Assembly (NCBI GenBank): GCA_021108005.1
Contig: JAIORS010000104.1
Location: 1-64,000, forward strand
Direction: 5' to 3'
DNA from: Candidatus Aegiribacteria sp.
GTDB taxonomy: Bacteria > Fermentibacterota > Fermentibacteria > Fermentibacterales > JCC-6
DNA: 64,000 bases
Position 1 is the first letter of the stretch, and every line of letters starts with the position of its first letter. Below the pieces are notes generated by a model. It had not been told where the DNA came from, made no database searches, and worked only from the letters and a program-made list of their open reading frames with translations. The position numbers and the translations under genes are program-made. Positions 1 through 64,000 of the stretch are shown piece by piece.

Positions 1-125
1 ATGGATTCATGATGCTCTGGAAATAGCAGCGAGATTTAATTCACTCAAATGAATGCAGCGGATTCGCTCCATTGCCGTCTTTGAGCTAAATCGTTATCTC
101 TTGGAAGGATAAATACGGAAATCCG

Positions 126-1217
126 ATGCCGAAAATTGACATAAATCAAATTGGCTTAGCTTTCGACATGCAAGGTTGTCCGAATCGATGCCGGCATTGC
201 TGGCTCGGACCCGCTAACAACTACACGCTTTCTGAACAAGACGTTCGCTGGGGCACCTCTTTGTTCCGCGATTTCATTGCTAGAGAGGATACGTCAATAA
301 ATAGATTATCGGTCGCGACATCCTTTCGTGAACCAGACCTGCGTGATGATTATCGTAAACTCTACGATCTTGAAGCAGAACTGGGAGACGGAATCCCTGA
401 TCGATATGAACTACTCAGCATCTGGCGACTTGCGAGGGATGATTCCTATGCCAGGTGGGCCAAATCTGTTGGACCCGATGTGTGCCAAATATCATTTTTC
501 GGGTTACGGGTAACGAACGACTGGTTTCATCGCCGCAAGGGAGCATTTGACGATGCACTTATTGCCAGCGAGCGATTACTCGACGCTGGTATGAAGCCGC
601 GATGGCAGATTATCTTGACCACGAAACTCCTTCCTGAGCTGAACGAATTACTCGCTCTGATCGACAAGCTCAAGCTGCGAGAACGGGTTCGAAAACTTGG
701 TGATGAGTTTCTGTTATTCATTCATCTACCGGGACCGGATCATGAAGCTCGGAAAATTGAGGATCTCAGACCTACGATAGAACAGCTGATCAATCTCCCG
801 GAAGTCATTCTAGAGTCGACAAGAAAATACTTCTCAAGAGAAGTGCTCTGGCAAAGCGAGGAAGCCTTATTCTCCGATATTGTCAATAGCGAATACTTGA
901 AAACCCAGAGTACTCTTCCCGAAGCTCTTTGGTTCTTCGTGCAAAGCAATTGGGACGTCTTCTCGAATATTGGAACACTAGAGGACTGGTGGTGCCTCGG
1001 GAATCTCAAGCGAGACAATGTAGTAACAATCATTAATCGGTTCGTGAACGATGGAACCCTGGGGCTGAAGTATCTTGTGCATGAGTCGCCTTCGGAACTC
1101 GCCAGGCAGTACGGCAATCCGAATGGTCATAAGGTATACTCAAGTGAAGAAGATCTGCTTTCTCTTTACCTAGGAAGACACTGCGAAAAAAAATGGAACA
1201 GGAGATCAATCGAATAG
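126..1217 (+). CDS. Radical SAM domain protein
   Basis: Predicted 363-residue radical S-adenosylmethionine protein. The signature CxxxCxxC is at residues 18-25 (CPNRCRHC), followed by Trp-Leu-Gly, so the [4Fe-4S] cluster ligands are intact and unusually close to the N-terminus. No second auxiliary Cys cluster is evident. The ATG at 126 follows a GGAAAT purine stretch at normal spacing. The next gene is a SAM-dependent methyltransferase 63 bases downstream on the same strand, so both may be one transcript. The substrate cannot be deduced; the C-terminal two thirds resemble no family I can name. Confidence 0.75.
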   Translation: MPKIDINQIGLAFDMQGCPNRCRHCWLGPANNYTLSEQDVRWGTSLFRDFIAREDTSINRLSVATSFREPDLRDDYRKLYDLEAELGDGIPDRYELLSIWRLARDDSYARWAKSVGPDVCQISFFGLRVTNDWFHRRKGAFDDALIASERLLDAGMKPRWQIILTTKLLPELNELLALIDKLKLRERVRKLGDEFLLFIHLPGPDHEARKIEDLRPTIEQLINLPEVILESTRKYFSREVLWQSEEALFSDIVNSEYLKTQSTLPEALWFFVQSNWDVFSNIGTLEDWWCLGNLKRDNVVTIINRFVNDGTLGLKYLVHESPSELARQYGNPNGHKVYSSEEDLLSLYLGRHCEKKWNRRSIE

Positions 1218-1280
1218 AGCTGACCGGCTTAGTTAAATTGGGTAATGCAGGGCAACTCATTCGAAGCGCTAAGGAGAAAT

Positions 1281-2072
1281 GTGAAAAGTAATAGAAGCAA
1301 ACGTGTCGTAAGAGTTCCGAAAGATTACTATTATCGTGTTCACGAAACACGCTATAGGAAAATATTAGGTAGTGGATCAGTTTTTAGGCAAAAACAAATG
1401 AACAGCCATATACTCAGTGCCTGGAACGAGTTTGTATCAACAGTAAACCTTGTTCCGGAGGTTTCCGGGATTGAATTTGGATGCGGAACAGGCATTAATA
1501 CCATTACTATTTCCGAGCAGGGCTTTCAAATGACAGGAATAGATATTTCACCGACTGTAATAGAAAAAGCAAAAGAATTAGCCCAAAATAAAGGGGAAAT
1601 AGTAGAATTTATTGTAGGCGACATGTTTGCTACGAATCTTAGCTCTGAGAGTTTTGATTTTGCGATAAATATATGGACTTTGCACGTTGTGGGAGAACAG
1701 CATCTTCGTGACAAACACTTGTCCGAGTGTTATCGCGTCTTAAAACCAGGAGGATATCTATTCCTCCACAATGAAAGCTCTGATAAGGATATACTCAATC
1801 CCATTGAGGAAGTCGTATTTGAGGAAGCAAAAGAATGGAATATTCCAGAACTAAAAAATAAATTTGAACTGCCAAATGGAGAAAAAATTCAGGTAAGTTT
1901 TCCAGCGCACATGCCTCCTGATATGAACGGCAGAAGGTCTCTCGGAGAGCACAAGGATGAACTTGAAAAAGCTGGATTTAAAATACTCAAATGCTATGGG
2001 GATGAAATGAGTGCTTCTCATTCTGTATCCGGAAACCAAGTAATGATTGCTTTTGCATACAAGGAGAAATAG
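1281..2072 (+). CDS. Class I SAM-dependent methyltransferase
   Basis: 263-residue methyltransferase of the ubiE/Methyltransf_11 type. Motif I (EFGCGTG) is near residues 65-71, followed by the acidic motif II region (GIDISP) and a motif IV/V region ending in a YRVLKPGGYLFL-like strand. I place the start at the GTG at 1281 because a perfect AAGGAG lies just upstream (1271-1276); an in-frame ATG at 1245 has no such site. The gene looks more A+T-rich than the operons to its right, which with its neighbours suggests an accessory region. The methyl acceptor is unknown. Confidence 0.75.
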   Translation: MKSNRSKRVVRVPKDYYYRVHETRYRKILGSGSVFRQKQMNSHILSAWNEFVSTVNLVPEVSGIEFGCGTGINTITISEQGFQMTGIDISPTVIEKAKELAQNKGEIVEFIVGDMFATNLSSESFDFAINIWTLHVVGEQHLRDKHLSECYRVLKPGGYLFLHNESSDKDILNPIEEVVFEEAKEWNIPELKNKFELPNGEKIQVSFPAHMPPDMNGRRSLGEHKDELEKAGFKILKCYGDEMSASHSVSGNQVMIAFAYKEK

Positions 2073-2169
2073 TATAAAAATATCCACACGGACAACAATC
2101 TACTCCGATTTTACCTCAATTTGTTGTTGCTGCTAGTGATTTAAGTGTTATGCTTGATGAAATGATGTC

Positions 2170-2418
2170 ATGAAAAAGAAACTCGTCATAGTCAACGACG
2201 CTCCCGGTATCGGTAAGACAACTACCTGTAGAGAACTGCAGCGACTGCTTGTCGGAAGTGTCTGGCTTGATGGCGATTGGTGTTGGATGGCCAATCCATG
2301 GATCGTAACGGAAGAAACCAAGAGAATGGCAAAAGACAGAATAGCGAGATGCAAAGCAAGAGAATACAGCTATCCGGATCAATGCATTGGCTATTCTGAG
2401 CGTTATACAAAAGGATAG
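2170..2418 (+). pseudogene. Truncated P-loop nucleotide kinase remnant
   Basis: An 82-codon reading frame beginning like a small AAA/P-loop kinase: a hydrophobic strand, a Walker A-like APGIGKTT, then VWLDGDWCWM and an NPW motif that I associate with a roughly 180-residue nucleotide kinase family. The similarity fades after about residue 60 and the frame stops at 2418. The first Walker A glycine appears replaced by Asp (NDAPGIGKT). The P9-like peptidase reading frame begins before this stop, so I read it as a decayed gene head rather than a functional short protein. The family assignment is from memory of the motif. Confidence 0.55.
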
Positions 2419-2446
2419 GCACAAATTGAAAGGGAGAAAGCAAGGC

Positions 2447-4246
2447 ATGAGATCACATCAGCTCACTTCTGAGGAACTCATTAGCGAAGTAAAGACTGTT
2501 AGAGATTTCTCGCTTTCACCCGATGGTAAGTCAGTCGCTTTCTCCAGAACGACCAAAGGTATTTCCCAAATATTCCTTGCGGAAATAAAAGAATTCGAAC
2601 CAGAACAACTGACTGAATGTCCTGGCTCCAAGACTTCACTTACTTGGTCATCAAACAATGATCTGATAGCATTTGCACATTCAGAGAAAGATGGTAAAGG
2701 TTGCGATCTTTGCACGATCAACCCATTTGATGGAACTGTAAACACACTGCTTGAACTGGAAGAGGGCAGCATTTGGTCTTCTTCCTGGTCACATGACGGC
2801 AAGCATCTTGTATTCTGTTCAAACTATAAAAGCTCAATAGATATCTTCACAATAGATGCTGACGGTAAAAATCTGCTTCGTCTTACCTCGGGCTCGGAGA
2901 TGGATCAGTATCCACAGTGGTCTCCGGATGGATCCAGATTACTCTTTTACAGAAGTATTGGTCAGGGACCACTTAGCCAATATGAGATGAGAATGATTAA
3001 CCGGGATGGAAAAGAGCTGCGTGTAATCGGACCGGAAGCAAAACGTAACGGTTGGGGTAAATGGTCACCAGACGGAAAGACTATTGCATTTGCTTCAAAC
3101 GTTAGCGGTAGCTACCATATCGGAATTCTGGATTTACATAAAGATGAGATAAGATGGGTGACCACGGGGGAAAGGAATTACTGGAATCCGGTCTGGTCAC
3201 CGGATGGGTCCAAACTAGCTTGTCAGGTTGACATGAATGGGAGTCGAAGAATCACCATAACAGATGTGAAAAGCGGTGAGATGCAACTTGTTGGACCAAC
3301 TGCAGGTTTGTGTTCAGACATGGAGTTCACATCTGATTGCAAATCACTAGTTTTTACTCACGAGGGCCCGCTGAATCCTTTTAACCTTTGGTCAATTGAT
3401 CTGAATACAAATGAGTTACTGCAACTGACCTTTGGTTTGCCTGATTCCATCGATGAAGAAGTACTGGTAACACCGGAAGAGGTCACTTATTCCTCTTTCG
3501 ATGGGTTGGAGATATCTGCGCTACTTTTCAGACCGATATGTGAACCGAACGATACACTTCCTCCAGCGATTGTCAGACTTCATGGAGGACCCAACTACCA
3601 GACTTTTAATTGGTGGCACCCCAGGATTCAGCTACTGGTTAATCACGGGTATTTGGTTCTTGCCCCAGACTTTAGGGGGAGTACCGGATACGGAAAGGCA
3701 TTCGAGGAGAGAAGCATCGGTGACTGGGGTGGCGGAGATATGGAGGATGTAATTGCCGCAGCTGAATGGCTTAAGACTACCGGGCAGGCTGATCCGGACA
3801 GTATAGCTCTCCTGGGAGGCAGTTACGGAGGTTACCTGATGCTGATGGCAATGGCCAGAGCTCCTGGACTCTGGGCGGCTGGAGTTAACCTCTTCGGCTT
3901 CATCGACCTTAAGACATTCCACAGCAGTACCAGTGGTTGGGTGAGAGAGTGGTTAGAAAATCAGATCGGCAATCCAGAAGAGAATCCTGAATTCTATCGA
4001 GATCGATCTCCAATGACTCATTGCTCCGAGATCACAGCACCATTGCTGATACTTCATGGAGCCAAGGATGAACGTGTTCCTCTCAGCCAGGCCAAACGAC
4101 TAAGGGATCAAATGGAAAGAAATGGCAAGGAATGCAGTCTGGAAATCTATAAGGATGAGGATCACTACTTCAGCGAGAATTCCACACAGATCGAAATCAT
4201 GAAGACAATTCTGTGTTTTCTGGATAAACATGCTGCGAAGAAATAA
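2447..4246 (+). CDS. S9 family peptidase with TolB-like propeller
   Basis: 599-residue prolyl oligopeptidase-family serine peptidase (acylaminoacyl peptidase/DPP-type). Residues 1 to about 350 form a TolB/WD40-like beta-propeller with repeated WSPDG-type blades. The C-terminal alpha/beta hydrolase has the nucleophile in GGSYGGY (Ser459), Asp541 in HGAKDERVP and His573 in DEDHYF, giving a complete triad. The ATG at 2447 has AGGGAG upstream; an in-frame ATG at 2387 would overlap the broken kinase and is less likely. No signal peptide is visible, so a cytoplasmic peptide-degrading role is likely. Its stop is 119 bases from the convergent hydrogenase operon end. Confidence 0.9.
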   Translation: MRSHQLTSEELISEVKTVRDFSLSPDGKSVAFSRTTKGISQIFLAEIKEFEPEQLTECPGSKTSLTWSSNNDLIAFAHSEKDGKGCDLCTINPFDGTVNTLLELEEGSIWSSSWSHDGKHLVFCSNYKSSIDIFTIDADGKNLLRLTSGSEMDQYPQWSPDGSRLLFYRSIGQGPLSQYEMRMINRDGKELRVIGPEAKRNGWGKWSPDGKTIAFASNVSGSYHIGILDLHKDEIRWVTTGERNYWNPVWSPDGSKLACQVDMNGSRRITITDVKSGEMQLVGPTAGLCSDMEFTSDCKSLVFTHEGPLNPFNLWSIDLNTNELLQLTFGLPDSIDEEVLVTPEEVTYSSFDGLEISALLFRPICEPNDTLPPAIVRLHGGPNYQTFNWWHPRIQLLVNHGYLVLAPDFRGSTGYGKAFEERSIGDWGGGDMEDVIAAAEWLKTTGQADPDSIALLGGSYGGYLMLMAMARAPGLWAAGVNLFGFIDLKTFHSSTSGWVREWLENQIGNPEENPEFYRDRSPMTHCSEITAPLLILHGAKDERVPLSQAKRLRDQMERNGKECSLEIYKDEDHYFSENSTQIEIMKTILCFLDKHAAKK

Positions 4247-4365
4247 AGTAGAACGGGATTGTTAGTCAGTGTAGTGGAAATAAACCGATATTGATGTTAT
4301 TCCATTAAGGACAGGAGAAGCTTATCGAGTGTGAACGGCTATAACACTTATGAGGTTACCATATA

Positions 4366-4851
4366 TCAAGAGGTAGATTCCGTTACTGACAGCAGGTCTG
4401 TCAGCGCTTCCAGCATATAGGCGACCGCGGGAGATAGTGGCGCGCCGAATTCGATGCTTCCAGGCTGAATCGCAAGCAGGAATATTCCTGCTCCAGTCTC
4501 CTCCTCCAGCCTTTCCATGACCAGTACTGGTGAGAGCGAGTGTGTTGTAAAGCCGGTTTCGCCTTTAATATCGTTTCTGTCTAGCAGTTCGACAGCCCCT
4601 GGTTCTCTGTCCAGGTGAACAGCGTCAACGATAATCACTGTATCCGGATCAAACCTGGTGACCGAACGTATATGGTTTTCCGGAACCGTTCCCGCATCGA
4701 CAGTACATAGACCCTTTTCAGACAGTCTTGACACCAGTTCGGGGCCGATGCCGTCATCCCCCCTGAGGATATTGCCGATACCCATGAAAACTACTCTGCC
4801 CAGCAGCAGAGAACTCAGTCTGTCTTCAAGCATCCGCAATTGTTCGTTCAT
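4366..4851 (-). CDS. hycI: [NiFe] hydrogenase maturation protease HycI-type
   Basis: 161-residue endopeptidase of the HycI/HyaD (M52) family, which removes the C-terminal peptide from the hydrogenase large subunit once nickel is inserted. The N-terminal GIGN-LRGDDGIGPEL signature is near residues 24-39; the metal-binding set is consistent with Asp32/33, Asp76 in VDAVH and His104 in TTHSLSP. Last gene of the 17-gene hydrogenase operon, 88 bases after the ferredoxin gene. The large subunit in this operon keeps a cleavable C-terminal extension, its obvious substrate. The start is the ATG at 4851; upstream in-frame ATGs at 4872 and 4929 lengthen an unrelated tail. Confidence 0.92.
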   Translation of the reverse strand: MNEQLRMLEDRLSSLLLGRVVFMGIGNILRGDDGIGPELVSRLSEKGLCTVDAGTVPENHIRSVTRFDPDTVIIVDAVHLDREPGAVELLDRNDIKGETGFTTHSLSPVLVMERLEEETGAGIFLLAIQPGSIEFGAPLSPAVAYMLEALTDLLSVTESTS

Positions 4852-4939
4852 CACATTATTCCGTTTTTGCATGAATCCAGGTGTTAATATAAGTGTATAA
4901 CATTTAATTGATGAAGTGAGATTCTGCAAGTGTCGTTAG

Positions 4940-5563
4940 TTAAGTCCGGCCCCCATAGAAGGTGGTTGTGCGCCTGCATTCGGCACAGAGGATCTTCACC
5001 CTGTCGGAGCGCCCATTGTCCTTCAGTACAGCCTGAAGGTTATCATCGGCAAGACCGAGTTCTCTTAACCTTACGAGGTAAAGCGTTGGGTTGGAGAACG
5101 AGAGTTCTCCAAGTTTTTCGGAAATCCATATCAGATGATCCTTTGTGGCGATGGGATTACCGCATACCTCGCAGATCTGCAGTTCTTTCTCTATGGTTTC
5201 AAAAGCTTTACTTCTGTCGAAGTATGAGAGTTCCCATTCGTTAGTCTGTACTATTCCGGTATCACCGGTTTCTCTTATACATGCATCAACACAGACACCA
5301 CAGAAAATACAGTCATCCGTATGGTGAATCATGACCCTTTTCGGAACTCCATCGCCCTCAATAATATCCTCATGTGATATTGCGGTTGACGGGCATGCTT
5401 CCTCGCACGCCAGACATCCGAGACACTTATCCTGATCGAAGACCGGCTGTCCCCTGAAATTGGGATGGGGAACATGCGGTTCCGCCGGGAACTTCGACGT
5501 GTAAGGCCCCTTGATTACCGCTTTAATCGCTTCTATAATTTCTCTGAGCTTTGGATATTTCAT
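4940..5563 (-). CDS. mbhN: NuoI/HycF-like ferredoxin subunit of group 4 hydrogenase
   Basis: 207-residue protein with two [4Fe-4S] ferredoxin motifs: Cys47, 50, 53, 57 and Cys85, 88, 91, 95. It matches the TYKY/NuoI subunit that relays electrons to the small hydrogenase subunit at the membrane face. Two further pairs, CEVC (131-134) and CAEC (193-196), form a C-terminal zinc-ribbon-like extension seen in HycF-type hydrogenase ferredoxins. The ATG at 5563 is preceded by GGA at good spacing; a GTG at 5590 is the alternative. It follows the Mrp G gene by 33 bases, so the hydrogenase core genes flank the Mrp block on both sides. Confidence 0.9.
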   Translation of the reverse strand: MKYPKLREIIEAIKAVIKGPYTSKFPAEPHVPHPNFRGQPVFDQDKCLGCLACEEACPSTAISHEDIIEGDGVPKRVMIHHTDDCIFCGVCVDACIRETGDTGIVQTNEWELSYFDRSKAFETIEKELQICEVCGNPIATKDHLIWISEKLGELSFSNPTLYLVRLRELGLADDNLQAVLKDNGRSDRVKILCAECRRTTTFYGGRT

Positions 5564-5596
5564 ATTTCCATCCGTAACGAATCGCTTCACGGTTCG

Positions 5597-5941
5597 TTAA
5601 TCTATTTTTTCTCCTTCTTTGTCTTCCGCATAACAGTCTATGATGCTCTTGTCCCAGAGCTTGATTCCGGCTCTGTGAGCTCCGCGCGAAATGGCATGTG
5701 CAGCCACAGGTGACGCTAGAACCAGGAATACTATTGCCAGAAGAGCCTTGAAACCCGTTGGTGTAAACCCGCCGGACATCAGGAACGTTCCGAACAGAAT
5801 GCTGCATGTTCCCAGTGTCACGCATTTGGTGGCAGCCTGAAGCCTGTTGTAAACATCCGGAAGCCTTACAAGACCAAGGCAACCAAGGACATCGAATGCC
5901 ACACCTATTCCAATAAATAACATTCCTATTATATCAATCAT
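5597..5941 (-). CDS. mnhG: Mrp antiporter subunit G (MnhG/PhaG)
   Basis: 114-residue membrane protein of the MrpG family with three hydrophobic segments and the conserved GxxRLPDVYNRLQAATK region after the first helix. In Mrp complexes G is a small accessory membrane subunit; in Mbh hydrogenases the equivalent is MbhC. The ATG at 5941 has a strong GGAGGGAAG site. It overlaps the F gene by 8 bases. Confidence 0.92.
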   Translation of the reverse strand: MIDIIGMLFIGIGVAFDVLGCLGLVRLPDVYNRLQAATKCVTLGTCSILFGTFLMSGGFTPTGFKALLAIVFLVLASPVAAHAISRGAHRAGIKLWDKSIIDCYAEDKEGEKID

Positions 5942-6305
5942 CGAAGCTTCTTCCCTCCAGATACTTGGCAAGGGCCAATGTGCCGATGAAGCTCTGAAGC
6001 CCCCAGGCGATACCAATGTCGATGTACCATGAACGGCCTGTAGCTATGCTGAGTACAGCGCAGAGGCCGACGATCAGTATACCGAAGATATCAATTGCAA
6101 CGATCCTGTCGGGGGCTGTAGGCCCTCTGAGAACCCTGAACAGAACCATGAGCGAGGAAAGGATCAGTACGTATACTATCCTTCCTGTGAAATTGGTATA
6201 TACGGCGCTCTGAGCGAAAAATACACTTTTGAATGGAAGCACGATAATAAGGGCAATAATCCCCAGTAGCACTATTGTGCCTGCAACCCATCTCGCAAAC
6301 TTCAT
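5934..6305 (-). CDS. mnhF: Mrp antiporter subunit F (MnhF/PhaF)
   Basis: 123-residue, three-helix membrane subunit with the typical RVLRGPTAPDRIVAID segment between helices 2 and 3. Equivalent to MbhB of membrane-bound hydrogenases. It overlaps the E gene by 4 bases and the G gene by 8, implying translational coupling. Confidence 0.92.
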   Translation of the reverse strand: MKFARWVAGTIVLLGIIALIIVLPFKSVFFAQSAVYTNFTGRIVYVLILSSLMVLFRVLRGPTAPDRIVAIDIFGILIVGLCAVLSIATGRSWYIDIGIAWGLQSFIGTLALAKYLEGRSFDD

Positions 6306-6817
6306 TTTTTTACCGCATCTTCTTCGAAAATCTTCTTGAGCATCGGTTCAAATCGGCTTCCAATCTCCCTGTACGTTGTTTCCGGATCGGAACCCACAAC
6401 ATTAATCCAGTGAATGTAGAGAATGCCTTTGTCCTGATCTATGTCGACTGTAAGTGTACCCGGAGTCAGTGTTATTGAATTAGCCAGGAAAGTCAGTCCC
6501 GTGTCAGATTTCAGTTCTGTTTTGAGCCTTACTATACCAGGCTTTATTGGCATTGATGGATGAATGACACGGTACGCGACATCAAAATTGGCCCTTATCA
6601 GCTCCCATATGAATACGGGAATGTACCAGAACAGGAAATAGAATACCCGAATCGGGTTGAAGAACATGTGCGGCCTTGTAACGAACATCGAACCCATAAT
6701 GGCGGCAACTATCAGTGATACAACGGCTCCTGCTATCAGATGCTGAGTATCTGGTACCCAGCAGAGAATGCACCATACTGCGAAAGCGAATATGAACATC
6801 AGCATTCTGCTTTTCAT
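6302..6817 (-). CDS. mnhE: Mrp antiporter subunit E (MnhE/PhaE)
   Basis: 171-residue protein with N-terminal hydrophobic helices and a soluble C-terminal region containing LANSITLTPGTLTVDI, the hallmark of MrpE/MbhA. The C-terminal domain ends with the WI(N)V segment and a glutamate-rich tail. It is 3 bases from the D gene and overlaps the F gene by 4. Confidence 0.92.
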   Translation of the reverse strand: MKSRMLMFIFAFAVWCILCWVPDTQHLIAGAVVSLIVAAIMGSMFVTRPHMFFNPIRVFYFLFWYIPVFIWELIRANFDVAYRVIHPSMPIKPGIVRLKTELKSDTGLTFLANSITLTPGTLTVDIDQDKGILYIHWINVVGSDPETTYREIGSRFEPMLKKIFEEDAVKK

Positions 6818-6820
6818 GGT

Positions 6821-8314
6821 CTACACCCCGCCCATTCCGGAAAGCACTTTGACCGCGGGCGACAGGAAGTTTTCCCTTATATCAGGAATAAGAAGTAATC
6901 CGCCGAATATACAGACCAGGGCAAGCAGTATCAATGAAATCCGCATTAACGCCGGTACTTCTTTAACATTCATGAATTTATCTTTGAGGGCGCCAAGGAA
7001 TACGAACCTTGTAACCTTTAGAACGTAGGCAATTGTAACAATGCTCATTAGAACGGCCCAGGCGGCAAGTTTCATGTGATTCGCCTGAACAGCGGCAATA
7101 ATGATAATCAGTTTGCTCCAGAAACCCGCAAAGGGTGGAATACCTGCTAGTGACATAGCCCCTGCGAGTGTAGATCCGCTTGTAACCGGAAGCTTTTTAG
7201 AAAGTCCACCCATTTCCTTCATATTCCTGGTTCCCGTAACGTATTCAACGGCTCCGGAATCGAGGAATAGAAGGGATTTGAAAACTGAATGGTTGAACAG
7301 GTGGAAAAGGGCTCCCATTATTCCAAGAGGTGTACCGATACCAAGACCCAGCATAATATATCCGACCTGACTTATGGAACTGTAAGCAAGCAGCCTCTTC
7401 ATATCCCATTGCCGGAGAGCCACAAGAGCGCCTACCCCCATGGATATCGCCCCAAGAGTCATCAGGATGATTTTAATCTCAGATGGACCTCCGAAGATAG
7501 TGAAGAACACTCTGGCGATTGCGTATACTCCCAGAGCTTTGATAAGTACGCCGGAGAGCATTGCCGAGATCGGAGCCGGAGCGGAGGGATGAGCATCCGG
7601 AAGCCACGCATGGAATGGAACCATGGCAGCTTTAAGTCCGAAACCCGTCAACAGGAGTGCAAAAACCAAATACATTACTGCGGGATTTTCCGAGCCTGCT
7701 ATGATCTGAGTCATGTTGGCCATATTCAATGTGCCTGTATAACTGTAGAGGAATACTACTCCGAGCAGTATCAGAAGTGAGGCTACACCGCCCATTACAG
7801 CGTATTTGAATGAAGCTTCAAGCTCACGCTTTTCGGTACCGAATGCTACCAGTGCATAACTTGCAAGGGAAGCTACTTCGACGAATACGAAGAGGTTGAA
7901 TATGTCACCGGTTATCAGGACACCGTTCATCCCGGCAAGCATCAGGAGGAAGAGGCAATAGAACTGCCATTTCTCAGTGTACCTCGTCATGTAATTAACT
8001 GAGTATACAGCCACAAGGAACGCAATGAAGTTGACTGTTATAAGCATGAATAAAGTGAGTCCGTCCATTACCAGCTGAATGCCGACTATTCTGCCCAGCA
8101 CCTCCTGGAATCCGCCCCAGTTACCTACGTTGCAGATTAACCTTTGTCCAAACTCCATCTTCAGTATGAAAAGGATGGAGAGTACAAAAGTACCTGCGGA
8201 AGCTATAACCCCAAGTATATCGGGAATTCCCTTTATCCTCTTAAAAAGAGCAGTCAGGAAAGCTCCCGCAAGTGGGATCGCTACAAAAAGCGGTATTATG
8301 CTTTCGCTTATCAT
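6821..8314 (-). CDS. mnhD: Mrp antiporter subunit D / NuoM-N-like ion pump
   Basis: 497-residue polytopic protein of the proton-translocating NADH dehydrogenase (NuoL/M/N) family, about 14 predicted helices. Conserved features include the FHAWLPDAHPSAPAP loop, the DMKRLLAYSSISQVGY segment with the key Lys, and LFHLFNHSVFKSLLF. This length is normal for MrpD/MbhH. It is the second NuoL/M/N-type pump in the operon; the other is the 567-residue protein at 9674-11377. It overlaps the C gene by 4 bases. Confidence 0.92.
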   Translation of the reverse strand: MISESIIPLFVAIPLAGAFLTALFKRIKGIPDILGVIASAGTFVLSILFILKMEFGQRLICNVGNWGGFQEVLGRIVGIQLVMDGLTLFMLITVNFIAFLVAVYSVNYMTRYTEKWQFYCLFLLMLAGMNGVLITGDIFNLFVFVEVASLASYALVAFGTEKRELEASFKYAVMGGVASLLILLGVVFLYSYTGTLNMANMTQIIAGSENPAVMYLVFALLLTGFGLKAAMVPFHAWLPDAHPSAPAPISAMLSGVLIKALGVYAIARVFFTIFGGPSEIKIILMTLGAISMGVGALVALRQWDMKRLLAYSSISQVGYIMLGLGIGTPLGIMGALFHLFNHSVFKSLLFLDSGAVEYVTGTRNMKEMGGLSKKLPVTSGSTLAGAMSLAGIPPFAGFWSKLIIIIAAVQANHMKLAAWAVLMSIVTIAYVLKVTRFVFLGALKDKFMNVKEVPALMRISLILLALVCIFGGLLLIPDIRENFLSPAVKVLSGMGGV

Positions 8315-8667
8315 CCTCTTAACTCCCGCATCCTGGTTATGTCGAAGGTTCCGTATTTACCGTACAGTCTTATAGCTAAAGCGATAAGGAAAGCTGTTGT
8401 GGCGAGCCCTATCACTATGGATGTAAGAACAAGTGCATGTGGAAGCGGATCGACCATCGATTCAGGGAGAACAACCTGTGTTTCGGAAAATATTGCAGCT
8501 CTTCCTCCGGCTTTATAGGCAACAAGAACAAGAAAAAGATTCACAGCGTACTCCGCGATCACTACTCCCAGTATGATCTTGATAATATTCTTTTTTGAAA
8601 GTATTGCGTAGATACCAATGCAGAATAGTATCAGGCAGAGTATGTAGGGCATGTACGCATTCATCAC
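8311..8667 (-). CDS. mnhC: Mrp antiporter subunit C (MnhC, NuoK-like)
   Basis: 118-residue three-helix protein of the NuoK/MrpC family. The N-terminal helix is followed by a short KKNIIKIILG loop, and the DPLPHALVLTSIVIGLATTAF segment is characteristic. It corresponds to MbhG in membrane-bound hydrogenases. It overlaps both neighbours by 4 bases. Confidence 0.92.
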   Translation of the reverse strand: MMNAYMPYILCLILFCIGIYAILSKKNIIKIILGVVIAEYAVNLFLVLVAYKAGGRAAIFSETQVVLPESMVDPLPHALVLTSIVIGLATTAFLIALAIRLYGKYGTFDITRMRELRG

Positions 8668-9119
8668 TTTTTCTCCGATTCAAATTTCTGCAGGATTATC
8701 AAAGTAAGGAAAATACTGAACAGACCGGCACCAACCTTTAGGCTGATGGCGATATTCTCAAGTGGTATGATTCCTGCGCTTACAAGCTGTCCCGGTTCTC
8801 CATCCGGATGAAGGAAGTTATCGAAGAACCCTCCGTATTGCAGCCCGATAAGAGCCAGCGCCAGGAACATGACCGCTCCCAGTGCTTCAACCACGCCGGT
8901 GCTTCCCTTTGAAAATATCTTCGCTGAAACACTGCCTCCGAAGGCCAGATCAAGGTTGATAAAAGAGAGCGCCATTATTACCCCGCCTGCGAAACCACCA
9001 CCCGGTGTGAGATGACCGTGCAGAATGATGTAAATTCCGTAGAGGAATATCAAACCAACGGTAAGCCTGGTTACCGTCTTGACAATAACAGACATTCCAT
9101 GTTCGCGTTCTTTACTCAT
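8664..9119 (-). CDS. mnhB: Mrp antiporter subunit B (MnhB domain)
   Basis: 151-residue membrane protein with the MnhB signature LHGHLTPGGGFAGGVI in its first half and four hydrophobic segments. Equivalent to MbhF. I start it at the ATG at 9119, which has GGAGAAC directly upstream inside the end of the preceding gene; the longer reading at 9155 adds a basic tail with no ribosome site. It overlaps the upstream gene by 8 bases. Confidence 0.92.
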   Translation of the reverse strand: MSKEREHGMSVIVKTVTRLTVGLIFLYGIYIILHGHLTPGGGFAGGVIMALSFINLDLAFGGSVSAKIFSKGSTGVVEALGAVMFLALALIGLQYGGFFDNFLHPDGEPGQLVSAGIIPLENIAISLKVGAGLFSIFLTLIILQKFESEKK

Positions 9120-9660
9120 TGTTCTCCCGCAAATCTTCCTCTTTTTTCTTACCAACGCTTCGCATAACGGTTAATACACCAATTACGGCGGTAAATAGTA
9201 CAGTAGCCTCTCCAAGGGTGTCGAACGCTCGATAATCAAGAATTACCGAGGTAACAACATTCATAGCCCCTGTTCCGGAGATGGCATCAATGGGATAGAA
9301 CCGTGAGACAGTCATCAGAGGTTCTCCAAATGGAGAAAGCCCGCTGCTGAACGTTGCAAGTGCCGCAACGACTGCAAGACCCAGGAAAAGAACTCCCATA
9401 AGGGCTCCGAAGGGCCTGCTTCCACAGTATTTTTGGGCGGTATCCCTATTAAGTGTTGCTCTTATCAGGAGTATCACAGCTGCAATTTCAACCACAATCT
9501 GTGTAATTGCCACATCCGGTGCTTTCAGCAGAAGGAAAATGATAGAGAGTCCGAGTCCTACGATACCCACGGCCACAACGGCTGACAGAAGGTTCTTCAC
9601 CTCTATAGCTATTATCGCTCCAGCTATCATCAGGCCCAGAAGTACATATAATTCAATCAT
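9112..9660 (-). CDS. MbhD-MbhE-type subunit (split C-terminal part of MrpA)
   Basis: 182-residue membrane protein combining a DUF4040/MbhD module (APDVAITQIVVEIAAVILLIRA, residues about 48-69) with an MbhE-like module (NVVTSVILDYRAFDTLGEA) in the second half. In Mrp antiporters both modules form the C-terminus of the long MrpA protein; in Pyrococcus Mbh they are two genes. Here they are one protein, separate from the NuoL-like part, which is the gene just upstream, 13 bases away. The pair is best read as a split MrpA. Confidence 0.88.
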   Translation of the reverse strand: MIELYVLLGLMIAGAIIAIEVKNLLSAVVAVGIVGLGLSIIFLLLKAPDVAITQIVVEIAAVILLIRATLNRDTAQKYCGSRPFGALMGVLFLGLAVVAALATFSSGLSPFGEPLMTVSRFYPIDAISGTGAMNVVTSVILDYRAFDTLGEATVLFTAVIGVLTVMRSVGKKKEEDLRENNE

Positions 9661-9673
9661 ATTCTCAGCCCAA

Positions 9674-11377
9674 TCAGATCAGCACAATGCACAGTACCAC
9701 AAGCCCAATGATAAACCAGAGGAAATATCTGGACAGAATGCCGTTGTGCATGAAAGAGAATACTATACCAAAACCAGCAACTATCTTTTTTGCCACTTCG
9801 TACAGGTCGAACAGCTTCTTGTCGGCAAGCCTGTATATAGCCTTAAGAATACCTATATCTTTAATAGTCTTGTAGAAATTTACTCCGGATACCCGCATAT
9901 TGGGGTTTTCCTCAAGTGTTTCACCACCTGCGAATGGCGCTACGATTCTCGCCTTCTTTATCGTGCCTGCAAGATATATCAGATATCCAATTACCAGTCC
10001 GGCTATAATCATCAGTGTGGCAAGTCCTGACTGCCATATACCAGGAAAATCAATCTGTCCCGCCACCTCTGGCTTGAAATACTCCCTGAACGGAATCTTC
10101 CAGGCGAATACTCCAAGGCCGATACAAAGCAAAGACAGGACAGTTAAAGGCAGCAACGTAGAGAATCCGCTTCTCTCCTTCTTCTCAATTACTTCCTTCG
10201 ATATCTTGGATGGCTGCCCGAGGAAGACCGTATGCACAAGCTTCATGAAGCTGGCAAGTGTGAGTGCGCTTCCCAGCATTGCCGCTACCAGCCATAGGAT
10301 CCACCAGCCACCACTCCCTCCGGAAAGAATTATCCCCTGGTACAGCATCCATTTGGAAGCAAATCCGTTGAATGGTGGTACCCCGGATATTGACAGTGAA
10401 GCTATAAGGAACGCCACAAAAACCAGTGGCATGGCCTTAACCAGACCACCCAGCTTCGAAAGATCCGATGTGCCCGTTCTTCTCTCAACTTCTCCTCCGG
10501 CAAGGAAAAGGCTTGATTTGTATATGGTATTGTTGAACATATGAAAAAGCGCGCCCGCAATTCCAACTGGATTACCTGTGCCGATGCCCAGAACCATGTA
10601 GCCAACCTGGCTTACAGCGTGGTAGCCAAGAAGCCTTTTGAGATCGTGCTGTACAAGCGCCATCATCACGGCAGCCACTATTGTTACACTTCCCAGTGCC
10701 ATGAGAACGGTATTCATTGCACTGGTCATCTGGAATACGTCAAGTGTAACCCTTGCAAGGAAATAAATACCGAGCAATTTATCAAGTGAAGCCGGCAGAT
10801 AGGCCGTAACAGGAACTGGTGCATCTCTTGCTGTATCCGGCAACCATGTATGGAATGGCATTGCTCCAGCCTTCGCAAAGGCAGCTGAAGCAAGACAGAG
10901 ATATGCTATTACCGATCCCCTGCTGGCAAGTGGAATGGAAAGGTTTCCGAATGGAAGGTGCAGAAAGCCTGAAAGCCCCGAATCCCCCGCCACTATTCTC
11001 CAGATAAGTACTATTCCCAGAAGGAGAAGAACATCTGTTCCACCTATGATGATAAGGGATTTCCTGGCCGATTCAGCTGTTCCCTCTCTTTTGCCGAAAT
11101 TGATTAGAAGGTAGAGCATCAGCCCGAGGAATCCCCACAGCACAAGCAGGAGTATGAACGTTGTTGAAAAGAGTATTCCCAGAGTTGCAATGAAAGTGGC
11201 CAGGAGGTAAACATAGTAGCGCCACAGGCCTTTGCGGCCTTTCATGAACTTCAGGGAGTAAATAACCGCGAATATGAAGAACATGGAGGCAAACGCCGCA
11301 CAGAGGAGCGATAAAGGAGTAATTGCAAAATACCCGTTCGGATTCTTAAGGGCATCTATTATCAGATTGAGACTCAT
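9674..11377 (-). CDS. NuoL/MrpA N-terminal-like ion-translocating subunit
   Basis: 567-residue polytopic NuoL/M/N family protein. Visible landmarks are FHTWLPDTARDAPVPV, the HDLKRLLGYHAVSQVGY lysine segment and LFHMFNNTIYKSSLF. It is longer than the 497-residue MrpD in the same operon, with a C-terminal amphipathic/helical stretch. By position directly ahead of the MbhD-E gene it is probably the N-terminal half of a split MrpA; the alternative is an extra hydrogenase-specific pump such as HyfB/HyfF. It overlaps the large-subunit gene by 4 bases. Confidence 0.88.
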   Translation of the reverse strand: MSLNLIIDALKNPNGYFAITPLSLLCAAFASMFFIFAVIYSLKFMKGRKGLWRYYVYLLATFIATLGILFSTTFILLLVLWGFLGLMLYLLINFGKREGTAESARKSLIIIGGTDVLLLLGIVLIWRIVAGDSGLSGFLHLPFGNLSIPLASRGSVIAYLCLASAAFAKAGAMPFHTWLPDTARDAPVPVTAYLPASLDKLLGIYFLARVTLDVFQMTSAMNTVLMALGSVTIVAAVMMALVQHDLKRLLGYHAVSQVGYMVLGIGTGNPVGIAGALFHMFNNTIYKSSLFLAGGEVERRTGTSDLSKLGGLVKAMPLVFVAFLIASLSISGVPPFNGFASKWMLYQGIILSGGSGGWWILWLVAAMLGSALTLASFMKLVHTVFLGQPSKISKEVIEKKERSGFSTLLPLTVLSLLCIGLGVFAWKIPFREYFKPEVAGQIDFPGIWQSGLATLMIIAGLVIGYLIYLAGTIKKARIVAPFAGGETLEENPNMRVSGVNFYKTIKDIGILKAIYRLADKKLFDLYEVAKKIVAGFGIVFSFMHNGILSRYFLWFIIGLVVLCIVLI

Positions 11378-12558
11378 CTGCCCCCCATCCTCTGTTTCAT
11401 CTTCTCGGTCTTCTCTCGGCTGAGCTGCACAAGATCCTTCCCGTTGTAAAGCAATCTGCCATTGTCATCCTTAACAGCTATCCTTTCGGTACAGCAGTAA
11501 CATGGATCAATCGCGGCAAGAATGATAGTAGCATCGGAAATTGTTTCACCTATAATGGTTGCCTTATAGGTGGGGAGGTTCATGAAGGTTGGCGCCCGAA
11601 CTTTGTGCCGAATGGGCCTGTTCGTTCCATCGCTTTTCACATAGTGGAAGGTCTCACCTCTTGGAGCCTCTATGTGTCCAATTCCTTCACCAGGAGGAAC
11701 ATCTTTAATTTTTGCATCTATTTCGCCATCCGGGAGATTGTTGAGACAGTATTTCATTATCTTCGCGGCTTCGAATATCTCGAGAATTCGAACGACAGCC
11801 TTATCGAAAACATCACCGTTCTCGGTTACTATCATATCCCATTCCATTTCCTGGTACGCTCCGTAAGGGGAATCCTTCCTCACATCGCGAGCAACTCCGG
11901 AAGCTCTGGATGTGGGCCCCAGTGCGCTGAAGTCTATGGATTCCTGATAGGTCATGACGCCAACACCTTTGAGCCTCGCATGGAGGACAGGGTCGTCAAG
12001 AACGGCTTTCTTCAGCATATCAAGGGTTGGAAGAATGGAATCGATCTTCTTCAGACATATTGGGATATCCTCCGCTTTTATGTCTCTGCGAACACCGCCA
12101 GGCTTGAACATGGCGTAAGCATTTCTGTTGCCTGAGAGTATCTCCATGACATCAAGAATCTCCTCGCGGAGTTTCCAGGCCCACATATAAACTGTGTTAT
12201 AACCCAGAAAATGCCCTGCAAGTCCCAGCCAGAGAAGATGAGAATGGATCCTCTCACCTTCGGCGATAATTGTTCTGATGTACTCCGATCTCATGGATAC
12301 TACCATGGGGAAAATGTCTTCGACAGCTCTTGTGAATGCCCAGGGATGGCTTGTGGAACAGATGCCGCATATCCTCTCGACAACGAATGTGCTGTTATCG
12401 AAAGTTTTCATTTCAGACAGTTTCTCAATGCCCCTGTGGTTGTACCCCATCCTCATATCTATATCAACAACTATCTCGCCCTCAACGGTAAGAGTGAAAA
12501 ACTCCGGTTCTTCCTGAAGGGGATGGTACGGGCCTATGGGTATTATCGTTTTACCCAT
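11374..12558 (-). CDS. mbhL: Group 4 [NiFe] hydrogenase large subunit
   Basis: 394-residue NuoD/HycE-type catalytic subunit. All four Ni-Fe cysteines are present: Cys64 and Cys67 in ERICGICSTSH, Cys353 and Cys356 in DPCYCCTER. Complex I NuoD and sulfane reductase MbsL lack complete sets, so this is a true hydrogenase. A 35-residue tail follows Arg359, the expected HycI cleavage point, which fits the hycI gene at the operon end. It overlaps the NuoC-like gene by 1 base (TAATG) and the pump gene by 4. The protein reduces protons or oxidises H2 at the cytoplasmic face. Confidence 0.95.
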   Translation of the reverse strand: MGKTIIPIGPYHPLQEEPEFFTLTVEGEIVVDIDMRMGYNHRGIEKLSEMKTFDNSTFVVERICGICSTSHPWAFTRAVEDIFPMVVSMRSEYIRTIIAEGERIHSHLLWLGLAGHFLGYNTVYMWAWKLREEILDVMEILSGNRNAYAMFKPGGVRRDIKAEDIPICLKKIDSILPTLDMLKKAVLDDPVLHARLKGVGVMTYQESIDFSALGPTSRASGVARDVRKDSPYGAYQEMEWDMIVTENGDVFDKAVVRILEIFEAAKIMKYCLNNLPDGEIDAKIKDVPPGEGIGHIEAPRGETFHYVKSDGTNRPIRHKVRAPTFMNLPTYKATIIGETISDATIILAAIDPCYCCTERIAVKDDNGRLLYNGKDLVQLSREKTEKMKQRMGGR

Positions 12559-13031
12559 TACAGCCCCCTCGTCCTGTCAGCTTTTTCATCCCACTCCTCG
12601 TAATCCTGCCTGAGAGGATATACTCCCTCGGGCCAGTTGTCGGCAAGTAACAGCCTTCGGGGATCGGGATGACCGATGAAGGTTATGCCAAGAAGCTCAT
12701 TCATTTCCCTTTCTATCCAGTTGAAAGCTTCTATCTCCTTGGCAAGAGATTCAATTTCAGGCTTCTCCCTGTCAAGGAAAACTCGAAGCGAGATAAGCAG
12801 ATTAATATCTTCAATAATGAAATGGTAGAGAATCTCAATTTTCGGAGGCAGGTCAGTAGCAGATGCAATATTGAATCTGGCACCAATATTTCTGAATAAA
12901 TAAGTTCCGATTCTTACAATTGCCTCGGATTTGATCTGTACATATACGCGAGTGTTGGATTTATCCTCAAAATCAAGAATATCCTCGTTAAAACGGCTTG
13001 TGAAATCCAGAAGTACTTCTTCTCTTGTCAT
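12558..13031 (-). CDS. mbhK: NuoC/MbhK-like hydrogenase subunit
   Basis: 157-residue 30-kDa/NuoC-family protein. The C-terminal signature is clear: NWIEREMNELLGITFIGHPD followed by RRLLL, a Trp-Pro pair and PLRQDY. Length is normal for the stand-alone form found in group 4 hydrogenases. It sits between the small and large subunit genes and overlaps both, by 4 bases and 1 base. Confidence 0.92.
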   Translation of the reverse strand: MTREEVLLDFTSRFNEDILDFEDKSNTRVYVQIKSEAIVRIGTYLFRNIGARFNIASATDLPPKIEILYHFIIEDINLLISLRVFLDREKPEIESLAKEIEAFNWIEREMNELLGITFIGHPDPRRLLLADNWPEGVYPLRQDYEEWDEKADRTRGL

Positions 13032-13453
13032 TTAGCGCTGCCAACTTTCTCTATCAGTTTTACCACACCTGCAATGATCGCTTCCGGTTTAGGTGGACAG
13101 CCGGGTATGTAGACATCAACCGGTATTATTTTATCAAGCGGAACAGGACAGTTATAACTGTCCTTGAAAATCCCCCTGGACGCGGCACAGGTTCCAATGG
13201 CAACAACAAGGCATGGCTGCGGCACCTGTTCGTAAAGTGCTTTCAACCTCTCAACGGACATCCTGTTACATGAACCGGTAACGAGCAGAACATCAGCATG
13301 TTTTATACTTCCCACCAGCAGCATGCCGAACCGTTCAATATCGAATCTGGGGGTTAGACAGTCCAGCGTTTCAATATCACAGTTGTTACAGCTGCCGGTA
13401 GACAGATGAAACACCCATGGCGATTTCAGGAGCGCTTTAAGTTTCAGGCTCAT
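13028..13453 (-). CDS. mbhJ: Hydrogenase small subunit (NuoB/MbhJ/EchC-like)
   Basis: 141-residue electron-transfer subunit with one proximal [4Fe-4S] cluster. Ligand candidates are Cys22/Cys25 in STGSCNNCDIE, Cys89 in GTCAASRGIF and Cys119 in IPGCPP; an additional Cys62 is in VTGSCNR. It passes electrons from the ferredoxin subunit to the Ni-Fe site. Short length, with no second ferredoxin domain, is typical of the Ech/Mbh class. It starts 21 bases after the NuoH-like gene. Confidence 0.93.
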   Translation of the reverse strand: MSLKLKALLKSPWVFHLSTGSCNNCDIETLDCLTPRFDIERFGMLLVGSIKHADVLLVTGSCNRMSVERLKALYEQVPQPCLVVAIGTCAASRGIFKDSYNCPVPLDKIIPVDVYIPGCPPKPEAIIAGVVKLIEKVGSAK

Positions 13454-13474
13454 TACAGCTGTAGCCTCACCCTT

Positions 13475-14386
13475 CTATAAACCTTTAAGTGCCAGTACAA
13501 CGGCAGCAATAGCTAAAAGTGTCATCGGTCCCCAGAAAAACCTCACAGCCTGATCTATCCGAACCCTGGGGTTAGTATTTCGGATGACTGTGATAACAGC
13601 TACTATTCCTACGTATTCAAGAACGGTCCAGAGGATGTTTATTCCGTCAAATCGGAGCCCTCCGAAGAAGAGAATAATCAGGAAGAACGGAAGAACAAAT
13701 AGAAGCATGTTCTTCATCAGTTTGAATATGGCAAGCCCGGGGCCTGAGTATTCCACTATCGGGCCCTCCACAATTTCCGTTTCGGCTTCGGGGATGTCAA
13801 AGGGAACCAGCGCAAGCTTTGCCTGAACACATAGAATGGCAACTACCAAAGCCAGTACACCGGAAATACTGCCGGCAAATACTCCCTCTGCCTGGACACT
13901 GATAATGTCACCAAGACGAATGGAATGGGCGTTGATAACCGGAACAAGAGCCACGAGTATAAAGGGAAGCTCATACGCGATAACAAGCTTCATTTCCCTC
14001 GAAGCTCCCAGACTGGCAAGAGGATTACCTGAAGCGAATCCGCCCAGAATAAGACTGAGTGAGGGAACTGTTAGAAGATACATAGCCACGATCCAGTCAC
14101 CCATGAAACCCTCGGAGAAGAACTGATTGACCCATAACAGAGTTGAAACCACTATCACTCCGGAAATTCCAATTACCGGAGCAATGAGAAACGCGCCCTT
14201 TGAAGCACCTGCAGGTATAACGGTTTCCTTGCCAAGAAGCTTCACTATATCGTAAAAAGGCTGAAGGAATGGAGGGCCTACCCTGTATTGAACCCTCGCG
14301 GTAACTTTTCTGTCAATCCAGCTGGTTATCAGACCGAGTAGAGCCGTAGCTGCGAATCCGAAAACAACCAGGTAGACGAACGTCAT
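13475..14386 (-). CDS. mbhM: NuoH/MbhM-like membrane anchor of hydrogenase
   Basis: 303-residue polytopic protein of the NuoH/HycD/EchB family that anchors the peripheral hydrogenase arm and forms part of the ion path. Signatures are the first-helix/loop WIDRKVTARVQYRVGPPFLQPFYD and the FDIPEAETEIVEGPIVEYSG loop with conserved acidic residues. It overlaps the four-cluster ferredoxin gene upstream by 4 bases (ATGA). Confidence 0.94.
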   Translation of the reverse strand: MTFVYLVVFGFAATALLGLITSWIDRKVTARVQYRVGPPFLQPFYDIVKLLGKETVIPAGASKGAFLIAPVIGISGVIVVSTLLWVNQFFSEGFMGDWIVAMYLLTVPSLSLILGGFASGNPLASLGASREMKLVIAYELPFILVALVPVINAHSIRLGDIISVQAEGVFAGSISGVLALVVAILCVQAKLALVPFDIPEAETEIVEGPIVEYSGPGLAIFKLMKNMLLFVLPFFLIILFFGGLRFDGINILWTVLEYVGIVAVITVIRNTNPRVRIDQAVRFFWGPMTLLAIAAVVLALKGL

Positions 14387-14934
14387 GCATCGCCCCTGTT
14401 CCAGTGAGTCGAATGGACAACAAGTCGATTTCCCAGTTCGAAAATATTATCTCCCTTGCTGTTCTTTTTATCAGCAAGCGCAAGCGCTCCGAAGGGACAT
14501 GTGGGAATACAGGTGTATTCTTCTCTGTCTTTGCAGTAATCACAGATATTCGTCAGGTGCGGTACAATCTCCGGGTAGATGGTTCCGTAAGGACAGGCAT
14601 GTGAGCAGGAACGGCAGTTCACGCATCTGACGGTGTGTCTCACCAGCATCCCGTCTTCGAGTTTCTCGAGGGCATCCCTGGGGCATGAATTTATGCAATG
14701 CGGTTCCTCGCACTCCCTGCAGATAAGCGCATAGGTTGCAAGCTCGATGAGGGAAATCATTCCGTTGTTAACGGGATGATAGAAATAGCTGCATTTAATG
14801 ACACATTCATCGCACTGATCAGAATTGCATATGTCAAGATCGATAAAAAGTCTTTTTTCGTTTTTCGTTTTCTCTACGGAATCGATGTTACCATGAAGCT
14901 GATCAAACGTTGTTTTGTTCATCTCCATAACCAT
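14383..14934 (-). CDS. Polyferredoxin, HycB/CooF-like electron-transfer protein
   Basis: 183-residue iron-sulfur protein with about sixteen motif cysteines, enough for four [4Fe-4S] clusters: an unusual CNSDQCDECVIKC near the N-terminus, then CRECEEPHCINSCP, CVNCRSCSHACP and CDYCKD...CIPTCP. This is the HycB/CooF/HydN arrangement used to wire hydrogenases to electron donors. It lies between the diaphorase genes and the membrane hydrogenase core, 1 base after the flavoprotein stop, so it is the obvious bridge between the two modules. ATG at 14934 or 14928 could be used. Confidence 0.88.
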   Translation of the reverse strand: MVMEMNKTTFDQLHGNIDSVEKTKNEKRLFIDLDICNSDQCDECVIKCSYFYHPVNNGMISLIELATYALICRECEEPHCINSCPRDALEKLEDGMLVRHTVRCVNCRSCSHACPYGTIYPEIVPHLTNICDYCKDREEYTCIPTCPFGALALADKKNSKGDNIFELGNRLVVHSTHWNRGDA

Positions 14935-14935
14935 C

Positions 14936-15754
14936 CTACTCCCAGATTCCCGGATAATCCCGGATCATATCGTAAGTGAAAACGGGACCGTCTTTGCAGC
15001 AGTAATAGGGCCCTATCCTGCAATGCCCGCACTTGCCGAAACCGCAGGACATGTTCTTCTCCATGGATAGGTAGATATTCCTGTCTCTGACGCCAAGCTC
15101 CTGAAGCTTGAATGTGGCAAATTTCATCATTACCGGAGGGCCGCATACAATTGCCTTTGCTCTTGCGAAATTAACGTCAATATCATCCATTATAGTTGTA
15201 ACAACTCCTACCGGACCTTCCCAGGAATCATCGCTCTGGTCTACCGTGAGTCTCATATCGAGGTCATCCCGTTTCATCCACTCTTCGAGTTGTCCACGGT
15301 AAAGAAATTCCTTGGGGTTTCTGCATCCGCCTCTGTATACAAGGTTTGTAAGCTGCTTTCTCATGTTGAAAAGACCGTACATAAGAGTCCGGATAGGTGC
15401 TAATCCTACTCCGCCACCGATGACCAGTATATCCTGACCTATGAATTTAGTAAGCGGATATCCCTTACCAAGCGGTCCCCTCAGGCCGACGGTATCACCT
15501 GGTTTCAGTTCGTGTATTGCATCGGTAACTTTGCCGACTCTGACAATGGTTATTTCCATTGTTTCCGTTATCTTTGAATCCGATGATGGAGTGAAGGGAG
15601 CTTCACCGACACCCGGGACGGAAAGCTCCATGAACTGCCCTGGTTTGAAAGTGAGTTCTTCCTTTGGTTCAAGGAGGAAGGTTTTTATTGTATCGGTCTC
15701 CGGTGTAACCTTCAGAACCTCGGTTTCAATGGAGCGGTACGGATTCTTCATCAT
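14936..15754 (-). CDS. hydG: Sulfhydrogenase gamma/PyrK-like FAD-NAD(P) oxidoreductase
   Basis: 272-residue ferredoxin-reductase-family flavoprotein. A FAD domain with the PGQFMELSVPGVGEAPF segment is followed by a NAD(P)-binding domain (VIGGGVGLAPIRTL) and a C-terminal [2Fe-2S] motif with CGFGKCGHC and CC before KDGPVF. This is the architecture of sulfhydrogenase gamma (HydG), PyrK and NfnA/SH diaphorases. It overlaps the beta-subunit gene by 4 bases. It would exchange electrons between NAD(P)H and the iron-sulfur chain of this operon. Confidence 0.9.
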   Translation of the reverse strand: MMKNPYRSIETEVLKVTPETDTIKTFLLEPKEELTFKPGQFMELSVPGVGEAPFTPSSDSKITETMEITIVRVGKVTDAIHELKPGDTVGLRGPLGKGYPLTKFIGQDILVIGGGVGLAPIRTLMYGLFNMRKQLTNLVYRGGCRNPKEFLYRGQLEEWMKRDDLDMRLTVDQSDDSWEGPVGVVTTIMDDIDVNFARAKAIVCGPPVMMKFATFKLQELGVRDRNIYLSMEKNMSCGFGKCGHCRIGPYYCCKDGPVFTYDMIRDYPGIWE

Positions 15755-16767
15755 ATTTCCAGTCTTGCCAGAACTTCCCTGATATCTATCTTACCGGGAC
15801 AGGCAGCTATACATCTGCCGCACCCCGTACAGCCTACCTCTTTGGCCACTTCAGGGAAGTAGTTAAATTTCTTATCGAATCTGTTTCTAAACCTCATCCA
15901 TAATCCGGCTCTTGGGTTCTCGCCTCCGGCCACTGTGGCAAAATCATTAATCATGCAGGAATCCCAAATTCTGAATCTGGCAAGTTTACCATCGGATTTC
16001 TGATCGTACAGAAGAAAACAGTGACAGGTAGGACATATCGTATTGCAGGCTCCGCATTCCACGCAACCTTCTGAAGAATCCTCCCAGATATTCGATTCGT
16101 ACTTCTTATTGACAATCCGCTGCAGCCTGTCAGCTGCAGGAATTCCCTTCGCCTTTGCCTGTTTCGCTACATCTGATTTGACATTATTCCTGTTCTGCTT
16201 GACAACTTTCACCTGAGCTTCAGTTTCTTCGCTGAACAGGTTCTTATTGTTTTCTATAATATTACGGCCTTTTTTGCTTCCCGTAGTAACAATGAAACCG
16301 TCATCAACGGGAGAAAGATTTATATCAAACTCGGAATCAGGCCAGGGATCGATACCTATCGCTGTGCAGAAGCATGTTTCGCCCGCACTTGTGCAGTCAG
16401 CTGATATTATCAGCCCCTCTTCTCTTGCCTTCATGTAAGTGGGATCTCCGTATTCATCATCGATGAACACGAAATCAAGAATTCTGAAACCTTTCAGATC
16501 GCATGCCTTTGCGCCAACAATGCATGGTGGTTTTTGATGTCGTGGAATATCCGGCTTGAAATCATCCGCAACTTTTTCTCTACCAAGGAAAAAGAAAGAT
16601 TTTAGAGGTTCGAAAGATCTGATCTCTCCGATCACGTAATCCGTATCGGATTCGCCCAAAAGATAGTAGCCTGTATTGTCCCCCATTTTTCGGGGAACGT
16701 ATACTCTGTAATCCCCCCTGAGAGATTGAAGAAGCTGATCAAGATCACCCCGTTTTATAAAAAACAT
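15751..16767 (-). CDS. hydB: Sulfhydrogenase beta-type iron-sulfur subunit
   Basis: 338-residue 4Fe-4S protein of the HydB/AsrA family, partner of the HydG flavoprotein. An N-terminal globular region contains GAKACDLKGFRILD, the family marker; the C-terminal third has CVECGACNTICPTCHC and GCTGCGRCIAACP, two cluster motifs. First gene of the hydrogenase operon. The region upstream has two sigma-70-like promoter matches. No soluble HydA/HydD hydrogenase subunits accompany it here, which is unusual for this pair. Confidence 0.9.
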   Translation of the reverse strand: MFFIKRGDLDQLLQSLRGDYRVYVPRKMGDNTGYYLLGESDTDYVIGEIRSFEPLKSFFFLGREKVADDFKPDIPRHQKPPCIVGAKACDLKGFRILDFVFIDDEYGDPTYMKAREEGLIISADCTSAGETCFCTAIGIDPWPDSEFDINLSPVDDGFIVTTGSKKGRNIIENNKNLFSEETEAQVKVVKQNRNNVKSDVAKQAKAKGIPAADRLQRIVNKKYESNIWEDSSEGCVECGACNTICPTCHCFLLYDQKSDGKLARFRIWDSCMINDFATVAGGENPRAGLWMRFRNRFDKKFNYFPEVAKEVGCTGCGRCIAACPGKIDIREVLARLEI

Positions 16768-16773
16768 GGCAAT

Positions 16774-16802
16774 GAAATAGAGATGGAGTACAGCTTTGTC
16801 AA
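16774..16802 (-). promoter_or_regulatory. Candidate proximal promoter of the hydrogenase operon
   Basis: On the minus strand a consensus TTGACA (16797-16802) is separated by 17 bases from TATTTC (16774-16779). Transcription from it would begin almost at the hydB start codon, so the transcript would be leaderless or nearly so; no Shine-Dalgarno site precedes that ATG, which is consistent. Prediction only. Confidence 0.4.
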
Positions 16803-16844
16803 GGGGTTTTCAAATACTGGAATTTCTTCAATCCGATGCAAATT

Positions 16845-16874
16845 ATTATAATGCTATCGGACAGTAAGTTACAA
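16845..16874 (-). promoter_or_regulatory. Candidate distal promoter of the hydrogenase operon
   Basis: On the minus strand a perfect TATAAT (16845-16850) has TTGTAA 18 bases upstream (16869-16874). Transcription would start about 80 bases ahead of hydB. It is an alternative, or an addition, to the proximal match. Confidence 0.4.
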
Positions 16875-16980
16875 TTCTGCAATCGTCACATCAGGTATAC
16901 TCGTCTATCGTTATCATCATACGCCTGCTTTGCACTGTTAGAAATTCGTACAAATTTACCCGGATACTACCTTTCCTGTC

Positions 16981-17094
16981 GGGGTCGGACGTAACTTCTG
17001 GTTACTTACCGTCCTGTCGGGGTCGGACGTAACTTCTGGTTACTTACCGCAAGTAACCAGAAGTTACGTCCGACCCCGATACACGTCCGACCCC
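16981..17094. repeat. Palindromic REP-like repeat cluster, copy group 1
   Basis: Two direct copies of a unit beginning GGGGTCGGACGTAACTTCTG lie at 16981 and 17019 (38 bases apart, each preceded by CCTGTC). An inverted copy is at 17051-17077 and a partial inverted copy at 17083-17094, each followed by GATACA. The second direct and first inverted copies form a near-perfect 27-bp stem (17019-17045 with 17051-17077) and a 5-base loop. Units of this type resemble the short palindromes mobilised by REP-associated tyrosine transposases (IS200-like), but no transposase gene is in the window. Confidence 0.85.
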
Positions 17095-17244
17095 GATACA
17101 TTTACAAATTCTATCATCCGTTGACAATACTAATTGCACTATATATATAGATACAGCGATAATAAAAATTTGAAAATGTATGATAACTTACATGTGTACT
17201 TTTATACCATTGTTGTATAAGTACAATAGAAATGGAATCCATTT

Positions 17245-18273
17245 ATGATAAGAGGTATTCTTTTCGTTATCGTTTTTTCCCATGTTCTATTACCCGCAGT
17301 ATATGGGAACGGGTACGATGACTACCCGCCGGATCTCGTCTGGTCACCGGTAGAAGATGTTCTTGTGGCCGCCCTTGAGGACAGGCTTGTAATATGGACA
17401 CCTTACGAAGGCCCGGTAACAGTTATGGAAGGTGAAGCGGCATCTCCCGCTTTCACTCCTGACGGTGAATGGGTAGCATTCATACTTGACGGAACGATAC
17501 GCTACTTCCAGGTTGATAATCCCCAGAGCTGCAGACGGATTCCACATGCAGACGAAAGGGTTGCCTGTACATTCGATCCGATGGGCCATCCCCGTGCTCC
17601 CGCTCTCTGTTTTACCACGCGGTTACTTGGCAGCGATATTTACGCAATGGGGCTCTTTTCAGATGATGTTCTCGTGCTCCTGCCCGAGAATTCGGAAGTC
17701 AGGGTCAACGCCCCTGTGATATCACCCGACGGAGACAATATCGCCTGCGTGAATTTCGCCATGAATCCAACATGGTACGAAGAACTGTATATCATAGGTG
17801 ACTCCGCACCCCTTGGAATGAGGGCCAGAGCTGATACAACCTTCTACAACTGGAGTGAATGGCATGAATCTAATCCCGTATGGATAACATCCAAAGTGTT
17901 GATATTCCAGATAGGTGGATGGGGAGAATGGGAACTGAGATTTCTCAATATTGAGTCCGGAATTGAGAAGCTCTTCATGGGAAACGCCCACCAGGTATGC
18001 TCAGCCCTTGACGGAAGGCTCCTAGCCTTCTGCCGAAAGGATCCTTTCCCGGAATCGGACTTCGGACTATCATGGGAAGATCCTACCACCGTATGGATAA
18101 TGGACAGGGAATCTGACTATCTCACTCAGGCTTCACTGCCGGGAGAATGGGCAACCCGGCCTGCAATCTCATATGATGCCGATTACTTAGCCTGGATAGA
18201 AATAACCCGGGATGGGGAGGTATTGAAAGTTGGGGTCGGACGTAACTTCTGGTCACTTCCCGAATGCAAGTGA
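17245..18273 (+). CDS. Secreted TolB-like beta-propeller protein with repeat-derived C-terminus
   Basis: 342-residue predicted exported protein. An N-terminal signal peptide (residues 1 to about 21, ending near VYGNG) is followed by WD40/TolB-like blades with motifs such as WSPVED, FTPDGEW and ISPDGDN. Such propellers usually bind proteins or carbohydrates; no enzyme motif is seen. The last 13 codons (from 18232) lie entirely within a copy of the palindromic repeat, so the natural C-terminus has been replaced or extended by inserted DNA. The gene is convergent with the lytic transglycosylase at 18324. Confidence 0.75.
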   Translation: MIRGILFVIVFSHVLLPAVYGNGYDDYPPDLVWSPVEDVLVAALEDRLVIWTPYEGPVTVMEGEAASPAFTPDGEWVAFILDGTIRYFQVDNPQSCRRIPHADERVACTFDPMGHPRAPALCFTTRLLGSDIYAMGLFSDDVLVLLPENSEVRVNAPVISPDGDNIACVNFAMNPTWYEELYIIGDSAPLGMRARADTTFYNWSEWHESNPVWITSKVLIFQIGGWGEWELRFLNIESGIEKLFMGNAHQVCSALDGRLLAFCRKDPFPESDFGLSWEDPTTVWIMDRESDYLTQASLPGEWATRPAISYDADYLAWIEITRDGEVLKVGVGRNFWSLPECK

Positions 18274-18343
18274 AAGCTGGGGTCGGACGTAACTTCTGGT
18301 TACTTACGGTAAGTAACCAGAAGTTACGTCCGACCCCGATACA
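18232..18343. repeat. Palindromic REP-like repeat cluster, copy group 2
   Basis: Direct copies at 18232-18261 (diverged at the 3' side, TCACTTCCC) and 18279-18308, and an inverted copy at 18311-18337 followed by GATACA. The last two form a stem of about 28 bp with a 3-base loop. The cluster occupies the space between two convergent genes and overlaps both coding ends, giving the left gene its last 13 codons and the right gene its stop codon. As RNA it would fold from either strand and may act as a bidirectional terminator or mRNA 3' stabiliser. Confidence 0.88.
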
Positions 18344-20525
18344 ACGCCTTATATATCATGTACGCATGATGAACATTCTGTACGTAACTCTTCGTCTCAT
18401 TGTAAGTTATGAGCGCAAAGAATTCATCGGTATCCATATCCGCAGCACCCCAATGAACTGCGTTGTGAGGCCCTCCGTTGTAAGCTGCCGCGGCAATCAC
18501 GGGATTACCACCGAAATCCCTGTTTATGCCGGATATGTAGCTGATTCCGTATTCTATGGAAACTGCCGGGTCGTATAGCTTGTCAGGCGAATAATCATCC
18601 CATCCATTTTCAATCGCTACATATTCAGAGGTGCTTGGAATCATCTGGATGAGTCCCCTTGCTCCAGCAATTGAGTAACATGTGGGCTGGAACATGCTTT
18701 CATTCCTGATTATGGCCCATGCCAGAAGGGAATCCAGTCCATACTTCTCACCCGCTGGAACCACAAGCTCCGGCCATGCCTTTTGATATCGCAGCATCCA
18801 CAACTCTCTTGGCCTATCGCTGCCAGCCAGATCCCACATATTGTATCCCGAAATGGGTCTCCTTTCCCAGACTTCGTTATCAAGGTAGAAAGGAGCAAGG
18901 TACTCGGGTCCGCCTACGATCTCTTCCGCTTCCCTGAACTCACCATCCGCGAAATGTCTCAGCCCCGCTTCCTGAAGAAACAACCCCCTTAAAGCGGCTT
19001 CCGGCGGTACAGCGGGTAAATATCCATTTTTTGCCATCCATTGATCAAGTGGCTCATCTGTAAATTCAGGTTCCCAGGCAGACCGTCCCAGTAATTCCCT
19101 TGCGAAAAAGGCGGGAAGACTTGCGGGAGCTGCCTGAATCAGAGCCTCGAGTATGGCTGTACCTTCAGGATTACCTTCGCTATAAAGGAGTTTGCCAAGC
19201 CAGTATTTCGCGGATGATAGGTATACACTTCCAGTCCATTTTGAAATGAAATTTTCAAATTCGACCATAGCGTCGATTATTCTGCCGGACTTGAGGAGCG
19301 AAAAACAGAGATAGAAATGCGCGTCATCAGCTGTAACATTGTACGGGTAACGGTCAAGAGTCATCTGAAACCAGGGAATGGCCTGCTGCCATTGCCTGTT
19401 CTCCACCAGCAGGTCGCCTATATACCAGGGAAGGTTTCCTATCCTGAAATGGTCAGGAAACTCCTCTCCGTACTGCTTTAAAACCGCAAGCCCTTCCCGC
19501 CAGTCGCCGGAACGCCCCAGGTCACGTCCAAGATAAATCATCGCATTGGGTGTATCCGTCCCTTCCGGCCATCTGAAAAGATACTGCTCAAGCATCTCTA
19601 TGGCAGTATCGTAAAATCCCAGCCTGTCCCTTGTACGTGCGGCCAGATACCACAGGTGCGGATCGGGATCGGGGGAATTCTGAGCTATATCGTACAGTTC
19701 GTTCCAGAGTCCCCCGCTATAGAAGTAATCAGCAACTGAACCGGCAAAATCCCTGTCCGCGAGTATTTGCGGCCTTAATGCGTCATACGCACTGGCATGG
19801 ACAGGAGCCGCTGGCCAGAGTTCAAAGGACTTCAGAAAGATGTTTCGGTATCCGGAAATGCCTTCATCAGCCATCCACATCCCCCTGTAATGACATAAAA
19901 GGGATCGAAGTTCTTCACCCCCTGAGTTCTCAGCGTAACTAAATAGAGAATCCGATGATGATAGGCTACCTGTTTCAAGGAAGCCCCTGTACAAAAGGAT
20001 TGTTCTTCTTCTGAGAGCCCTTTCGGGTAAACTTCCGGGAACTCCACTTAGGGCGGTCAGCGCTAATTCTGCTTCACCGGTTTTCAGAAGGGAATCTGCA
20101 AGAACAAGGCGGAGATATTCAGGCATCACGCAATTATTACGTGACATGCAGGAAAGAAGATCCCTGCCGATATTGGCGCCTCCCAGTTCAAGTGCCCTGT
20201 ATGGAGCCAGGGAATCCGTCAGTTCTAGCAGCAGCTGGGCAGTAAGCACGCTGGGTAAATCGGAGGAATCGGCAGCTTTCCAGATAAGGCAGGCTCTATG
20301 GCTGTCTTCAGGCGTTCTGAGCAGAACAGCCCTTAAGTATTCTTCCCTGGCCCTGACTTCCATTCCTGACTGCAGCAGGGAATCCCCGCTGGCTTCAGCA
20401 AGCATGCTTCTCTGTTGGCATGAAAGGTTATCAAGGTTTTCATTCGGCTGGAATGCTCTGCACGTAATCAGTGCAAATGCTACAACAAGAATGAATCCAG
20501 AATACTTAGTCCTTGTACTTGGCAA
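18324..20525 (-). CDS. Slt-type lytic transglycosylase lipoprotein with TPR-like helices
   Basis: 733-residue soluble-lytic-transglycosylase relative. A signal sequence ends in the lipobox LITC (Cys22). A long alpha-helical TPR-like superhelix occupies most of the protein. The C-terminal SLT domain (about residues 590-725) has the catalytic Glu in IIRNESMF, then GARGLIQMIPST and AAAYNGG. It would cleave peptidoglycan with 1,6-anhydro product formation in the periplasm. The start appears to be TTG at 20525; no ATG precedes the signal peptide. The final residues RGRT and the stop are encoded by the palindromic repeat. It overlaps the upstream TPR gene by 20 bases. Confidence 0.88.
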   Translation of the reverse strand: MPSTRTKYSGFILVVAFALITCRAFQPNENLDNLSCQQRSMLAEASGDSLLQSGMEVRAREEYLRAVLLRTPEDSHRACLIWKAADSSDLPSVLTAQLLLELTDSLAPYRALELGGANIGRDLLSCMSRNNCVMPEYLRLVLADSLLKTGEAELALTALSGVPGSLPERALRRRTILLYRGFLETGSLSSSDSLFSYAENSGGEELRSLLCHYRGMWMADEGISGYRNIFLKSFELWPAAPVHASAYDALRPQILADRDFAGSVADYFYSGGLWNELYDIAQNSPDPDPHLWYLAARTRDRLGFYDTAIEMLEQYLFRWPEGTDTPNAMIYLGRDLGRSGDWREGLAVLKQYGEEFPDHFRIGNLPWYIGDLLVENRQWQQAIPWFQMTLDRYPYNVTADDAHFYLCFSLLKSGRIIDAMVEFENFISKWTGSVYLSSAKYWLGKLLYSEGNPEGTAILEALIQAAPASLPAFFARELLGRSAWEPEFTDEPLDQWMAKNGYLPAVPPEAALRGLFLQEAGLRHFADGEFREAEEIVGGPEYLAPFYLDNEVWERRPISGYNMWDLAGSDRPRELWMLRYQKAWPELVVPAGEKYGLDSLLAWAIIRNESMFQPTCYSIAGARGLIQMIPSTSEYVAIENGWDDYSPDKLYDPAVSIEYGISYISGINRDFGGNPVIAAAAYNGGPHNAVHWGAADMDTDEFFALITYNETKSYVQNVHHAYMIYKALYRGRT

Positions 20526-21723
20526 GTTCCTGTTCCAGTCCAGGATGTCCCGGGGCAGCCTTTACTGCTTTCTCCAGCAGTGCCAGTGCTTTTACATGGT
20601 TATCCTGAGCGGCGTAAGCTCTGCTGAGGGCTATCATGATGTCGGTAGAAGCGTCGGAATCCTCATCCAGATACTTCTGAAGAAAATCAATGGTTTCGTC
20701 TGACCTCCCGGTCATAACAAGTACGGTTCCCAGGCCGGATATCGCAGGCTCCAGATCTGGATTAATATCGAGAGCTTTTCTAAAACTCTCTTCCGCATCT
20801 TTGAGTTGTCCCTGTGATGCCTCGATATGAGCCATGTTCGCAAGCAATTCGGAACTGTCAGGACTTATTTCCAGAGCTTCCTTGAGTTTTGAAAGTGCCT
20901 GATCGTATTCCGCGTTGTTGAAATGTACTATTGCGGAACGGTTGAGACTTTTTACTCTGTTATCCTTAACTTCAACCGAGTGAAGCGTAAGCAGTTCTTT
21001 CATCTGCTGAAGCTGTTCTTTCTGTGCATCGGTGCTTTCTTTCACACTGCTGCCGATTGCACCGACTTCTTCCGCTGTTGACGTCTGAATTTTTTTAAGC
21101 TTTTTCTGGAGGTTGTCACTGGCTTTATCCATTTTCGACGAAATTTCGCCAATTCCGTCAGAAAGAACCTTCAGATTCACAGCGAGTACCTCTTCTCTAC
21201 TCTCATCGGACTGACCTATAACGTCTAAAACCGTTTTCTGAATGGATGATGCCGATTCAGAGATCATCAGGGACACTTCACTGAATTCCTTTTTGAAGAA
21301 TTCTTTATCAACGGATTCCTCCGGTCCTTCATTGAGAGCTTTCAGAAACTTATCCTCGGCACTGGTAAGGTTTTCCCTTATACCTGTGACTTCAGCCTTC
21401 AGTTCATCAAGTTTCTCTATCAACCCGTTTGCGGGTACATCGGCAGATTCACCGGAAACTGGTTTCTCGGTTTCCTTTGTATCAGTACTGACTATCGGCG
21501 CCGACTTGCTGATACCGGCCAGGAACTCGTTTGTTTTCACCAGTTCTGCAGTTACGCTTTCGAACTTCTGCTCAAGCAAAGATGAAATACCGGCCTCAAG
21601 CTTCTCGATACGGTTGTCAATGTTCACCACTGATTCATTGAGCTTGTAAACAAGTTTGCCTATTCCGGTAATCAGTTCGTCTATGGTATGTTCAGTTTCT
21701 TCAGCTTTCGGCTTTTTACCCAT
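20506..21723 (-). CDS. Coiled-coil and TPR protein of the envelope operon
   Basis: 405-residue protein with no signal peptide. Residues about 1-240 are charged and heptad-rich, predicted coiled coil; residues about 255-400 hold three to four TPR repeats (for example AIVHFNNAEYDQALSKLKEA and AEESFRKALDINPDLEPAI). It looks like a scaffold or adaptor. Good AAGGTG ribosome site before ATG 21723. It overlaps the 1223-residue TPR gene by 8 bases and the transglycosylase gene by 20, so it belongs to a coupled operon. Confidence 0.8.
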   Translation of the reverse strand: MGKKPKAEETEHTIDELITGIGKLVYKLNESVVNIDNRIEKLEAGISSLLEQKFESVTAELVKTNEFLAGISKSAPIVSTDTKETEKPVSGESADVPANGLIEKLDELKAEVTGIRENLTSAEDKFLKALNEGPEESVDKEFFKKEFSEVSLMISESASSIQKTVLDVIGQSDESREEVLAVNLKVLSDGIGEISSKMDKASDNLQKKLKKIQTSTAEEVGAIGSSVKESTDAQKEQLQQMKELLTLHSVEVKDNRVKSLNRSAIVHFNNAEYDQALSKLKEALEISPDSSELLANMAHIEASQGQLKDAEESFRKALDINPDLEPAISGLGTVLVMTGRSDETIDFLQKYLDEDSDASTDIMIALSRAYAAQDNHVKALALLEKAVKAAPGHPGLEQELAKYKD

Positions 21724-24700
21724 TTTTCACCTTCTCTTTTTTCGAAACGATCCGAAGTCCCGATATTAATTCCATCTGATCCGGGTTGAATGCAGAATCA
21801 TCCTGTGGAAGCATTCCTGTTAACCCTGGAAATCTCCCTGAAATGAACCTGCGCAGAGCAGTTCTCTCCATTGAGGCCCCCGCTTGCTTAAGGGTCCAGA
21901 AAAGCCGCTTCAGTGGAGCCTCTTCTCCCGTTTTCCTGTATTCATTCATCCATGACGAAATGGCCTGACCCCGATATCCTAGATTCCACAAAGCGAGCGC
22001 TTTTGTGTCCATTACACCGGAAGATTCCATATCTTCCTCGTTCAGGATTATCAGAGCTTCATCTGGTTTTCCGGAAATTATCAGGTTAAAGGCTTTCTCA
22101 ACACCTTCTGTCTCCAGTTTCTTCCTGGCAACAGACAATCCCGATATTAATCTGGACAGAATTTCGTTTGTTCCGTTCTGCCTGGCAATTGTAACGGCAT
22201 CCGATAACAACCCGGCAGAAAGAAGAATATCCAGCAATTTTCCAGTTTCAGAAATCGATAGAGAATCCTCATCCGTCATTTCATTCAGACTTTTTATGCA
22301 GGTTTCAGCCAATTGTCTTCTGAGTGGCAAATCATCAAGAGGAAAAAACATTTCATCATCCGCAAGCTGAAACAACCTTCTGATGCCCTGACCCGATCTC
22401 AGCACAACTGGAGCAATAACCCTTGCTTCATCTCTGCTGATATTCTCATATCCATCGGGAACCAGTCTTTCAAGTGCTTCCGCGATCACAGTATTGACAT
22501 CAACGGTTTTCCAGAATTTTATTCTGTCAGCATTTCCAGCTTCAACTTCACTGAGCAGCTTCCCTGAAGATTTTGTCTTCCATGGTTCCTCACCATTTTT
22601 GGCAATGCTGCAGAGTAAATTCTCCGCTCTCTGAGAAAACCCACCGGAGATAGCCTGTTCAGCAAGAACAAGCAAAGCTTCAGCATTCTTTTCTGGTGTC
22701 CAGTGTTCATCCGCTATATCAAGAATTTTCTCATTCAGAGGAACACTTACGCCTGGATTATCCTCATAAATTCTGTTGAATTCTTGCGCGTTTGCGGACG
22801 CAACGGCACATAATGCCGCTTGAGCAACCCCCATAGCATGGAATTCCTTATTTAAACCTTCTCGGGACAGCTCCGGCAGAAGCAGCACGGCTTTTGTTAT
22901 GAGATTATCAATATCAACACTGATTCTGTACCGTGAAGCAACTCTTGCAGCGTAGAGGTATGCATCGCCTGAAGAACTGTCAGCAGCCAGGGAGACAGCC
23001 AGATTCACTATGTTTTCAGCTGTCTCGGAAGAAAGATCGAGCATAACTGCGGAATATTTGTGGAATCTCTGAAAATCTGCCCTGATGGACGCTGTCCGGG
23101 TAAGAGAATCGGTCAGGGCGTATTCACCGGGATGGTCCTCGATCATGCTCTCAAGTAACTCCAATACGCCGTCTTCTTTTAATACAGGATTCAATATGAC
23201 TGATACGTCATCAAATCTTTTCTCGGTTTTGAATGATTCAGCGATGAGTTTTCTGATTTCAACTCCCAGAGATGGCGCTTTCGGTAATATGAACTCCAGT
23301 ACGATTCTGGCCATCGAGCTTGACCAGGGTCTTTTCACAGGCTTTTTCAGGAAATCTACTGCTTCTTGGTACTTATCGCGGATAATCTCGGAACATGCCT
23401 GCGCAACACTTTCAATCAGTGGCTCGCCAATGCTTCCCTCAACGTATGAGGATCCCGCAAGGATTATCCTGTTGCGGGAAATCAGATATTTGAATTTGAA
23501 CTGTGCTTCCTCTGCCGGATTATCCCACTTCAGCTCTGTTGCCAGAGCTACCTTCCAGTCTTCGTTCCCCTCAAGCTTTTCAAGTATCGATGAAACACCT
23601 TCAGCGGCAGTTCCAACGGATATTCTGGTGAGTATTTCTTTCAAATCAAGCTGATCGCGCAGATTATTGGGCAGTTTCCCGATTCTGTTTATAATGCCTT
23701 CCTGAAGTTCGTTGCTGTCCATTGCCTGGCTCAGGTAATCGCTGGCCATTTTAATATTATTCTCCCGCAGGCATATCTGTGCTACTACCAATGCCTGCCA
23801 TGGAGCTCCCGGAGTGAAGATGGATTGCGTGATCTTCTCTACTGAGCCAACAGTAGTACCATCCTTCGTCAACAGTTGCTGTCCCTCCGGTGAAATACTT
23901 TTCCCCTTCATCAGAAGTATGAACCAGTCCTCAGACGCATCCTGTGACCTCTCTGAGCGTAGCCTGAAAAGGGCTCTTGCTTCTCTCAGTTCGTGATACT
24001 TCTCAACCTGGTTTTCCATAGCATCAAGAACAGCTGCGGCATCACCGCAGAATCTCTTATCCGTTCTTTTGGACAGGTGCTCCAGGGTAGCTGAAGCTTT
24101 TCCCCTCTTGCCAGTTTCGAAAAGTACAGCAGCAAGCAATGAAAGTATTGAAGCGTTATTCCTGTCACGGGAAATCAGACTTTGTATTTGTTCAAAAACC
24201 CAGGTAGCGTCTCCGTCAACTATCGGAATCAGTGAGAAGACAGCATCTTTAATTTCTCCGTTATCAACCAGGTAATGAGCAAGTTCTACAGCTACGGTAC
24301 CGGAATGGTCCCCGGTCTCAGCAAGAATATCCCTGCAGATACTGATGAGTTTCGTGCTGTCCGCGTCTTCTGTCTTAAAAGCCTTCTCGACTGCTTCTAT
24401 AGCTTCAGGTATCCGACCTTTTTCAAAATTCATCTGTGCTGAAAGAAGCAGGGGAGCCGCTCCGCTATCAGGATGGGCTACCAGATCCTCAATAGCTGAC
24501 TCCAGCTCCTCTCTGTCCAGGCTTTCACTGTATATCCCCTCCAGGGTTCTTGAAGCAGCTTCCGTCTTACCGGCTGCGGTATACATTTCAGCAAGTATTG
24601 CTGCCGATCTTCCTGAACGGTCGGCTGGCACCATCCATTTCTCAATTACACTTGCGGCATCCACAGCTTCATCAGGTGACGGCTCACTGTCCGACAGCTT

Positions 24701-25387
24701 GTTCGCAAATTGCAGTGCACGATCCATTTTACCCGAAACCGCGGCAATACCCATGAGTGAGATCCAGTAAGTACTGTCAAGTTCCTTCACCTGGTTACCT
24801 ACCCAGAATGACAGAAGTGAAATATCTCGGTGGGGAAACTCAACCTCACGGCAGACTTTCCAGAGGAAATCTATAGCCTCGCCAGATCTTTGTTCACGAT
24901 GCAGGCATAACCCCCATTCTACCAGTGAAGCCTGATCCGCTTCTGGATGTACACTGCCGTCAAACCGCATCGAACTCTGCATTTTTTCTCTGATTATGTC
25001 GAAAAGACTTGAAACGGTTATCTCATCTGCTTGCCGGAGAATATTTATGGCACCCCTGTAATCATGCATGTCAATGAAACTCTTCCAGGTAACTCTAAGA
25101 AGGTCAGTTGATCTGGAAAATTCATTGAGCCTGCCTATGAAGAGATTGCGTACTTCCCTTGCGATCTGTCTGTGACGCCGCATAACTTCTTCACCAACAC
25201 TCGCAGCCAGGTTTGGATGACCGATGTCAAGCAGCAGTTCAACCAGTTCCAGAGCGACAGTGCTTTCCTCAAGAAGGACATCTTTTTCCTCTTTTACAGT
25301 TGAGGAAACACGATTAACACTTCCTTCGCTGGCGAACTTCCTGATCTTCTTCAGTATTTTCCTTGGGCCCGATTCAAACAATGCCAT
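21716..25387 (-). CDS. Giant alpha-helical/TPR repeat protein
   Basis: 1223-residue, apparently cytoplasmic helical-repeat protein. Degenerate TPR/HEAT-like helix pairs run throughout (for example near residues 310-345, ALLLSAQMNFEKGRIPEAIE, and the C-terminal LWNLGYRGQAISSWMNEYRK). No catalytic motif and no transmembrane segment were seen. The ATG at 25387 is 8 bases after AGGTGA; an in-frame GTG at 25393 is too close to that site. It is the central gene between two lytic transglycosylases and probably organises a complex. I do not recognise a named family. Confidence 0.75.
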   Translation of the reverse strand: MALFESGPRKILKKIRKFASEGSVNRVSSTVKEEKDVLLEESTVALELVELLLDIGHPNLAASVGEEVMRRHRQIAREVRNLFIGRLNEFSRSTDLLRVTWKSFIDMHDYRGAINILRQADEITVSSLFDIIREKMQSSMRFDGSVHPEADQASLVEWGLCLHREQRSGEAIDFLWKVCREVEFPHRDISLLSFWVGNQVKELDSTYWISLMGIAAVSGKMDRALQFANKLSDSEPSPDEAVDAASVIEKWMVPADRSGRSAAILAEMYTAAGKTEAASRTLEGIYSESLDREELESAIEDLVAHPDSGAAPLLLSAQMNFEKGRIPEAIEAVEKAFKTEDADSTKLISICRDILAETGDHSGTVAVELAHYLVDNGEIKDAVFSLIPIVDGDATWVFEQIQSLISRDRNNASILSLLAAVLFETGKRGKASATLEHLSKRTDKRFCGDAAAVLDAMENQVEKYHELREARALFRLRSERSQDASEDWFILLMKGKSISPEGQQLLTKDGTTVGSVEKITQSIFTPGAPWQALVVAQICLRENNIKMASDYLSQAMDSNELQEGIINRIGKLPNNLRDQLDLKEILTRISVGTAAEGVSSILEKLEGNEDWKVALATELKWDNPAEEAQFKFKYLISRNRIILAGSSYVEGSIGEPLIESVAQACSEIIRDKYQEAVDFLKKPVKRPWSSSMARIVLEFILPKAPSLGVEIRKLIAESFKTEKRFDDVSVILNPVLKEDGVLELLESMIEDHPGEYALTDSLTRTASIRADFQRFHKYSAVMLDLSSETAENIVNLAVSLAADSSSGDAYLYAARVASRYRISVDIDNLITKAVLLLPELSREGLNKEFHAMGVAQAALCAVASANAQEFNRIYEDNPGVSVPLNEKILDIADEHWTPEKNAEALLVLAEQAISGGFSQRAENLLCSIAKNGEEPWKTKSSGKLLSEVEAGNADRIKFWKTVDVNTVIAEALERLVPDGYENISRDEARVIAPVVLRSGQGIRRLFQLADDEMFFPLDDLPLRRQLAETCIKSLNEMTDEDSLSISETGKLLDILLSAGLLSDAVTIARQNGTNEILSRLISGLSVARKKLETEGVEKAFNLIISGKPDEALIILNEEDMESSGVMDTKALALWNLGYRGQAISSWMNEYRKTGEEAPLKRLFWTLKQAGASMERTALRRFISGRFPGLTGMLPQDDSAFNPDQMELISGLRIVSKKEKVKNG

Positions 25388-25397
25388 TTTCACTCAC

Positions 25398-26744
25398 CTA
25401 CTCAGGTATGATTACCAGAACGTCTCCAAGCGAGAGTATATTGCTCTCAAGGGAATTAAGGTACATTATCTGTTCGATGGAGACTCCGTATCTTATTGCA
25501 ATATCCCAGAGATTATCTCCTTCAACAATCGTATGCTCAATTCTTCCTCCACCTGATACTATATCTATTTCATCATTTTCGGGAAGGGTCACTGTATTCA
25601 CCTGATGTTCCTGAACCGTTGAAGCTCCGGAGCGACGTAGCAAAAGAACGTCTCCTGGGAATATTGTATCATCGGGTGACATCTCATTCCACACCGCCAC
25701 TTCCCTGGAACTTACACCTACACTGGCTGCAATCGCGCCCATAGTGTCGCCCATGCGGACTGTATATCTGATGAACTGAGGGTTTTCTACATATCCAGCA
25801 TTTACAGGCTGCCGCTGGCTCTCCGGAATGATGATGTACATTCCCGGTTGAAGTGATCCAGCTGGATTGAGCCCCATGAGTACTTCCGATGATACTCCAA
25901 GATCAGAAGCTATTCCAATCCAGGAATTTCCCTGCTTCACGAGATACCTCTCCGGGTCTATCGTCCAGGCTGTGTTGAATACTTCGCCGGCGTAAGCAAC
26001 AGGTACGATTATTTCCCAGGCTTCTCCTTCATCAGGCGTTCTTTCAAGCAGATACGATCTGTTCAGGCTCATAAGTGTATCGATATTAAGATCTGTTTCA
26101 GCAGCCAGCAGTCTAAGATCAAAACCTGCCGGAATCCATACAACGGCCAATCTGTCCGATTCAGACTCAACCTGAACGTACGCTTCCGCGGCTGAGGCGA
26201 AGCGGGGGACGAATGCATCGGTTTCCCCGGGCAGATCTATTTCACCAAAAGTACTGCCCCCCTGCCGAAGACCTGACTGAACCCTTCCGGGTCCACAATT
26301 GTAGGCTGCGATTGCAAGAACCCAATTATCGAAAATATTGTGCAGCTGCCTTAGATATCTTGCTGCAGCCCTTGTGGAAGAAACCCAGGAATACCTTTCA
26401 TCAACGCAATCGTTTATTGTCAGCCCCAGTTCACGCCCCGTTGTGGGCATCAGCTGCCATGGGCCTGCTGCTCCCACTCTGGAATAGCAGCCCACGGTAA
26501 AATCGCTTTCTATCCATACAAGCGCGCCTACTTCGAGGGGAACTCCTTCGTTTCTGAGTATCTGCTCCACCAGTTCCTTTATATCTCCCCTGCCGGGAAA
26601 ACGTTCAGGCCTGTATTGAATATCGCTGATGGCTGACAGGGAAGCAGGTATATCAGTTGTACGAATATCGCTGCATCCCGTCGCGCCACCCTGCATAACT
26701 GGAAGAACCATCCGGTTCTCGCATACTGGCGATGCCGAATCCAT
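25398..26744 (-). CDS. MltD-like lytic transglycosylase with LysM repeats
   Basis: At least 448 residues. An SLT domain (about residues 55-190) has the catalytic Glu in LVWIESDF, GAAGPWQLMPTTGREL and AIAAYNCGPGRV; the C-terminal half carries LysM modules (YLVKQGNSWIGIASDLG, YTVRMGDTMGAIAASVG, HTIVEGDNLWDIAIRYG) that bind peptidoglycan. The ATG at 26744 gives no export signal, but the same frame stays open upstream and encodes a hydrophobic stretch ending FISC (Cys codon 26781-26783), a lipobox. No ATG, GTG or TTG is found in frame ahead of it, so the true start or an indel is unresolved. First gene of the operon ending at 18324. Confidence 0.85.
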   Translation of the reverse strand: MDSASPVCENRMVLPVMQGGATGCSDIRTTDIPASLSAISDIQYRPERFPGRGDIKELVEQILRNEGVPLEVGALVWIESDFTVGCYSRVGAAGPWQLMPTTGRELGLTINDCVDERYSWVSSTRAAARYLRQLHNIFDNWVLAIAAYNCGPGRVQSGLRQGGSTFGEIDLPGETDAFVPRFASAAEAYVQVESESDRLAVVWIPAGFDLRLLAAETDLNIDTLMSLNRSYLLERTPDEGEAWEIIVPVAYAGEVFNTAWTIDPERYLVKQGNSWIGIASDLGVSSEVLMGLNPAGSLQPGMYIIIPESQRQPVNAGYVENPQFIRYTVRMGDTMGAIAASVGVSSREVAVWNEMSPDDTIFPGDVLLLRRSGASTVQEHQVNTVTLPENDEIDIVSGGGRIEHTIVEGDNLWDIAIRYGVSIEQIMYLNSLESNILSLGDVLVIIPE

Positions 26745-26800
26745 GGTTCGATGGTTCAGTGAAGTAATTCGTGTACCTGAGCACGAAATAAAAACAAGGG

Positions 26801-26828
26801 TTGACCACAGAACTGCTGCAAATATGTA
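26801..26828 (+). promoter_or_regulatory. Candidate asd promoter
   Basis: TTGACC (26801-26806) and TATGTA (26823-26828) with a 16-base spacer lie ahead of asd, whose GGAGGT ribosome site is at 26844-26849. The match lies inside the presumed signal-peptide coding region of the divergent transglycosylase gene. Weak prediction. Confidence 0.3.
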
Positions 26829-26855
26829 TCGGTAACTGAATACGGAGGTACAACA

Positions 26856-27827
26856 ATGATTAAAGTCGGTGTTGTTGGAGCAACAGGACTTGTTGGCGAA
26901 ACCATGATCGAGGTGCTTCAGGATCGCTCCTTTCCTTCTGAATCATTTCATCCCTTTGCCTCAAACAAATCGGAGGGAAAAACCGTCCGATTCAGAAACA
27001 CGGATTACCCGGTTGAAATAATAACACCGGAAGCAATTAGCAAGGGGATGATACTCTTCGGTGCCACTTCCGCGAATATAGCAAAAAAGTGGATACCCAT
27101 GTGCATCGAAGCAAAAGCGCTGGTAATCGATAATTCATCCGCTTACAGAATGAATCCAGATGTACTGCTCGTGGTGCCTGAAGTTAACGGACATCTTATT
27201 ACCGGTAAGGAAAAAATCATCGCAAACCCCAACTGTTCAACCATCCAACTGGTTGCAGCCCTTGCCCCCCTGCGGCAACTCGGAAAAATACAATGGGTTT
27301 CGGTGGCCACTTACCAGGCGGTATCAGGTGCCGGTACACCGGCACTTGAAGAACTCAAGAAACAGCAGGATGCAAACCCTCCTGAAAATCCCGCTGTCAG
27401 AATCCATGAGAATATCATCACAAGCATCGGCCCACCTGACGAAAGCGGCTACTGCAACGAAGAAATCAAACTGATGAAGGAAAGCTGTAAGATAATGGGG
27501 CTGAATATTCCGGTGTTCGCTGCAACCGCAAGGGTTCCTGTGAGAACAGGACATACTGAAGCAGTCGTTGTAAAATTCGATAACCCTGTTCATTGCGATG
27601 AAGCTGCCACGACCCTTCATAAAGCCCATGGAATTGCTGTAACGAAATCCGGTTCTTCACCAATAGATGTGGAAGGCACAGACATCGTAGTTGTTGACAG
27701 AATTCGCAATCATCCCGGCGATCCATCGGTTCTGCAGTTCTGGGTACTTGCAGACAACCTCAGAAAAGGCGCGGCCCTTAACGCGGTTCAGATAGCTGAA
27801 GAATACCTTCGCAGGCAAAAGCACTGA
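26856..27827 (+). CDS. asd: Aspartate-semialdehyde dehydrogenase
   Basis: 323-residue NADP-dependent enzyme of the aspartate pathway (lysine/diaminopimelate, threonine, methionine). The nucleotide-binding loop GATGLVGETM is at residues 8-17, the catalytic Cys127 in NPNCSTIQLV and the substrate region ARVPVRTGHTEAV follows. Length is normal. GGAGGT at 26844-26849 supports the ATG. It stands alone, divergent from the transglycosylase operon, and is followed by a hairpin terminator. Confidence 0.95.
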   Translation: MIKVGVVGATGLVGETMIEVLQDRSFPSESFHPFASNKSEGKTVRFRNTDYPVEIITPEAISKGMILFGATSANIAKKWIPMCIEAKALVIDNSSAYRMNPDVLLVVPEVNGHLITGKEKIIANPNCSTIQLVAALAPLRQLGKIQWVSVATYQAVSGAGTPALEELKKQQDANPPENPAVRIHENIITSIGPPDESGYCNEEIKLMKESCKIMGLNIPVFAATARVPVRTGHTEAVVVKFDNPVHCDEAATTLHKAHGIAVTKSGSSPIDVEGTDIVVVDRIRNHPGDPSVLQFWVLADNLRKGAALNAVQIAEEYLRRQKH

Positions 27828-27850
27828 TCCTTAATTTTACCGGATAAAAC

Positions 27851-27886
27851 GGGGAGAACAAATATTAACTGATCTCCCCTTTCTCC
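27851..27886 (+). terminator. Candidate terminator after asd
   Basis: GGGGAGA (27851-27857) pairs with TCTCCCC (27873-27879) and is followed by TTTCT. The 15-base loop and short T run make it moderate only. Confidence 0.5.
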
Positions 27887-27903
27887 AAGCTGTCCACTCC
27901 CTC

Positions 27904-27937
27904 ACAAAAAAAGCTGCCGGCGGAACCGGCAGCCTCA
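27904..27937 (-). terminator. Intrinsic terminator of the zinc-ribbon gene
   Basis: GCTGCCGG (27913-27920) and CCGGCAGC (27926-27933) form an 8-bp G+C-rich stem with a 5-base loop. On the minus strand it is followed by seven T residues. It lies 30 bases past the stop of the gene ending at 27966. Confidence 0.85.
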
Positions 27938-27965
27938 TTTCCATGATTTGCTATTCAAAAGGGTA

Positions 27966-28700
27966 CTAGATATCAACATCCATATCGTCAAAGTCGAACT
28001 CGTCGTCCAGATCCTGGCTCAGGTCTTCAAGTTCGGCGTTGCACTCTTCGCAAACAACCAGATGAGGAGGGTTGATATGCCCGCAATTGGGGCACTTGTT
28101 TTCGTCCGATTCCTCTTTATTAGTATCATCAAGGTCCATCGCAAGATCATCAAGTTCAGGTTCTTCAAGGAGATCATCATCCCCTAATTCGATGACTTCC
28201 TCTGTTACCACTTTCTTCGCTTTGAACTGAACCGAACCATCCATGCCTGGTACACCCGCAGAAGTAGCGTGGTCTACATCGCTGAGAACACCGTTGAGAT
28301 CGTTCAGTTCTTTTCGGAGCTTATCAAGCGATCCTGAAGTCATGTCGCGTTCGGTTTCTGCCTGGTTGAGTTCATTTTTGAAGTCATCATTGTCGTGGTT
28401 GAATTCACCGAGTTTTGCTCTGATCTGAAGCTCGTCAACCTGATCCGACTGATCAGTGAATATCGATTCCTTCTCACTTATCTGAGTGGCAAGCTCCTTT
28501 GCCTTCTTCTCAAGAGAACCCCTTTGCTCGTTTATCTTCTCGAGCACCCCCTGAAGCTTGGTACTGTAATCTTCCCGAATTTTCTTGTACACCCTGGCGT
28601 TAGTATCCGGTTTCATGTTTTCCAGATTGTTCAGCCGGCCGACAAGTTCTTCCCTGCGATCAAGCAGATCAAGAATCTTCTTTTCAAGTACTTCTGCCAT
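27966..28700 (-). CDS. Coiled-coil protein with C-terminal zinc ribbon
   Basis: 244-residue cytoplasmic protein. Residues about 1-150 form an extended coiled coil rich in Lys and Glu, with conserved KKIREDY and heptads; residues about 203-222 hold CPNCGHINPPHLVVCEEC, a two-CxxC zinc ribbon; the tail is extremely acidic and ends DMDVDI. The order recalls the FlgN/CdsZ-like zinc-ribbon coiled-coil proteins, but I cannot assign a function. A strong AGGAGGAG site precedes the ATG, and a clear terminator follows, so it is probably monocistronic and well expressed. Confidence 0.8.
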   Translation of the reverse strand: MAEVLEKKILDLLDRREELVGRLNNLENMKPDTNARVYKKIREDYSTKLQGVLEKINEQRGSLEKKAKELATQISEKESIFTDQSDQVDELQIRAKLGEFNHDNDDFKNELNQAETERDMTSGSLDKLRKELNDLNGVLSDVDHATSAGVPGMDGSVQFKAKKVVTEEVIELGDDDLLEEPELDDLAMDLDDTNKEESDENKCPNCGHINPPHLVVCEECNAELEDLSQDLDDEFDFDDMDVDI

Positions 28701-28765
28701 GCTCTCCTCCTAGGATAGATTAACTATTGGTTTTCATTCAATTATTATGTAACCTCAATTGTCGT

Positions 28766-29764
28766 TTATGAACGACCACTTGTCAAGGTGAAGATCAACC
28801 GAGCAAATACAACAAGGTGATCTACACCAGTCTTAATACCATAGTCAGCCTCCGCAAAAGCTTCTGCAGCGATGGCTGTATCAACCTTGCTGGCGGTTCT
28901 TGAGTATTTCATAAGCTTGTCAATAAGTGGATACTTCGCACCTGTTTTCGCCGACACTTCTTTACTGCCTCCACCAGTAGTGACAGTTTCGATTGCCCCG
29001 ATTACCTTACTCCACAAACTGAAAAGGTAAGCAATCATAGCTACGGGTTCCTCTCCACGTTTTAAAAGAGACCATGCAGTATCCACCGCTTCACCTCTAA
29101 CGTTACTGAAAACCATATCTCCAAGATGGAAAATATCGGTTCCTCCCTTTCCGGAGATCACTTCAATCATACCGCTTCTGTCTATAACGGCACCGGGACC
29201 GTGGTAAATAGCCAGCTTTGTCACGGCATCCGAAAGTCTTCGGAGATTTCTTCCCGAGTACTCTATCAGAAGCTGAACGGTATCTCTCTTGAGACTGATT
29301 TTCTCCTCCGAAGCCAGTCTTTTTACCCATATGGGCATGTCCCTGTCAAAAGGTTCATAACATATATAGAATGGAACTGCTTTCTCCAGCTTGCGTAATA
29401 TTGCGGATTCCCTGGGGACTTTCGAAGACGTCAGAAAAAGAGCTGAATCGCTGAGCCCCGTTTTTATGGCTTCAAGCAGTTCAGATATCGAGAACTTTCC
29501 AAGTTTGTGAGCGTTCGATATTACAATCAGCTTACCGCTTGAAAACAGGGAATTTTCGAAGAGATGCCTTTTGAGATCTCCCTCTCCAAGGTTATCGCCT
29601 TCGTATCGAAGAATATCGTAATCCAGAGTTTTTCTGAATCTATCAACAACTATACTCCGAAGCCGTCCCGACTGGTAAAGGTCAGGCCCAGCTGTTACTA
29701 GTATCGCCCCGTCCGAAGCATTACGGGCCATATCATCCATTTCATTGTATTTTCTGATTTTCAC
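28766..29764 (-). CDS. holA: DNA polymerase III subunit delta
   Basis: 332-residue clamp-loader delta subunit that opens the beta clamp. The N-terminal strand VTAGPDLYQSG aligns with the LLLGND region of HolA, then a degenerate AAA+ core (LIVISNAHKLGKF, ALFLTSS) and the C-terminal lid domain. The GTG at 29764 is chosen because AAGGAAAG lies upstream and the spacing from start to the first strand then matches the E. coli protein; ATG 29740 is an alternative. Divergent from the PpiD-like gene. Confidence 0.85.
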   Translation of the reverse strand: MKIRKYNEMDDMARNASDGAILVTAGPDLYQSGRLRSIVVDRFRKTLDYDILRYEGDNLGEGDLKRHLFENSLFSSGKLIVISNAHKLGKFSISELLEAIKTGLSDSALFLTSSKVPRESAILRKLEKAVPFYICYEPFDRDMPIWVKRLASEEKISLKRDTVQLLIEYSGRNLRRLSDAVTKLAIYHGPGAVIDRSGMIEVISGKGGTDIFHLGDMVFSNVRGEAVDTAWSLLKRGEEPVAMIAYLFSLWSKVIGAIETVTTGGGSKEVSAKTGAKYPLIDKLMKYSRTASKVDTAIAAEAFAEADYGIKTGVDHLVVFARLIFTLTSGRS

Positions 29765-29871
29765 ATTACGTATTTCTTTCCTTATAGTTTTCAGCACAGA
29801 CCTTGCATAATGCATTTAAGGTGAGTATTTTTGCTTCTTCAAAAAACCAATCAAGTTTCGGGGGAAAAAAG

Positions 29872-31749
29872 ATGTTAACCTGGTTAAGAGATAATGCTAA
29901 GATATTCCTGATCGCTACAATTGTCATATTCGTCGCTCTTATCTTTCTGAGATGGGGCATGGGAGAAGGAGATAACAGGCCCAGAAATCCCTATGAGCGC
30001 CCTATCGCGACGGTAGACGGCAAGGATATTCTGCCCGAAGAGTACCAGCAGGCTCTTCAATCCTGGAGTCAGCAGTACCGCAGCATGCTGGAACAGAACG
30101 GCAATCCGGATCCTGAATCAATGCTGTTGCTCATGAGCAGTCAGATATCGGAAGAGGCTTTTAAAGGTCTCATCGATCAGAAGCTTCAGGGAATTTACCT
30201 GCAGAATCACAATTGGCAGGATTTCACGGTGGGACAGGCTGAGGAACTGCTTATAGCTCAGATCGGCATGCAGGAACTGGGCGAAATGACAGCCCGGGAA
30301 TACCTTGACATGATCAAATCAGAACAACCCGGAGTCTATCAGCAATACCTGTATCAGACATATATGAATGGAAACGCAATGAGATTCCCTCTGGCTTCCG
30401 GGATGGTCAGTATGGCCAGCATGCAAGAGATTGATTATCTGATTCTTGATAACAGTGGTCAGATAACAGCCAGATACATCATTGTTGACACTATACCATC
30501 TATGCCGGATGAAGAATATTTAAGGGAGTTCTACGAGAACAAACCGGAATGTTTCAACAGAGCTTCAGGTTCCCTTTTAAGGTATATCACCATCCAGGTT
30601 CTTCCTGAATATGCCGACCTGGAATTCGCCATTAACAGAATCGATTCACTTGCATACTCAACCGCAGGCTCAAGGATAGCAGCCACCAGGTCTCAGATCA
30701 CAGCTGTATTCGGTGACAGCATTACAATTGAGATAGGAGAAAGAACCGAACCATTCCTTGGCATGTACACAGCAAACTCATCCATAAGCAGTTATCATGT
30801 CCTGCTTCTTGATTCTCTTCACGAATCCATCGATACTATTACACTTGATTCAGCATCCATTCAGGACGATACACTCTTTCTGCAGAGCTGGGAAGTTCCG
30901 GTTTGGCCGCAGTATTCAACCGTTAGAAGGATATTGTGGGACCTGGAATCGGGTATGGAAGATATGCTTGCAGAAAGTGTTCCGGAAATTCCCGATTCTA
31001 TGATCATCGTTGATTTCGGGGAAATGCTGGTGGAGGAGGATACTCCACTATCAGTCATCATTTCAGAGGAGCTTGTTACATTTGCGTCTGATACTCTCTG
31101 GAACGATCCTCTAGGCCCGGTATTCTACAACCCCTCCTACCGTGGCGGTTACCCCGCATTCACCATTGTCCGGAGACTGGATTACTTCCCTGCTGATACT
31201 TCCGGATATGAAGATGCTCTCGAGTCGGGGCTTCTACAGGAAGCGGCAATGTATACCCTCAGAAGAGAAACCGCGATGACGAAAGCTCTTGAAATAGTAA
31301 ATGATATTCACAGCAGCGGCATCAATCTGGCAACTTACGCTTCAGTTGAATCACTCCAGGTCTTCACAGCCCCAGCTTTTACAGCGGCACAAATAAAAAT
31401 TAACGCTCGAACTGATCCTGAAGCGGCAGGAGGACTACTCTACTCCGAAGAATTCGCTGAAGCAGCACTTATTGCCCCCGAATTCGAAGTTATCGGGCCA
31501 TTCAGAATCGGAACCAGCTGCGTTATTGCTGAAATACTCTCAAGGCAGGTTCCCGCTGAAAACCAGGCGAACGTGCAGACAATGATGTACATTTCCGCGC
31601 AGTATGGGCATGAACAGCTTGGAGCTTCCAGCATCATCCGGAACCTGAGAGCAACCAGTGATATCCGTGACCTGCGCGAAGAGTGGTCACACTACCTCGA
31701 AACCGTGGAGGATTCCTTGAGAATCGAGCAGGGGCAGCTGGAAGAATAA
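29872..31749 (+). CDS. PpiD/SurA-N-like periplasmic folding chaperone
   Basis: 625-residue membrane-anchored protein. A single N-terminal transmembrane segment (about residues 11-28) follows WLRDNAK, exactly as in PpiD, and a SurA N-terminal-type helical domain follows (PIATVDGKDILPEEYQQAL, MSSQISEEAFKGLIDQKL). A parvulin isomerase domain with its usual His and Phe residues is not apparent; the middle and C-terminal regions are diverged. GGGGGAAAAAAG precedes the ATG. Likely assists folding of exported proteins. Confidence 0.75.
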   Translation: MLTWLRDNAKIFLIATIVIFVALIFLRWGMGEGDNRPRNPYERPIATVDGKDILPEEYQQALQSWSQQYRSMLEQNGNPDPESMLLLMSSQISEEAFKGLIDQKLQGIYLQNHNWQDFTVGQAEELLIAQIGMQELGEMTAREYLDMIKSEQPGVYQQYLYQTYMNGNAMRFPLASGMVSMASMQEIDYLILDNSGQITARYIIVDTIPSMPDEEYLREFYENKPECFNRASGSLLRYITIQVLPEYADLEFAINRIDSLAYSTAGSRIAATRSQITAVFGDSITIEIGERTEPFLGMYTANSSISSYHVLLLDSLHESIDTITLDSASIQDDTLFLQSWEVPVWPQYSTVRRILWDLESGMEDMLAESVPEIPDSMIIVDFGEMLVEEDTPLSVIISEELVTFASDTLWNDPLGPVFYNPSYRGGYPAFTIVRRLDYFPADTSGYEDALESGLLQEAAMYTLRRETAMTKALEIVNDIHSSGINLATYASVESLQVFTAPAFTAAQIKINARTDPEAAGGLLYSEEFAEAALIAPEFEVIGPFRIGTSCVIAEILSRQVPAENQANVQTMMYISAQYGHEQLGASSIIRNLRATSDIRDLREEWSHYLETVEDSLRIEQGQLEE

Positions 31750-31792
31750 GGCAGGACAGTCAGAATAGAATACAGACTCAACGGCGGGAAGT

Positions 31793-32491
31793 ATGAATAG
31801 CATATTTATTGACTACCGCTTTAAATTGTCAGATGACAACGTAGAAGAATTCCGTGTAGAGCTGAATCCGGACAGACTTGATTTGATAATGCAAGTCCCG
31901 GAGATACCTCCAGCATGGACGAAGCTTGATTTTCATCAGTGCCCCAATTGCCCGCTGAACGCAGACAATCAAAGCTACTGCCCGCTCGCGTTGAGCATAA
32001 TTACCATTGTGGAGCATTTCGACCATGTGTTTTCTTACGATAGAATACATCTGGAAGTTATCACAAAGGACAGACGCATATCCCAGCAAACTTCAGCGCA
32101 GCAAGGGCTGAGTTCACTGATGGGACTGCTGATAGCAACCTCCGGCTGTCCACTTACTGAGTATTTCAAACCTATGGCACGTTTTCACCTTCCGCTTGCC
32201 AGCAGAGATGAAACCATGTATAGGGCTGCATCAATGTATCTGCTCGCGCAGTATTTTTTACACAGAGAAAACAGAGAAGCGGATTTTCAGCTCAATGGGT
32301 TGAAAGAGATCTACGATAACATTCAGGAAGTGAACTACTCCGTTGCCCAAAGGCTGAGAGCAGCAAGTGAAGCTGACTCGCCGGTAAACGCCATTGTGAT
32401 ACTGGATACTTACGCCAAAGCTATTCCATTTGTCATAGAGGATTCGCTCGAGTGCATTAAACATCTGTTCAATTCATACATTAAAAGTTAA
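31793..32491 (+). CDS. Conserved hypothetical protein with CPNCP motif
   Basis: 232-residue protein I do not recognise with certainty. The N-terminal third is beta-rich, beginning YRFKLSDDNVEEFRVEL. A cluster CPNCPLNADNQSYCPLA (about residues 50-66) has four Cys that may bind metal. The C-terminal part is alpha-helical with a possible bundle (ASMYLLAQYFLHRE). No signal peptide or transmembrane helix. GGCGGGAAG precedes the ATG. Its stop is 5 bases from the convergent ABC permease stop. Confidence 0.7.
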   Translation: MNSIFIDYRFKLSDDNVEEFRVELNPDRLDLIMQVPEIPPAWTKLDFHQCPNCPLNADNQSYCPLALSIITIVEHFDHVFSYDRIHLEVITKDRRISQQTSAQQGLSSLMGLLIATSGCPLTEYFKPMARFHLPLASRDETMYRAASMYLLAQYFLHRENREADFQLNGLKEIYDNIQEVNYSVAQRLRAASEADSPVNAIVILDTYAKAIPFVIEDSLECIKHLFNSYIKS

Positions 32492-32496
32492 CAGAA

Positions 32497-33471
32497 TCAC
32501 ACACGATGCTTTTTCCCTCCGGATCGCAGCAAAAGCGCGAGGAAAAAGGGTCCGCCTATCAGCGACATTACGATACCTATTGGAAGCTCGGCAGGACTGA
32601 CAACCACCCTTGAAAGAGAATCGGCAAGAATGACAAGCAGCATACCTCCCAGTGCTGACGCGGGAACAAGGTATCTGTAGTCGGCTCCGACGAATCTTCT
32701 CATTATATGCGGCACCATCAAACCAATAAATCCTACTGGACCAACTGCTCCTACGGTTGATCCCGCAAGCAGAGCAGCGGATGCGAGCAGAAGGTTCCTT
32801 TCCCTTCTTACAGAGACGCCCCTTGTTCGAGCGATATCATCACCCTGTGAAATCTGGTTCATAACCCCGGTTCTCAAAAGCACAGCAAGCATTCCCAGAA
32901 TTACCGCCGGTACAAGGAACAGCGGCTTGCTCCATCCTATTACTGCCATGTCACCCATCATCCACCGCACTATTTCCAGAATTCTGGAAGCATCGCTGAA
33001 ATACTCGAATAGAAGAAGGATGGACGCTCCTACAAGATTCATTGTGATCCCTGCCAGAAGAAGTGTTGAGCCGTACTCCACTCTCCTGCCCCGGGAAGCC
33101 AGTACATACACCAGAATGACAGCCAGGAGAGCTCCCGCGGTTCCGGCAGCTACAAGCCCCATAACAGGCATCATAAACCCGGACACGATCACAGAACCGG
33201 CCACCAGCCCCGCTCCGGCGGATATGCCGAGAGTATAGGGGGTTGCCAGATCGTTCCTCAGTATGGACTGAAGGACACAGCCCGAAACGGACAGGGCGCT
33301 CCCGGTAAGCAGAGCAAGTACAAGTCTGGGCAGCCTGAGCTTCATTATCACCCATGCGGGAGGATGTTCCATGGGACCGGCAAACAGTGATAAAACACCC
33401 GCCAGAATAACCAACAGAACCAGAAGAATCCAGAATCGCGAGGAGGGCCTGGAAGCTATTCCTTTTTTCAT
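32497..33471 (-). CDS. FecCD/BtuC-family ABC importer permease
   Basis: 324-residue permease with about ten transmembrane helices, typical of type II importers for vitamin B12, haem or ferric siderophores. Family marks are RLPRLVLALLTGSALSVSG near the N-terminus, the SILRNDLATPYTLGISAGAG segment and GFIGLMVPHIMRRFVGADYR at the coupling helix. It overlaps the ATPase gene by 4 bases. The ligand cannot be deduced from sequence. Confidence 0.93.
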   Translation of the reverse strand: MKKGIASRPSSRFWILLVLLVILAGVLSLFAGPMEHPPAWVIMKLRLPRLVLALLTGSALSVSGCVLQSILRNDLATPYTLGISAGAGLVAGSVIVSGFMMPVMGLVAAGTAGALLAVILVYVLASRGRRVEYGSTLLLAGITMNLVGASILLLFEYFSDASRILEIVRWMMGDMAVIGWSKPLFLVPAVILGMLAVLLRTGVMNQISQGDDIARTRGVSVRRERNLLLASAALLAGSTVGAVGPVGFIGLMVPHIMRRFVGADYRYLVPASALGGMLLVILADSLSRVVVSPAELPIGIVMSLIGGPFFLALLLRSGGKKHRV

Positions 33472-34253
33472 TGCTCCATTTCCGGGACGATTACCCAGGA
33501 TCGGGTTTTTTCGTCCTGTGAGACAAAAAGATGAACACCGAATACTTCGGACAGAATCGTGTTTGTGAAAACATCGGAAGGGCTTCCAAAGGCTCTGGAC
33601 TTACCCTCTGACAGTACGAGTACTGAATCGAGAAATCGTCCGGAAAGCGCGATTTCGTGCGTGCTGACAAGAACAGCAATTCCTCTCCGGGAGAGTTTCC
33701 TTAAAAGCAACCACATATTGAGCTGATGTTTGAAATCAAGGGATGAGCCCGGTTCATCAAGAAGGAGAAGATCGGGTTCCTGTGCAAGTGCTGATGCAAG
33801 CAATACTAACCGTTTCTCTCCACCGGAAAGATTCGAAAATACTCTGTTCCTCAGATCCCATGTATCCGTTTCAAGCATGCACTTCTCGGCTGTTTCGAGA
33901 TCTCGTCCGGAATCCTGCGACCACCCGCTTCTGTAGGGATGCCTTCCTAGAAGTACCGTTTCGGCAACGGTCAATCGGGAAAGGGGGTTGAAGTTCTGGG
34001 GAAGGTACGATACCAGTCTCGCTTTTTGATTGTCCGAAAGGGAAGACAGTTCTCTACCACAAATGTGTATTTCACCCGAAACTTCAACTCCAAGCTGAAG
34101 AACGCTTTTGAGAAGCGTGCTTTTCCCTGAACCATTCGGGCCTATCAACCCGCATATCTCCCCCGGCACAATAGATAGATCGATGTCCGACAGTATTCTG
34201 TTACCTTCGTAACCTGCGCTGAGATCGCTGATATTCAGAGCAGGCAAGAACAT
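33468..34253 (-). CDS. ABC importer ATPase (FecE/BtuD type)
   Basis: 261-residue nucleotide-binding subunit. Walker A GPNGSGKST is near residue 39, Q-loop in SYLPQNF, signature LSGGEKRLVLLASAL, Walker B DLLLLDEPGSSLD and switch His in VSTHEIAL. AAAGGAT precedes the ATG. It overlaps the binding-protein gene by 19 bases and the permease gene by 4. Confidence 0.94.
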   Translation of the reverse strand: MFLPALNISDLSAGYEGNRILSDIDLSIVPGEICGLIGPNGSGKSTLLKSVLQLGVEVSGEIHICGRELSSLSDNQKARLVSYLPQNFNPLSRLTVAETVLLGRHPYRSGWSQDSGRDLETAEKCMLETDTWDLRNRVFSNLSGGEKRLVLLASALAQEPDLLLLDEPGSSLDFKHQLNMWLLLRKLSRRGIAVLVSTHEIALSGRFLDSVLVLSEGKSRAFGSPSDVFTNTILSEVFGVHLFVSQDEKTRSWVIVPEMEQ

Positions 34254-35062
34254 ATCCTTTCAGCTGTTCTGCCGATTCTTCCACCTGGAATCATTATGTA
34301 GGATTCAAAAACACAGTGTATCTGGTCTGGTTCAAACCCCAGCCCCGCAAAGAAACTATCTTCCGATGCGGCAATATCAGCCGTATCCGTTCTTCCCGGA
34401 TACAAACAGACGATATGATCCGGTGACAGGTCAATCACACCTTCCGCTGATATCATAGGCCAGCTGCCTGTTTCCGGAGCCGATATATCACAATTAACAG
34501 AACCAAGAATATCCGCAAAATAAGTACACTTGCCAGCTACAGTCATGCTGGACGAACCCATTTCATGGTATATCACGATCATTACGGATACGTGAGCGGT
34601 ATTCTCCATTACCGCTTTTAGTGAATCCAGCTTGAATGATAATTCTTCCCTGAAATCGGCAGCTTCAGCACCGTACCTTGCATCAAGAGAATCAAGAGAA
34701 TTGAAAACATCTTCCAGTGTATCGAATCGGTAGGAGTAACAGGGAATCCCCATCGATGCAGCAAGCTCCCTGAGTACTGCGCTGGAGCCGGAAATATGAA
34801 TTGATGTAGGGTTCAATGAAACTATCTTCTCAAGTGATGGATCAATATATCCGCCAACCTGCGGCAGTCTTCCAACCTGTTCCGGCCAATCCGAGTAACG
34901 GTCTACACCAATTACTCTGTCGCCCAGACCGGAAACATACATCAGCTCCACAAGGGAAGGGCCAAGTACGACAAATCTTGTATCATCAGGTTTGCCATTG
35001 TTTACATTTGAACAGCAACAAACAAATATTGCCGATACTGTAAATAGTACTGCGGTTTTCAT
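34235..35062 (-). CDS. Periplasmic binding protein of the FecCD/BtuF importer
   Basis: 275-residue substrate-binding protein, class III (BtuF/FhuD). An N-terminal export signal ends in a run of Cys (VCCCS), probably a lipobox. Then RFVVLGPSLVELMYVSGLGDRVIGVDRYSDWPE marks the TonB-dependent-ligand binding family, and the ...DPSLEKIVSLNPTSIHIS helix follows. The ATG at 35062 overlaps the sigma factor stop by 4 bases and has GGAGAT at the usual spacing. Confidence 0.9.
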   Translation of the reverse strand: MKTAVLFTVSAIFVCCCSNVNNGKPDDTRFVVLGPSLVELMYVSGLGDRVIGVDRYSDWPEQVGRLPQVGGYIDPSLEKIVSLNPTSIHISGSSAVLRELAASMGIPCYSYRFDTLEDVFNSLDSLDARYGAEAADFREELSFKLDSLKAVMENTAHVSVMIVIYHEMGSSSMTVAGKCTYFADILGSVNCDISAPETGSWPMISAEGVIDLSPDHIVCLYPGRTDTADIAASEDSFFAGLGFEPDQIHCVFESYIMIPGGRIGRTAERICSCLL

Positions 35063-36372
35063 AGATCTCCGTTCTCCTTGAGTGTTGAAAGAAGACCGTG
35101 CCTCCTGAGTTTGGCAAGGGCTCTGGATTCCAATTGTCTGACCCTTTCCCTGCTGATACCGAATATTCTTCCAAGCTCCTGAAGAGTACACGACTCCCCG
35201 TCAAGAAGTCCGAAGCGCAATGTGATTATAGTTTTTTCCCTGTCGGAAAGGGAAACAAGCGCTGTATTGATCCTATCCCTTGTATCGGAATGCATAGCTT
35301 TCACATCAGGCTGCTGAAAACGGCTCTCCAGGAAATCCGCTATGGTTGCGTCACTTTCTTCGCTGGTATGATCGAGTGACAGTGAAGGTGCAGTAGTAAG
35401 ATACAGCTGTTCTATTTCTTCCCTGTCCTTGCCCATGTATGCGGCCAATTCCTCCAGTGAAGGCATCCGTCCGTTCTCAATTGCATAATCATCGATAGCC
35501 CTGTTCATTGAGGAATCATCTTTCTGCACCGATGCCGGAACCCGAACAAGCCTGGAATCTCTGATGATGGCCTTGATTATGTACTGCCTGATCCACCAGA
35601 CCGCGAAGGTGGAGAGTTTGCATCCGCGATGGTAATCGAAACGTTTGACAGCCTCCATAAGTCCCTGGCATCCTTCCTGAACAAGATCCATCTCCTCCAT
35701 TATACTGCATGGGTAATATTTCCGAACCTTGGAGACCACAAGCTTGAGATTCGCTTCAACGAACCGCTCAAGAATATCCGCGTTTTTCTGAAACGCTTTC
35801 CGGAAACGTTTTGCGGCGGTAGAGTATTCATGAATACCCGAACCTGTTCTGACCTCCAGAAGATCCAGTTCGTTCTGGATGGATGAAAACAGGGGGAAAA
35901 GCACCCATGCTCTGTAACTGTTCGGAATGGAAGGCTTCAGAAGTGATTCGTGGTTAAGCACCCTTGTAATAACTGGAACCGGTTCGTCTTCCAGAAGATT
36001 CATCAGGCTCTTCCGTCGATTGACAAGCTTTCTACATTCTTCGAGCCCTTCGAAAAGCTCCAAGCCCACCTTCTCTACGGCATGCCATAGAAGATGGAGA
36101 TCACGCACTGATTTCCGATTAAGGTAGCGATCCTTCATGTTCCGGAGAATAACACTGAGTTCATTTTTCCTGTGATCAGGCAGAAGATTATTGATGATGG
36201 ACCAGTAGGAGTCATCAATCATTCTCCTTCCGGAGATATCACCGTCTATCAGCTTTTGGAATGGTTCAAAAAAGAGGTGTCGGCCAAGTTTAATTGAAAG
36301 GATCGATTCCAGCATATTGAACCTTTCCTTTTCCTGCTCTTCTACAAGTTCTCTCTCTTCCTCCTCTGACAT
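35059..36372 (-). CDS. rpoD: RNA polymerase sigma-70 factor (RpoD-like, dnaG-linked)
   Basis: 437-residue sigma-70 family protein. Region 2 (FVEANLKLVVSKVRKYYP, then MDLVQEGCQGLMEAVKRFDYHRGCKLSTFAVWWIRQYI) is highly conserved, region 3 follows (PSLEELAAYMGK), and region 4 contains TLQELGRIFGISRERVRQLE. The first 200 residues are unusual for RpoD and lack a recognisable 1.1 domain, although an acidic start is present. ATG 36372 is annotated; ATG 36315 has a better AAGGAAAGG site. It follows dnaG by 85 bases, the classical macromolecular-synthesis gene order. Confidence 0.9.
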   Translation of the reverse strand: MSEEEERELVEEQEKERFNMLESILSIKLGRHLFFEPFQKLIDGDISGRRMIDDSYWSIINNLLPDHRKNELSVILRNMKDRYLNRKSVRDLHLLWHAVEKVGLELFEGLEECRKLVNRRKSLMNLLEDEPVPVITRVLNHESLLKPSIPNSYRAWVLFPLFSSIQNELDLLEVRTGSGIHEYSTAAKRFRKAFQKNADILERFVEANLKLVVSKVRKYYPCSIMEEMDLVQEGCQGLMEAVKRFDYHRGCKLSTFAVWWIRQYIIKAIIRDSRLVRVPASVQKDDSSMNRAIDDYAIENGRMPSLEELAAYMGKDREEIEQLYLTTAPSLSLDHTSEESDATIADFLESRFQQPDVKAMHSDTRDRINTALVSLSDREKTIITLRFGLLDGESCTLQELGRIFGISRERVRQLESRALAKLRRHGLLSTLKENGDL

Positions 36373-36457
36373 CGGAGATACAACATCAAGCTCCCGGAAG
36401 AAAATTGTGCTTGAAGTACAGTCACAATGTCTGTGGTAAGCGGAAATAGGAACTCCC

Positions 36458-38203
36458 TTACTTGTAGTATTTCTTTTCTATTTCTTCTATTTCTCGAATC
36501 CTTCGCCGCAGTTCCTGGATATCATCATCGTTGTCAGCTGAATCCATTTGTAATTTTAGCTGTTTGCGCTCACTCTTAAGCCTGTCCTTTTTCACGGCTT
36601 TCATCAGCCTTTCAATGTCCTCGGGTTCAGTCTGTTCCGGATAAACCGTCAACAGCCCGGCGCATACGGAACTGTCATTATCCTCAAGATGTGAAAACTG
36701 AAAGCGCTTCATTCCGGAATCGACCTGTCTTTTTATTTCACTGAATATTCTGGATCCCGATTTACTCTGAAAATCATCTTCCACAATGAAATCAACCAGC
36801 TGGTTCGATAATCCCTCGGGGGAAAGAAGGAGAAAACCAAGTATTCTGCTGTCCCGCTTGTTCAGTTCTGTTTCTTTCAATTTTCTTTCGGAAGGTTTTC
36901 TGATTTTACTGTCCTCTTCATTGATTTCAAGTTCAAGTGTCTTCATTGAGTAGCCGGTTTCCTCAGAAATAACTTTTAGCATTGTCTCCCTGATAACAGG
37001 TTCTGTGGAGCTGGAAGCGATCTCTACGAGTCTTTTTACAACTCTTACCTTTTTCCCTGAATCTGTAACCGAAGACCAGCCGCCGAGAAGTTCGAGGGCG
37101 TACCTTATGGGATCATTTGCCCTGCCGGTCAGTTCAAGTACGGATTCCCCCCCCCGCTCAAGTATGTAATCATCGGGATCCTGGCCCCGGGGAATAGCAA
37201 TTATCCTCGGGAGATATCCCTGCTCCATAATAATTTCAGAGGCTCTAACGGATGCCCTCTGTCCGGCACTGTCACCGTCGTAACAAACGAATATGGAAGA
37301 GGCAAGAGCTCCGATTTGACGTGCCTGGGGTGGCGTTATAGCAGTTCCGCATGTGGCCACGACGCATTCAAATCCAGCATCTACTAAACGGGCATGATCG
37401 AAATAGCCCTCGACCAGTATGACCATATCCAGTTCTCTGGATGCTATTGCGGCGTCTCTATAACCGTAGAGGTAATCACCTTTCCTGTAGATTGGTGAAT
37501 CTGCGCCGTTAAGGTATTTTGGAGCCCCGGTTGAGGATTCTTCAATCAATCTGCCGCCGAAACTGATAACCCTGCCTCTTCTATCGGAGATCGGGAACAG
37601 TATTCTGTCTCTGAATCTGTCGTAAACCCCGCTGTCTCTGGTGGATCTCAATACTATCCCTGATTCGATAAGCTGGCTCTCCGAATATCCTTCTCTGCGC
37701 AGATAGGCAGACAGAGTGTTTCCATGGGGTGCCCAGCCGATACCCAACTTTTCGATGGTCTTCTGAGAGAGTTTCCGCTCCTCCAGATAATCCCTTGCAG
37801 CTGTTGCTTCCTTCCCCCTGAACTGCTTCCTGTAGAAACTCTGTGCCCGGACAATTATCTCTCTGAATATATCGGTTCTGGTTGTATCCCTGCCGGTTCT
37901 TTCAAGCTTGATACCGGCTTCCGATGCCAGTTCTTCCACAGCTTCAGTAAATGAAAAGCTCAGGTAATTCATAAGGAATGAAAATACGTCTCCTCCCGCG
38001 CCGCACCCGAAACAATGGTACATCTGCCTTTCAGGGGTAACAAAAAATGACGGGGTCTTTTCCTTATGAAAAGGACATAACCCCTTTATGCTTCTTCCGG
38101 ATCTTTTGAGGTTAACATATCTTCCGATTACAGAGACAATATCTGTTGATGCTCTTACACGCTCGACGGACTCGTTAGAGAAGTAACCGCCACTTTGGCT
38201 CAT
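36458..38203 (-). CDS. dnaG: DNA primase
   Basis: 581-residue bacterial primase. CHC2 zinc motif with Cys43, His46, Cys64 and Cys67 (CPFHKEKTPSFF and CFGCG), the RNA-polymerase/TOPRIM core with VEGYFD, DGDSAGQRA, and a C-terminal helical domain that binds DnaB. It starts within the mutS2 stop (TGATG, 1-base overlap), so both are translationally coupled. It synthesises the RNA primers for replication. Confidence 0.96.
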   Translation of the reverse strand: MSQSGGYFSNESVERVRASTDIVSVIGRYVNLKRSGRSIKGLCPFHKEKTPSFFVTPERQMYHCFGCGAGGDVFSFLMNYLSFSFTEAVEELASEAGIKLERTGRDTTRTDIFREIIVRAQSFYRKQFRGKEATAARDYLEERKLSQKTIEKLGIGWAPHGNTLSAYLRREGYSESQLIESGIVLRSTRDSGVYDRFRDRILFPISDRRGRVISFGGRLIEESSTGAPKYLNGADSPIYRKGDYLYGYRDAAIASRELDMVILVEGYFDHARLVDAGFECVVATCGTAITPPQARQIGALASSIFVCYDGDSAGQRASVRASEIIMEQGYLPRIIAIPRGQDPDDYILERGGESVLELTGRANDPIRYALELLGGWSSVTDSGKKVRVVKRLVEIASSSTEPVIRETMLKVISEETGYSMKTLELEINEEDSKIRKPSERKLKETELNKRDSRILGFLLLSPEGLSNQLVDFIVEDDFQSKSGSRIFSEIKRQVDSGMKRFQFSHLEDNDSSVCAGLLTVYPEQTEPEDIERLMKAVKKDRLKSERKQLKLQMDSADNDDDIQELRRRIREIEEIEKKYYK

Positions 38204-40539
38204 CAGGATTTCTTCACCGGTGGATGAAGGGATACGATTGTTACTCCGGTTCCTCCCTCTGAAGGTCTTCCCTGTCTGAAGGCTGCTACCCTTCCGTCAC
38301 TGCGGACCATATCAACAACCGCTTTCATTAATATGCCCTTACCCTTGCCATGTATGATATTAATGAAGGGAATACCTGTAACGATTCCATCGTCAAGAAC
38401 TCTATCAAGCTCGGTAAGAGCTTCATCGGCGGACATGCCTCTCAGATCCAGTTCGGTTTCAGCATCTACCGGAACGCTCCATCCTGCGGATGAGGGTTTC
38501 TCATCCGGGGCAGGTACTTTCCTAAGGTCGCAAAGGGGTTTTCGAAGCCTCAGGTTACCAAGAATCACCGAAGCCTGGCCTTTCCCTGTTTCCTCAACCT
38601 TTCCGCATCCGCTCCATCCCTTTACACTGACCCAGTCACCAGGTTCTATATCCCCATCAGCGGGATTATTGTCAATGGTGGATACTTTCCTGTGATCATG
38701 TGGTATTCTCGAAACCTCCCTGACCTGCGCCCTGAGTTCCCTTCGTTCTTCAGCAGATTCGGTTTTCGCCAGTCTGGCCAGAAGAGAATCAGCCCTGGAA
38801 TTAACGCTGTGCTCTATTTCCTGATAGTCCTTTTCGATCCTTCTCCTTTGAGCCAGTAAATCGTTTCTGGCGCTTTTCAGCTCAGCTTCCTTTCTCTCCA
38901 GCGATTCTCTGTTTTCTTCACGTTCCCGTTCGAGATCCGCAAGAAGGAGGTGAACCTCTTTTCTTGCGGAAGTAACCTCCTCCAGCATTCTGTCCAGTTT
39001 GAAGGAATCACCGGATAGTTCCTGGGCTTTCGTGAGAACAGCATCGGGAAAACCCATCCTTTTTGCTATCTCAAGGGTAAAAGACGATCCCGGTATTCCC
39101 GCGATAAAGGAGTAATCCGGCTGCAGCGAATCGCTTTGAAAATTCATACATCCATTGTAGAACCCGACCCTTCCCCGGGCAAAACTCTTTAACTGTCCCT
39201 GATGGGTAGTTACAATAAGTCTGCAGCCGGATCCAGCAAGATGCTCAAGAACCGAGGCAGCCAGGGCAGTGCCCGTAAGGGGATCCGTGCCTGCTGCAGG
39301 TTCATCGATAAGGGCAAGTGAATTGCTGCCGGGTGCATTGAGCATCTCAAGCTGTTCGACCAGACGCGCTGAATAGGTGCTCTGATGCCGGGCTATCGAC
39401 TGCTGGTCTCCGATGGAAACATGAATCCTATCGAAGAACGGCAAAGTGGACTCCGCATCAGCGCAGGAACCTATTCCTGACTGTGACGTAACTATAGCCA
39501 GTCCCACTGCTTTGAGCAGTACACTTTTCCCCCCCGCATTGGGTCCGCTCACGATCAATACTCTCCAGTCCTCAGGGAGTACAACACTGTTCCTGACAAT
39601 TTCTTTTTCGGGTATCAGAGGATGTCTCAGATTTATCAGTGAAAGACATCCCCGTGAAGGAAAAACCGTTCCGTATTCTTTGTGGAAGGAAGCCCTTGCG
39701 AAAATTGCGTCCAGTGATGCCGAAGCGTCAAAACACTGTTTCAGGTAGTCAAGGTGTTCCCTTATCTCAAGCGACGCCTCCTTCAGAATCCTCCGCTTCT
39801 CGTAATCAAGATCCAACGATGCTTCCCTGAGGGCATTACCGTCTTCTACAAGCGCAGACGGTTCAATGAAGATTGTCTCGCCACTTTCGGACCGGTCATG
39901 AACGATTCCTCGAACATCATTCTTTTTTGAAGCGATGACTGGCAAAACGTACCGATTATCCCTTAACGTAGGTGGCAAATCTCTGAGGATGTTCCTGCTG
40001 GAAAGAGATGATGAAATTTGCTCGATCCGCTTCGAGAGCCTCCTCTTGAGTCTGTCCACCTGTTTCACGAGCCTGTGGAATTCCTTCGACGCGTCTGGAG
40101 AAATATCTCCATCCGGCGTGGTTATTAAAATCAGCCTGTCGGACAGCTTACGCAGCCGTGGAATCCGCTCGAGGTACTTCTCAAGCGCTGAACAATCAAC
40201 TGCTTCATCCCTTGAGGAATCGACAGACTGAATAAATCGATCAAGGTCTGAGAGTATTGAACCAACTGTTCTCAGCTGTATCGGTTCAAGTACAATTACG
40301 CCGTTATCGAGAAGATCACAGATTTCATGAAGATCGTCGTTACCACCTGCTGGAATACTGATACCGTTAGCAAGCAGTTCGGCAGCAGCTTCCGTTTCCC
40401 GCTGGAGCTCATCGGCTGTTTCCCTCAGCCAGCCAGGTTTGAGTGACAGAACCTCTGCTTTTCCTGCCCCGCTTACGGTTCTTACAGCGATGTTTTCGAG
40501 AACCTTCTGGAATTCCAGACGCATAAGGGAATTGGTCAT
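38203..40539 (-). CDS. mutS2: Endonuclease MutS2
   Basis: 778-residue MutS2. The MutS core has Walker A GPNAGGKS, and then FDRIHVSIGDQQSIARHQST, DEPAAGTDP and TTHQGQLKSFA; a coiled-coil and KOW-like segment follow, and the C-terminal Smr nuclease domain (LDLRGMSADEAL and IIHGKGKGILMKA) is complete. Family members resolve recombination intermediates or rescue stalled ribosomes. It starts 20 bases after the dnaJ stop. Confidence 0.95.
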   Translation of the reverse strand: MTNSLMRLEFQKVLENIAVRTVSGAGKAEVLSLKPGWLRETADELQRETEAAAELLANGISIPAGGNDDLHEICDLLDNGVIVLEPIQLRTVGSILSDLDRFIQSVDSSRDEAVDCSALEKYLERIPRLRKLSDRLILITTPDGDISPDASKEFHRLVKQVDRLKRRLSKRIEQISSSLSSRNILRDLPPTLRDNRYVLPVIASKKNDVRGIVHDRSESGETIFIEPSALVEDGNALREASLDLDYEKRRILKEASLEIREHLDYLKQCFDASASLDAIFARASFHKEYGTVFPSRGCLSLINLRHPLIPEKEIVRNSVVLPEDWRVLIVSGPNAGGKSVLLKAVGLAIVTSQSGIGSCADAESTLPFFDRIHVSIGDQQSIARHQSTYSARLVEQLEMLNAPGSNSLALIDEPAAGTDPLTGTALAASVLEHLAGSGCRLIVTTHQGQLKSFARGRVGFYNGCMNFQSDSLQPDYSFIAGIPGSSFTLEIAKRMGFPDAVLTKAQELSGDSFKLDRMLEEVTSARKEVHLLLADLEREREENRESLERKEAELKSARNDLLAQRRRIEKDYQEIEHSVNSRADSLLARLAKTESAEERRELRAQVREVSRIPHDHRKVSTIDNNPADGDIEPGDWVSVKGWSGCGKVEETGKGQASVILGNLRLRKPLCDLRKVPAPDEKPSSAGWSVPVDAETELDLRGMSADEALTELDRVLDDGIVTGIPFINIIHGKGKGILMKAVVDMVRSDGRVAAFRQGRPSEGGTGVTIVSLHPPVKKS

Positions 40540-40559
40540 GGTAGAAAAGCCTGCAGCAA

Positions 40560-41621
40560 CTATGATGAGGGTATGAAATGGTCTGATTCACCAAGCTCCT
40601 TCAGTATCTTTTTCTCCTTTCTTGAAAGCTTTTTCGGGACGTGTACATCGGCAACCACGACAATATCGCCCCTTCCGAATCCCTTCAATTTCTTTATCCC
40701 TTTTCTTTTCAGCACGAGCCTTTCACCAGGCTGTACTCCGGGGGGAATTGAAATATTCATTGTTTCTTCCTCTATGGCAGGAATGGTAATCTCAGTACCC
40801 AGAGCCGCATCGGGGAAAGATATCCTGGTTCTGTAAATCAAATCGTAATCCTCACGCTTGAATTCACCGTAATCGATATTCCTTATTCTCAGAATAGCGT
40901 CTCCGGGATGACCCTCATCTCCGGGAAAATGTCCCTGCCCCCTGAGCCTTATGAAATGCCCCTCGGTAATCCCCGCTGGAATATCTACTGAAATCGTTCT
41001 TTCCCTGGATTCAAGCCTTGATCCCATGCACCTGGGACATACTCTCACGGGGATCTCGCCTCTGCCATTGCAGGATGGACAGACCGAAACCGACTGCATT
41101 GCTCCCAGGAGAGTTCTTCTGACTGTTCTTATCCTTCCCTGCCCTCCGCACCTTTCGCACCGCTTTAATCCTTCAGAGGGATCTGCTCCCGTTCCATTGC
41201 AGATACTGCAATGTTCATTTCTTTCCAATTTAAACTCACGGGAGCTGCCCATGACTACTTCGTTCAGGTCCAGCTTAATATCAATGACAGCATCTCCACC
41301 TCTGGAGGTTTCTCTTGGGCGGCCGAATCCGAAAATATCCTGGAAAGACCTTAAGGCGTCATCCATTCCGAATCCACCAAAGAAATCGGACATATCTGGC
41401 ATTCCATCCGCCGAACCCGTTCTGTCAAATCTATCCCTTTTACCGGGATCGCTGAGAATTTCGTAAGCCTGGGTTATCTCCTTGAATCGATTTTCCGCAG
41501 CCTTGTCTCCGGGATTTCTGTCAGGATGATATTTCAGAGCTAGTTTTCTGTATGCGCTTTTGACTGTCGCGTGATCAGCTTGCTTTTCAACACCAAGAAC
41601 TTCGTATGGATTACTGCCCAT
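40560..41621 (-). CDS. dnaJ: Molecular chaperone DnaJ
   Basis: 353-residue type I Hsp40. J domain with HPD at residues 32-34, a glycine/phenylalanine linker (FGGFGMDDALRSF), a zinc-binding domain with four CxxC motifs (CSICNGTG, CERCGGQG, CPSCNGRG, CPRCMGSR, the last diverged at its final Gly), and the C-terminal substrate domain. The gene is downstream of dnaK, 176 bases apart, and begins the dnaJ-mutS2-dnaG-sigma run. Confidence 0.96.
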   Translation of the reverse strand: MGSNPYEVLGVEKQADHATVKSAYRKLALKYHPDRNPGDKAAENRFKEITQAYEILSDPGKRDRFDRTGSADGMPDMSDFFGGFGMDDALRSFQDIFGFGRPRETSRGGDAVIDIKLDLNEVVMGSSREFKLERNEHCSICNGTGADPSEGLKRCERCGGQGRIRTVRRTLLGAMQSVSVCPSCNGRGEIPVRVCPRCMGSRLESRERTISVDIPAGITEGHFIRLRGQGHFPGDEGHPGDAILRIRNIDYGEFKREDYDLIYRTRISFPDAALGTEITIPAIEEETMNISIPPGVQPGERLVLKRKGIKKLKGFGRGDIVVVADVHVPKKLSRKEKKILKELGESDHFIPSS

Positions 41622-41658
41622 CGTACCACATCCGTAAAAGAGTAAACAATCAGTTCTT

Positions 41659-41718
41659 CATCTGCTCACTGCTGGATTGATGCAGATGGTCCATACTGAT
41701 TTAATTTTCATCGTTCAA
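41659..41718 (-). promoter_or_regulatory. Candidate dnaJ promoter and leader hairpin
   Basis: On the minus strand TTGAAC (41713-41718) and TATGGA (41690-41695) are 17 bases apart. Just past the -10, CATCTGC (41682-41688) and GCAGATG (41659-41665) can pair in the transcript leader. Such a hairpin could affect dnaJ translation; both elements are predictions. Confidence 0.3.
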
Positions 41719-41797
41719 TTTCCGAAGCAGAAATATAGTAAGGAATTGTTTTATGGAAAAACGACATTAAGAAAGCAGAGCTTCTGAGATAAATCCG

Positions 41798-43660
41798 TCA
41801 GTCTATAGCGTCTTCCTGATCAAGCTTGTTCATGTCAGCAGAATTGTCTTTCTCATCAAGAGTTTCAGTCATATTCATTATATTTCGTACTGTGTGCATT
41901 ACTATAGACAGATTCTTCTCGGACTTTTCAATAGAGGCAATATTGGTCTCGTCGCGGGCAGTTCTCAATTCGTTCAGGGCTAATTCAAGATCTCCCTTGG
42001 ATTCCCTGTCAAGCCTGTCACCGCCGGTCTTAATCAGCTTTGTCGCTTCGTATATTAACTGATCGGCAACATTCCGGCTCTCAATCAGCTTCATCCTGTC
42101 ACGGTCGGCTTCTTTGCTTTTCTTGGCTTCACGTATGAGTTTCCCGATATCATCATCTGAAAGGCCACCACTGGGGTTGATCTTCATCTCCTGATGCTTG
42201 CCGGTAACGGCATCCTTGGCGTTAACGAACAGAATTCCATTGGCATCGATTGAGAATGATACTTCTACCCTGGGAACACCTCTTGGCGCGGGGCTGATAC
42301 CGACAAGTTCAAATCTTGCAAGGCTTCTATTATTCTCGGCAAGGTCGCTCTCGCCCTGAAGTACATGAATACCTACTATTTGCTGATTATCAACCGCTGT
42401 AGTGAACATCTTGCTTCGTTTTATAGGTAATGGGCTGTTCTTGGCTATTATCGGTGCCATAACGCCACCAAGGGTCTCAACACCCATGGTGAGCGAGGTT
42501 ACATCGAGAAGCACAAGATCCTTCCTCTGGCCAGACACTACGGATCCAGCTATTGCAGCACCCATAGCTACCACTTCATCGGGATTTACGCTGTGAACAG
42601 GTTCCTGCTGAAAAGCTTCTTCAACAAGTCGCCTGACCATCGGTATCCTGGTTGACCCTCCGACAAGAACGACTGTCTCGAGATCTTCGTGTGTAAGGCC
42701 GGCATCCTTCAGAACCTGCAGGCATAATGGTCTTGTACTTTCAACCATATCCCTGATAAGTCCTTCGAACAGGCCTCTGGTGATTGACATCTCAAGATGT
42801 ACAGGCCCTTCATCGCTCGAGGCGATAAAAGGAAGGTTAATCGAAGTTTCCAGGGCTGTTGAAAGCTCACATTTGGCTCTTTCTGCCGCTTCACGAACCC
42901 TCTGGGGAGCAACAGGATCTTCCTTCAGGTCGATGCCCTTCTCCCGTTTGAACTCGCTCATTATCCATTCTACCAGGCGTGCGTCAAAATCGTCTCCGCC
43001 CAGTTGTGTGTTTCCAGTAGTGGCTTTAACTTCGAAAATTCCGTTCACTACCTGGAGAACACTAATATCGAAAGTGCCTCCTCCAAAATCGAATACGGCG
43101 ATCTTTCTTCGTTCAACGGCATCGGTAAATGCTAGCGCCGCGGCGGTAGGCTCATTAAGTACGCGCTTAACGTTCAAACCGGCAATTGTGCATGCAGCTT
43201 TTGTTGCCTTTCTCTGTATTTCATTGAAATGAGCGGGTACGGTCACAACGACATCGGTTACTTCCTCTCCCAGGTACTCCTCTGCACGGTATTTCATCTT
43301 CTGCAGAATCATCGAGGATATTTCCTGGGGAGAAAAAGTCCTGCCGTCTCCGGTCCTGACAACAGCGTCGCCGTTGTCATTGGGAATAATGTCGTAAGAT
43401 ACATTGAAAGTTTCCTTTTCAAGCTCTTCGTACTTTCTTCCCATAAGTCTTTTAATGCTTGTTATTGTGTCTTTAGGATTAGTTATCGCTTGTCTTTTTG
43501 CAACAATACCAACAAGCCTGTCTCCTGCAGGTGTGAATGCGACAACAGAAGGCATGACTCTGGGTCCTTCGCCGGTCTGTATTACAATAGCGTTTCCACC
43601 TTCAGATATTGACATGCAAGAGTTGGTTGTTCCCAGGTCAATACCAATTATGCAGCCCAA
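41798..43660 (-). CDS. dnaK: Chaperone DnaK (Hsp70)
   Basis: 620-residue Hsp70. ATPase signatures are IGIDLGTTNSC at the N-terminus, VFDFGGGTFDISVL and VLVGGSTRIPMV; the substrate-binding and lid domains complete the length. The start is TTG at 43660: AGGAGG is 4 bases upstream and the Met-x-x-Ile-Ile-Gly-Ile-Asp pattern then matches the family. The C-terminal tail is acidic but not the classical EEV/DDxK form. A strong sigma-70 promoter lies about 125 bases upstream. Confidence 0.96.
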   Translation of the reverse strand: MGCIIGIDLGTTNSCMSISEGGNAIVIQTGEGPRVMPSVVAFTPAGDRLVGIVAKRQAITNPKDTITSIKRLMGRKYEELEKETFNVSYDIIPNDNGDAVVRTGDGRTFSPQEISSMILQKMKYRAEEYLGEEVTDVVVTVPAHFNEIQRKATKAACTIAGLNVKRVLNEPTAAALAFTDAVERRKIAVFDFGGGTFDISVLQVVNGIFEVKATTGNTQLGGDDFDARLVEWIMSEFKREKGIDLKEDPVAPQRVREAAERAKCELSTALETSINLPFIASSDEGPVHLEMSITRGLFEGLIRDMVESTRPLCLQVLKDAGLTHEDLETVVLVGGSTRIPMVRRLVEEAFQQEPVHSVNPDEVVAMGAAIAGSVVSGQRKDLVLLDVTSLTMGVETLGGVMAPIIAKNSPLPIKRSKMFTTAVDNQQIVGIHVLQGESDLAENNRSLARFELVGISPAPRGVPRVEVSFSIDANGILFVNAKDAVTGKHQEMKINPSGGLSDDDIGKLIREAKKSKEADRDRMKLIESRNVADQLIYEATKLIKTGGDRLDRESKGDLELALNELRTARDETNIASIEKSEKNLSIVMHTVRNIMNMTETLDEKDNSADMNKLDQEDAID

Positions 43661-43783
43661 AATGCCTCCTTAGAATATGTACAGCCTTGCACTCGTAGAA
43701 CGTACTGCCTGAGCAAAAAATCTAATACGTTGTAAAATAACTGAAGTTGGTCCAAACTCCAACCTCCAGAAATTATCACGTTA

Positions 43784-43812
43784 ACAGTACGCTGCAACTG
43801 AGAAAATGTCAA
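43784..43812 (-). promoter_or_regulatory. Sigma-70-type promoter of dnaK
   Basis: Minus strand: consensus TTGACA (43807-43812), a 17-base spacer, then TACTGT (43784-43789), a good match overall. Transcription would begin near 43777, leaving a leader of about 115 bases before dnaK. No CIRCE (TTAGCACTC-N9-GAGTGCTAA) operator was found, so HrcA control is not indicated. Confidence 0.6.
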
Positions 43813-43851
43813 CTCTTCAGCAGAAAATAAGCAAACAGTAATTGAGCTCAT

Positions 43852-44889
43852 TTACAGGGATTTCCCTGCTGCTGATAGTACTTTTTCCGTATCCGGAGAA
43901 AACAGCACTCCTTTCTCACAGATTATGGCAGTAATAAGCGACGCCGGGGTAACATCAAATGCCGGATTCCATACTCCCACACACTCCGGAAGAAGCTGTC
44001 TCCCTCCAAAGGCTGACAGTTCGTTTCTTCCCCTCTGTTCTATTTCTATATCTCCTCCGCATTCAGTCGAGATATCAAAAGTGGAGAGGGGCGCAACAAT
44101 ATAAAAAGGAACTCCATGTTCTCTTGCCGCCAGCGCAAGTGGATATGTGCCAATCTTGTTAGCGGCATCTCCATTGCCGGCAATTCTGTCGCTGCCAACG
44201 ATAACCGCGTTTATCTCACCTTTTTCAAGAAGCGAAGCCGCTGCGGAATCCGGAAGGACATCAACCGGAATACCTGCCCTTGAAAGCTCCCATGATGTCA
44301 ATCTCGCCCCCTGCAGGAGGGGGCGGGTCTCATCGGCATACACCTTTTTGAGAAGACCGCGGTCCCATGCTTCGTATATCACAGCCAGAGCTGTTCCAAG
44401 ACCTGCTGTTGCCAGTCCGCCAGCATTGCAGTGCGTTAAAACCGTTGAACATCTTTTCAGCAGATCAGCGCCGAAATGTCCCATCCGTTTGCTTGCTTCA
44501 AGATCATCCCGCATCAAACCGAAGGCGGATTCCAGGAGAGCTCGAACAGCGTTTTCCCTTTCCGGATTCCTCTGGAACACATCGCGCTGAATGTCAAGAC
44601 AATGAAACAGATTAACCGCCGTAGGTCTTGTTCTTTCGAGTATATCCAGCTTCGAATGGAAGGCGGCATCGTTTCCTTCACCTGGGTCGCAGGTTTTTGC
44701 GGCAATTACAGCACCAAATGCCGCTGCAATTCCAATTGCTGGTGCTCCTCTGACAGCAAGGGTCCTTATTGCTTCCGCCAGCGTATCTATATTCTTGCAG
44801 TCAATGTAAATTTCCTCGGCGGGAAGCTCTCTCTGATCCAGCAGGCGCAGAAAACCATCCATCCATTGCATGGTCGGAAGAGGAATCAT
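43852..44889 (-). CDS. mtnA: S-methyl-5-thioribose-1-phosphate isomerase
   Basis: 345-residue enzyme of the methionine salvage pathway (eIF-2B alpha-like fold). Family signatures are RGAPAIGIAAAFG, THCNAGGLATAGLGTALAV with the catalytic Cys, and VGSDRIAGNGDAANKIGTY with the Asp. It ends the six-gene operon that starts at 49424, 1 base from the coaC-like gene. No other salvage-pathway genes are in the window. Confidence 0.93.
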   Translation of the reverse strand: MIPLPTMQWMDGFLRLLDQRELPAEEIYIDCKNIDTLAEAIRTLAVRGAPAIGIAAAFGAVIAAKTCDPGEGNDAAFHSKLDILERTRPTAVNLFHCLDIQRDVFQRNPERENAVRALLESAFGLMRDDLEASKRMGHFGADLLKRCSTVLTHCNAGGLATAGLGTALAVIYEAWDRGLLKKVYADETRPLLQGARLTSWELSRAGIPVDVLPDSAAASLLEKGEINAVIVGSDRIAGNGDAANKIGTYPLALAAREHGVPFYIVAPLSTFDISTECGGDIEIEQRGRNELSAFGGRQLLPECVGVWNPAFDVTPASLITAIICEKGVLFSPDTEKVLSAAGKSL

Positions 44890-44890
44890 A

Positions 44891-45439
44891 TCAGTCTGCC
44901 CCTGTAAGAATATCCAGACATACTTCGAGAATACCTGTGGGCTCCATCAATCTGCCTTTACCTTCAGTGCCACATGCAAGTGGTCCGCTGACGGGTCCTG
45001 CGAACAGAACACCGCGACTTTCCAGTATCTCAATGTTGGCAGCGACAGCTTTGCTGTTCCACATCCTGCTGTTCATTGAAGGCGCCATGACAACTGGAGC
45101 ATCACAGGCCAGAAACGCGGAAGAGAGAAGATCGTTCGCCAGTCCATTAGCGGCTTTTCCAATGAAATCAGCAGTGGCTGGCACAATAACTAGAAGATCA
45201 ATGCTGTCGGTCAGTGTGATATGTGGAACTGGATCTCCGGGTTGCTCCGTAAAAAGCAAACTGTAAACAGATCTTCCCGTTACGCAGGTCAATTGAGTCT
45301 CAGAAATGAACTGTAGCGCGGCCTGTGTTAGAATACCGTCTACTTCGTACCCTTCCTTTCTAAAGAGTGATGCGAGTATTACTCCCTTGAAGGCTGCCGC
45401 ACTGCCGGTGATTCCAAGTAGTATTCGATTATCATTCAT
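44891..45439 (-). CDS. coaC: Phosphopantothenoylcysteine decarboxylase-type flavoprotein
   Basis: 182-residue HFCD-fold flavoprotein. LLGITGSAAAFKG (FMN/phosphate region), PHITLTDSIDLLVIVPATADFIGKAANGLANDLL and APSMNSRMW, which is the PPC-decarboxylase signature, are all present. Most bacteria fuse this CoaC domain to CoaB synthetase; here only the decarboxylase half is encoded. It overlaps the pantothenate kinase gene by 8 bases, a consistent CoA-pathway context. Confidence 0.85.
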   Translation of the reverse strand: MNDNRILLGITGSAAAFKGVILASLFRKEGYEVDGILTQAALQFISETQLTCVTGRSVYSLLFTEQPGDPVPHITLTDSIDLLVIVPATADFIGKAANGLANDLLSSAFLACDAPVVMAPSMNSRMWNSKAVAANIEILESRGVLFAGPVSGPLACGTEGKGRLMEPTGILEVCLDILTGAD

Positions 45440-46193
45440 TTAAATACCCTTCTCCAATACAGTCTATTCCCACAAGTGTAAGTTCGGGACAAACCTTCAT
45501 ACGGTTTCTGCACTTCCCTGCGATACCCGGTGCCCAGCCTCCCGTTGCCCATATCTCGGGATTACCCTTTATATCCTTTAAAAGCTCGTCAATAATGTAA
45601 TCAGCCGCCCCAACAGCCCCGAGGAGAACCCCGGAGCATACAGCTTCCGCAGTACTCCTTCCAATGGGTGAAACCGGAAACTCAAGATCCACAGGGTTGA
45701 GCTTCTCTGCCTTCTTGAATAGTTCTCCTGCAGCGGTTCCTACTCCTGGAGTTATGGCGCCGCCAGCGTAAGCTCCTTTACTGTTGATAACATCAAAGGT
45801 TGTTGCCGTTCCAAAATCAACAACAATAGCTGGAAATGAACCTAATTTGAGAGCTCCTACCGCATTTGCCAGTCGGTCTGCTCCCAACTCATGGGGAAAT
45901 TTATAATCAATTATAATTCCAGCCGTTTCAACCGTTACTTCTACCGGATTTACATTTATATACCTTCTGGAAAGATTAAGAAGAGCATGACGTACCTGGG
46001 GAACTACACAGGCATAAGCAAGCCCTTCCGGTATATCACAATTGTCTGTTTTCAGAAGTGACCTTAGGATAACCCACAGATCATCAGCAGTCCAATGTCT
46101 GGTGGTAATTCTCCATTGAACACTAAGCCTTCCATTATCGAATACTCCCACAGAGGTTCTTGTATTACCTATATCGAGTACAAGTCTTCTCAT
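45432..46193 (-). CDS. coaX: Type III pantothenate kinase
   Basis: 253-residue CoaX (ASKHA fold), which phosphorylates pantothenate, the first CoA step. DIGNTRTSVGVFDNG at the N-terminus, HELGADRLANAVGAL in the middle and VDFGTATTFDVINSKGAYAGGAI are the phosphate and substrate motifs. It overlaps nadC by 4 bases and coaC by 8. Confidence 0.93.
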   Translation of the reverse strand: MRRLVLDIGNTRTSVGVFDNGRLSVQWRITTRHWTADDLWVILRSLLKTDNCDIPEGLAYACVVPQVRHALLNLSRRYINVNPVEVTVETAGIIIDYKFPHELGADRLANAVGALKLGSFPAIVVDFGTATTFDVINSKGAYAGGAITPGVGTAAGELFKKAEKLNPVDLEFPVSPIGRSTAEAVCSGVLLGAVGAADYIIDELLKDIKGNPEIWATGGWAPGIAGKCRNRMKVCPELTLVGIDCIGEGYLNE

Positions 46194-47068
46194 TTCTTCC
46201 CCCAGTCAAATCCGATATCCGCCGATGCAGCCGAATGCGTAAGGGCGCCCGAGGATATTCCGTCAACTCCGCTGCAGGCAACCTCCCTGATATTCTCCAA
46301 AGTGATTCCCCCGGAAGCTTCAAGATAGATACCGCTCCCGGAAGCCATTCTTACAGCCTCTGCCAATGTCGCGGGTTCCATGTTATCGAGCAGGATTCTG
46401 TCGGGTTTTTCATCAAGCACTTCTCCAAGTTGATCTATGGAATCCACCTCTATTTCAATTGGGATACCCTTCTCCCTTATCCTAAGGATTACGCTGTGCA
46501 GTTCTCCGGCTCCTCCGGCAACCGCTATATGATTGTCCTTTACCATGGCGAGTTCTGCAAGGTTGAAACGGTGATTCACGCCTCCGCCGACCCTTACAGC
46601 GTATTTTTCGAGGGTTCGAAGACAGGGAGTGGTCTTTCTCGTATCCAGGATTTCAACTCCTGTTCCCTTAACGGCTTCAACATATTCCGCCGTGAGTGTC
46701 GCAATACCTGAGAGGCGGCAGAGGAGGTTAAGAGCCACCCTCTCTCCTCTTAGAAGCAAATCAGCGGAACCGTATAAACGGCCTATCGTATCCCCCTGAA
46801 ATACTCTTGAACCATCAGGAATTTGCTGATGAATCTTCGGAACACTCCATCCCGATGAAATGGAAAGTTCTTGAAAAACCTGCTCCACCAGAAACCATCC
46901 GGCTGCGATGCACTCCTCTCTGGCTGAAACAGCACAGGTACTTTCATCGTCATCTGGTATTCCAAGGGATGAAGTTGTAACGTCATCCTTTACTCTGTCT
47001 TCAGCAAGTGCGTTTCGCACAATGAATCGTCCAACCGATACATGATCCGACCAGTCAACTGTTATCAT
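46190..47068 (-). CDS. nadC: Nicotinate-nucleotide pyrophosphorylase (carboxylating)
   Basis: 292-residue quinolinate phosphoribosyltransferase, de novo NAD synthesis. Signatures include RVALNLLCRLSGIATLT, DTRKTTPCLRTLEKYAVRVGG with NHRFNL, and the LDNMEPATLAEAV barrel segment. It overlaps both neighbours by 4 bases (coaX and the amidohydrolase). Confidence 0.95.
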   Translation of the reverse strand: MITVDWSDHVSVGRFIVRNALAEDRVKDDVTTSSLGIPDDDESTCAVSAREECIAAGWFLVEQVFQELSISSGWSVPKIHQQIPDGSRVFQGDTIGRLYGSADLLLRGERVALNLLCRLSGIATLTAEYVEAVKGTGVEILDTRKTTPCLRTLEKYAVRVGGGVNHRFNLAELAMVKDNHIAVAGGAGELHSVILRIREKGIPIEIEVDSIDQLGEVLDEKPDRILLDNMEPATLAEAVRMASGSGIYLEASGGITLENIREVACSGVDGISSGALTHSAASADIGFDWGKK

Positions 47069-48540
47069 GAGATTTCCTCCAGAAGTGCTTCATGGCCGTG
47101 CACAACTTTACCGTCGCAGATGGTCACTGCAACTTCGATCTCACTCCAGGGCGTATGAAAAGGATCTGCTGACAGTACCGTCATGTCTGCCTTCCTGCCA
47201 GGTGAGAGATGTTCGGCAATATCCTGAAAACCGCAAATGGATGCAGCTTCAAGTGTATATGCATTAAGTGCGGAGGCTGTATCAATTCTGAATTTCTCTA
47301 ACGGATGGTCTGTTGCGCCATCTAGCCCTTTAAGAGGTCCAAATGGCATACCGTCACTGCCGAAACCCATTTGAAAACCAGCATCCTTCACCAGACTGAA
47401 AGGATTCATGGCCATGGCTCTTTCCTTTCCGATTTTCCTTTCGTACAATCCTCCGGGAATCTGCCACCTGCTTACAAAATTAGGTTGCATAACGAAAGAG
47501 TGAACGGAAGGATTCCACCGGCCGGGCCAATCGGCAGTTAATTCTTCAGCATGCTCTATCCGTATTTTTATAGTATCTCCTCCAGAGCGTTTCTCAAGAA
47601 ATTTCTGGCCTACTCGGTCTATCTGTGCCAGTGCCCTGCCCCCTATAGCATGGTAAACGGGCATGAGGTCAAGGCTGTCCGCAAGCTTAAGACTTCGCAT
47701 AACCTGTTCATCCGACAATAGAGGTAAGGCAATCGTTCCGTCTGTATAGTTTCCCGAAACAGCTGCTGTAGATGCTCCCAATGATCCGTCAAGAAAGAAT
47801 TTTAAACCACTAATCTGGGGGGGTGCATCTTCATATTCCTTTGGGAATTCATTTAGAAAATCTGCGTCTTTTCCGAAAAGACAGAGGGATATTCTAATGG
47901 TAGGCCTGTTTTTCAACAGTATTTCCGCGGTGACACGAGATTCAAAAGTATATACCGCGATGACTCCTTTAGAATAGGCCTGTTCCACAGCCAATGAGCA
48001 TGCCTGTCCAAGAATGTCCGCTTCAATCGGAAACACGCTTTCAAAATCAAGAATTATCCCCTCCCTGATGACGCCTGTTGAATAGTTAACCCCGGGGGAT
48101 TTCAGGGGAAGCATTTCCAGCATGGCTGAGTTTACAAGGGCTTCATGTCCGCAAACTCTTCTGATAAAAACCGGTCGGCTTCCAGTTGCCCTGTCGAGTT
48201 CCTTCAGTGTGGGAAGGGCAGGGTCATTCCACGTGCTTTCATCAAATCCGTATCCTCTGAGGATACGCCCCGTTCTTCTTGAATCGATCTCGGAGTTAAC
48301 AGAATCAACGAGATCCATTGCGGAAACAGTTCCTCTGAGATCAACAAACAGCCGTTCAAGTCCGCTCCAGAGGAAATGGCAATGGGCATCTACAAAACCC
48401 GGAATAGCGAACAACCGGGAATTCACATCTGAAGCATTGGATATTCCGGTGATTCTGTCACCTGAAATGGATATTTTCGATGCGGGCAATATCCTGTCCC
48501 CAGGGCCGGTCCAAACACCGCCGCAGACAATAGATTTCAT
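47065..48540 (-). CDS. YtcJ-like amidohydrolase family protein
   Basis: 491-residue metal-dependent amidohydrolase of the amidohydrolase_3 (YtcJ/TIM-barrel) group. Metal-binding features include FVDAHCHFLWSG (HxH), a later IRIEHAEEL and GFGSDGMPFGPL with the Asp. The substrate is not known; members act on exocyclic amides, formamides or carbamates. It overlaps the GGDEF gene by 4 bases and nadC by 4, so it is tied to the cofactor operon. Confidence 0.82.
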   Translation of the reverse strand: MKSIVCGGVWTGPGDRILPASKISISGDRITGISNASDVNSRLFAIPGFVDAHCHFLWSGLERLFVDLRGTVSAMDLVDSVNSEIDSRRTGRILRGYGFDESTWNDPALPTLKELDRATGSRPVFIRRVCGHEALVNSAMLEMLPLKSPGVNYSTGVIREGIILDFESVFPIEADILGQACSLAVEQAYSKGVIAVYTFESRVTAEILLKNRPTIRISLCLFGKDADFLNEFPKEYEDAPPQISGLKFFLDGSLGASTAAVSGNYTDGTIALPLLSDEQVMRSLKLADSLDLMPVYHAIGGRALAQIDRVGQKFLEKRSGGDTIKIRIEHAEELTADWPGRWNPSVHSFVMQPNFVSRWQIPGGLYERKIGKERAMAMNPFSLVKDAGFQMGFGSDGMPFGPLKGLDGATDHPLEKFRIDTASALNAYTLEAASICGFQDIAEHLSPGRKADMTVLSADPFHTPWSEIEVAVTICDGKVVHGHEALLEEIS

Positions 48541-49424
48541 GAACCGTGATCTTTCAAATGATGATACATAAGGTCAAGAACTTCAGCTTCAACCTCAAAA
48601 CTGAAAAATGTAGAATCACCGCGCCGCTCTACACTGGTAACTCGGCCTCTTATTTCAGCTGTAACAGCTCCTCCCGGAGGCACCGGACCCTCGGCAAACT
48701 CCCGAAGACTCCTGCCCGGATCTGATATCTCCCGGGCTTCGATTTCTGTAAGCTCGCCTCTGTGCCTGAACCAGCGAGCAAGAATTACATAACTGCCCTC
48801 GCTGATGGAGGAAGCAGCCGGAAACCGGACATCGAGAATAACCGGTGTACTCTCACTTTTTTTTACCGAATTAAAGACGTTTACCCTGTTCCTGCCCCCC
48901 TTCTTGGCATCGTACAGGGCTTGGTCGGCAGCTACAAGCAGCTCGCTTCCTGCCACTGAGGGAAAAGTACTAACGCCCAGCGAAATGCTCACAGAAAGGG
49001 GAACAGATAATGTTTCATCGTCCACACCGGCTTGCCTTTTCAGAGGGGAGTTGTAAATGCTCTGTCGAATTCGTTCTGCAGTCTTGAAAGCTTCGTCCAA
49101 AAGTACGTTCGGAAGGAGAACAGTGATCTCCTCTCCTCCGTATCTGTAAGCTTCTCCACGATGTTTTACGCACCTTCGAATGATACTGCTGACATGCCTT
49201 AGAATTTTGTCTCCGGTATCGTGTCCCCACCTGTCATTGAATATTTTAAAATGGTCTATATCTATCATTATTGCCGACAATGGAAGGTTGTCCTCACCCA
49301 CGATACGAAGCAGCAGTGGTAAACTGCTATCCAGAGCCTTTCTCGGAGGTATTCCTGTAACCGAGTCGAGTTCTCCCATCCAGGGAAACTCCAGCTGCGA
49401 ATCGTTTCGGGCCATCGATAACAC
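48537..49424 (-). CDS. GGDEF diguanylate cyclase with C-terminal PilZ-like region
   Basis: 295-residue protein. The GGDEF domain (about residues 15-185) has the active site RYGGEEI and DIDHFKIFNDRWGHDTGD; the I-site RxxD is not evident. A beta-rich C-terminal part (about 195-290), starting with ILDVRFPAASSISEGSYVILARW, could be a PilZ-like c-di-GMP sensor. GTG start at 49424 is supported by GGAAGG 7 bases upstream; ATG 49415 lies too far from that site. It is the first gene of the six-gene operon to mtnA. Confidence 0.8.
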   Translation of the reverse strand: MLSMARNDSQLEFPWMGELDSVTGIPPRKALDSSLPLLLRIVGEDNLPLSAIMIDIDHFKIFNDRWGHDTGDKILRHVSSIIRRCVKHRGEAYRYGGEEITVLLPNVLLDEAFKTAERIRQSIYNSPLKRQAGVDDETLSVPLSVSISLGVSTFPSVAGSELLVAADQALYDAKKGGRNRVNVFNSVKKSESTPVILDVRFPAASSISEGSYVILARWFRHRGELTEIEAREISDPGRSLREFAEGPVPPGGAVTAEIRGRVTSVERRGDSTFFSFEVEAEVLDLMYHHLKDHGS

Positions 49425-49603
49425 TTGAAAACCTTCCGTTGTTTTTATCGGTATCCATCACAAACATTCTTCTTCAGCGATGAATGCTGGTTTATGAATA
49501 ATAACAGGATACTGAATAAATGAAAGCACCTGATCAGGAATCATTGACGAGGACTACGAAAATAGACAGACTATATTAGGTATAATACAAATGGAAGGAA
49601 ATC

Positions 49604-50059
49604 ATGCTAAAAATGTGCTATGTTGTTCGCGGGGTACTTCCGGTAATCCTTTTAAGCGTGATGTCATGCTCCTGGTCAGCAAAACAGCAGGAGATTCTTG
49701 ACGCGTACAACGAGTCTGCTGGATACATCAATCGGAACGAATGGGAATCCGCCGCATCTTCGATGAGTTCCTCCACAATACTCTTTCTTGATTCACTCGC
49801 TGATGATCTTTCCACCAGGGGACTGCAAGGATACGAATCAGGTACTGATCTACTTCCGGTACTTTACACAGAATGCATTGACTTCAATGGAGATGTAACT
49901 ATGATTTTTATTCAGGGAGATAGGGCGGAAATCACTCTAACATCAGGTAAATCATATAAGTTTCCAATGATTTTTGAGGGGAATTGCTGGAAGCTGGATC
50001 TTTCAGAGATATTTAGAAACAACCTTGATACTGCCCTTACGGGTTCATATGTTCGATAG
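49604..50059 (+). CDS. Small predicted lipoprotein
   Basis: 151-residue exported protein. The signal sequence ends VMSC with a lipobox-like Cys; the mature part resembles the small alpha+beta proteins in which a helix is followed by a curved beta sheet (DUF4878/NTF2-like). AAGGAA precedes the ATG. A TATAAT-like sequence lies at 49581-49586. It is 91 bases before another lipoprotein gene. No function is assigned. Confidence 0.65.
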   Translation: MLKMCYVVRGVLPVILLSVMSCSWSAKQQEILDAYNESAGYINRNEWESAASSMSSSTILFLDSLADDLSTRGLQGYESGTDLLPVLYTECIDFNGDVTMIFIQGDRAEITLTSGKSYKFPMIFEGNCWKLDLSEIFRNNLDTALTGSYVR

Positions 50060-50150
50060 TTGTCTTGTATTGAACAATTCTGAATATTAAGCAAACATTA
50101 TGCCGTGCCGGTTCGGAAAACCGGAATACAAAGAGAAGAAAGGGAAATAA

Positions 50151-51155
50151 ATGAAGAAACTGGCATTACTTCTGAGCGTTCTTACTATAGCTCTTTTCGC
50201 TGCATGCGGAGAACAGGCGGATGAAGCAACTCCAGCTCCAGCAGATGACATTGAAGAAGTAGCAACGGTTGAAGTTACTATAACAAATGGACTTGAAGCA
50301 TGGGAAATCCATTCTATTTTTGTAGACCCGTCCGATGAACCATGGAGCGAAGACCTCCTCGGAAGAGAAGATATTCTTAGTACAGGAGAATCCTTCACAG
50401 TCGAAGTAGAAAAGGGCACCTGGGATATAATGGTATCCGATGAAGACGGCGACACTTACACACTCTGGGAAATTGAGATAGGACCTGAAGGTTACAAGTG
50501 GAATGTTACTCTGGACGACCTTGACAGCGGATGGGATGAAGAAGAATTCACAGAACCTCAGATTCTCGAAACTGGCGAAGGAACCGCACCGATTACCATC
50601 ACCAACAGTCTTGAGGGATGGGACATTTTCTGGGTATACGTCGATACATCCGACGAACCCTGGGGTGATGACCTTATGGGTATGGATGTTCTCTACCCTG
50701 ATGATCAGATCATCGTCTGGGTAGACCCCGGAACCTATGACATCAAGGTTGAGGACGAAGACGGCGACACATACACCCTCTGGGAAGTTGAAGTAGATGA
50801 AGTCGGCTACGAATGGAATGTAATACTCGACGATATGGATTCCATCGAAGACGCGGTATTGTTGGATGCCGTTTCTTTGGAAACTGGTGAAGGAACCGCG
50901 CCGGTCACCATCACCAACAATCTTGGTGGTTGGGATATATACTTCGTTTACGTAGACCCTTCTGATTCTCCCTGGGGTGATGATCAGCTTGGAGCTGACA
51001 TCCTTGAAGACTCAAGCGAGATCACGATCTGGGTAAACCCCGGATCCTATGACATGAAGGTTGAAGACGAAGACGGTGATACTTACACCCTCTGGGAAAT
51101 CAATGTTGACGAAAACGGTTACGAATGGGCAGTAACCCTTGAAGATATGGATTAG
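50151..51155 (+). CDS. Lipoprotein with three tandem Trp-rich domains
   Basis: 334-residue lipoprotein: signal peptide ending LFAAC (Cys19), an Ala/Pro/Glu linker, then three copies of an 83-84-residue beta domain at about 42-125, 148-230 and 252-334. Each begins [IV]TITN-L-WDI, has VDPSDEPWGDD-like and VDPGTYDIKVEDEDGDTYTLWE-like motifs and ends YEWNVTLDDMD-like. The Asp-rich DEDGDTYTLWE resembles a calcium-binding loop. I do not recognise the family. It ends near a strong bidirectional terminator. Confidence 0.85.
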   Translation: MKKLALLLSVLTIALFAACGEQADEATPAPADDIEEVATVEVTITNGLEAWEIHSIFVDPSDEPWSEDLLGREDILSTGESFTVEVEKGTWDIMVSDEDGDTYTLWEIEIGPEGYKWNVTLDDLDSGWDEEEFTEPQILETGEGTAPITITNSLEGWDIFWVYVDTSDEPWGDDLMGMDVLYPDDQIIVWVDPGTYDIKVEDEDGDTYTLWEVEVDEVGYEWNVILDDMDSIEDAVLLDAVSLETGEGTAPVTITNNLGGWDIYFVYVDPSDSPWGDDQLGADILEDSSEITIWVNPGSYDMKVEDEDGDTYTLWEINVDENGYEWAVTLEDMD

Positions 51156-51183
51156 ACGATAAGGTAATAGTTCCAAATAGCAG

Positions 51184-51224
51184 AAAAACCCGTGGAAAGC
51201 ATTGCAATCCACGGGTTTTCTTTT
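51184..51224. terminator. Strong bidirectional terminator
   Basis: AAAACCCGTGGA (51185-51196) and TCCACGGGTTTT (51208-51219) form a perfect 12-bp stem with an 11-base loop and T-rich tails on both strands. It serves the convergent lipoprotein gene (+) and rpsD (-). Confidence 0.9.
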
Positions 51225-51237
51225 CACACCAAAATAC

Positions 51238-51846
51238 TTATTTCGAGTAGAACTCAACAACCATAGTTTCGTCTACTTCAAGAGGAACGTCCTCACGTGA
51301 GGGTAGAACCTTCATTATTATCTTTCTGGCAGTGGGATCAACATCAAGATATGCAGGTACTCCAATGCCGGAACCTTCTGTAATATTTTCCTCGATTACT
51401 TTTAGCTTTTTGCTCTTCTCCTTCAGAGAAACGACATCGCCAACTTTGACTAAATATGATGGAATATCCAGTTTCCTGCCGTTAACTATTACATGGCCGT
51501 GGCCTACAAGTTGACGGGCAGCGGGTATGGATTTTGTAAAACCTGACCTTGCGACAACATTATCCAGCCTTCGCTCTATCTGCTGAAGAAGGTTATGGCC
51601 TGTTTCGCCTTTCATTGAAGTAGCTTTCCTGTAGTACTTCCGAAGTTGTTTTTCAGACAGACCGTAGTTGAATCTGATCTTCTGTTTCTCTATGAGCTGA
51701 AGTCTGTATGTTGAAGCTCTTCTTCTATGCCATCTGCCACCATGTTCTCCGGGGGGGTTCGGATTGGCAGGATCCCTTCTGGTCAGCCCCGGCAGGGGTC
51801 CTAAGGATCTGATTTTGCGAAATTTCGGACCGCGATATCTTGACAT
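51238..51846 (-). CDS. rpsD: 30S ribosomal protein S4
   Basis: 202-residue S4 (bacterial type). Starts MSRYRGPKFRKIRSLG; the S4 RNA-binding domain with RRLDNVVARSGFTKSIPAARQLVGHGHVIVNG is complete, and the C-terminal FYSK is typical. The ATG at 51846 has GGAGG 7 bases upstream. The gene is alone rather than in the alpha operon with rpoA. Confidence 0.96.
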   Translation of the reverse strand: MSRYRGPKFRKIRSLGPLPGLTRRDPANPNPPGEHGGRWHRRRASTYRLQLIEKQKIRFNYGLSEKQLRKYYRKATSMKGETGHNLLQQIERRLDNVVARSGFTKSIPAARQLVGHGHVIVNGRKLDIPSYLVKVGDVVSLKEKSKKLKVIEENITEGSGIGVPAYLDVDPTARKIIMKVLPSREDVPLEVDETMVVEFYSK

Positions 51847-51868
51847 TAAGCAACCTCCATATTTTCTG

Positions 51869-51919
51869 TGCCTCACGAATTCTTCGTGGCATGACGATAA
51901 CACCGGACACCCGCCGGTG
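51869..51919 (-). promoter_or_regulatory. Structured 5' leader of rpsD
   Basis: Upstream of rpsD two hairpins lie close together: CACCGG/CCGGTG (51901-51906 with 51914-51919, 7-base loop) and TTCGTG/CACGAA (51874-51879 with 51883-51888), whose outer bases also pair with a bulge. In many bacteria S4 represses its own synthesis by binding a leader fold. This is a candidate autoregulatory leader, not matched to any described class. Confidence 0.4.
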
Positions 51920-52027
51920 AACTGTTCTTGGACAGCCATCTTCACGCTTCAGCACAATTTACAATAAGGCTCAAATCTACTGATTATAAGTGGGATATGT
52001 CAACTCATACGGAAGTTCCCGGAAAAC

Positions 52028-52053
52028 AGGGGTACACATCGAAGCGTACCCCT
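52028..52053 (-). terminator. Terminator of the C25 protease gene
   Basis: AGGGGTAC (52028-52035) and GTACCCCT (52046-52053) form an 8-bp stem. On the minus strand it is followed by GTTTTCC. It is 15 bases past the stop codon. Confidence 0.55.
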
Positions 52054-52067
52054 ATTCTTTCAGATAT

Positions 52068-54308
52068 CTATCTGATAACCACGCAGGATCTTGTCAGTGT
52101 ATTACCATTGGTGGAAAACTTGAGTAAGTAAACACCACCTGGTACCGGTGTACCGTTCGAATCGATTCCCATCCATTGTATGGAGTGGGTTCCAGAAAGC
52201 ATTTCACCGGAGGCAACGTTGGTCACAAGTCTTCCGGACAGATCGTAAATATCCAGAGAGGCGTCTCCGGTCACAGGCATAGCGCAAGTAAAAGTAGTGG
52301 AATTTGAGAAGGGGTTAGGTGCCGGGTGGGAAAGCTCGAGGCTCATTACACCACTGCTACTACCCGCAATCCCGGTTGTAACTACTACTGAAGCAACGTA
52401 AGGATACAGGTTATGACGGGTGCAAGTAATTGTCGCATTCCCCATACCTGGAATTGCGGGAATATCAAAGGACACCAGACCGGAAGCATTCGTATAGCCG
52501 CTCTGGAGAAGTGTCGTATCCTGTACAACTCCTACGAGCGCACCCTCAACAGGTGATCCGTCTGCTGTTACCGTCACGCTCCAGGTACCTTCAGCGATAG
52601 TTGCCAAATGATCTCCAGCAAGATGTACAATGGGTGAAGTATCGGTGAAAATATCGAATTCCGGACAACCCATTATCATGTGCATATTACTGTTACTGGC
52701 ATCCCCGGTGTACTGGTAGGCCTTTATTTTACCGTAATCGAAGGCTGCTCCCATGTGATACATTTCCTCTTCGAAGTAACCTCTGAACTGGTACAAGGCC
52801 AAAGAATCGGTTGGACCAACGGGGCTGCCTTTTGTTGCTCCCATGAAACCGACGGCTCCCTTAGGTGATGAAATGCTGCCTTCGTTCATCCATGCTTCAC
52901 CGAAGCATGGGCTGGAATCGTCGAACTCGCAGTTCGAACAAGCAATAGAACTTACCCAGGGCAGCCTTCGTCCGTTTGAGAGTGCCGCGACATCGCTGTT
53001 GCTGAAACCTGTCGTTCCCCATGCAGTATGACTTCCGTGGCCGATGTAGCTGAGAAGAGAAAGCCCATTGTTAACCTCTGCGGATATATTCGAGATCGTA
53101 GGAGGAATACCACCGTAGGCACTGGAGTTACAATAGAGTGTTGTGGACATTTCGTGATTCTGGAATATTGCATGGTACCTCCATGACATCCAGGGATCCT
53201 GAAAATCGGTTGAACCGATGCTTATGGCGTGCTGGAACCAGCTTGTGGCAGGTTCAAAGGGATCGTTCTCGTAGCTTTCGATCTTCCAGCACTGGTACGG
53301 CAATGAACCTGTATCACCGCAAATCCTTCCAACGTGGATGCTGGGATCAACACCGCTGCCGATAACACCGTACTGGTTATCAGCTTCCGTTCCGTTTGCG
53401 TATGGAGTTGGGACAACATTTTCGTCGCCGACAATAAGAATCCATTCGGGAGGATTCGGCCAGTTGCTGTAAGCATTTTCAATCCAAGCGTCAATCTCGG
53501 TTGCTGTACTGCCGATGGCAGGTACCACTCCGTACTGAACATCCAGCCCCTTCTGCCTCTTCCAGTCGATCAGATCCTGAGCGTAACCAATGCTTTCTTC
53601 GGAGCCTATGACAAGGTAAGATCCATCAATAACATCGGTACCCATGGGTTCGAACCCCAGGACTTCTTCATATATCGGCAAATAGCTTCGAGTGTATCCG
53701 TAGAAAGGTCTGTGGATCTCGTTTTCACCAACGCCCTCGGTAGTAAGGCGAATGGCCACGTTCGTGTTTATTATGGTTTCTCCAGAAACAGGATTGTACT
53801 GAACAGGTGAAAAACGCACCCATGCGATTCTGATATCTCTCAGGATGCTTACCCGTTCTATAACAACAGGCTGTGAAGGGTAGAATTCCGAGCTGGAATA
53901 AACATCTTCGTTTATCCTGTAAGGTGCCGGTCCACCGCTTCTGGTGGGATATTCCTGGAATGGAGGAATGCTGAAGATTCCGAGGGGTGAGGATTCTGCT
54001 GATACGATCTCGACACTGACATCACCAGTATTGGGAATAAGAACCATTCTTCTGATAACTGGCAGATCCGGGCTTCCAACGGGCATGCCTTCTCCCCCCC
54101 GAGGAATTCTAAGAATAGTCCCTTCGCCAAAATCTCCAACGATTTCGTTTTCAGCGGTAAGAGCGGGAAGGGTGAATTCAACAAGTATGCCTTCATCATC
54201 CATGCCAAGGAATTCAGCGGTTTCTGTGAAATCCTCGGCACGGTACAACACTTCGGCACTGGCAATTACTGCAAGAAGCAGCAGCGGAATAATCATAACT
54301 CTCAACAT
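52068..54308 (-). CDS. C25 (gingipain-type) cysteine protease with C-terminal sorting domain
   Basis: 746-residue secreted protease. Signal peptide LLLLAVIASA, then a prodomain-like beta region, then the C25 catalytic domain. The likely dyad is His424 in YIGHGSH and Cys457 in IACSNCEF, exactly 33 residues apart as in gingipains. The C-terminal about 85 residues, beginning PAPNPFSNSTTF and ending GGVYLLKFSTNG...VVIR, are the FlgD-Ig/type IX secretion sorting fold. The ATG at 54308 has GGAGG at good spacing; longer upstream reading frames begin inside a REP-like repeat and are not used. Confidence 0.9.
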   Translation of the reverse strand: MLRVMIIPLLLLAVIASAEVLYRAEDFTETAEFLGMDDEGILVEFTLPALTAENEIVGDFGEGTILRIPRGGEGMPVGSPDLPVIRRMVLIPNTGDVSVEIVSAESSPLGIFSIPPFQEYPTRSGGPAPYRINEDVYSSSEFYPSQPVVIERVSILRDIRIAWVRFSPVQYNPVSGETIINTNVAIRLTTEGVGENEIHRPFYGYTRSYLPIYEEVLGFEPMGTDVIDGSYLVIGSEESIGYAQDLIDWKRQKGLDVQYGVVPAIGSTATEIDAWIENAYSNWPNPPEWILIVGDENVVPTPYANGTEADNQYGVIGSGVDPSIHVGRICGDTGSLPYQCWKIESYENDPFEPATSWFQHAISIGSTDFQDPWMSWRYHAIFQNHEMSTTLYCNSSAYGGIPPTISNISAEVNNGLSLLSYIGHGSHTAWGTTGFSNSDVAALSNGRRLPWVSSIACSNCEFDDSSPCFGEAWMNEGSISSPKGAVGFMGATKGSPVGPTDSLALYQFRGYFEEEMYHMGAAFDYGKIKAYQYTGDASNSNMHMIMGCPEFDIFTDTSPIVHLAGDHLATIAEGTWSVTVTADGSPVEGALVGVVQDTTLLQSGYTNASGLVSFDIPAIPGMGNATITCTRHNLYPYVASVVVTTGIAGSSSGVMSLELSHPAPNPFSNSTTFTCAMPVTGDASLDIYDLSGRLVTNVASGEMLSGTHSIQWMGIDSNGTPVPGGVYLLKFSTNGNTLTRSCVVIR

Positions 54309-54322
54309 TTTGAGCCTCCATT

Positions 54323-54350
54323 GGGGTCGGACGTAACTTCTGGTCACTTA
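54323..54350. repeat. Solitary REP-like repeat near protease gene
   Basis: A single direct copy of the GGGGTCGGACGTAACTTCTG unit, ending TCACTTAC, lies 15 bases upstream of the C25 start codon. It matches the variant at 18232 (GGTCACTT) more closely than the others. It sits in the promoter/leader region of a minus-strand gene and is followed by an A+T-rich stretch to about 54530 in which no gene is seen. Confidence 0.8.
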
Positions 54351-54530
54351 CAAAACAACGTTTTGTACATTAAATTGTCATTGTCTAATATGTTACAAAT
54401 TCAAATTTGCATAATGCTATTGGAAAAGCTGTTATTGCTCAATTATGTAATGTTATGCAATAATATGTTATTTATTAATACCAATCAATTCATTCTTGTT
54501 GCACAAGTTGAAGAAGTGTGGTACGTCCCC

Positions 54531-55088
54531 TTAAATCAGCAGGCCTTTTTGGAGCATAACCATGGGGTTGAACGTTGCGAAATCAGCCTGGTGAACAAGA
54601 ACAGTCTCCACCCTCTGGGGTCTTCCCTCACCCTCCTTCGCATGGCACCCGATCATATTAATAATGGCCATTGGCATATCGAACCTGGAAGCCAGTATCG
54701 CCCCCGAAATTGGATGTCTCGCGTGTTTACCATGAAGGCTTTTTACATATCCATTCTCAGTACGCTCAATTTCCATCAGTTTTCCCACATCGTGAAGAAG
54801 ACCACCTGCAACCAGCATATCATGGTCGATCTCAAATGGCAGCTGAGAACTTGATTGCATCGCCCGGGCAAGGCCCAGCGCACCTTCTGTTACAGCAATT
54901 GTATGCTGAACAAGGTTGATCCCATGAGTGTCGGTAAGAAGCGTAAACGGGATTTTCTCCAGATCGTCCGGCTCCCATCCCCCCTCGATAGCCGCAGCAG
55001 TCCAAATTTCAACAGTCTTCCGCCTGAGTTCAGAATCTCCTATTTTTTCAAGCTGCTCTCTAAATAGCTCTTCAATTCTGTCTTTCAT
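54531..55088 (-). CDS. HD-domain phosphohydrolase
   Basis: 185-residue HD superfamily hydrolase. Metal-binding pattern: His in LVQHTIAV, His-Asp in GLLHDVGKLMEI, a further His in RHPISGAILA and GCHAKEG, then Asp in HQADF. This is a two-metal type (HDc). GAAGGGCT supports the ATG at 55088. Substrate unknown; may hydrolyse nucleotides or polynucleotides. Confidence 0.82.
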   Translation of the reverse strand: MKDRIEELFREQLEKIGDSELRRKTVEIWTAAAIEGGWEPDDLEKIPFTLLTDTHGINLVQHTIAVTEGALGLARAMQSSSQLPFEIDHDMLVAGGLLHDVGKLMEIERTENGYVKSLHGKHARHPISGAILASRFDMPMAIINMIGCHAKEGEGRPQRVETVLVHQADFATFNPMVMLQKGLLI

Positions 55089-55131
55089 GCATAGCCCTTC
55101 TCGTCTTACCTGTACAACAAGTCAGTCAGTA

Positions 55132-55608
55132 TTAGAGTTCCGACTGGACCATACTTTCGCCAAGTTTCCAGTCATTCCCTTCGCGTATCATAGCTATCTC
55201 AATTTCTTCCGGGTAGTTGGATACTATCAGGAATACTGTGCTGGTGTCGCCCTGTATATCAAAACCGGAGACCTCTATATCTTCTTTGGGAGGAAACCCT
55301 TGAGTAATAACTGGCGCGTTGATGAGCGCATCGATAAAATCAGTTGCTGTCCAGTTCACAATCTCTTCGCCGGTCAGTGCTATCTGGAACTTCTGTGAGA
55401 GCTCCGTCGCGGCCTGATACGGCTGTATCTTAACCATAATCAGTATCATGTTAATCATATCGATTGAATTCGAAGAAAGGCTGGCTTCAACACCTTCTGC
55501 ATCACCCTCGTAGAAAGCATCCATCAGGTTTTCGAACGCTTCTCCGGGTTCGTTCGACGCGGCGATGCCGGCAAGAACAGCCAGCAGCAGTGGTAGAAAT
55601 ATCTTCAA
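55132..55608 (-). CDS. Small secreted protein, DUF4878-like
   Basis: 158 residues; signal peptide residues 1-18 (FLPLLLAVLAGIAAS). The remainder is helix-rich at first (PGEAFENLMDAFYEGDAEGVEASL), then beta, like NTF2-fold/DUF4878 proteins. Start is TTG at 55608 with AAGGAAAAGC upstream. It resembles the lipoprotein at 49604 in layout but not in sequence. No function assigned. Confidence 0.65.
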   Translation of the reverse strand: MKIFLPLLLAVLAGIAASNEPGEAFENLMDAFYEGDAEGVEASLSSNSIDMINMILIMVKIQPYQAATELSQKFQIALTGEEIVNWTATDFIDALINAPVITQGFPPKEDIEVSGFDIQGDTSTVFLIVSNYPEEIEIAMIREGNDWKLGESMVQSEL

Positions 55609-55708
55609 TGCTTTTCCTTCCGTATGAGTTCAGCCAATTGACTTACTTATATAACCGAAACTCAACCCGCAGTTCCCGGAGCCAAGGTTCGAACTGTAAG
55701 AAATCCGG

Positions 55709-56896
55709 TTAGTTTATCGCACTGATTATAGCATCCGTCATTTCAGCTGTGCTTGCTGCACCGTTCTCAAGAACATCCGGAGATCCTCTCAGTTTCAGCA
55801 TATCATAACTGCGTACTCTTCCTTCGGCTATCACTGTTTCAACAGCTTTCCTGATCTTTACGGCCTTTTCCGTCTCACCAATGTGATCAAGCATCATGCA
55901 GGAGGAAAGTATCATTGCCATGGGATTCACAATTGAAACCTTGTAGTCCGCATATTTGGGAGCTGAACCATGTGTAGGCTCGAAGACCGCTACTTCCTCG
56001 CCGATATTGGCACTGCAGGCAAATCCGAGGCCTCCTACAAGCCCGGCGAATCCGTCGGATACGATATCACCGAACATGTTGCCGGAAACGAGTACTCCAT
56101 AGTTCTCGGGATTCTTTGTAAGCCACATCATCTGAGCATCGATGTTCGTCTCCCAGAGATCTATATGAGGATACTTCTCCGAGATTTTTTTTCCCTCTTC
56201 CCTCATCATACCGCTTGTTTCGCGGATAACGTTGGGTTTCTCACATATGGTAACGCTCTTGTAACCAAATTTGTCCGCGTGTTCAAACGCAGCTGTAAGA
56301 ATCCTTCTGCAGGCGTTTCTTGAGAAGATCCGGGTTGATACAGCAAGATCTTCCCTTGGAACATCGGCGAAGTTCTTCTTGAATTTAGGATGGCTCATAA
56401 GGGCATCGTACACGTTGTCCGGGGGGTTGGTCCACTCCACTCCACCGTAAAGCCCTTCCGTATTCTGCCTGAAAATCACTACGTCAACCGGTGGCTCCTC
56501 TATCGTGTTCCCCGGCCCTTTTCGGATGAAGTTCAATGGGTTGCCTTTGAAGGCTTTGCAGGGTCTTATGCAAATATCGAGATCGAAATGCTGCCGCATG
56601 GCGACTATCGGGCTGTAATAGACAAGCCCTTTGTCCCTGAGAGAAGGATCAAGAGCATCCAGGGCTTTGTCCTTGGGTTTTGAGGTAATGGCTCCAAAAA
56701 GGGCAATTTTATGTTTTTCAAGCAGATCTATTGTTCTGTCAGGGAGGGGATTCCCTTCCTTTTTCCAGAATTCCCATCCGATATCTGCATGAACGTAATC
56801 AGCCTCGAATCCGACAGCTTCAAGAACTCTAAGAGTTTCATCAAGCACTGCACCTCCAATACCGTCTCCGGGCATTGTTACTACAGTTCTCTTCAT
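55709..56896 (-). CDS. icd: Isocitrate/isopropylmalate dehydrogenase family, likely NADP-isocitrate dehydrogenase
   Basis: 395-residue beta-decarboxylating dehydrogenase. Substrate features: FRQNTEGLYGGVEW, RIFSRNACRRI, and VSGNMFGDIVSDGFAGLVGG with two metal-binding Asp. The cofactor loop is PTHGSAPKYADYKV: the Lys-Tyr pair is that of NADP-dependent isocitrate dehydrogenase (Lys344/Tyr345 in E. coli), in contrast to the Asp-Ile of NAD types. GGGAG precedes the ATG. The family is certain; the exact substrate is inferred. Confidence 0.88.
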   Translation of the reverse strand: MKRTVVTMPGDGIGGAVLDETLRVLEAVGFEADYVHADIGWEFWKKEGNPLPDRTIDLLEKHKIALFGAITSKPKDKALDALDPSLRDKGLVYYSPIVAMRQHFDLDICIRPCKAFKGNPLNFIRKGPGNTIEEPPVDVVIFRQNTEGLYGGVEWTNPPDNVYDALMSHPKFKKNFADVPREDLAVSTRIFSRNACRRILTAAFEHADKFGYKSVTICEKPNVIRETSGMMREEGKKISEKYPHIDLWETNIDAQMMWLTKNPENYGVLVSGNMFGDIVSDGFAGLVGGLGFACSANIGEEVAVFEPTHGSAPKYADYKVSIVNPMAMILSSCMMLDHIGETEKAVKIRKAVETVIAEGRVRSYDMLKLRGSPDVLENGAASTAEMTDAIISAIN

Positions 56897-57017
56897 CCGT
56901 TACTCCCTTCAATTTGCATTTACTACGAACTATCAACCCGGCAAAGATACATACAAGTTAAGTCGGAGAAAACCCCGCATTAAATCCAACCGATAAGCAG
57001 CATGTTAATCACTGAAG

Positions 57018-57776
57018 TTATTTTTCGTCCCTCTCGGCCAGTACAAGAAGCCTTGGTGAACAATCCGCATCCCAGGGAGAAAGGTCATAATCACCCCAGA
57101 TAGTAATAATTTTCAGTCCCTCGTTCCTGATATCAAAAAGCAGCTCTCCAGTTGATATGAGAGCCAGTTCAAGTCTGATGTCTATCCTTTCATCAGCTAC
57201 GGCAGTACCTGAGTATTCCATGTCGAATACTATCAGGCCCCTTTCCAGATCATGGCTTACCGATTCGACAAGTCTCTGCGAAGTACCGTTCTCATTGAAA
57301 TCGTATCTCTCTTTTCTACTTTCCCGCTCGCGAATGTGGAACCTTGGACAGGCTTCGGCAAGAAATCTCCCCCCGGATTTCAATACTGAGCTTATCTCCC
57401 GTAGAGCCAGCTTCCTTTCATCTCGCTTCAGAATGCAATGGATACCATTGTATGGAAATAGAACCAGATCCAACGTAGAGTTCTTCAAAGGGATGTTCTG
57501 TGCGATGGCCCTTATGCGAGATGTACGGTGCTGCAAACCCGGAGGCCATGAATTCATCATCGATTCGGAAGGTTCAAGAGCAATGACCTGTGAGCCGTCA
57601 TCAAGATATTCCGTCAACCTGCCGTCACCGGCTCCGAGTTCCATACATTTCCCGGGGTGTTTCTTTCGAAAGTTCTGGTAGAATTGGATTTCCATTGTAT
57701 CCGGAGGATATATTTTTCTCTCCTCGAATGAAAAGAGAGGACCGTACTGCTCCCAGAGAAGTACTTCCGGATTCAA
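57018..57776 (-). CDS. SAM-dependent methyltransferase
   Basis: 252-residue class I methyltransferase. Motif I CMELGAGDGRLTEYL is near residues 39-53, then ALEPSESMM. The C-terminal half has an anti-parallel beta region and likely substrate loop. Starts with TTG at 57776, overlapping the DUF523 stop by 4 bases (TTGA), with GGAGG nicely placed. Acceptor unknown. Confidence 0.82.
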   Translation of the reverse strand: MNPEVLLWEQYGPLFSFEERKIYPPDTMEIQFYQNFRKKHPGKCMELGAGDGRLTEYLDDGSQVIALEPSESMMNSWPPGLQHRTSRIRAIAQNIPLKNSTLDLVLFPYNGIHCILKRDERKLALREISSVLKSGGRFLAEACPRFHIRERESRKERYDFNENGTSQRLVESVSHDLERGLIVFDMEYSGTAVADERIDIRLELALISTGELLFDIRNEGLKIITIWGDYDLSPWDADCSPRLLVLAERDEK

Positions 57777-58195
57777 TCCACCGCCTCCACCTTGAAACCG
57801 GACCTAATCAGAGCTGCTGCCGCGACTCCTGGCATGTTGTCTCCGCAGCTTATTCCACAGGAGGGGCTTTTCTCTTTGAGATAGATTATCTCAGGATTCA
57901 ATACTGAGGCGTACCTGACCGAAAGATCAGCGCCTTTAACGAATTCATCCGTAACGTCTCCCTTAGCGTCCCTGAGAATTACCGATCCTGTTCCATCAAG
58001 AACCGCAAAGCCATCACCACCGGATAAAATTGCCGGTTCTCTCGGTGTAGTCAGGCCACCGAGTTTTTCCGGACAGAAGGGTACACATTCCCCGGAATGA
58101 AGCATCCTGACGAACCTGTCAACAGGTTTTGATCTACCATCGTATCTGCAGGTTATACCGCACAGGCAAGCACTTACAAGACTGATGCCACTCAT
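57773..58195 (-). CDS. DUF523 family protein
   Basis: 140-residue protein of the DUF523 family, Cys-rich: SACLCGITCRYDG near the N-terminus, FCPEKLGGLTTPREPAI in the middle and LKEKSPSCG at the end. Cys spacing suggests a metal or Fe-S ligand set. Biochemical role is not established. It is coupled to the methyltransferase that follows. Confidence 0.85.
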   Translation of the reverse strand: MSGISLVSACLCGITCRYDGRSKPVDRFVRMLHSGECVPFCPEKLGGLTTPREPAILSGGDGFAVLDGTGSVILRDAKGDVTDEFVKGADLSVRYASVLNPEIIYLKEKSPSCGISCGDNMPGVAAAALIRSGFKVEAVD

Positions 58196-58249
58196 GAATG
58201 TTTTTCCTAATCAGTTTCACTATACCGAAGTATTTGTGATGAAATCCGG

Positions 58250-59158
58250 TTAAAAGATTGCTGAATCTGATCCCTCCCGGATGATGTAATCCTCCGGATC
58301 AACCTGAACTCCATCAATCAGAACTTCGTAATGAACATGCGGGGCAACCGATCTGCCCGTTGATCCCACTCTCGCTATCAGATCTCCCCTGTCAACTTCC
58401 TGACCAACAACAGTACACGCTGCCGAACAATGAGCGTATCTGGTAGAAACCCTTTCCGAATGCCTGATGACGATGTTCAGACCCCATCCACCGGTCCAGC
58501 CGGCAAAAACAACTCTACCGTCCGCAGGGGCATATATCGGTGTTCCTGCAACGCATGCAAGATCAATTCCTTTATGTATTCGTACAGCTCCCGTAAATGG
58601 ATCTATCCGAGGCCCAAAATCGCTTACAAAAATGCCATCTACAGGCCAGATGGATGGAATGTGCGCCAGTTCGCTTTCCTTTTCCATTAAATATCCGGCA
58701 AGGGAATCGTAGGCCATCAGTTCAGCATCGGCCAATCTCTCCATGAGCATTATTTCCATTTCCATATCATCTATATACCTGAACATGTTATCACCCGGTG
58801 GTTCGTTCACAGGAACATTCTTTGGAAGAAGTACAGAAAAATCAAGGTTAAGCCCGGCACCTGCGACAAGAACCTGTTCCTCCCTGGTTACGATTTCTTC
58901 AAACCGTGACCGCAGGTTCATTACACGTTCCGAAAGCTGGTACAATTCCCCGCGAACAAGTGTGATTTCATCATGCCTTGTATCGCATGACCGGTTTACG
59001 GTGTTCATACGGCCTAATTGAAAAAACAGAGCCGAAATACCGGTTAGAAGAAGCGCTGAAAAAAGGATCAGCATCCTTAACCGGCCTGCAGTGAGTACGA
59101 ATTTCTTACCGACCTTACTGGATCTCTGGGGTATCCAGTGAATGGTGCCTATTGGCAT
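58250..59158 (-). CDS. M23-family peptidase (peptidoglycan DD-endopeptidase-like)
   Basis: 302-residue, bitopic membrane protein. A basic N-terminal tail, one transmembrane helix (about residues 29-48), a coiled-coil region, then a LytM/M23 domain with zinc motifs HKGIDLA and HVHYEV near the C-terminus, plus RIDPFTGAVRIHKG. It probably cleaves or regulates cleavage of the peptidoglycan cross-bridge. It starts 17 bases after the second sigma factor stop. Confidence 0.9.
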   Translation of the reverse strand: MPIGTIHWIPQRSSKVGKKFVLTAGRLRMLILFSALLLTGISALFFQLGRMNTVNRSCDTRHDEITLVRGELYQLSERVMNLRSRFEEIVTREEQVLVAGAGLNLDFSVLLPKNVPVNEPPGDNMFRYIDDMEMEIMLMERLADAELMAYDSLAGYLMEKESELAHIPSIWPVDGIFVSDFGPRIDPFTGAVRIHKGIDLACVAGTPIYAPADGRVVFAGWTGGWGLNIVIRHSERVSTRYAHCSAACTVVGQEVDRGDLIARVGSTGRSVAPHVHYEVLIDGVQVDPEDYIIREGSDSAIF

Positions 59159-59175
59159 AATAGAATCCCGCTTCT

Positions 59176-60018
59176 CTATTTCAGGTAAAGGAGCAGGTTT
59201 TTACTGTCGGTTTTGTCGTTAAGTTTGGAAATAGCCCTGTTCTTCAGTTGCCGTACTCTCTCACGGCTTATGCCCATCGTTCTTCCTATCTCCGCAAGTG
59301 TATGTCTTCTATCAGTGTTTATCCCGAAGAACAGCTGGATTATCGTTCTTTCGCGCTGATCAAGAATGTCCAGCATTCCCGAAACGCTTCTCTTCATGGC
59401 AGTCTGGACTACTGCTTCATCGGGCGGAATATCATCGTCGTCGGAGATCATCTCCTGGAAAGTCTTGTCACTACCTTCGTAAACAGGGCTGTCAAGGGAA
59501 AGGTGCGTACTGTGTATCGACATCATTCCTTCAACATCACCCCTGGATACGTCAAGTTCATCGGCAATCTCATTCGTTGAAGGATTCCTGCCGAGAGAAT
59601 GTCCGAGTTCTCTTGCTGCACGGCCCATTTTGTATAATTCTCCAACACGATTCAACGGAAGACGAACTATTCTTGACTGCTCCGCAAGAGCCTGAAGAAT
59701 AGCCTGTCTTATCCACCAGACCGCATAGGTTATAAAGCGGCATCCCTTGCTTTCATCGAATCCCTTCGCGGCCCTTATCAGTCCAACATTCCCCTCGTTG
59801 ATAAGGTCTTCCAGGGCAACTCCCTGGTTCGCGTACTGCTTTGCGATACTGACTACGAACCTGAGATTAGCTTCTGTAAGTTCGTTGAGGGCTTCCTGTT
59901 CTCCCGAACGGATGCGTTGGGCAAGGGAAGCCTCCTCCGCTGAGGAAAGTGTTTCTTTACTACCTATTTCTCTAAGGTACAGTTCCAGTGATCTTCCTTC
60001 TGTACGCTTTGTTGCCAA
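59176..60018 (-). CDS. Second sigma-70 family factor (RpoD/SigA short form)
   Basis: 280-residue sigma-70 protein of the compact primary type seen in Bacteroidota and candidate phyla. Region 1.2 (SLELYLREIG), region 2 (NLRFVVSIAKQY, GNVGLIRAAKGFDESKGCRFITYAVWWIRQAI), region 3 and region 4 (TLAEIGRTMGISRERVRQLKNRAI) are all intact. No 1.1 domain. Starts with TTG at 60018; the AAAGGCGG site is at the right spacing. A palindrome lies upstream. It may be the genuine housekeeping sigma of the cell, in which case the dnaG-linked one is an alternative. Confidence 0.9.
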   Translation of the reverse strand: MATKRTEGRSLELYLREIGSKETLSSAEEASLAQRIRSGEQEALNELTEANLRFVVSIAKQYANQGVALEDLINEGNVGLIRAAKGFDESKGCRFITYAVWWIRQAILQALAEQSRIVRLPLNRVGELYKMGRAARELGHSLGRNPSTNEIADELDVSRGDVEGMMSIHSTHLSLDSPVYEGSDKTFQEMISDDDDIPPDEAVVQTAMKRSVSGMLDILDQRERTIIQLFFGINTDRRHTLAEIGRTMGISRERVRQLKNRAISKLNDKTDSKNLLLYLK

Positions 60019-60120
60019 AACAGCCGCCTTTCACGTGCAATATACAGTCTCACATGTTATAATTCAGAAAAAGATAGAAGGTTCCTGTTACAATTCAAAT
60101 CGATATGTAGTAGCCTAATC

Positions 60121-60153
60121 TGTCAAGGGGTTGACAATTGTCAACCCCTGACA
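60121..60153. promoter_or_regulatory. Palindromic operator-like element
   Basis: A perfect 24-bp palindrome, with arms at 60126-60137 and 60138-60149, contains TTGACA on both strands back to back. TGTC and GACA extend it with a one-base bulge. It sits between divergent genes (sigma factor at 60018 and methyltransferase at 60271), so it is a plausible operator or joint -35 region. No good -10 partner was found at 16-18 bases. Confidence 0.55.
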
Positions 60154-60270
60154 TTGCAGGTCATTGTTATTTTACCATATATGAAGTTCTATCTATTGAA
60201 CACATCTGATATTCTTCACGTTTTACAGCCGTTCGTACTCCCGGGAGTTGACGGATCAAGGGGAAGGGCG

Positions 60271-61218
60271 ATGGACTGGAGCAGTTTACCAAGAGAAAAG
60301 ACAGAATGTATCCTCTGCGGATCCAGTTCAAAAAAACTTCTCAGCGTACAGAATTCATGGCCGGTTGTTCGCTGCAGAGAATGCGGTCTCGTATATCTTT
60401 CAGAGAGACCAGCTGAAAAGGCTCTTACCGATATATACAGCAAATCCTATTACGAAGATGGAGATGTCGGATACAAGGGTTACATTGGAACATTTGAAAA
60501 ATATCATGACACGTTCATGAAGATCTTCAACAAACGTCACAAAGATCTTCTTCATCATGCCAGGGGAAAGCGGCTCCTTGAGATCGGCTGCGCATATGGA
60601 TTTCTCCTTGATTATCTCCGCGAAAGAGAATGGGAAGTGACAGGCGTTGAAATAAGTCCTCTTTCTTCAGCATTCGCCCGGAATGAACTGAATCTGAATG
60701 TGCATACAGGGAGTGTTGAATCCCCTTACCTCGAAGAGCACTCCTACGATATAATTCTTTTGCTTGATGTCCTTGAACATCTTCACAGACCCTTTGATGT
60801 GCTCAACCGGATAAAAAAACTGCTTGCCCCCGAAGGTATTCTGGTTGTGCAGTGTCCATGGGAGCTTTATCACTGGGAGGAGATCGCTGAAGCTCTTCTC
60901 AGGGGAATGAAACCCGGTACTATCGAACCGGATTCGGTACCTGCCCATCTCTACTTCTTCCAGCCCCGGACCCTTGAGGCTGTTCTGAGAAAGGGAGGGT
61001 TCAGAATCCTTGCAAGACAGTCGGGGAATTACGGTTCTATCAGGAGACTGGTCAATCCACCTGCAATCAGTTTGCGCAATCCTTTAAAGGGATTTTTCCG
61101 TTTTGTCTATTTCCGGCTTGGTCTGCAGTGTTTTCTTTATGAAGCAGCAAGATTAGTGCGTCTTGGAAGCGGCATTATCAGATACGCCGTATCTGACAGT
61201 GAGAATTCAACGCAATGA
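60271..61218 (+). CDS. Class I methyltransferase with N-terminal zinc-binding motif
   Basis: 315-residue protein. Residues 11-34 hold CILCGSS and CRECGLVYL (two CxxC pairs), a zinc motif often preceding sugar or lipid methyltransferases; motif I LEIGCAYG is near residue 97, followed by GVEISPLS and DVLEHLHRP. ATG 60271 has GGGGAAGGG upstream. It overlaps the nucleotidyltransferase gene by 4 bases. The context suggests a role in surface-glycan modification. Confidence 0.82.
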   Translation: MDWSSLPREKTECILCGSSSKKLLSVQNSWPVVRCRECGLVYLSERPAEKALTDIYSKSYYEDGDVGYKGYIGTFEKYHDTFMKIFNKRHKDLLHHARGKRLLEIGCAYGFLLDYLREREWEVTGVEISPLSSAFARNELNLNVHTGSVESPYLEEHSYDIILLLDVLEHLHRPFDVLNRIKKLLAPEGILVVQCPWELYHWEEIAEALLRGMKPGTIEPDSVPAHLYFFQPRTLEAVLRKGGFRILARQSGNYGSIRRLVNPPAISLRNPLKGFFRFVYFRLGLQCFLYEAARLVRLGSGIIRYAVSDSENSTQ

Positions 61219-62180
61219 AGGCAATGGTTTTATGCGCTGGCTACGGCACAAGACTGCAGCCTCTGACGGATATTGTTCCAAAACCTCTTGTGAGGATAGC
61301 AGGTTTTACTCTTATCCATGACATACTTCTTCACCTGGCTTCAGAGGGAATCGATACAGCTGTTGTAAACGGCTCCTGGAAGGCGGATATGCTTGAGGAT
61401 TACCTGAAAAACACTGATCTCCCTCTGAGAATCCTGTTCCAGAGGGAAGATAAACCACTTGGTACAGCCGGAGCGGTCCGGAAAGCCCTTCCACTCCTTG
61501 GGGAAGAATTTCTTGTTGTCTACGGAGACAATCTTACAAGACAACCAGTAGCACCGCTTTTAAAGCTTCATTCACGGTTGGATTCCGAAGTTACAATTGC
61601 CCTCGCTCCTACAGGAGAACCCTCCAGCAAGGGTATAGTCCTGACAGAACCCGACGGAAAGGTATTGAATTTCCGTGAAAAACCTCCCAACGAGGTTGCT
61701 AAGTCAAATCTTGCTAATTCAGGTTTATACGTCTGCAGAAGATCAGCAGTTGAGCATCTGCGCGAAGGAGATTTTTCCGATTTCGGAAATGATGTATTTG
61801 CCCTTCTCCTTAAGGAAGGAAGAATCCTTGCCGCTGATTCTCCGGGAGGGTACACAAGAGATATCGGGACTGGAAATAGCTATCTTATTGCCTGTCATGA
61901 TGTTCTATCCGGTAGACTAACACCGTATGCGAACAATGGTAATATCCGGAATGGCAAATTAATCGAAAACAGCCAGACCTACGATGATATCGAACTCAAA
62001 GGTACAATATGGATTGAAGAGGGCTCTCTGATCTCAAAAGGTTGCACTCTTGAGAATTGTGTTATACTTTCCGGCTCGACCATCGGCTGGAACTGCGCAT
62101 TGAAGAATTCGCTTGTAATGCCAGAAACAGAAATACCTGAAGGCACCATAGCTGATGATAAATATCTGAAAGTGTTCTGA
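61215..62180 (+). CDS. Sugar-1-phosphate nucleotidyltransferase
   Basis: 321-residue nucleotidyltransferase of the GT-A/hexapeptide type. The N-terminal MKAMVLCAGYGTRLQPLTD contains the phosphate-binding loop; VVYGDNL is the metal-binding site and NSGLYVC the substrate loop. The C-terminal region is a short left-handed beta-helix. With the following gene it fits heptose or mannose activation for LPS-like surface glycan; the exact sugar is not determined. 11 bases from the SIS-domain gene. Confidence 0.88.
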   Translation: MKAMVLCAGYGTRLQPLTDIVPKPLVRIAGFTLIHDILLHLASEGIDTAVVNGSWKADMLEDYLKNTDLPLRILFQREDKPLGTAGAVRKALPLLGEEFLVVYGDNLTRQPVAPLLKLHSRLDSEVTIALAPTGEPSSKGIVLTEPDGKVLNFREKPPNEVAKSNLANSGLYVCRRSAVEHLREGDFSDFGNDVFALLLKEGRILAADSPGGYTRDIGTGNSYLIACHDVLSGRLTPYANNGNIRNGKLIENSQTYDDIELKGTIWIEEGSLISKGCTLENCVILSGSTIGWNCALKNSLVMPETEIPEGTIADDKYLKVF

Positions 62181-62191
62181 TTGGAGAAAGC

Positions 62192-62758
62192 ATGCTGAAA
62201 GAAATACGCACATATCTTAACCAGGTAAGTGCTCTCGCTTTGAAGATCCCATCGGAGAATATTGAAGAGCTGGTCGGAATCATACTTAAGGCTTACGAGA
62301 ATGGCAGAAAGATCTTTGTTTTCGGTAACGGTGGAGGATCGGCCACTTCAAGTCATTTTGTCTGTGATCTCGCGAAGGGTACCGTAACTCCGGGAAAACC
62401 AAGATTGAAAGCTATCAGTCTGTCAGTAAATATTCCTCTTATAACCGCATGGGCGAACGATACCGATTACACTAATACATTCGGCGAACAGCTCAAAAAT
62501 CTTGTTGAAAAAAAAGATGTAGTTATCGGCCTTTCCGGAAGCGGAATGAGCCCTAATGTCATAAACGCTTTCAGAGTAGCCAATAAAGCAGGCGCGATAT
62601 CTGTACTGTTTTCGGGTTTCAATGGTGGAGAAGCTGTAAATATCGCTAAGAACTCAATAGTAGTCCCCAGTGATGATATGCAGCAGATCGAAGATATCCA
62701 TCTGATACTCTGCCATATAGTATTCAGAATGGTTCGTGATAGAATCAGTGAAGGTTAA
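62192..62758 (+). CDS. SIS-domain sugar isomerase, GmhA-like
   Basis: 188-residue SIS-domain protein. The phosphosugar-binding loop GNGGGSATSSHFVCDLAKGT is close to GmhA (sedoheptulose-7-phosphate isomerase), followed by VIGLSGSGMSPNV. GGAGAAAGC precedes the ATG. The gene order nucleotidyltransferase-GmhA is typical of heptose biosynthesis operons. Confidence 0.88.
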   Translation: MLKEIRTYLNQVSALALKIPSENIEELVGIILKAYENGRKIFVFGNGGGSATSSHFVCDLAKGTVTPGKPRLKAISLSVNIPLITAWANDTDYTNTFGEQLKNLVEKKDVVIGLSGSGMSPNVINAFRVANKAGAISVLFSGFNGGEAVNIAKNSIVVPSDDMQQIEDIHLILCHIVFRMVRDRISEG

Positions 62759-62763
62759 CCGGG

Positions 62764-63186
62764 TCAGGAGTAGTCCTGGCTTCTGAAAACCTTTTCTCCA
62801 TCGGCAAGGTACTGATTCAGCGCATCGCTGAAGATATCAGGATTACTTTCACTTTGCTCTGGAAATCTGCTTTTCCATAAATCCCAGGATTTCTGAATCT
62901 CCTGATTCATAACCTCGGGCAGGTTTCCGTCTTCTCGGGCTTCATCTATCAGATCCTGGTTATAAATAAGTATATCGCTTGCAAGAACTCTCGCAAATCT
63001 TGCAGCTCTCTGTTCCGGAGTATCATCCTCGAGAGGTACCTCTGCTGTTCCTACCATTCCACTTTTTGGAGGATTGATAATAAAGATCTCTGAACATTTT
63101 CTGCATCGAAAACGTTTCGGCGAGTCTCCGATCTTTTTTTCGGGAATATTGTATTTACAGTTACAACTGGGACAGGTCACTATCAT
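62764..63186 (-). CDS. Zinc-ribbon (MJ0042-like) protein
   Basis: 140-residue protein with an N-terminal zinc ribbon CPSCNCKYNIPEKKI...FRCRKCSEIF, the MJ0042/zinc_ribbon_5 fold, then a helical C-terminus without any known domain. Proteins of this kind often regulate envelope or gliding functions in deltaproteobacteria and relatives, but the role here is unknown. It overlaps the aminotransferase gene by 4 bases. Confidence 0.78.
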   Translation of the reverse strand: MIVTCPSCNCKYNIPEKKIGDSPKRFRCRKCSEIFIINPPKSGMVGTAEVPLEDDTPEQRAARFARVLASDILIYNQDLIDEAREDGNLPEVMNQEIQKSWDLWKSRFPEQSESNPDIFSDALNQYLADGEKVFRSQDYS

Positions 63187-64000
63187 GTGTTATACCTCCT
63201 GTGCAGAAATCTTCTCAATCTTTTCACACCTTCCCGAATATCATCATCGGATGCCGCAAAGGATAATCTGATATATCCTTCCGCTCCAAACGCAGAACCC
63301 GGTATGACAGCCAGACCTTCATTGTCCAGAAGTTCATTACAAAAACTCTCAGTATCAATCTCAGTACATACAGTCAATCGGGGAAACACGTAAAACGCCC
63401 CTTCCGGTCTCTCAAATTGTAAGTCATCTTCGACCGAAAGTAAAGAACACATCAGATCCCTTCTTCTCAGGAAGCATCTGTGCATTTCTTTTCTTTCACT
63501 CTCGGCTTTGCCTTCAAGCGCTGCCAGTGCAGCCCACTGGGAAATGGAACATGGGTTTGATGTGGAATGAGCCTGAAGTACACCGGAGATTTTTGCCCAT
63601 TCAACATTTGTAAGCGAGTACCCGATGCGCCATCCCGTCATTGCGTAGGTTTTCGATACACCCGATACAACAGCGGTCCTCTTCTTTAGTTCCGGTCTGT
63701 AATCAAGTATATGGGGAGTTCCACCTTCGATGTAAACAAGATCCTCGTAAATATCATCCGAGATAACCCACATATCGGTCTCAACTATTGCATCGGCTAT
63801 GCTTTTAATTTCATCTTCGGATGGAACGTAACCGGAAGGGTTCGAAGGGTAGTTGATCAGAATACCTACTGCGCCCTGGTCCGAAGCTTTAAGTATTTCT
63901 TCAGGATTGATATTCTCTTTCGGATATACGGGTATCCCTCCTGAAGCCTTGACCATCTCAGGATAACTGACCCAGTACGGCCTTGGCAGTAATACTCTGT
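63183..64000 (-). CDS. Aminotransferase class I/II, partial at window edge
   Basis: C-terminal part, at least 272 residues, of a PLP-dependent aspartate/aromatic-type aminotransferase. The frame runs off the window at 64000: codons before ATG 63956 read PRPYWVSYPEMVKASGG, which is normal family sequence, so 63956 is not the real start. The PLP lysine is in SKTYAMTGWR; the phosphate Arg follows as RLSFAAS near the end. NxPxNPSG is seen as NYPSNPSG. Substrate unassigned. Confidence 0.9.
   Translation of the reverse strand, partial: RVLLPRPYWVSYPEMVKASGGIPVYPKENINPEEILKASDQGAVGILINYPSNPSGYVPSEDEIKSIADAIVETDMWVISDDIYEDLVYIEGGTPHILDYRPELKKRTAVVSGVSKTYAMTGWRIGYSLTNVEWAKISGVLQAHSTSNPCSISQWAALAALEGKAESERKEMHRCFLRRRDLMCSLLSVEDDLQFERPEGAFYVFPRLTVCTEIDTESFCNELLDNEGLAVIPGSAFGAEGYIRLSFAASDDDIREGVKRLRRFLHRRYNT

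Follow-up and report, generated by a model that had tools for sequence, protein, structure and literature searches.

The stretch analysed here (64,000 nucleotides, hereafter the window) corresponds to positions 1–64,000 of contig C104 in a 3.2-Mb draft genome of Candidatus Aegiribacteria (G000). Within it, the abutting convergent ends of a TolB-like gene and a lytic transglycosylase (SLT) gene are occupied by copies of a short repeat (Table 1). The copy that enters the TolB-like gene is a 27-nt head, GGGGTCGGACGTAACTTCTGGTCACTT, which reads in frame as GVGRNFWSL and is followed by PECK and the stop codon. It is identical at 26 of 27 nt to the head found in the adjacent palindrome, and the two lie in a longer direct repeat (18224–18269 and 18271–18316, 85% identical). 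The palindrome itself consists of two arms of 29 nt, 100% identical and separated by a 1-nt spacer. As the initial annotation had stated, its inverted copy supplies the end of the transglycosylase, since the right arm is read as RGRT-TAA and the SLT ORF terminates in YRGRT. The companion statement that 13 codons of the TolB-like gene are repeat-encoded could be upheld for nine of them, because PECK and the TGA lie outside the shared head. An Rfam search of the window gave no match. Element clusters are found on both sides of the TolB-like gene, at 16981–17093 and 18232–18337. Clusters also bracket the gene in the related genome G016, where the 5′ one belongs to another family (L146, about 2337–2398 and 3448–3508).

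Table 1. Genes and repeat-derived features of the window.
Feature	Position	Strand	Evidence
TolB-like (PD40 beta-propeller) gene, C-terminus remodelled	17245..18273	+	ORF list, PD40 match, orthologue tails
Direct element head (family A), encodes GVGRNFWSL of the TolB-like protein	18232..18258	+	Repeat comparison, translation
TGA stop of the TolB-like gene, immediately outside the head homology	18271..18273	+	Translation
Left arm of the perfect palindrome (REPIN-like doublet)	18279..18307	+	Repeat comparison
Right palindrome arm, with the head from which the SLT gene takes RGRT and its TAA stop	18309..18337	-	Repeat comparison, translation
TAA stop supplied to the SLT gene by the element	18324..18326	-	Translation
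Lytic transglycosylase gene, SLT domain and TPR repeats	18324..20525	-	ORF list, domain matches
Second element cluster, upstream of the TolB-like gene: heads in direct (two) and inverted (one) orientation, 17-bp partial head duplication	16981..17093	.	
Single (unpaired) family A head adjoining the 5′ end of the C25 peptidase gene	54323..54349	+	

The head is not confined to this junction. Allowing up to two mismatches, we found 23 copies in the G000 genome, as compared to none for a reversed-pattern control, and as RNA the palindrome is predicted to form a hairpin of -64.5 kcal/mol (z = -8.1). Both results are far beyond chance, and the copy number bears out the earlier view of the repeat as a dispersed, mobile-type element. 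Related heads were present in 14 of the 19 genomes of the genus that were searched, the genus counts being drawn from the retrieved loci. They occur either as singles, many of which have no inverted partner nearby, or as head-to-head palindromes, and such inverted doublets were seen at several G000 loci (e.g. on contigs C104, C181, C26, and C139). As expected for repeats, several G000 contigs terminate within the element. The same palindrome or head is found at the end of C181 and the start of C195, and again at the starts of C6 and C174, and each pair probably adjoins in the genome, the assembly having been broken by the repeat. We also observed that 15 of 113 heads are directly preceded by a tandem partial head, consisting of a few nucleotides of flank plus GGGGTCG(GAC..) (e.g. 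window 17077–17093, L013, L019, L116, and L120); these duplications could be footprints of slippage or of a transposition intermediate.

To define the ends of the two proteins before the repeat arrived, we compared orthologues from other members of the genus, an approach that did recover the original termini. Head-free TolB orthologues end in DGEVLKVF(x)TEEFI, and head-free SLT orthologues in IYKALYE, YIK, or similar. Genome G010 represents an empty site with no element, in which the genes abut and their stop codons overlap (SLT ending YIK, TolB ending EFI), and the junction of G012 likewise lacks the hairpin. Since these tails and the empty site give the original ends, the change made by the palindrome at the SLT end would have been confined to one or two residues plus RGRT, whereas TolB would have lost about eight residues to the direct head. 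Both ends were thus remodelled, in line with the initial annotation; its further proposal of one insertion for both was not supported for the window, where tolB ends in a distinct direct head located before the palindrome, so that either two units were involved or one was later duplicated in tandem.

The same convergent junction is occupied by different palindromes, at slightly different nucleotides, in G000, in G016 and G003, and in G017. In G016 and G003 the palindrome is of another sequence (GGGGCCGGGCGTCACTTCTGGTCAC..) and lies one nucleotide further on; the SLT tails end in YLGPGVTSGHLQR and YLGPDVTSGHLPD, respectively, and TolB is intact in both. The palindrome of G017 is of family D, with arms 18/23 alike; by itself it yields a TolB end of VLKV-IRVGQKKVHMQ and the SLT stop codon (TA/G), and judging from these reading frames it is the best example of a single insertion that would have remodelled two proteins. 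The junction has also lost sequence. In the sister species of G000, Candidatus Aegiribacteria sp. CSMAG_515 (G013), the segment equivalent to window 16956–18320 is missing, that is, tolB together with nearly all of both flanking clusters (L171, around 4724–4735). The left end point of this loss coincides with the upstream cluster (Table 1), and the element clusters coincide with the end points of the deletion as a whole. The SLT of G013 nevertheless keeps RGRT and its stop, on a decayed head (GAGGTCGGACTTAA) whose position matches that in the window to the nucleotide. In G011, tolB is also gone and a 12-bp scar remains, GGGGCCGGCCCC (L064, around 1485–1500), which looks like a collapsed palindrome. 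In both genomes the loss of tolB has its end points at element clusters.

We then looked for an enzyme that could have moved the heads. G000 has eight Y1_Tnp genes, one of which (C63; L003, 383–1396) encodes a protein of 337 aa and is bracketed by family A heads in inverted orientation, with about 1.16 kb between them. The protein scores above the cut-off for Y1_Tnp but reaches 63 bits with the RAYT model REP_Tyr_transpos, under its cut-off of 80. It carries the HUH motif PNHLH, and both the motif and the conserved tyrosine are retained across seven aligned homologues. Bac_DnaA_C was detected in the homologues of G011 (E = 2e-6) and G015 (E = 9e-4), in both cases under the curated cut-off; the C-terminus of the G000 transposase aligns with this DnaA-like HTH region, yet without a Pfam match of its own. 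A PDB sequence search with the C63 transposase gave no match. Inverted heads about 1.13–1.16 kb apart with a transposase between them were found at C63, on contig C17 of G016, on contig C366 of G015, and at the family D loci.

The C63 transposase neighbours tsaC, whose product likewise terminates in RGRT, and a transposase locus adjoining tsaC is also present in G016, G003, G011, G018, G006, and G001. The gene stays beside tsaC in many species while its terminal inverted repeats (TIRs) change (tsaC loci L175, L178, L180, L182, L183, and L188), so that this position is a long-lived home locus. The terminal repeats belong to family A in G000, to family C in G016 and G003, and to family D in G011, G018, and G006, and each lineage has dispersed heads of the same family as its transposase ends. 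Because of this match, the sequences provide good evidence for co-evolution of transposase and TIR and for mobilisation in trans, and the heads of the window would have been mobilised by the C63-type transposase.

A preference for gene 3′ ends was supported genus-wide; target-site preference at gene ends had been named in the initial annotation as a point to check. An ORF stop lies 0–10 bp upstream of the head in 20 of 108 usable heads (18.5%), as compared to 0.58% of 6,000 control positions taken from the same loci, and a further 20 of the 108 are entered by an ORF (controls, 4.6%); a gene was defined in this comparison as an ORF of at least 100 codons, genes being called overall as ORFs of at least 90–100 codons. 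The distance to the stop peaks very sharply at 0–2 bp, stop triplets are enriched at offsets 1 and 2, and heads face 3′ ends of genes 59 times and 5′ ends 27 times. There is also a weak flank bias (AT/GGGG, 31 observed versus 8.6 expected), TGAT being the commonest 4-mer. By way of comparison, IS200/IS605 elements move as single strands and insert 3′ of a fixed tetranucleotide. At one locus (L155; G004, contig C137, 2426–2869), two heads separated by 443 bp face outwards, and each is 0–2 bp from the stop of a convergent long ORF.

Families A and D carry the in-frame TAA. For these heads, 17 of 21 entering ORFs are in the frame that ends in xGRT and the stop, corresponding to nine gene families against four in another frame; a plus-strand ORF ending in WGRT at the 54323 head was left out of the count, as it is antisense to the C25 peptidase gene. 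Examples include TsaC (six species), a methyltransferase (two species), and a cupin (three species), and the TsaC and methyltransferase orthologues without heads have other C-termini. We claim no difference between TAA-bearing and TAA-less heads in how often ORFs enter them (Fisher test, P = 0.065), and since related genomes were taken as independent, the P values err on the optimistic side and are best taken as effect sizes.

This distribution may reflect either targeting or survival after selection. Insertion could be random, with copies elsewhere lost to purifying selection and the survivors' built-in stop ending the gene at once, a reading that we rate at slightly less than an even chance. 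It would account for the frame bias towards GRT, which fits selection for the shortest tail, and for the 27 heads facing 5′ ends, and C-termini are known to tolerate change (PMC5896051). Selection acting alone does not readily explain the excess of 3′ over 5′ ends or how sharply heads are placed: the stop-proximal peak, the enrichment at offsets 1 and 2, and the AT/GGGG flank point to some target preference. Both processes may have operated, as selection of this kind is compatible with mobilisation by the transposase.

The hairpin had also been proposed as a terminator for both genes. Its perfect 29-bp stem, folding energy, and convergent position would suit a bidirectional terminator, or a 3′ mRNA-stabilising hairpin under selection to which the effect on the protein ends is incidental, and for REPs located downstream of genes a role at the RNA level has been suggested (PMC3733652). 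However, a T-tract accompanies this GC-rich hairpin on neither strand and a terminator scan of the site was empty, which led us to drop the terminator reading. The junctions of G010 and G012 do without a hairpin, and many heads have no inverted partner with which to form one. Selection for an RNA function as the primary explanation is therefore unlikely, with a role in mRNA 3′-end stability being possible as a secondary effect. It is hardly credible, in turn, that the common tails go back to ancestral protein sequence, with the repeat being a coincidence or a product of gene conversion between coding ends. G013 does end its SLT in RGRT although most of the repeat is gone, but it does so on the decayed head described above, and it was the only orthologue found with this tail, those of the other genomes being unrelated. 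Moreover, unrelated proteins (TsaC, the methyltransferase, and the cupin) have GRT beside the same head and only where a head is present, which rules this reading out.

Taken with the dispersed copies, the cognate transposase gene, the empty sites, and the orthologue tails, the repeat is very probably the TIR belonging to a TIRYT/RAYT-type element with an IS200-like tyrosine (HUH, Y1) transposase; it would have been dispersed in trans and have remodelled the ends of tolB and slt. The TIR would spread both in single-head form and as head-to-head palindromes (REPIN/BIME-like doublets), its copies settling preferentially at gene 3′ ends, a few bases from stop codons, and one such palindrome would have entered the junction of the two genes. 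Since the TAA in the outward-facing head of this palindrome is in frame (GGT CGG ACG TAA), RGRT and TAA would have replaced the terminal one or two residues of SLT together with its stop. The adjacent direct head, arising by tandem duplication or a second insertion, would have exchanged about eight TolB residues for GVGRNFWSL-PECK, and both new tails would have been tolerated. The clusters flanking tolB may also have set the ends of its deletion in the sister species. A bolder version, which we consider rather doubtful, is that heads evolved as portable stop cassettes: the transposase would target stop-codon contexts while the head brings its own in-frame stop, making convergent ends safe landing sites that are hit repeatedly, with C-termini rewritten across the genus and genes between two clusters deleted.

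Palindromic elements of Rickettsia are likewise translated within host proteins, mostly in frame inside genes, whereas in Aegiribacteria only protein ends are replaced. The closest parallels are TIRtrons, in which GGGG-type TIRs are scattered singly or as dimers (Di Nocera et al, 2013, PMC3733652), and the TnpA-REP subclass 2.1, a group considered equivalent to TIRYTs and marked by a C-terminal DnaA-like HTH (Quentin et al, 2018, PMC6006769). Shared with these are a Y1 HUH transposase with a C-terminal extension (in which relatives show the below-cut-off HTH match described above), flanking inverted repeats starting with GGGG, and TIR dispersal in both forms. The head, GGGGTCGG, agrees with the TIRYT/TIRtron motif GGGGWSAS at seven of eight positions (G for A), a motif that the papers give for some or most TIRs rather than all. 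The host lineage is new, and the family A and D heads differ in holding an in-frame stop used by many genes. REP, BIME, and REPIN sequences with their RAYTs also form inverted doublets with a short spacer and have a transposase between inverted copies (Nunvar et al, 2010, PMC2817692; Bertels & Rainey, 2011, PMC3116915); they lie near the 3′ ends of convergent genes, and the termini of GTAG REPs often supply TAG stops (PMC3733652). REPs of the RAYT type, however, have a small hairpin adjoined by a GTAG (or CGTC) tag, whereas no GTAG head is found here, the element starts with GGGGTCGGAC, its arms (29–30 nt) are paired across the palindrome instead of folding singly into small hairpins, and copy number is low (23 close copies versus the >100 usual for REPs). 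In Coxiella, non-autonomous inverted repeats (QMITE1 and QMITE2) within functional genes sit at 3′ ends, where they replace C-terminal residues and can supply the protein end, but they are unrelated in sequence, longer (about 190 bp for QMITE2), and flanked by direct repeats of 7–9 bp (PMC5896051).

That REPs and MITEs supply stops or C-termini is therefore already known (PMC3733652; PMC5896051); what is new here is the uncultured lineage and the unusually complete comparative evidence. In the open-access literature, we found no earlier description either of recurrence at one convergent junction or of a frame bias to a head-encoded stop. The junction offers a natural series for palindromic elements rewriting protein ends, comprising an empty site, different palindromes at one position, a decayed head, a 12-bp scar, and the deletion of a flanked gene, and with it target preference versus selection becomes testable for TIRYT elements, whose dispersal is little studied. 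The results also carry a warning for annotation, as common C-terminal tails in unrelated proteins (e.g. RGRT) can be repeat-derived. Finally, the C25 (gingipain-like) peptidase gene of the window (52068–54347), which encodes a propeptide and a Por-type sorting tail, has a single head at its 5′ end.
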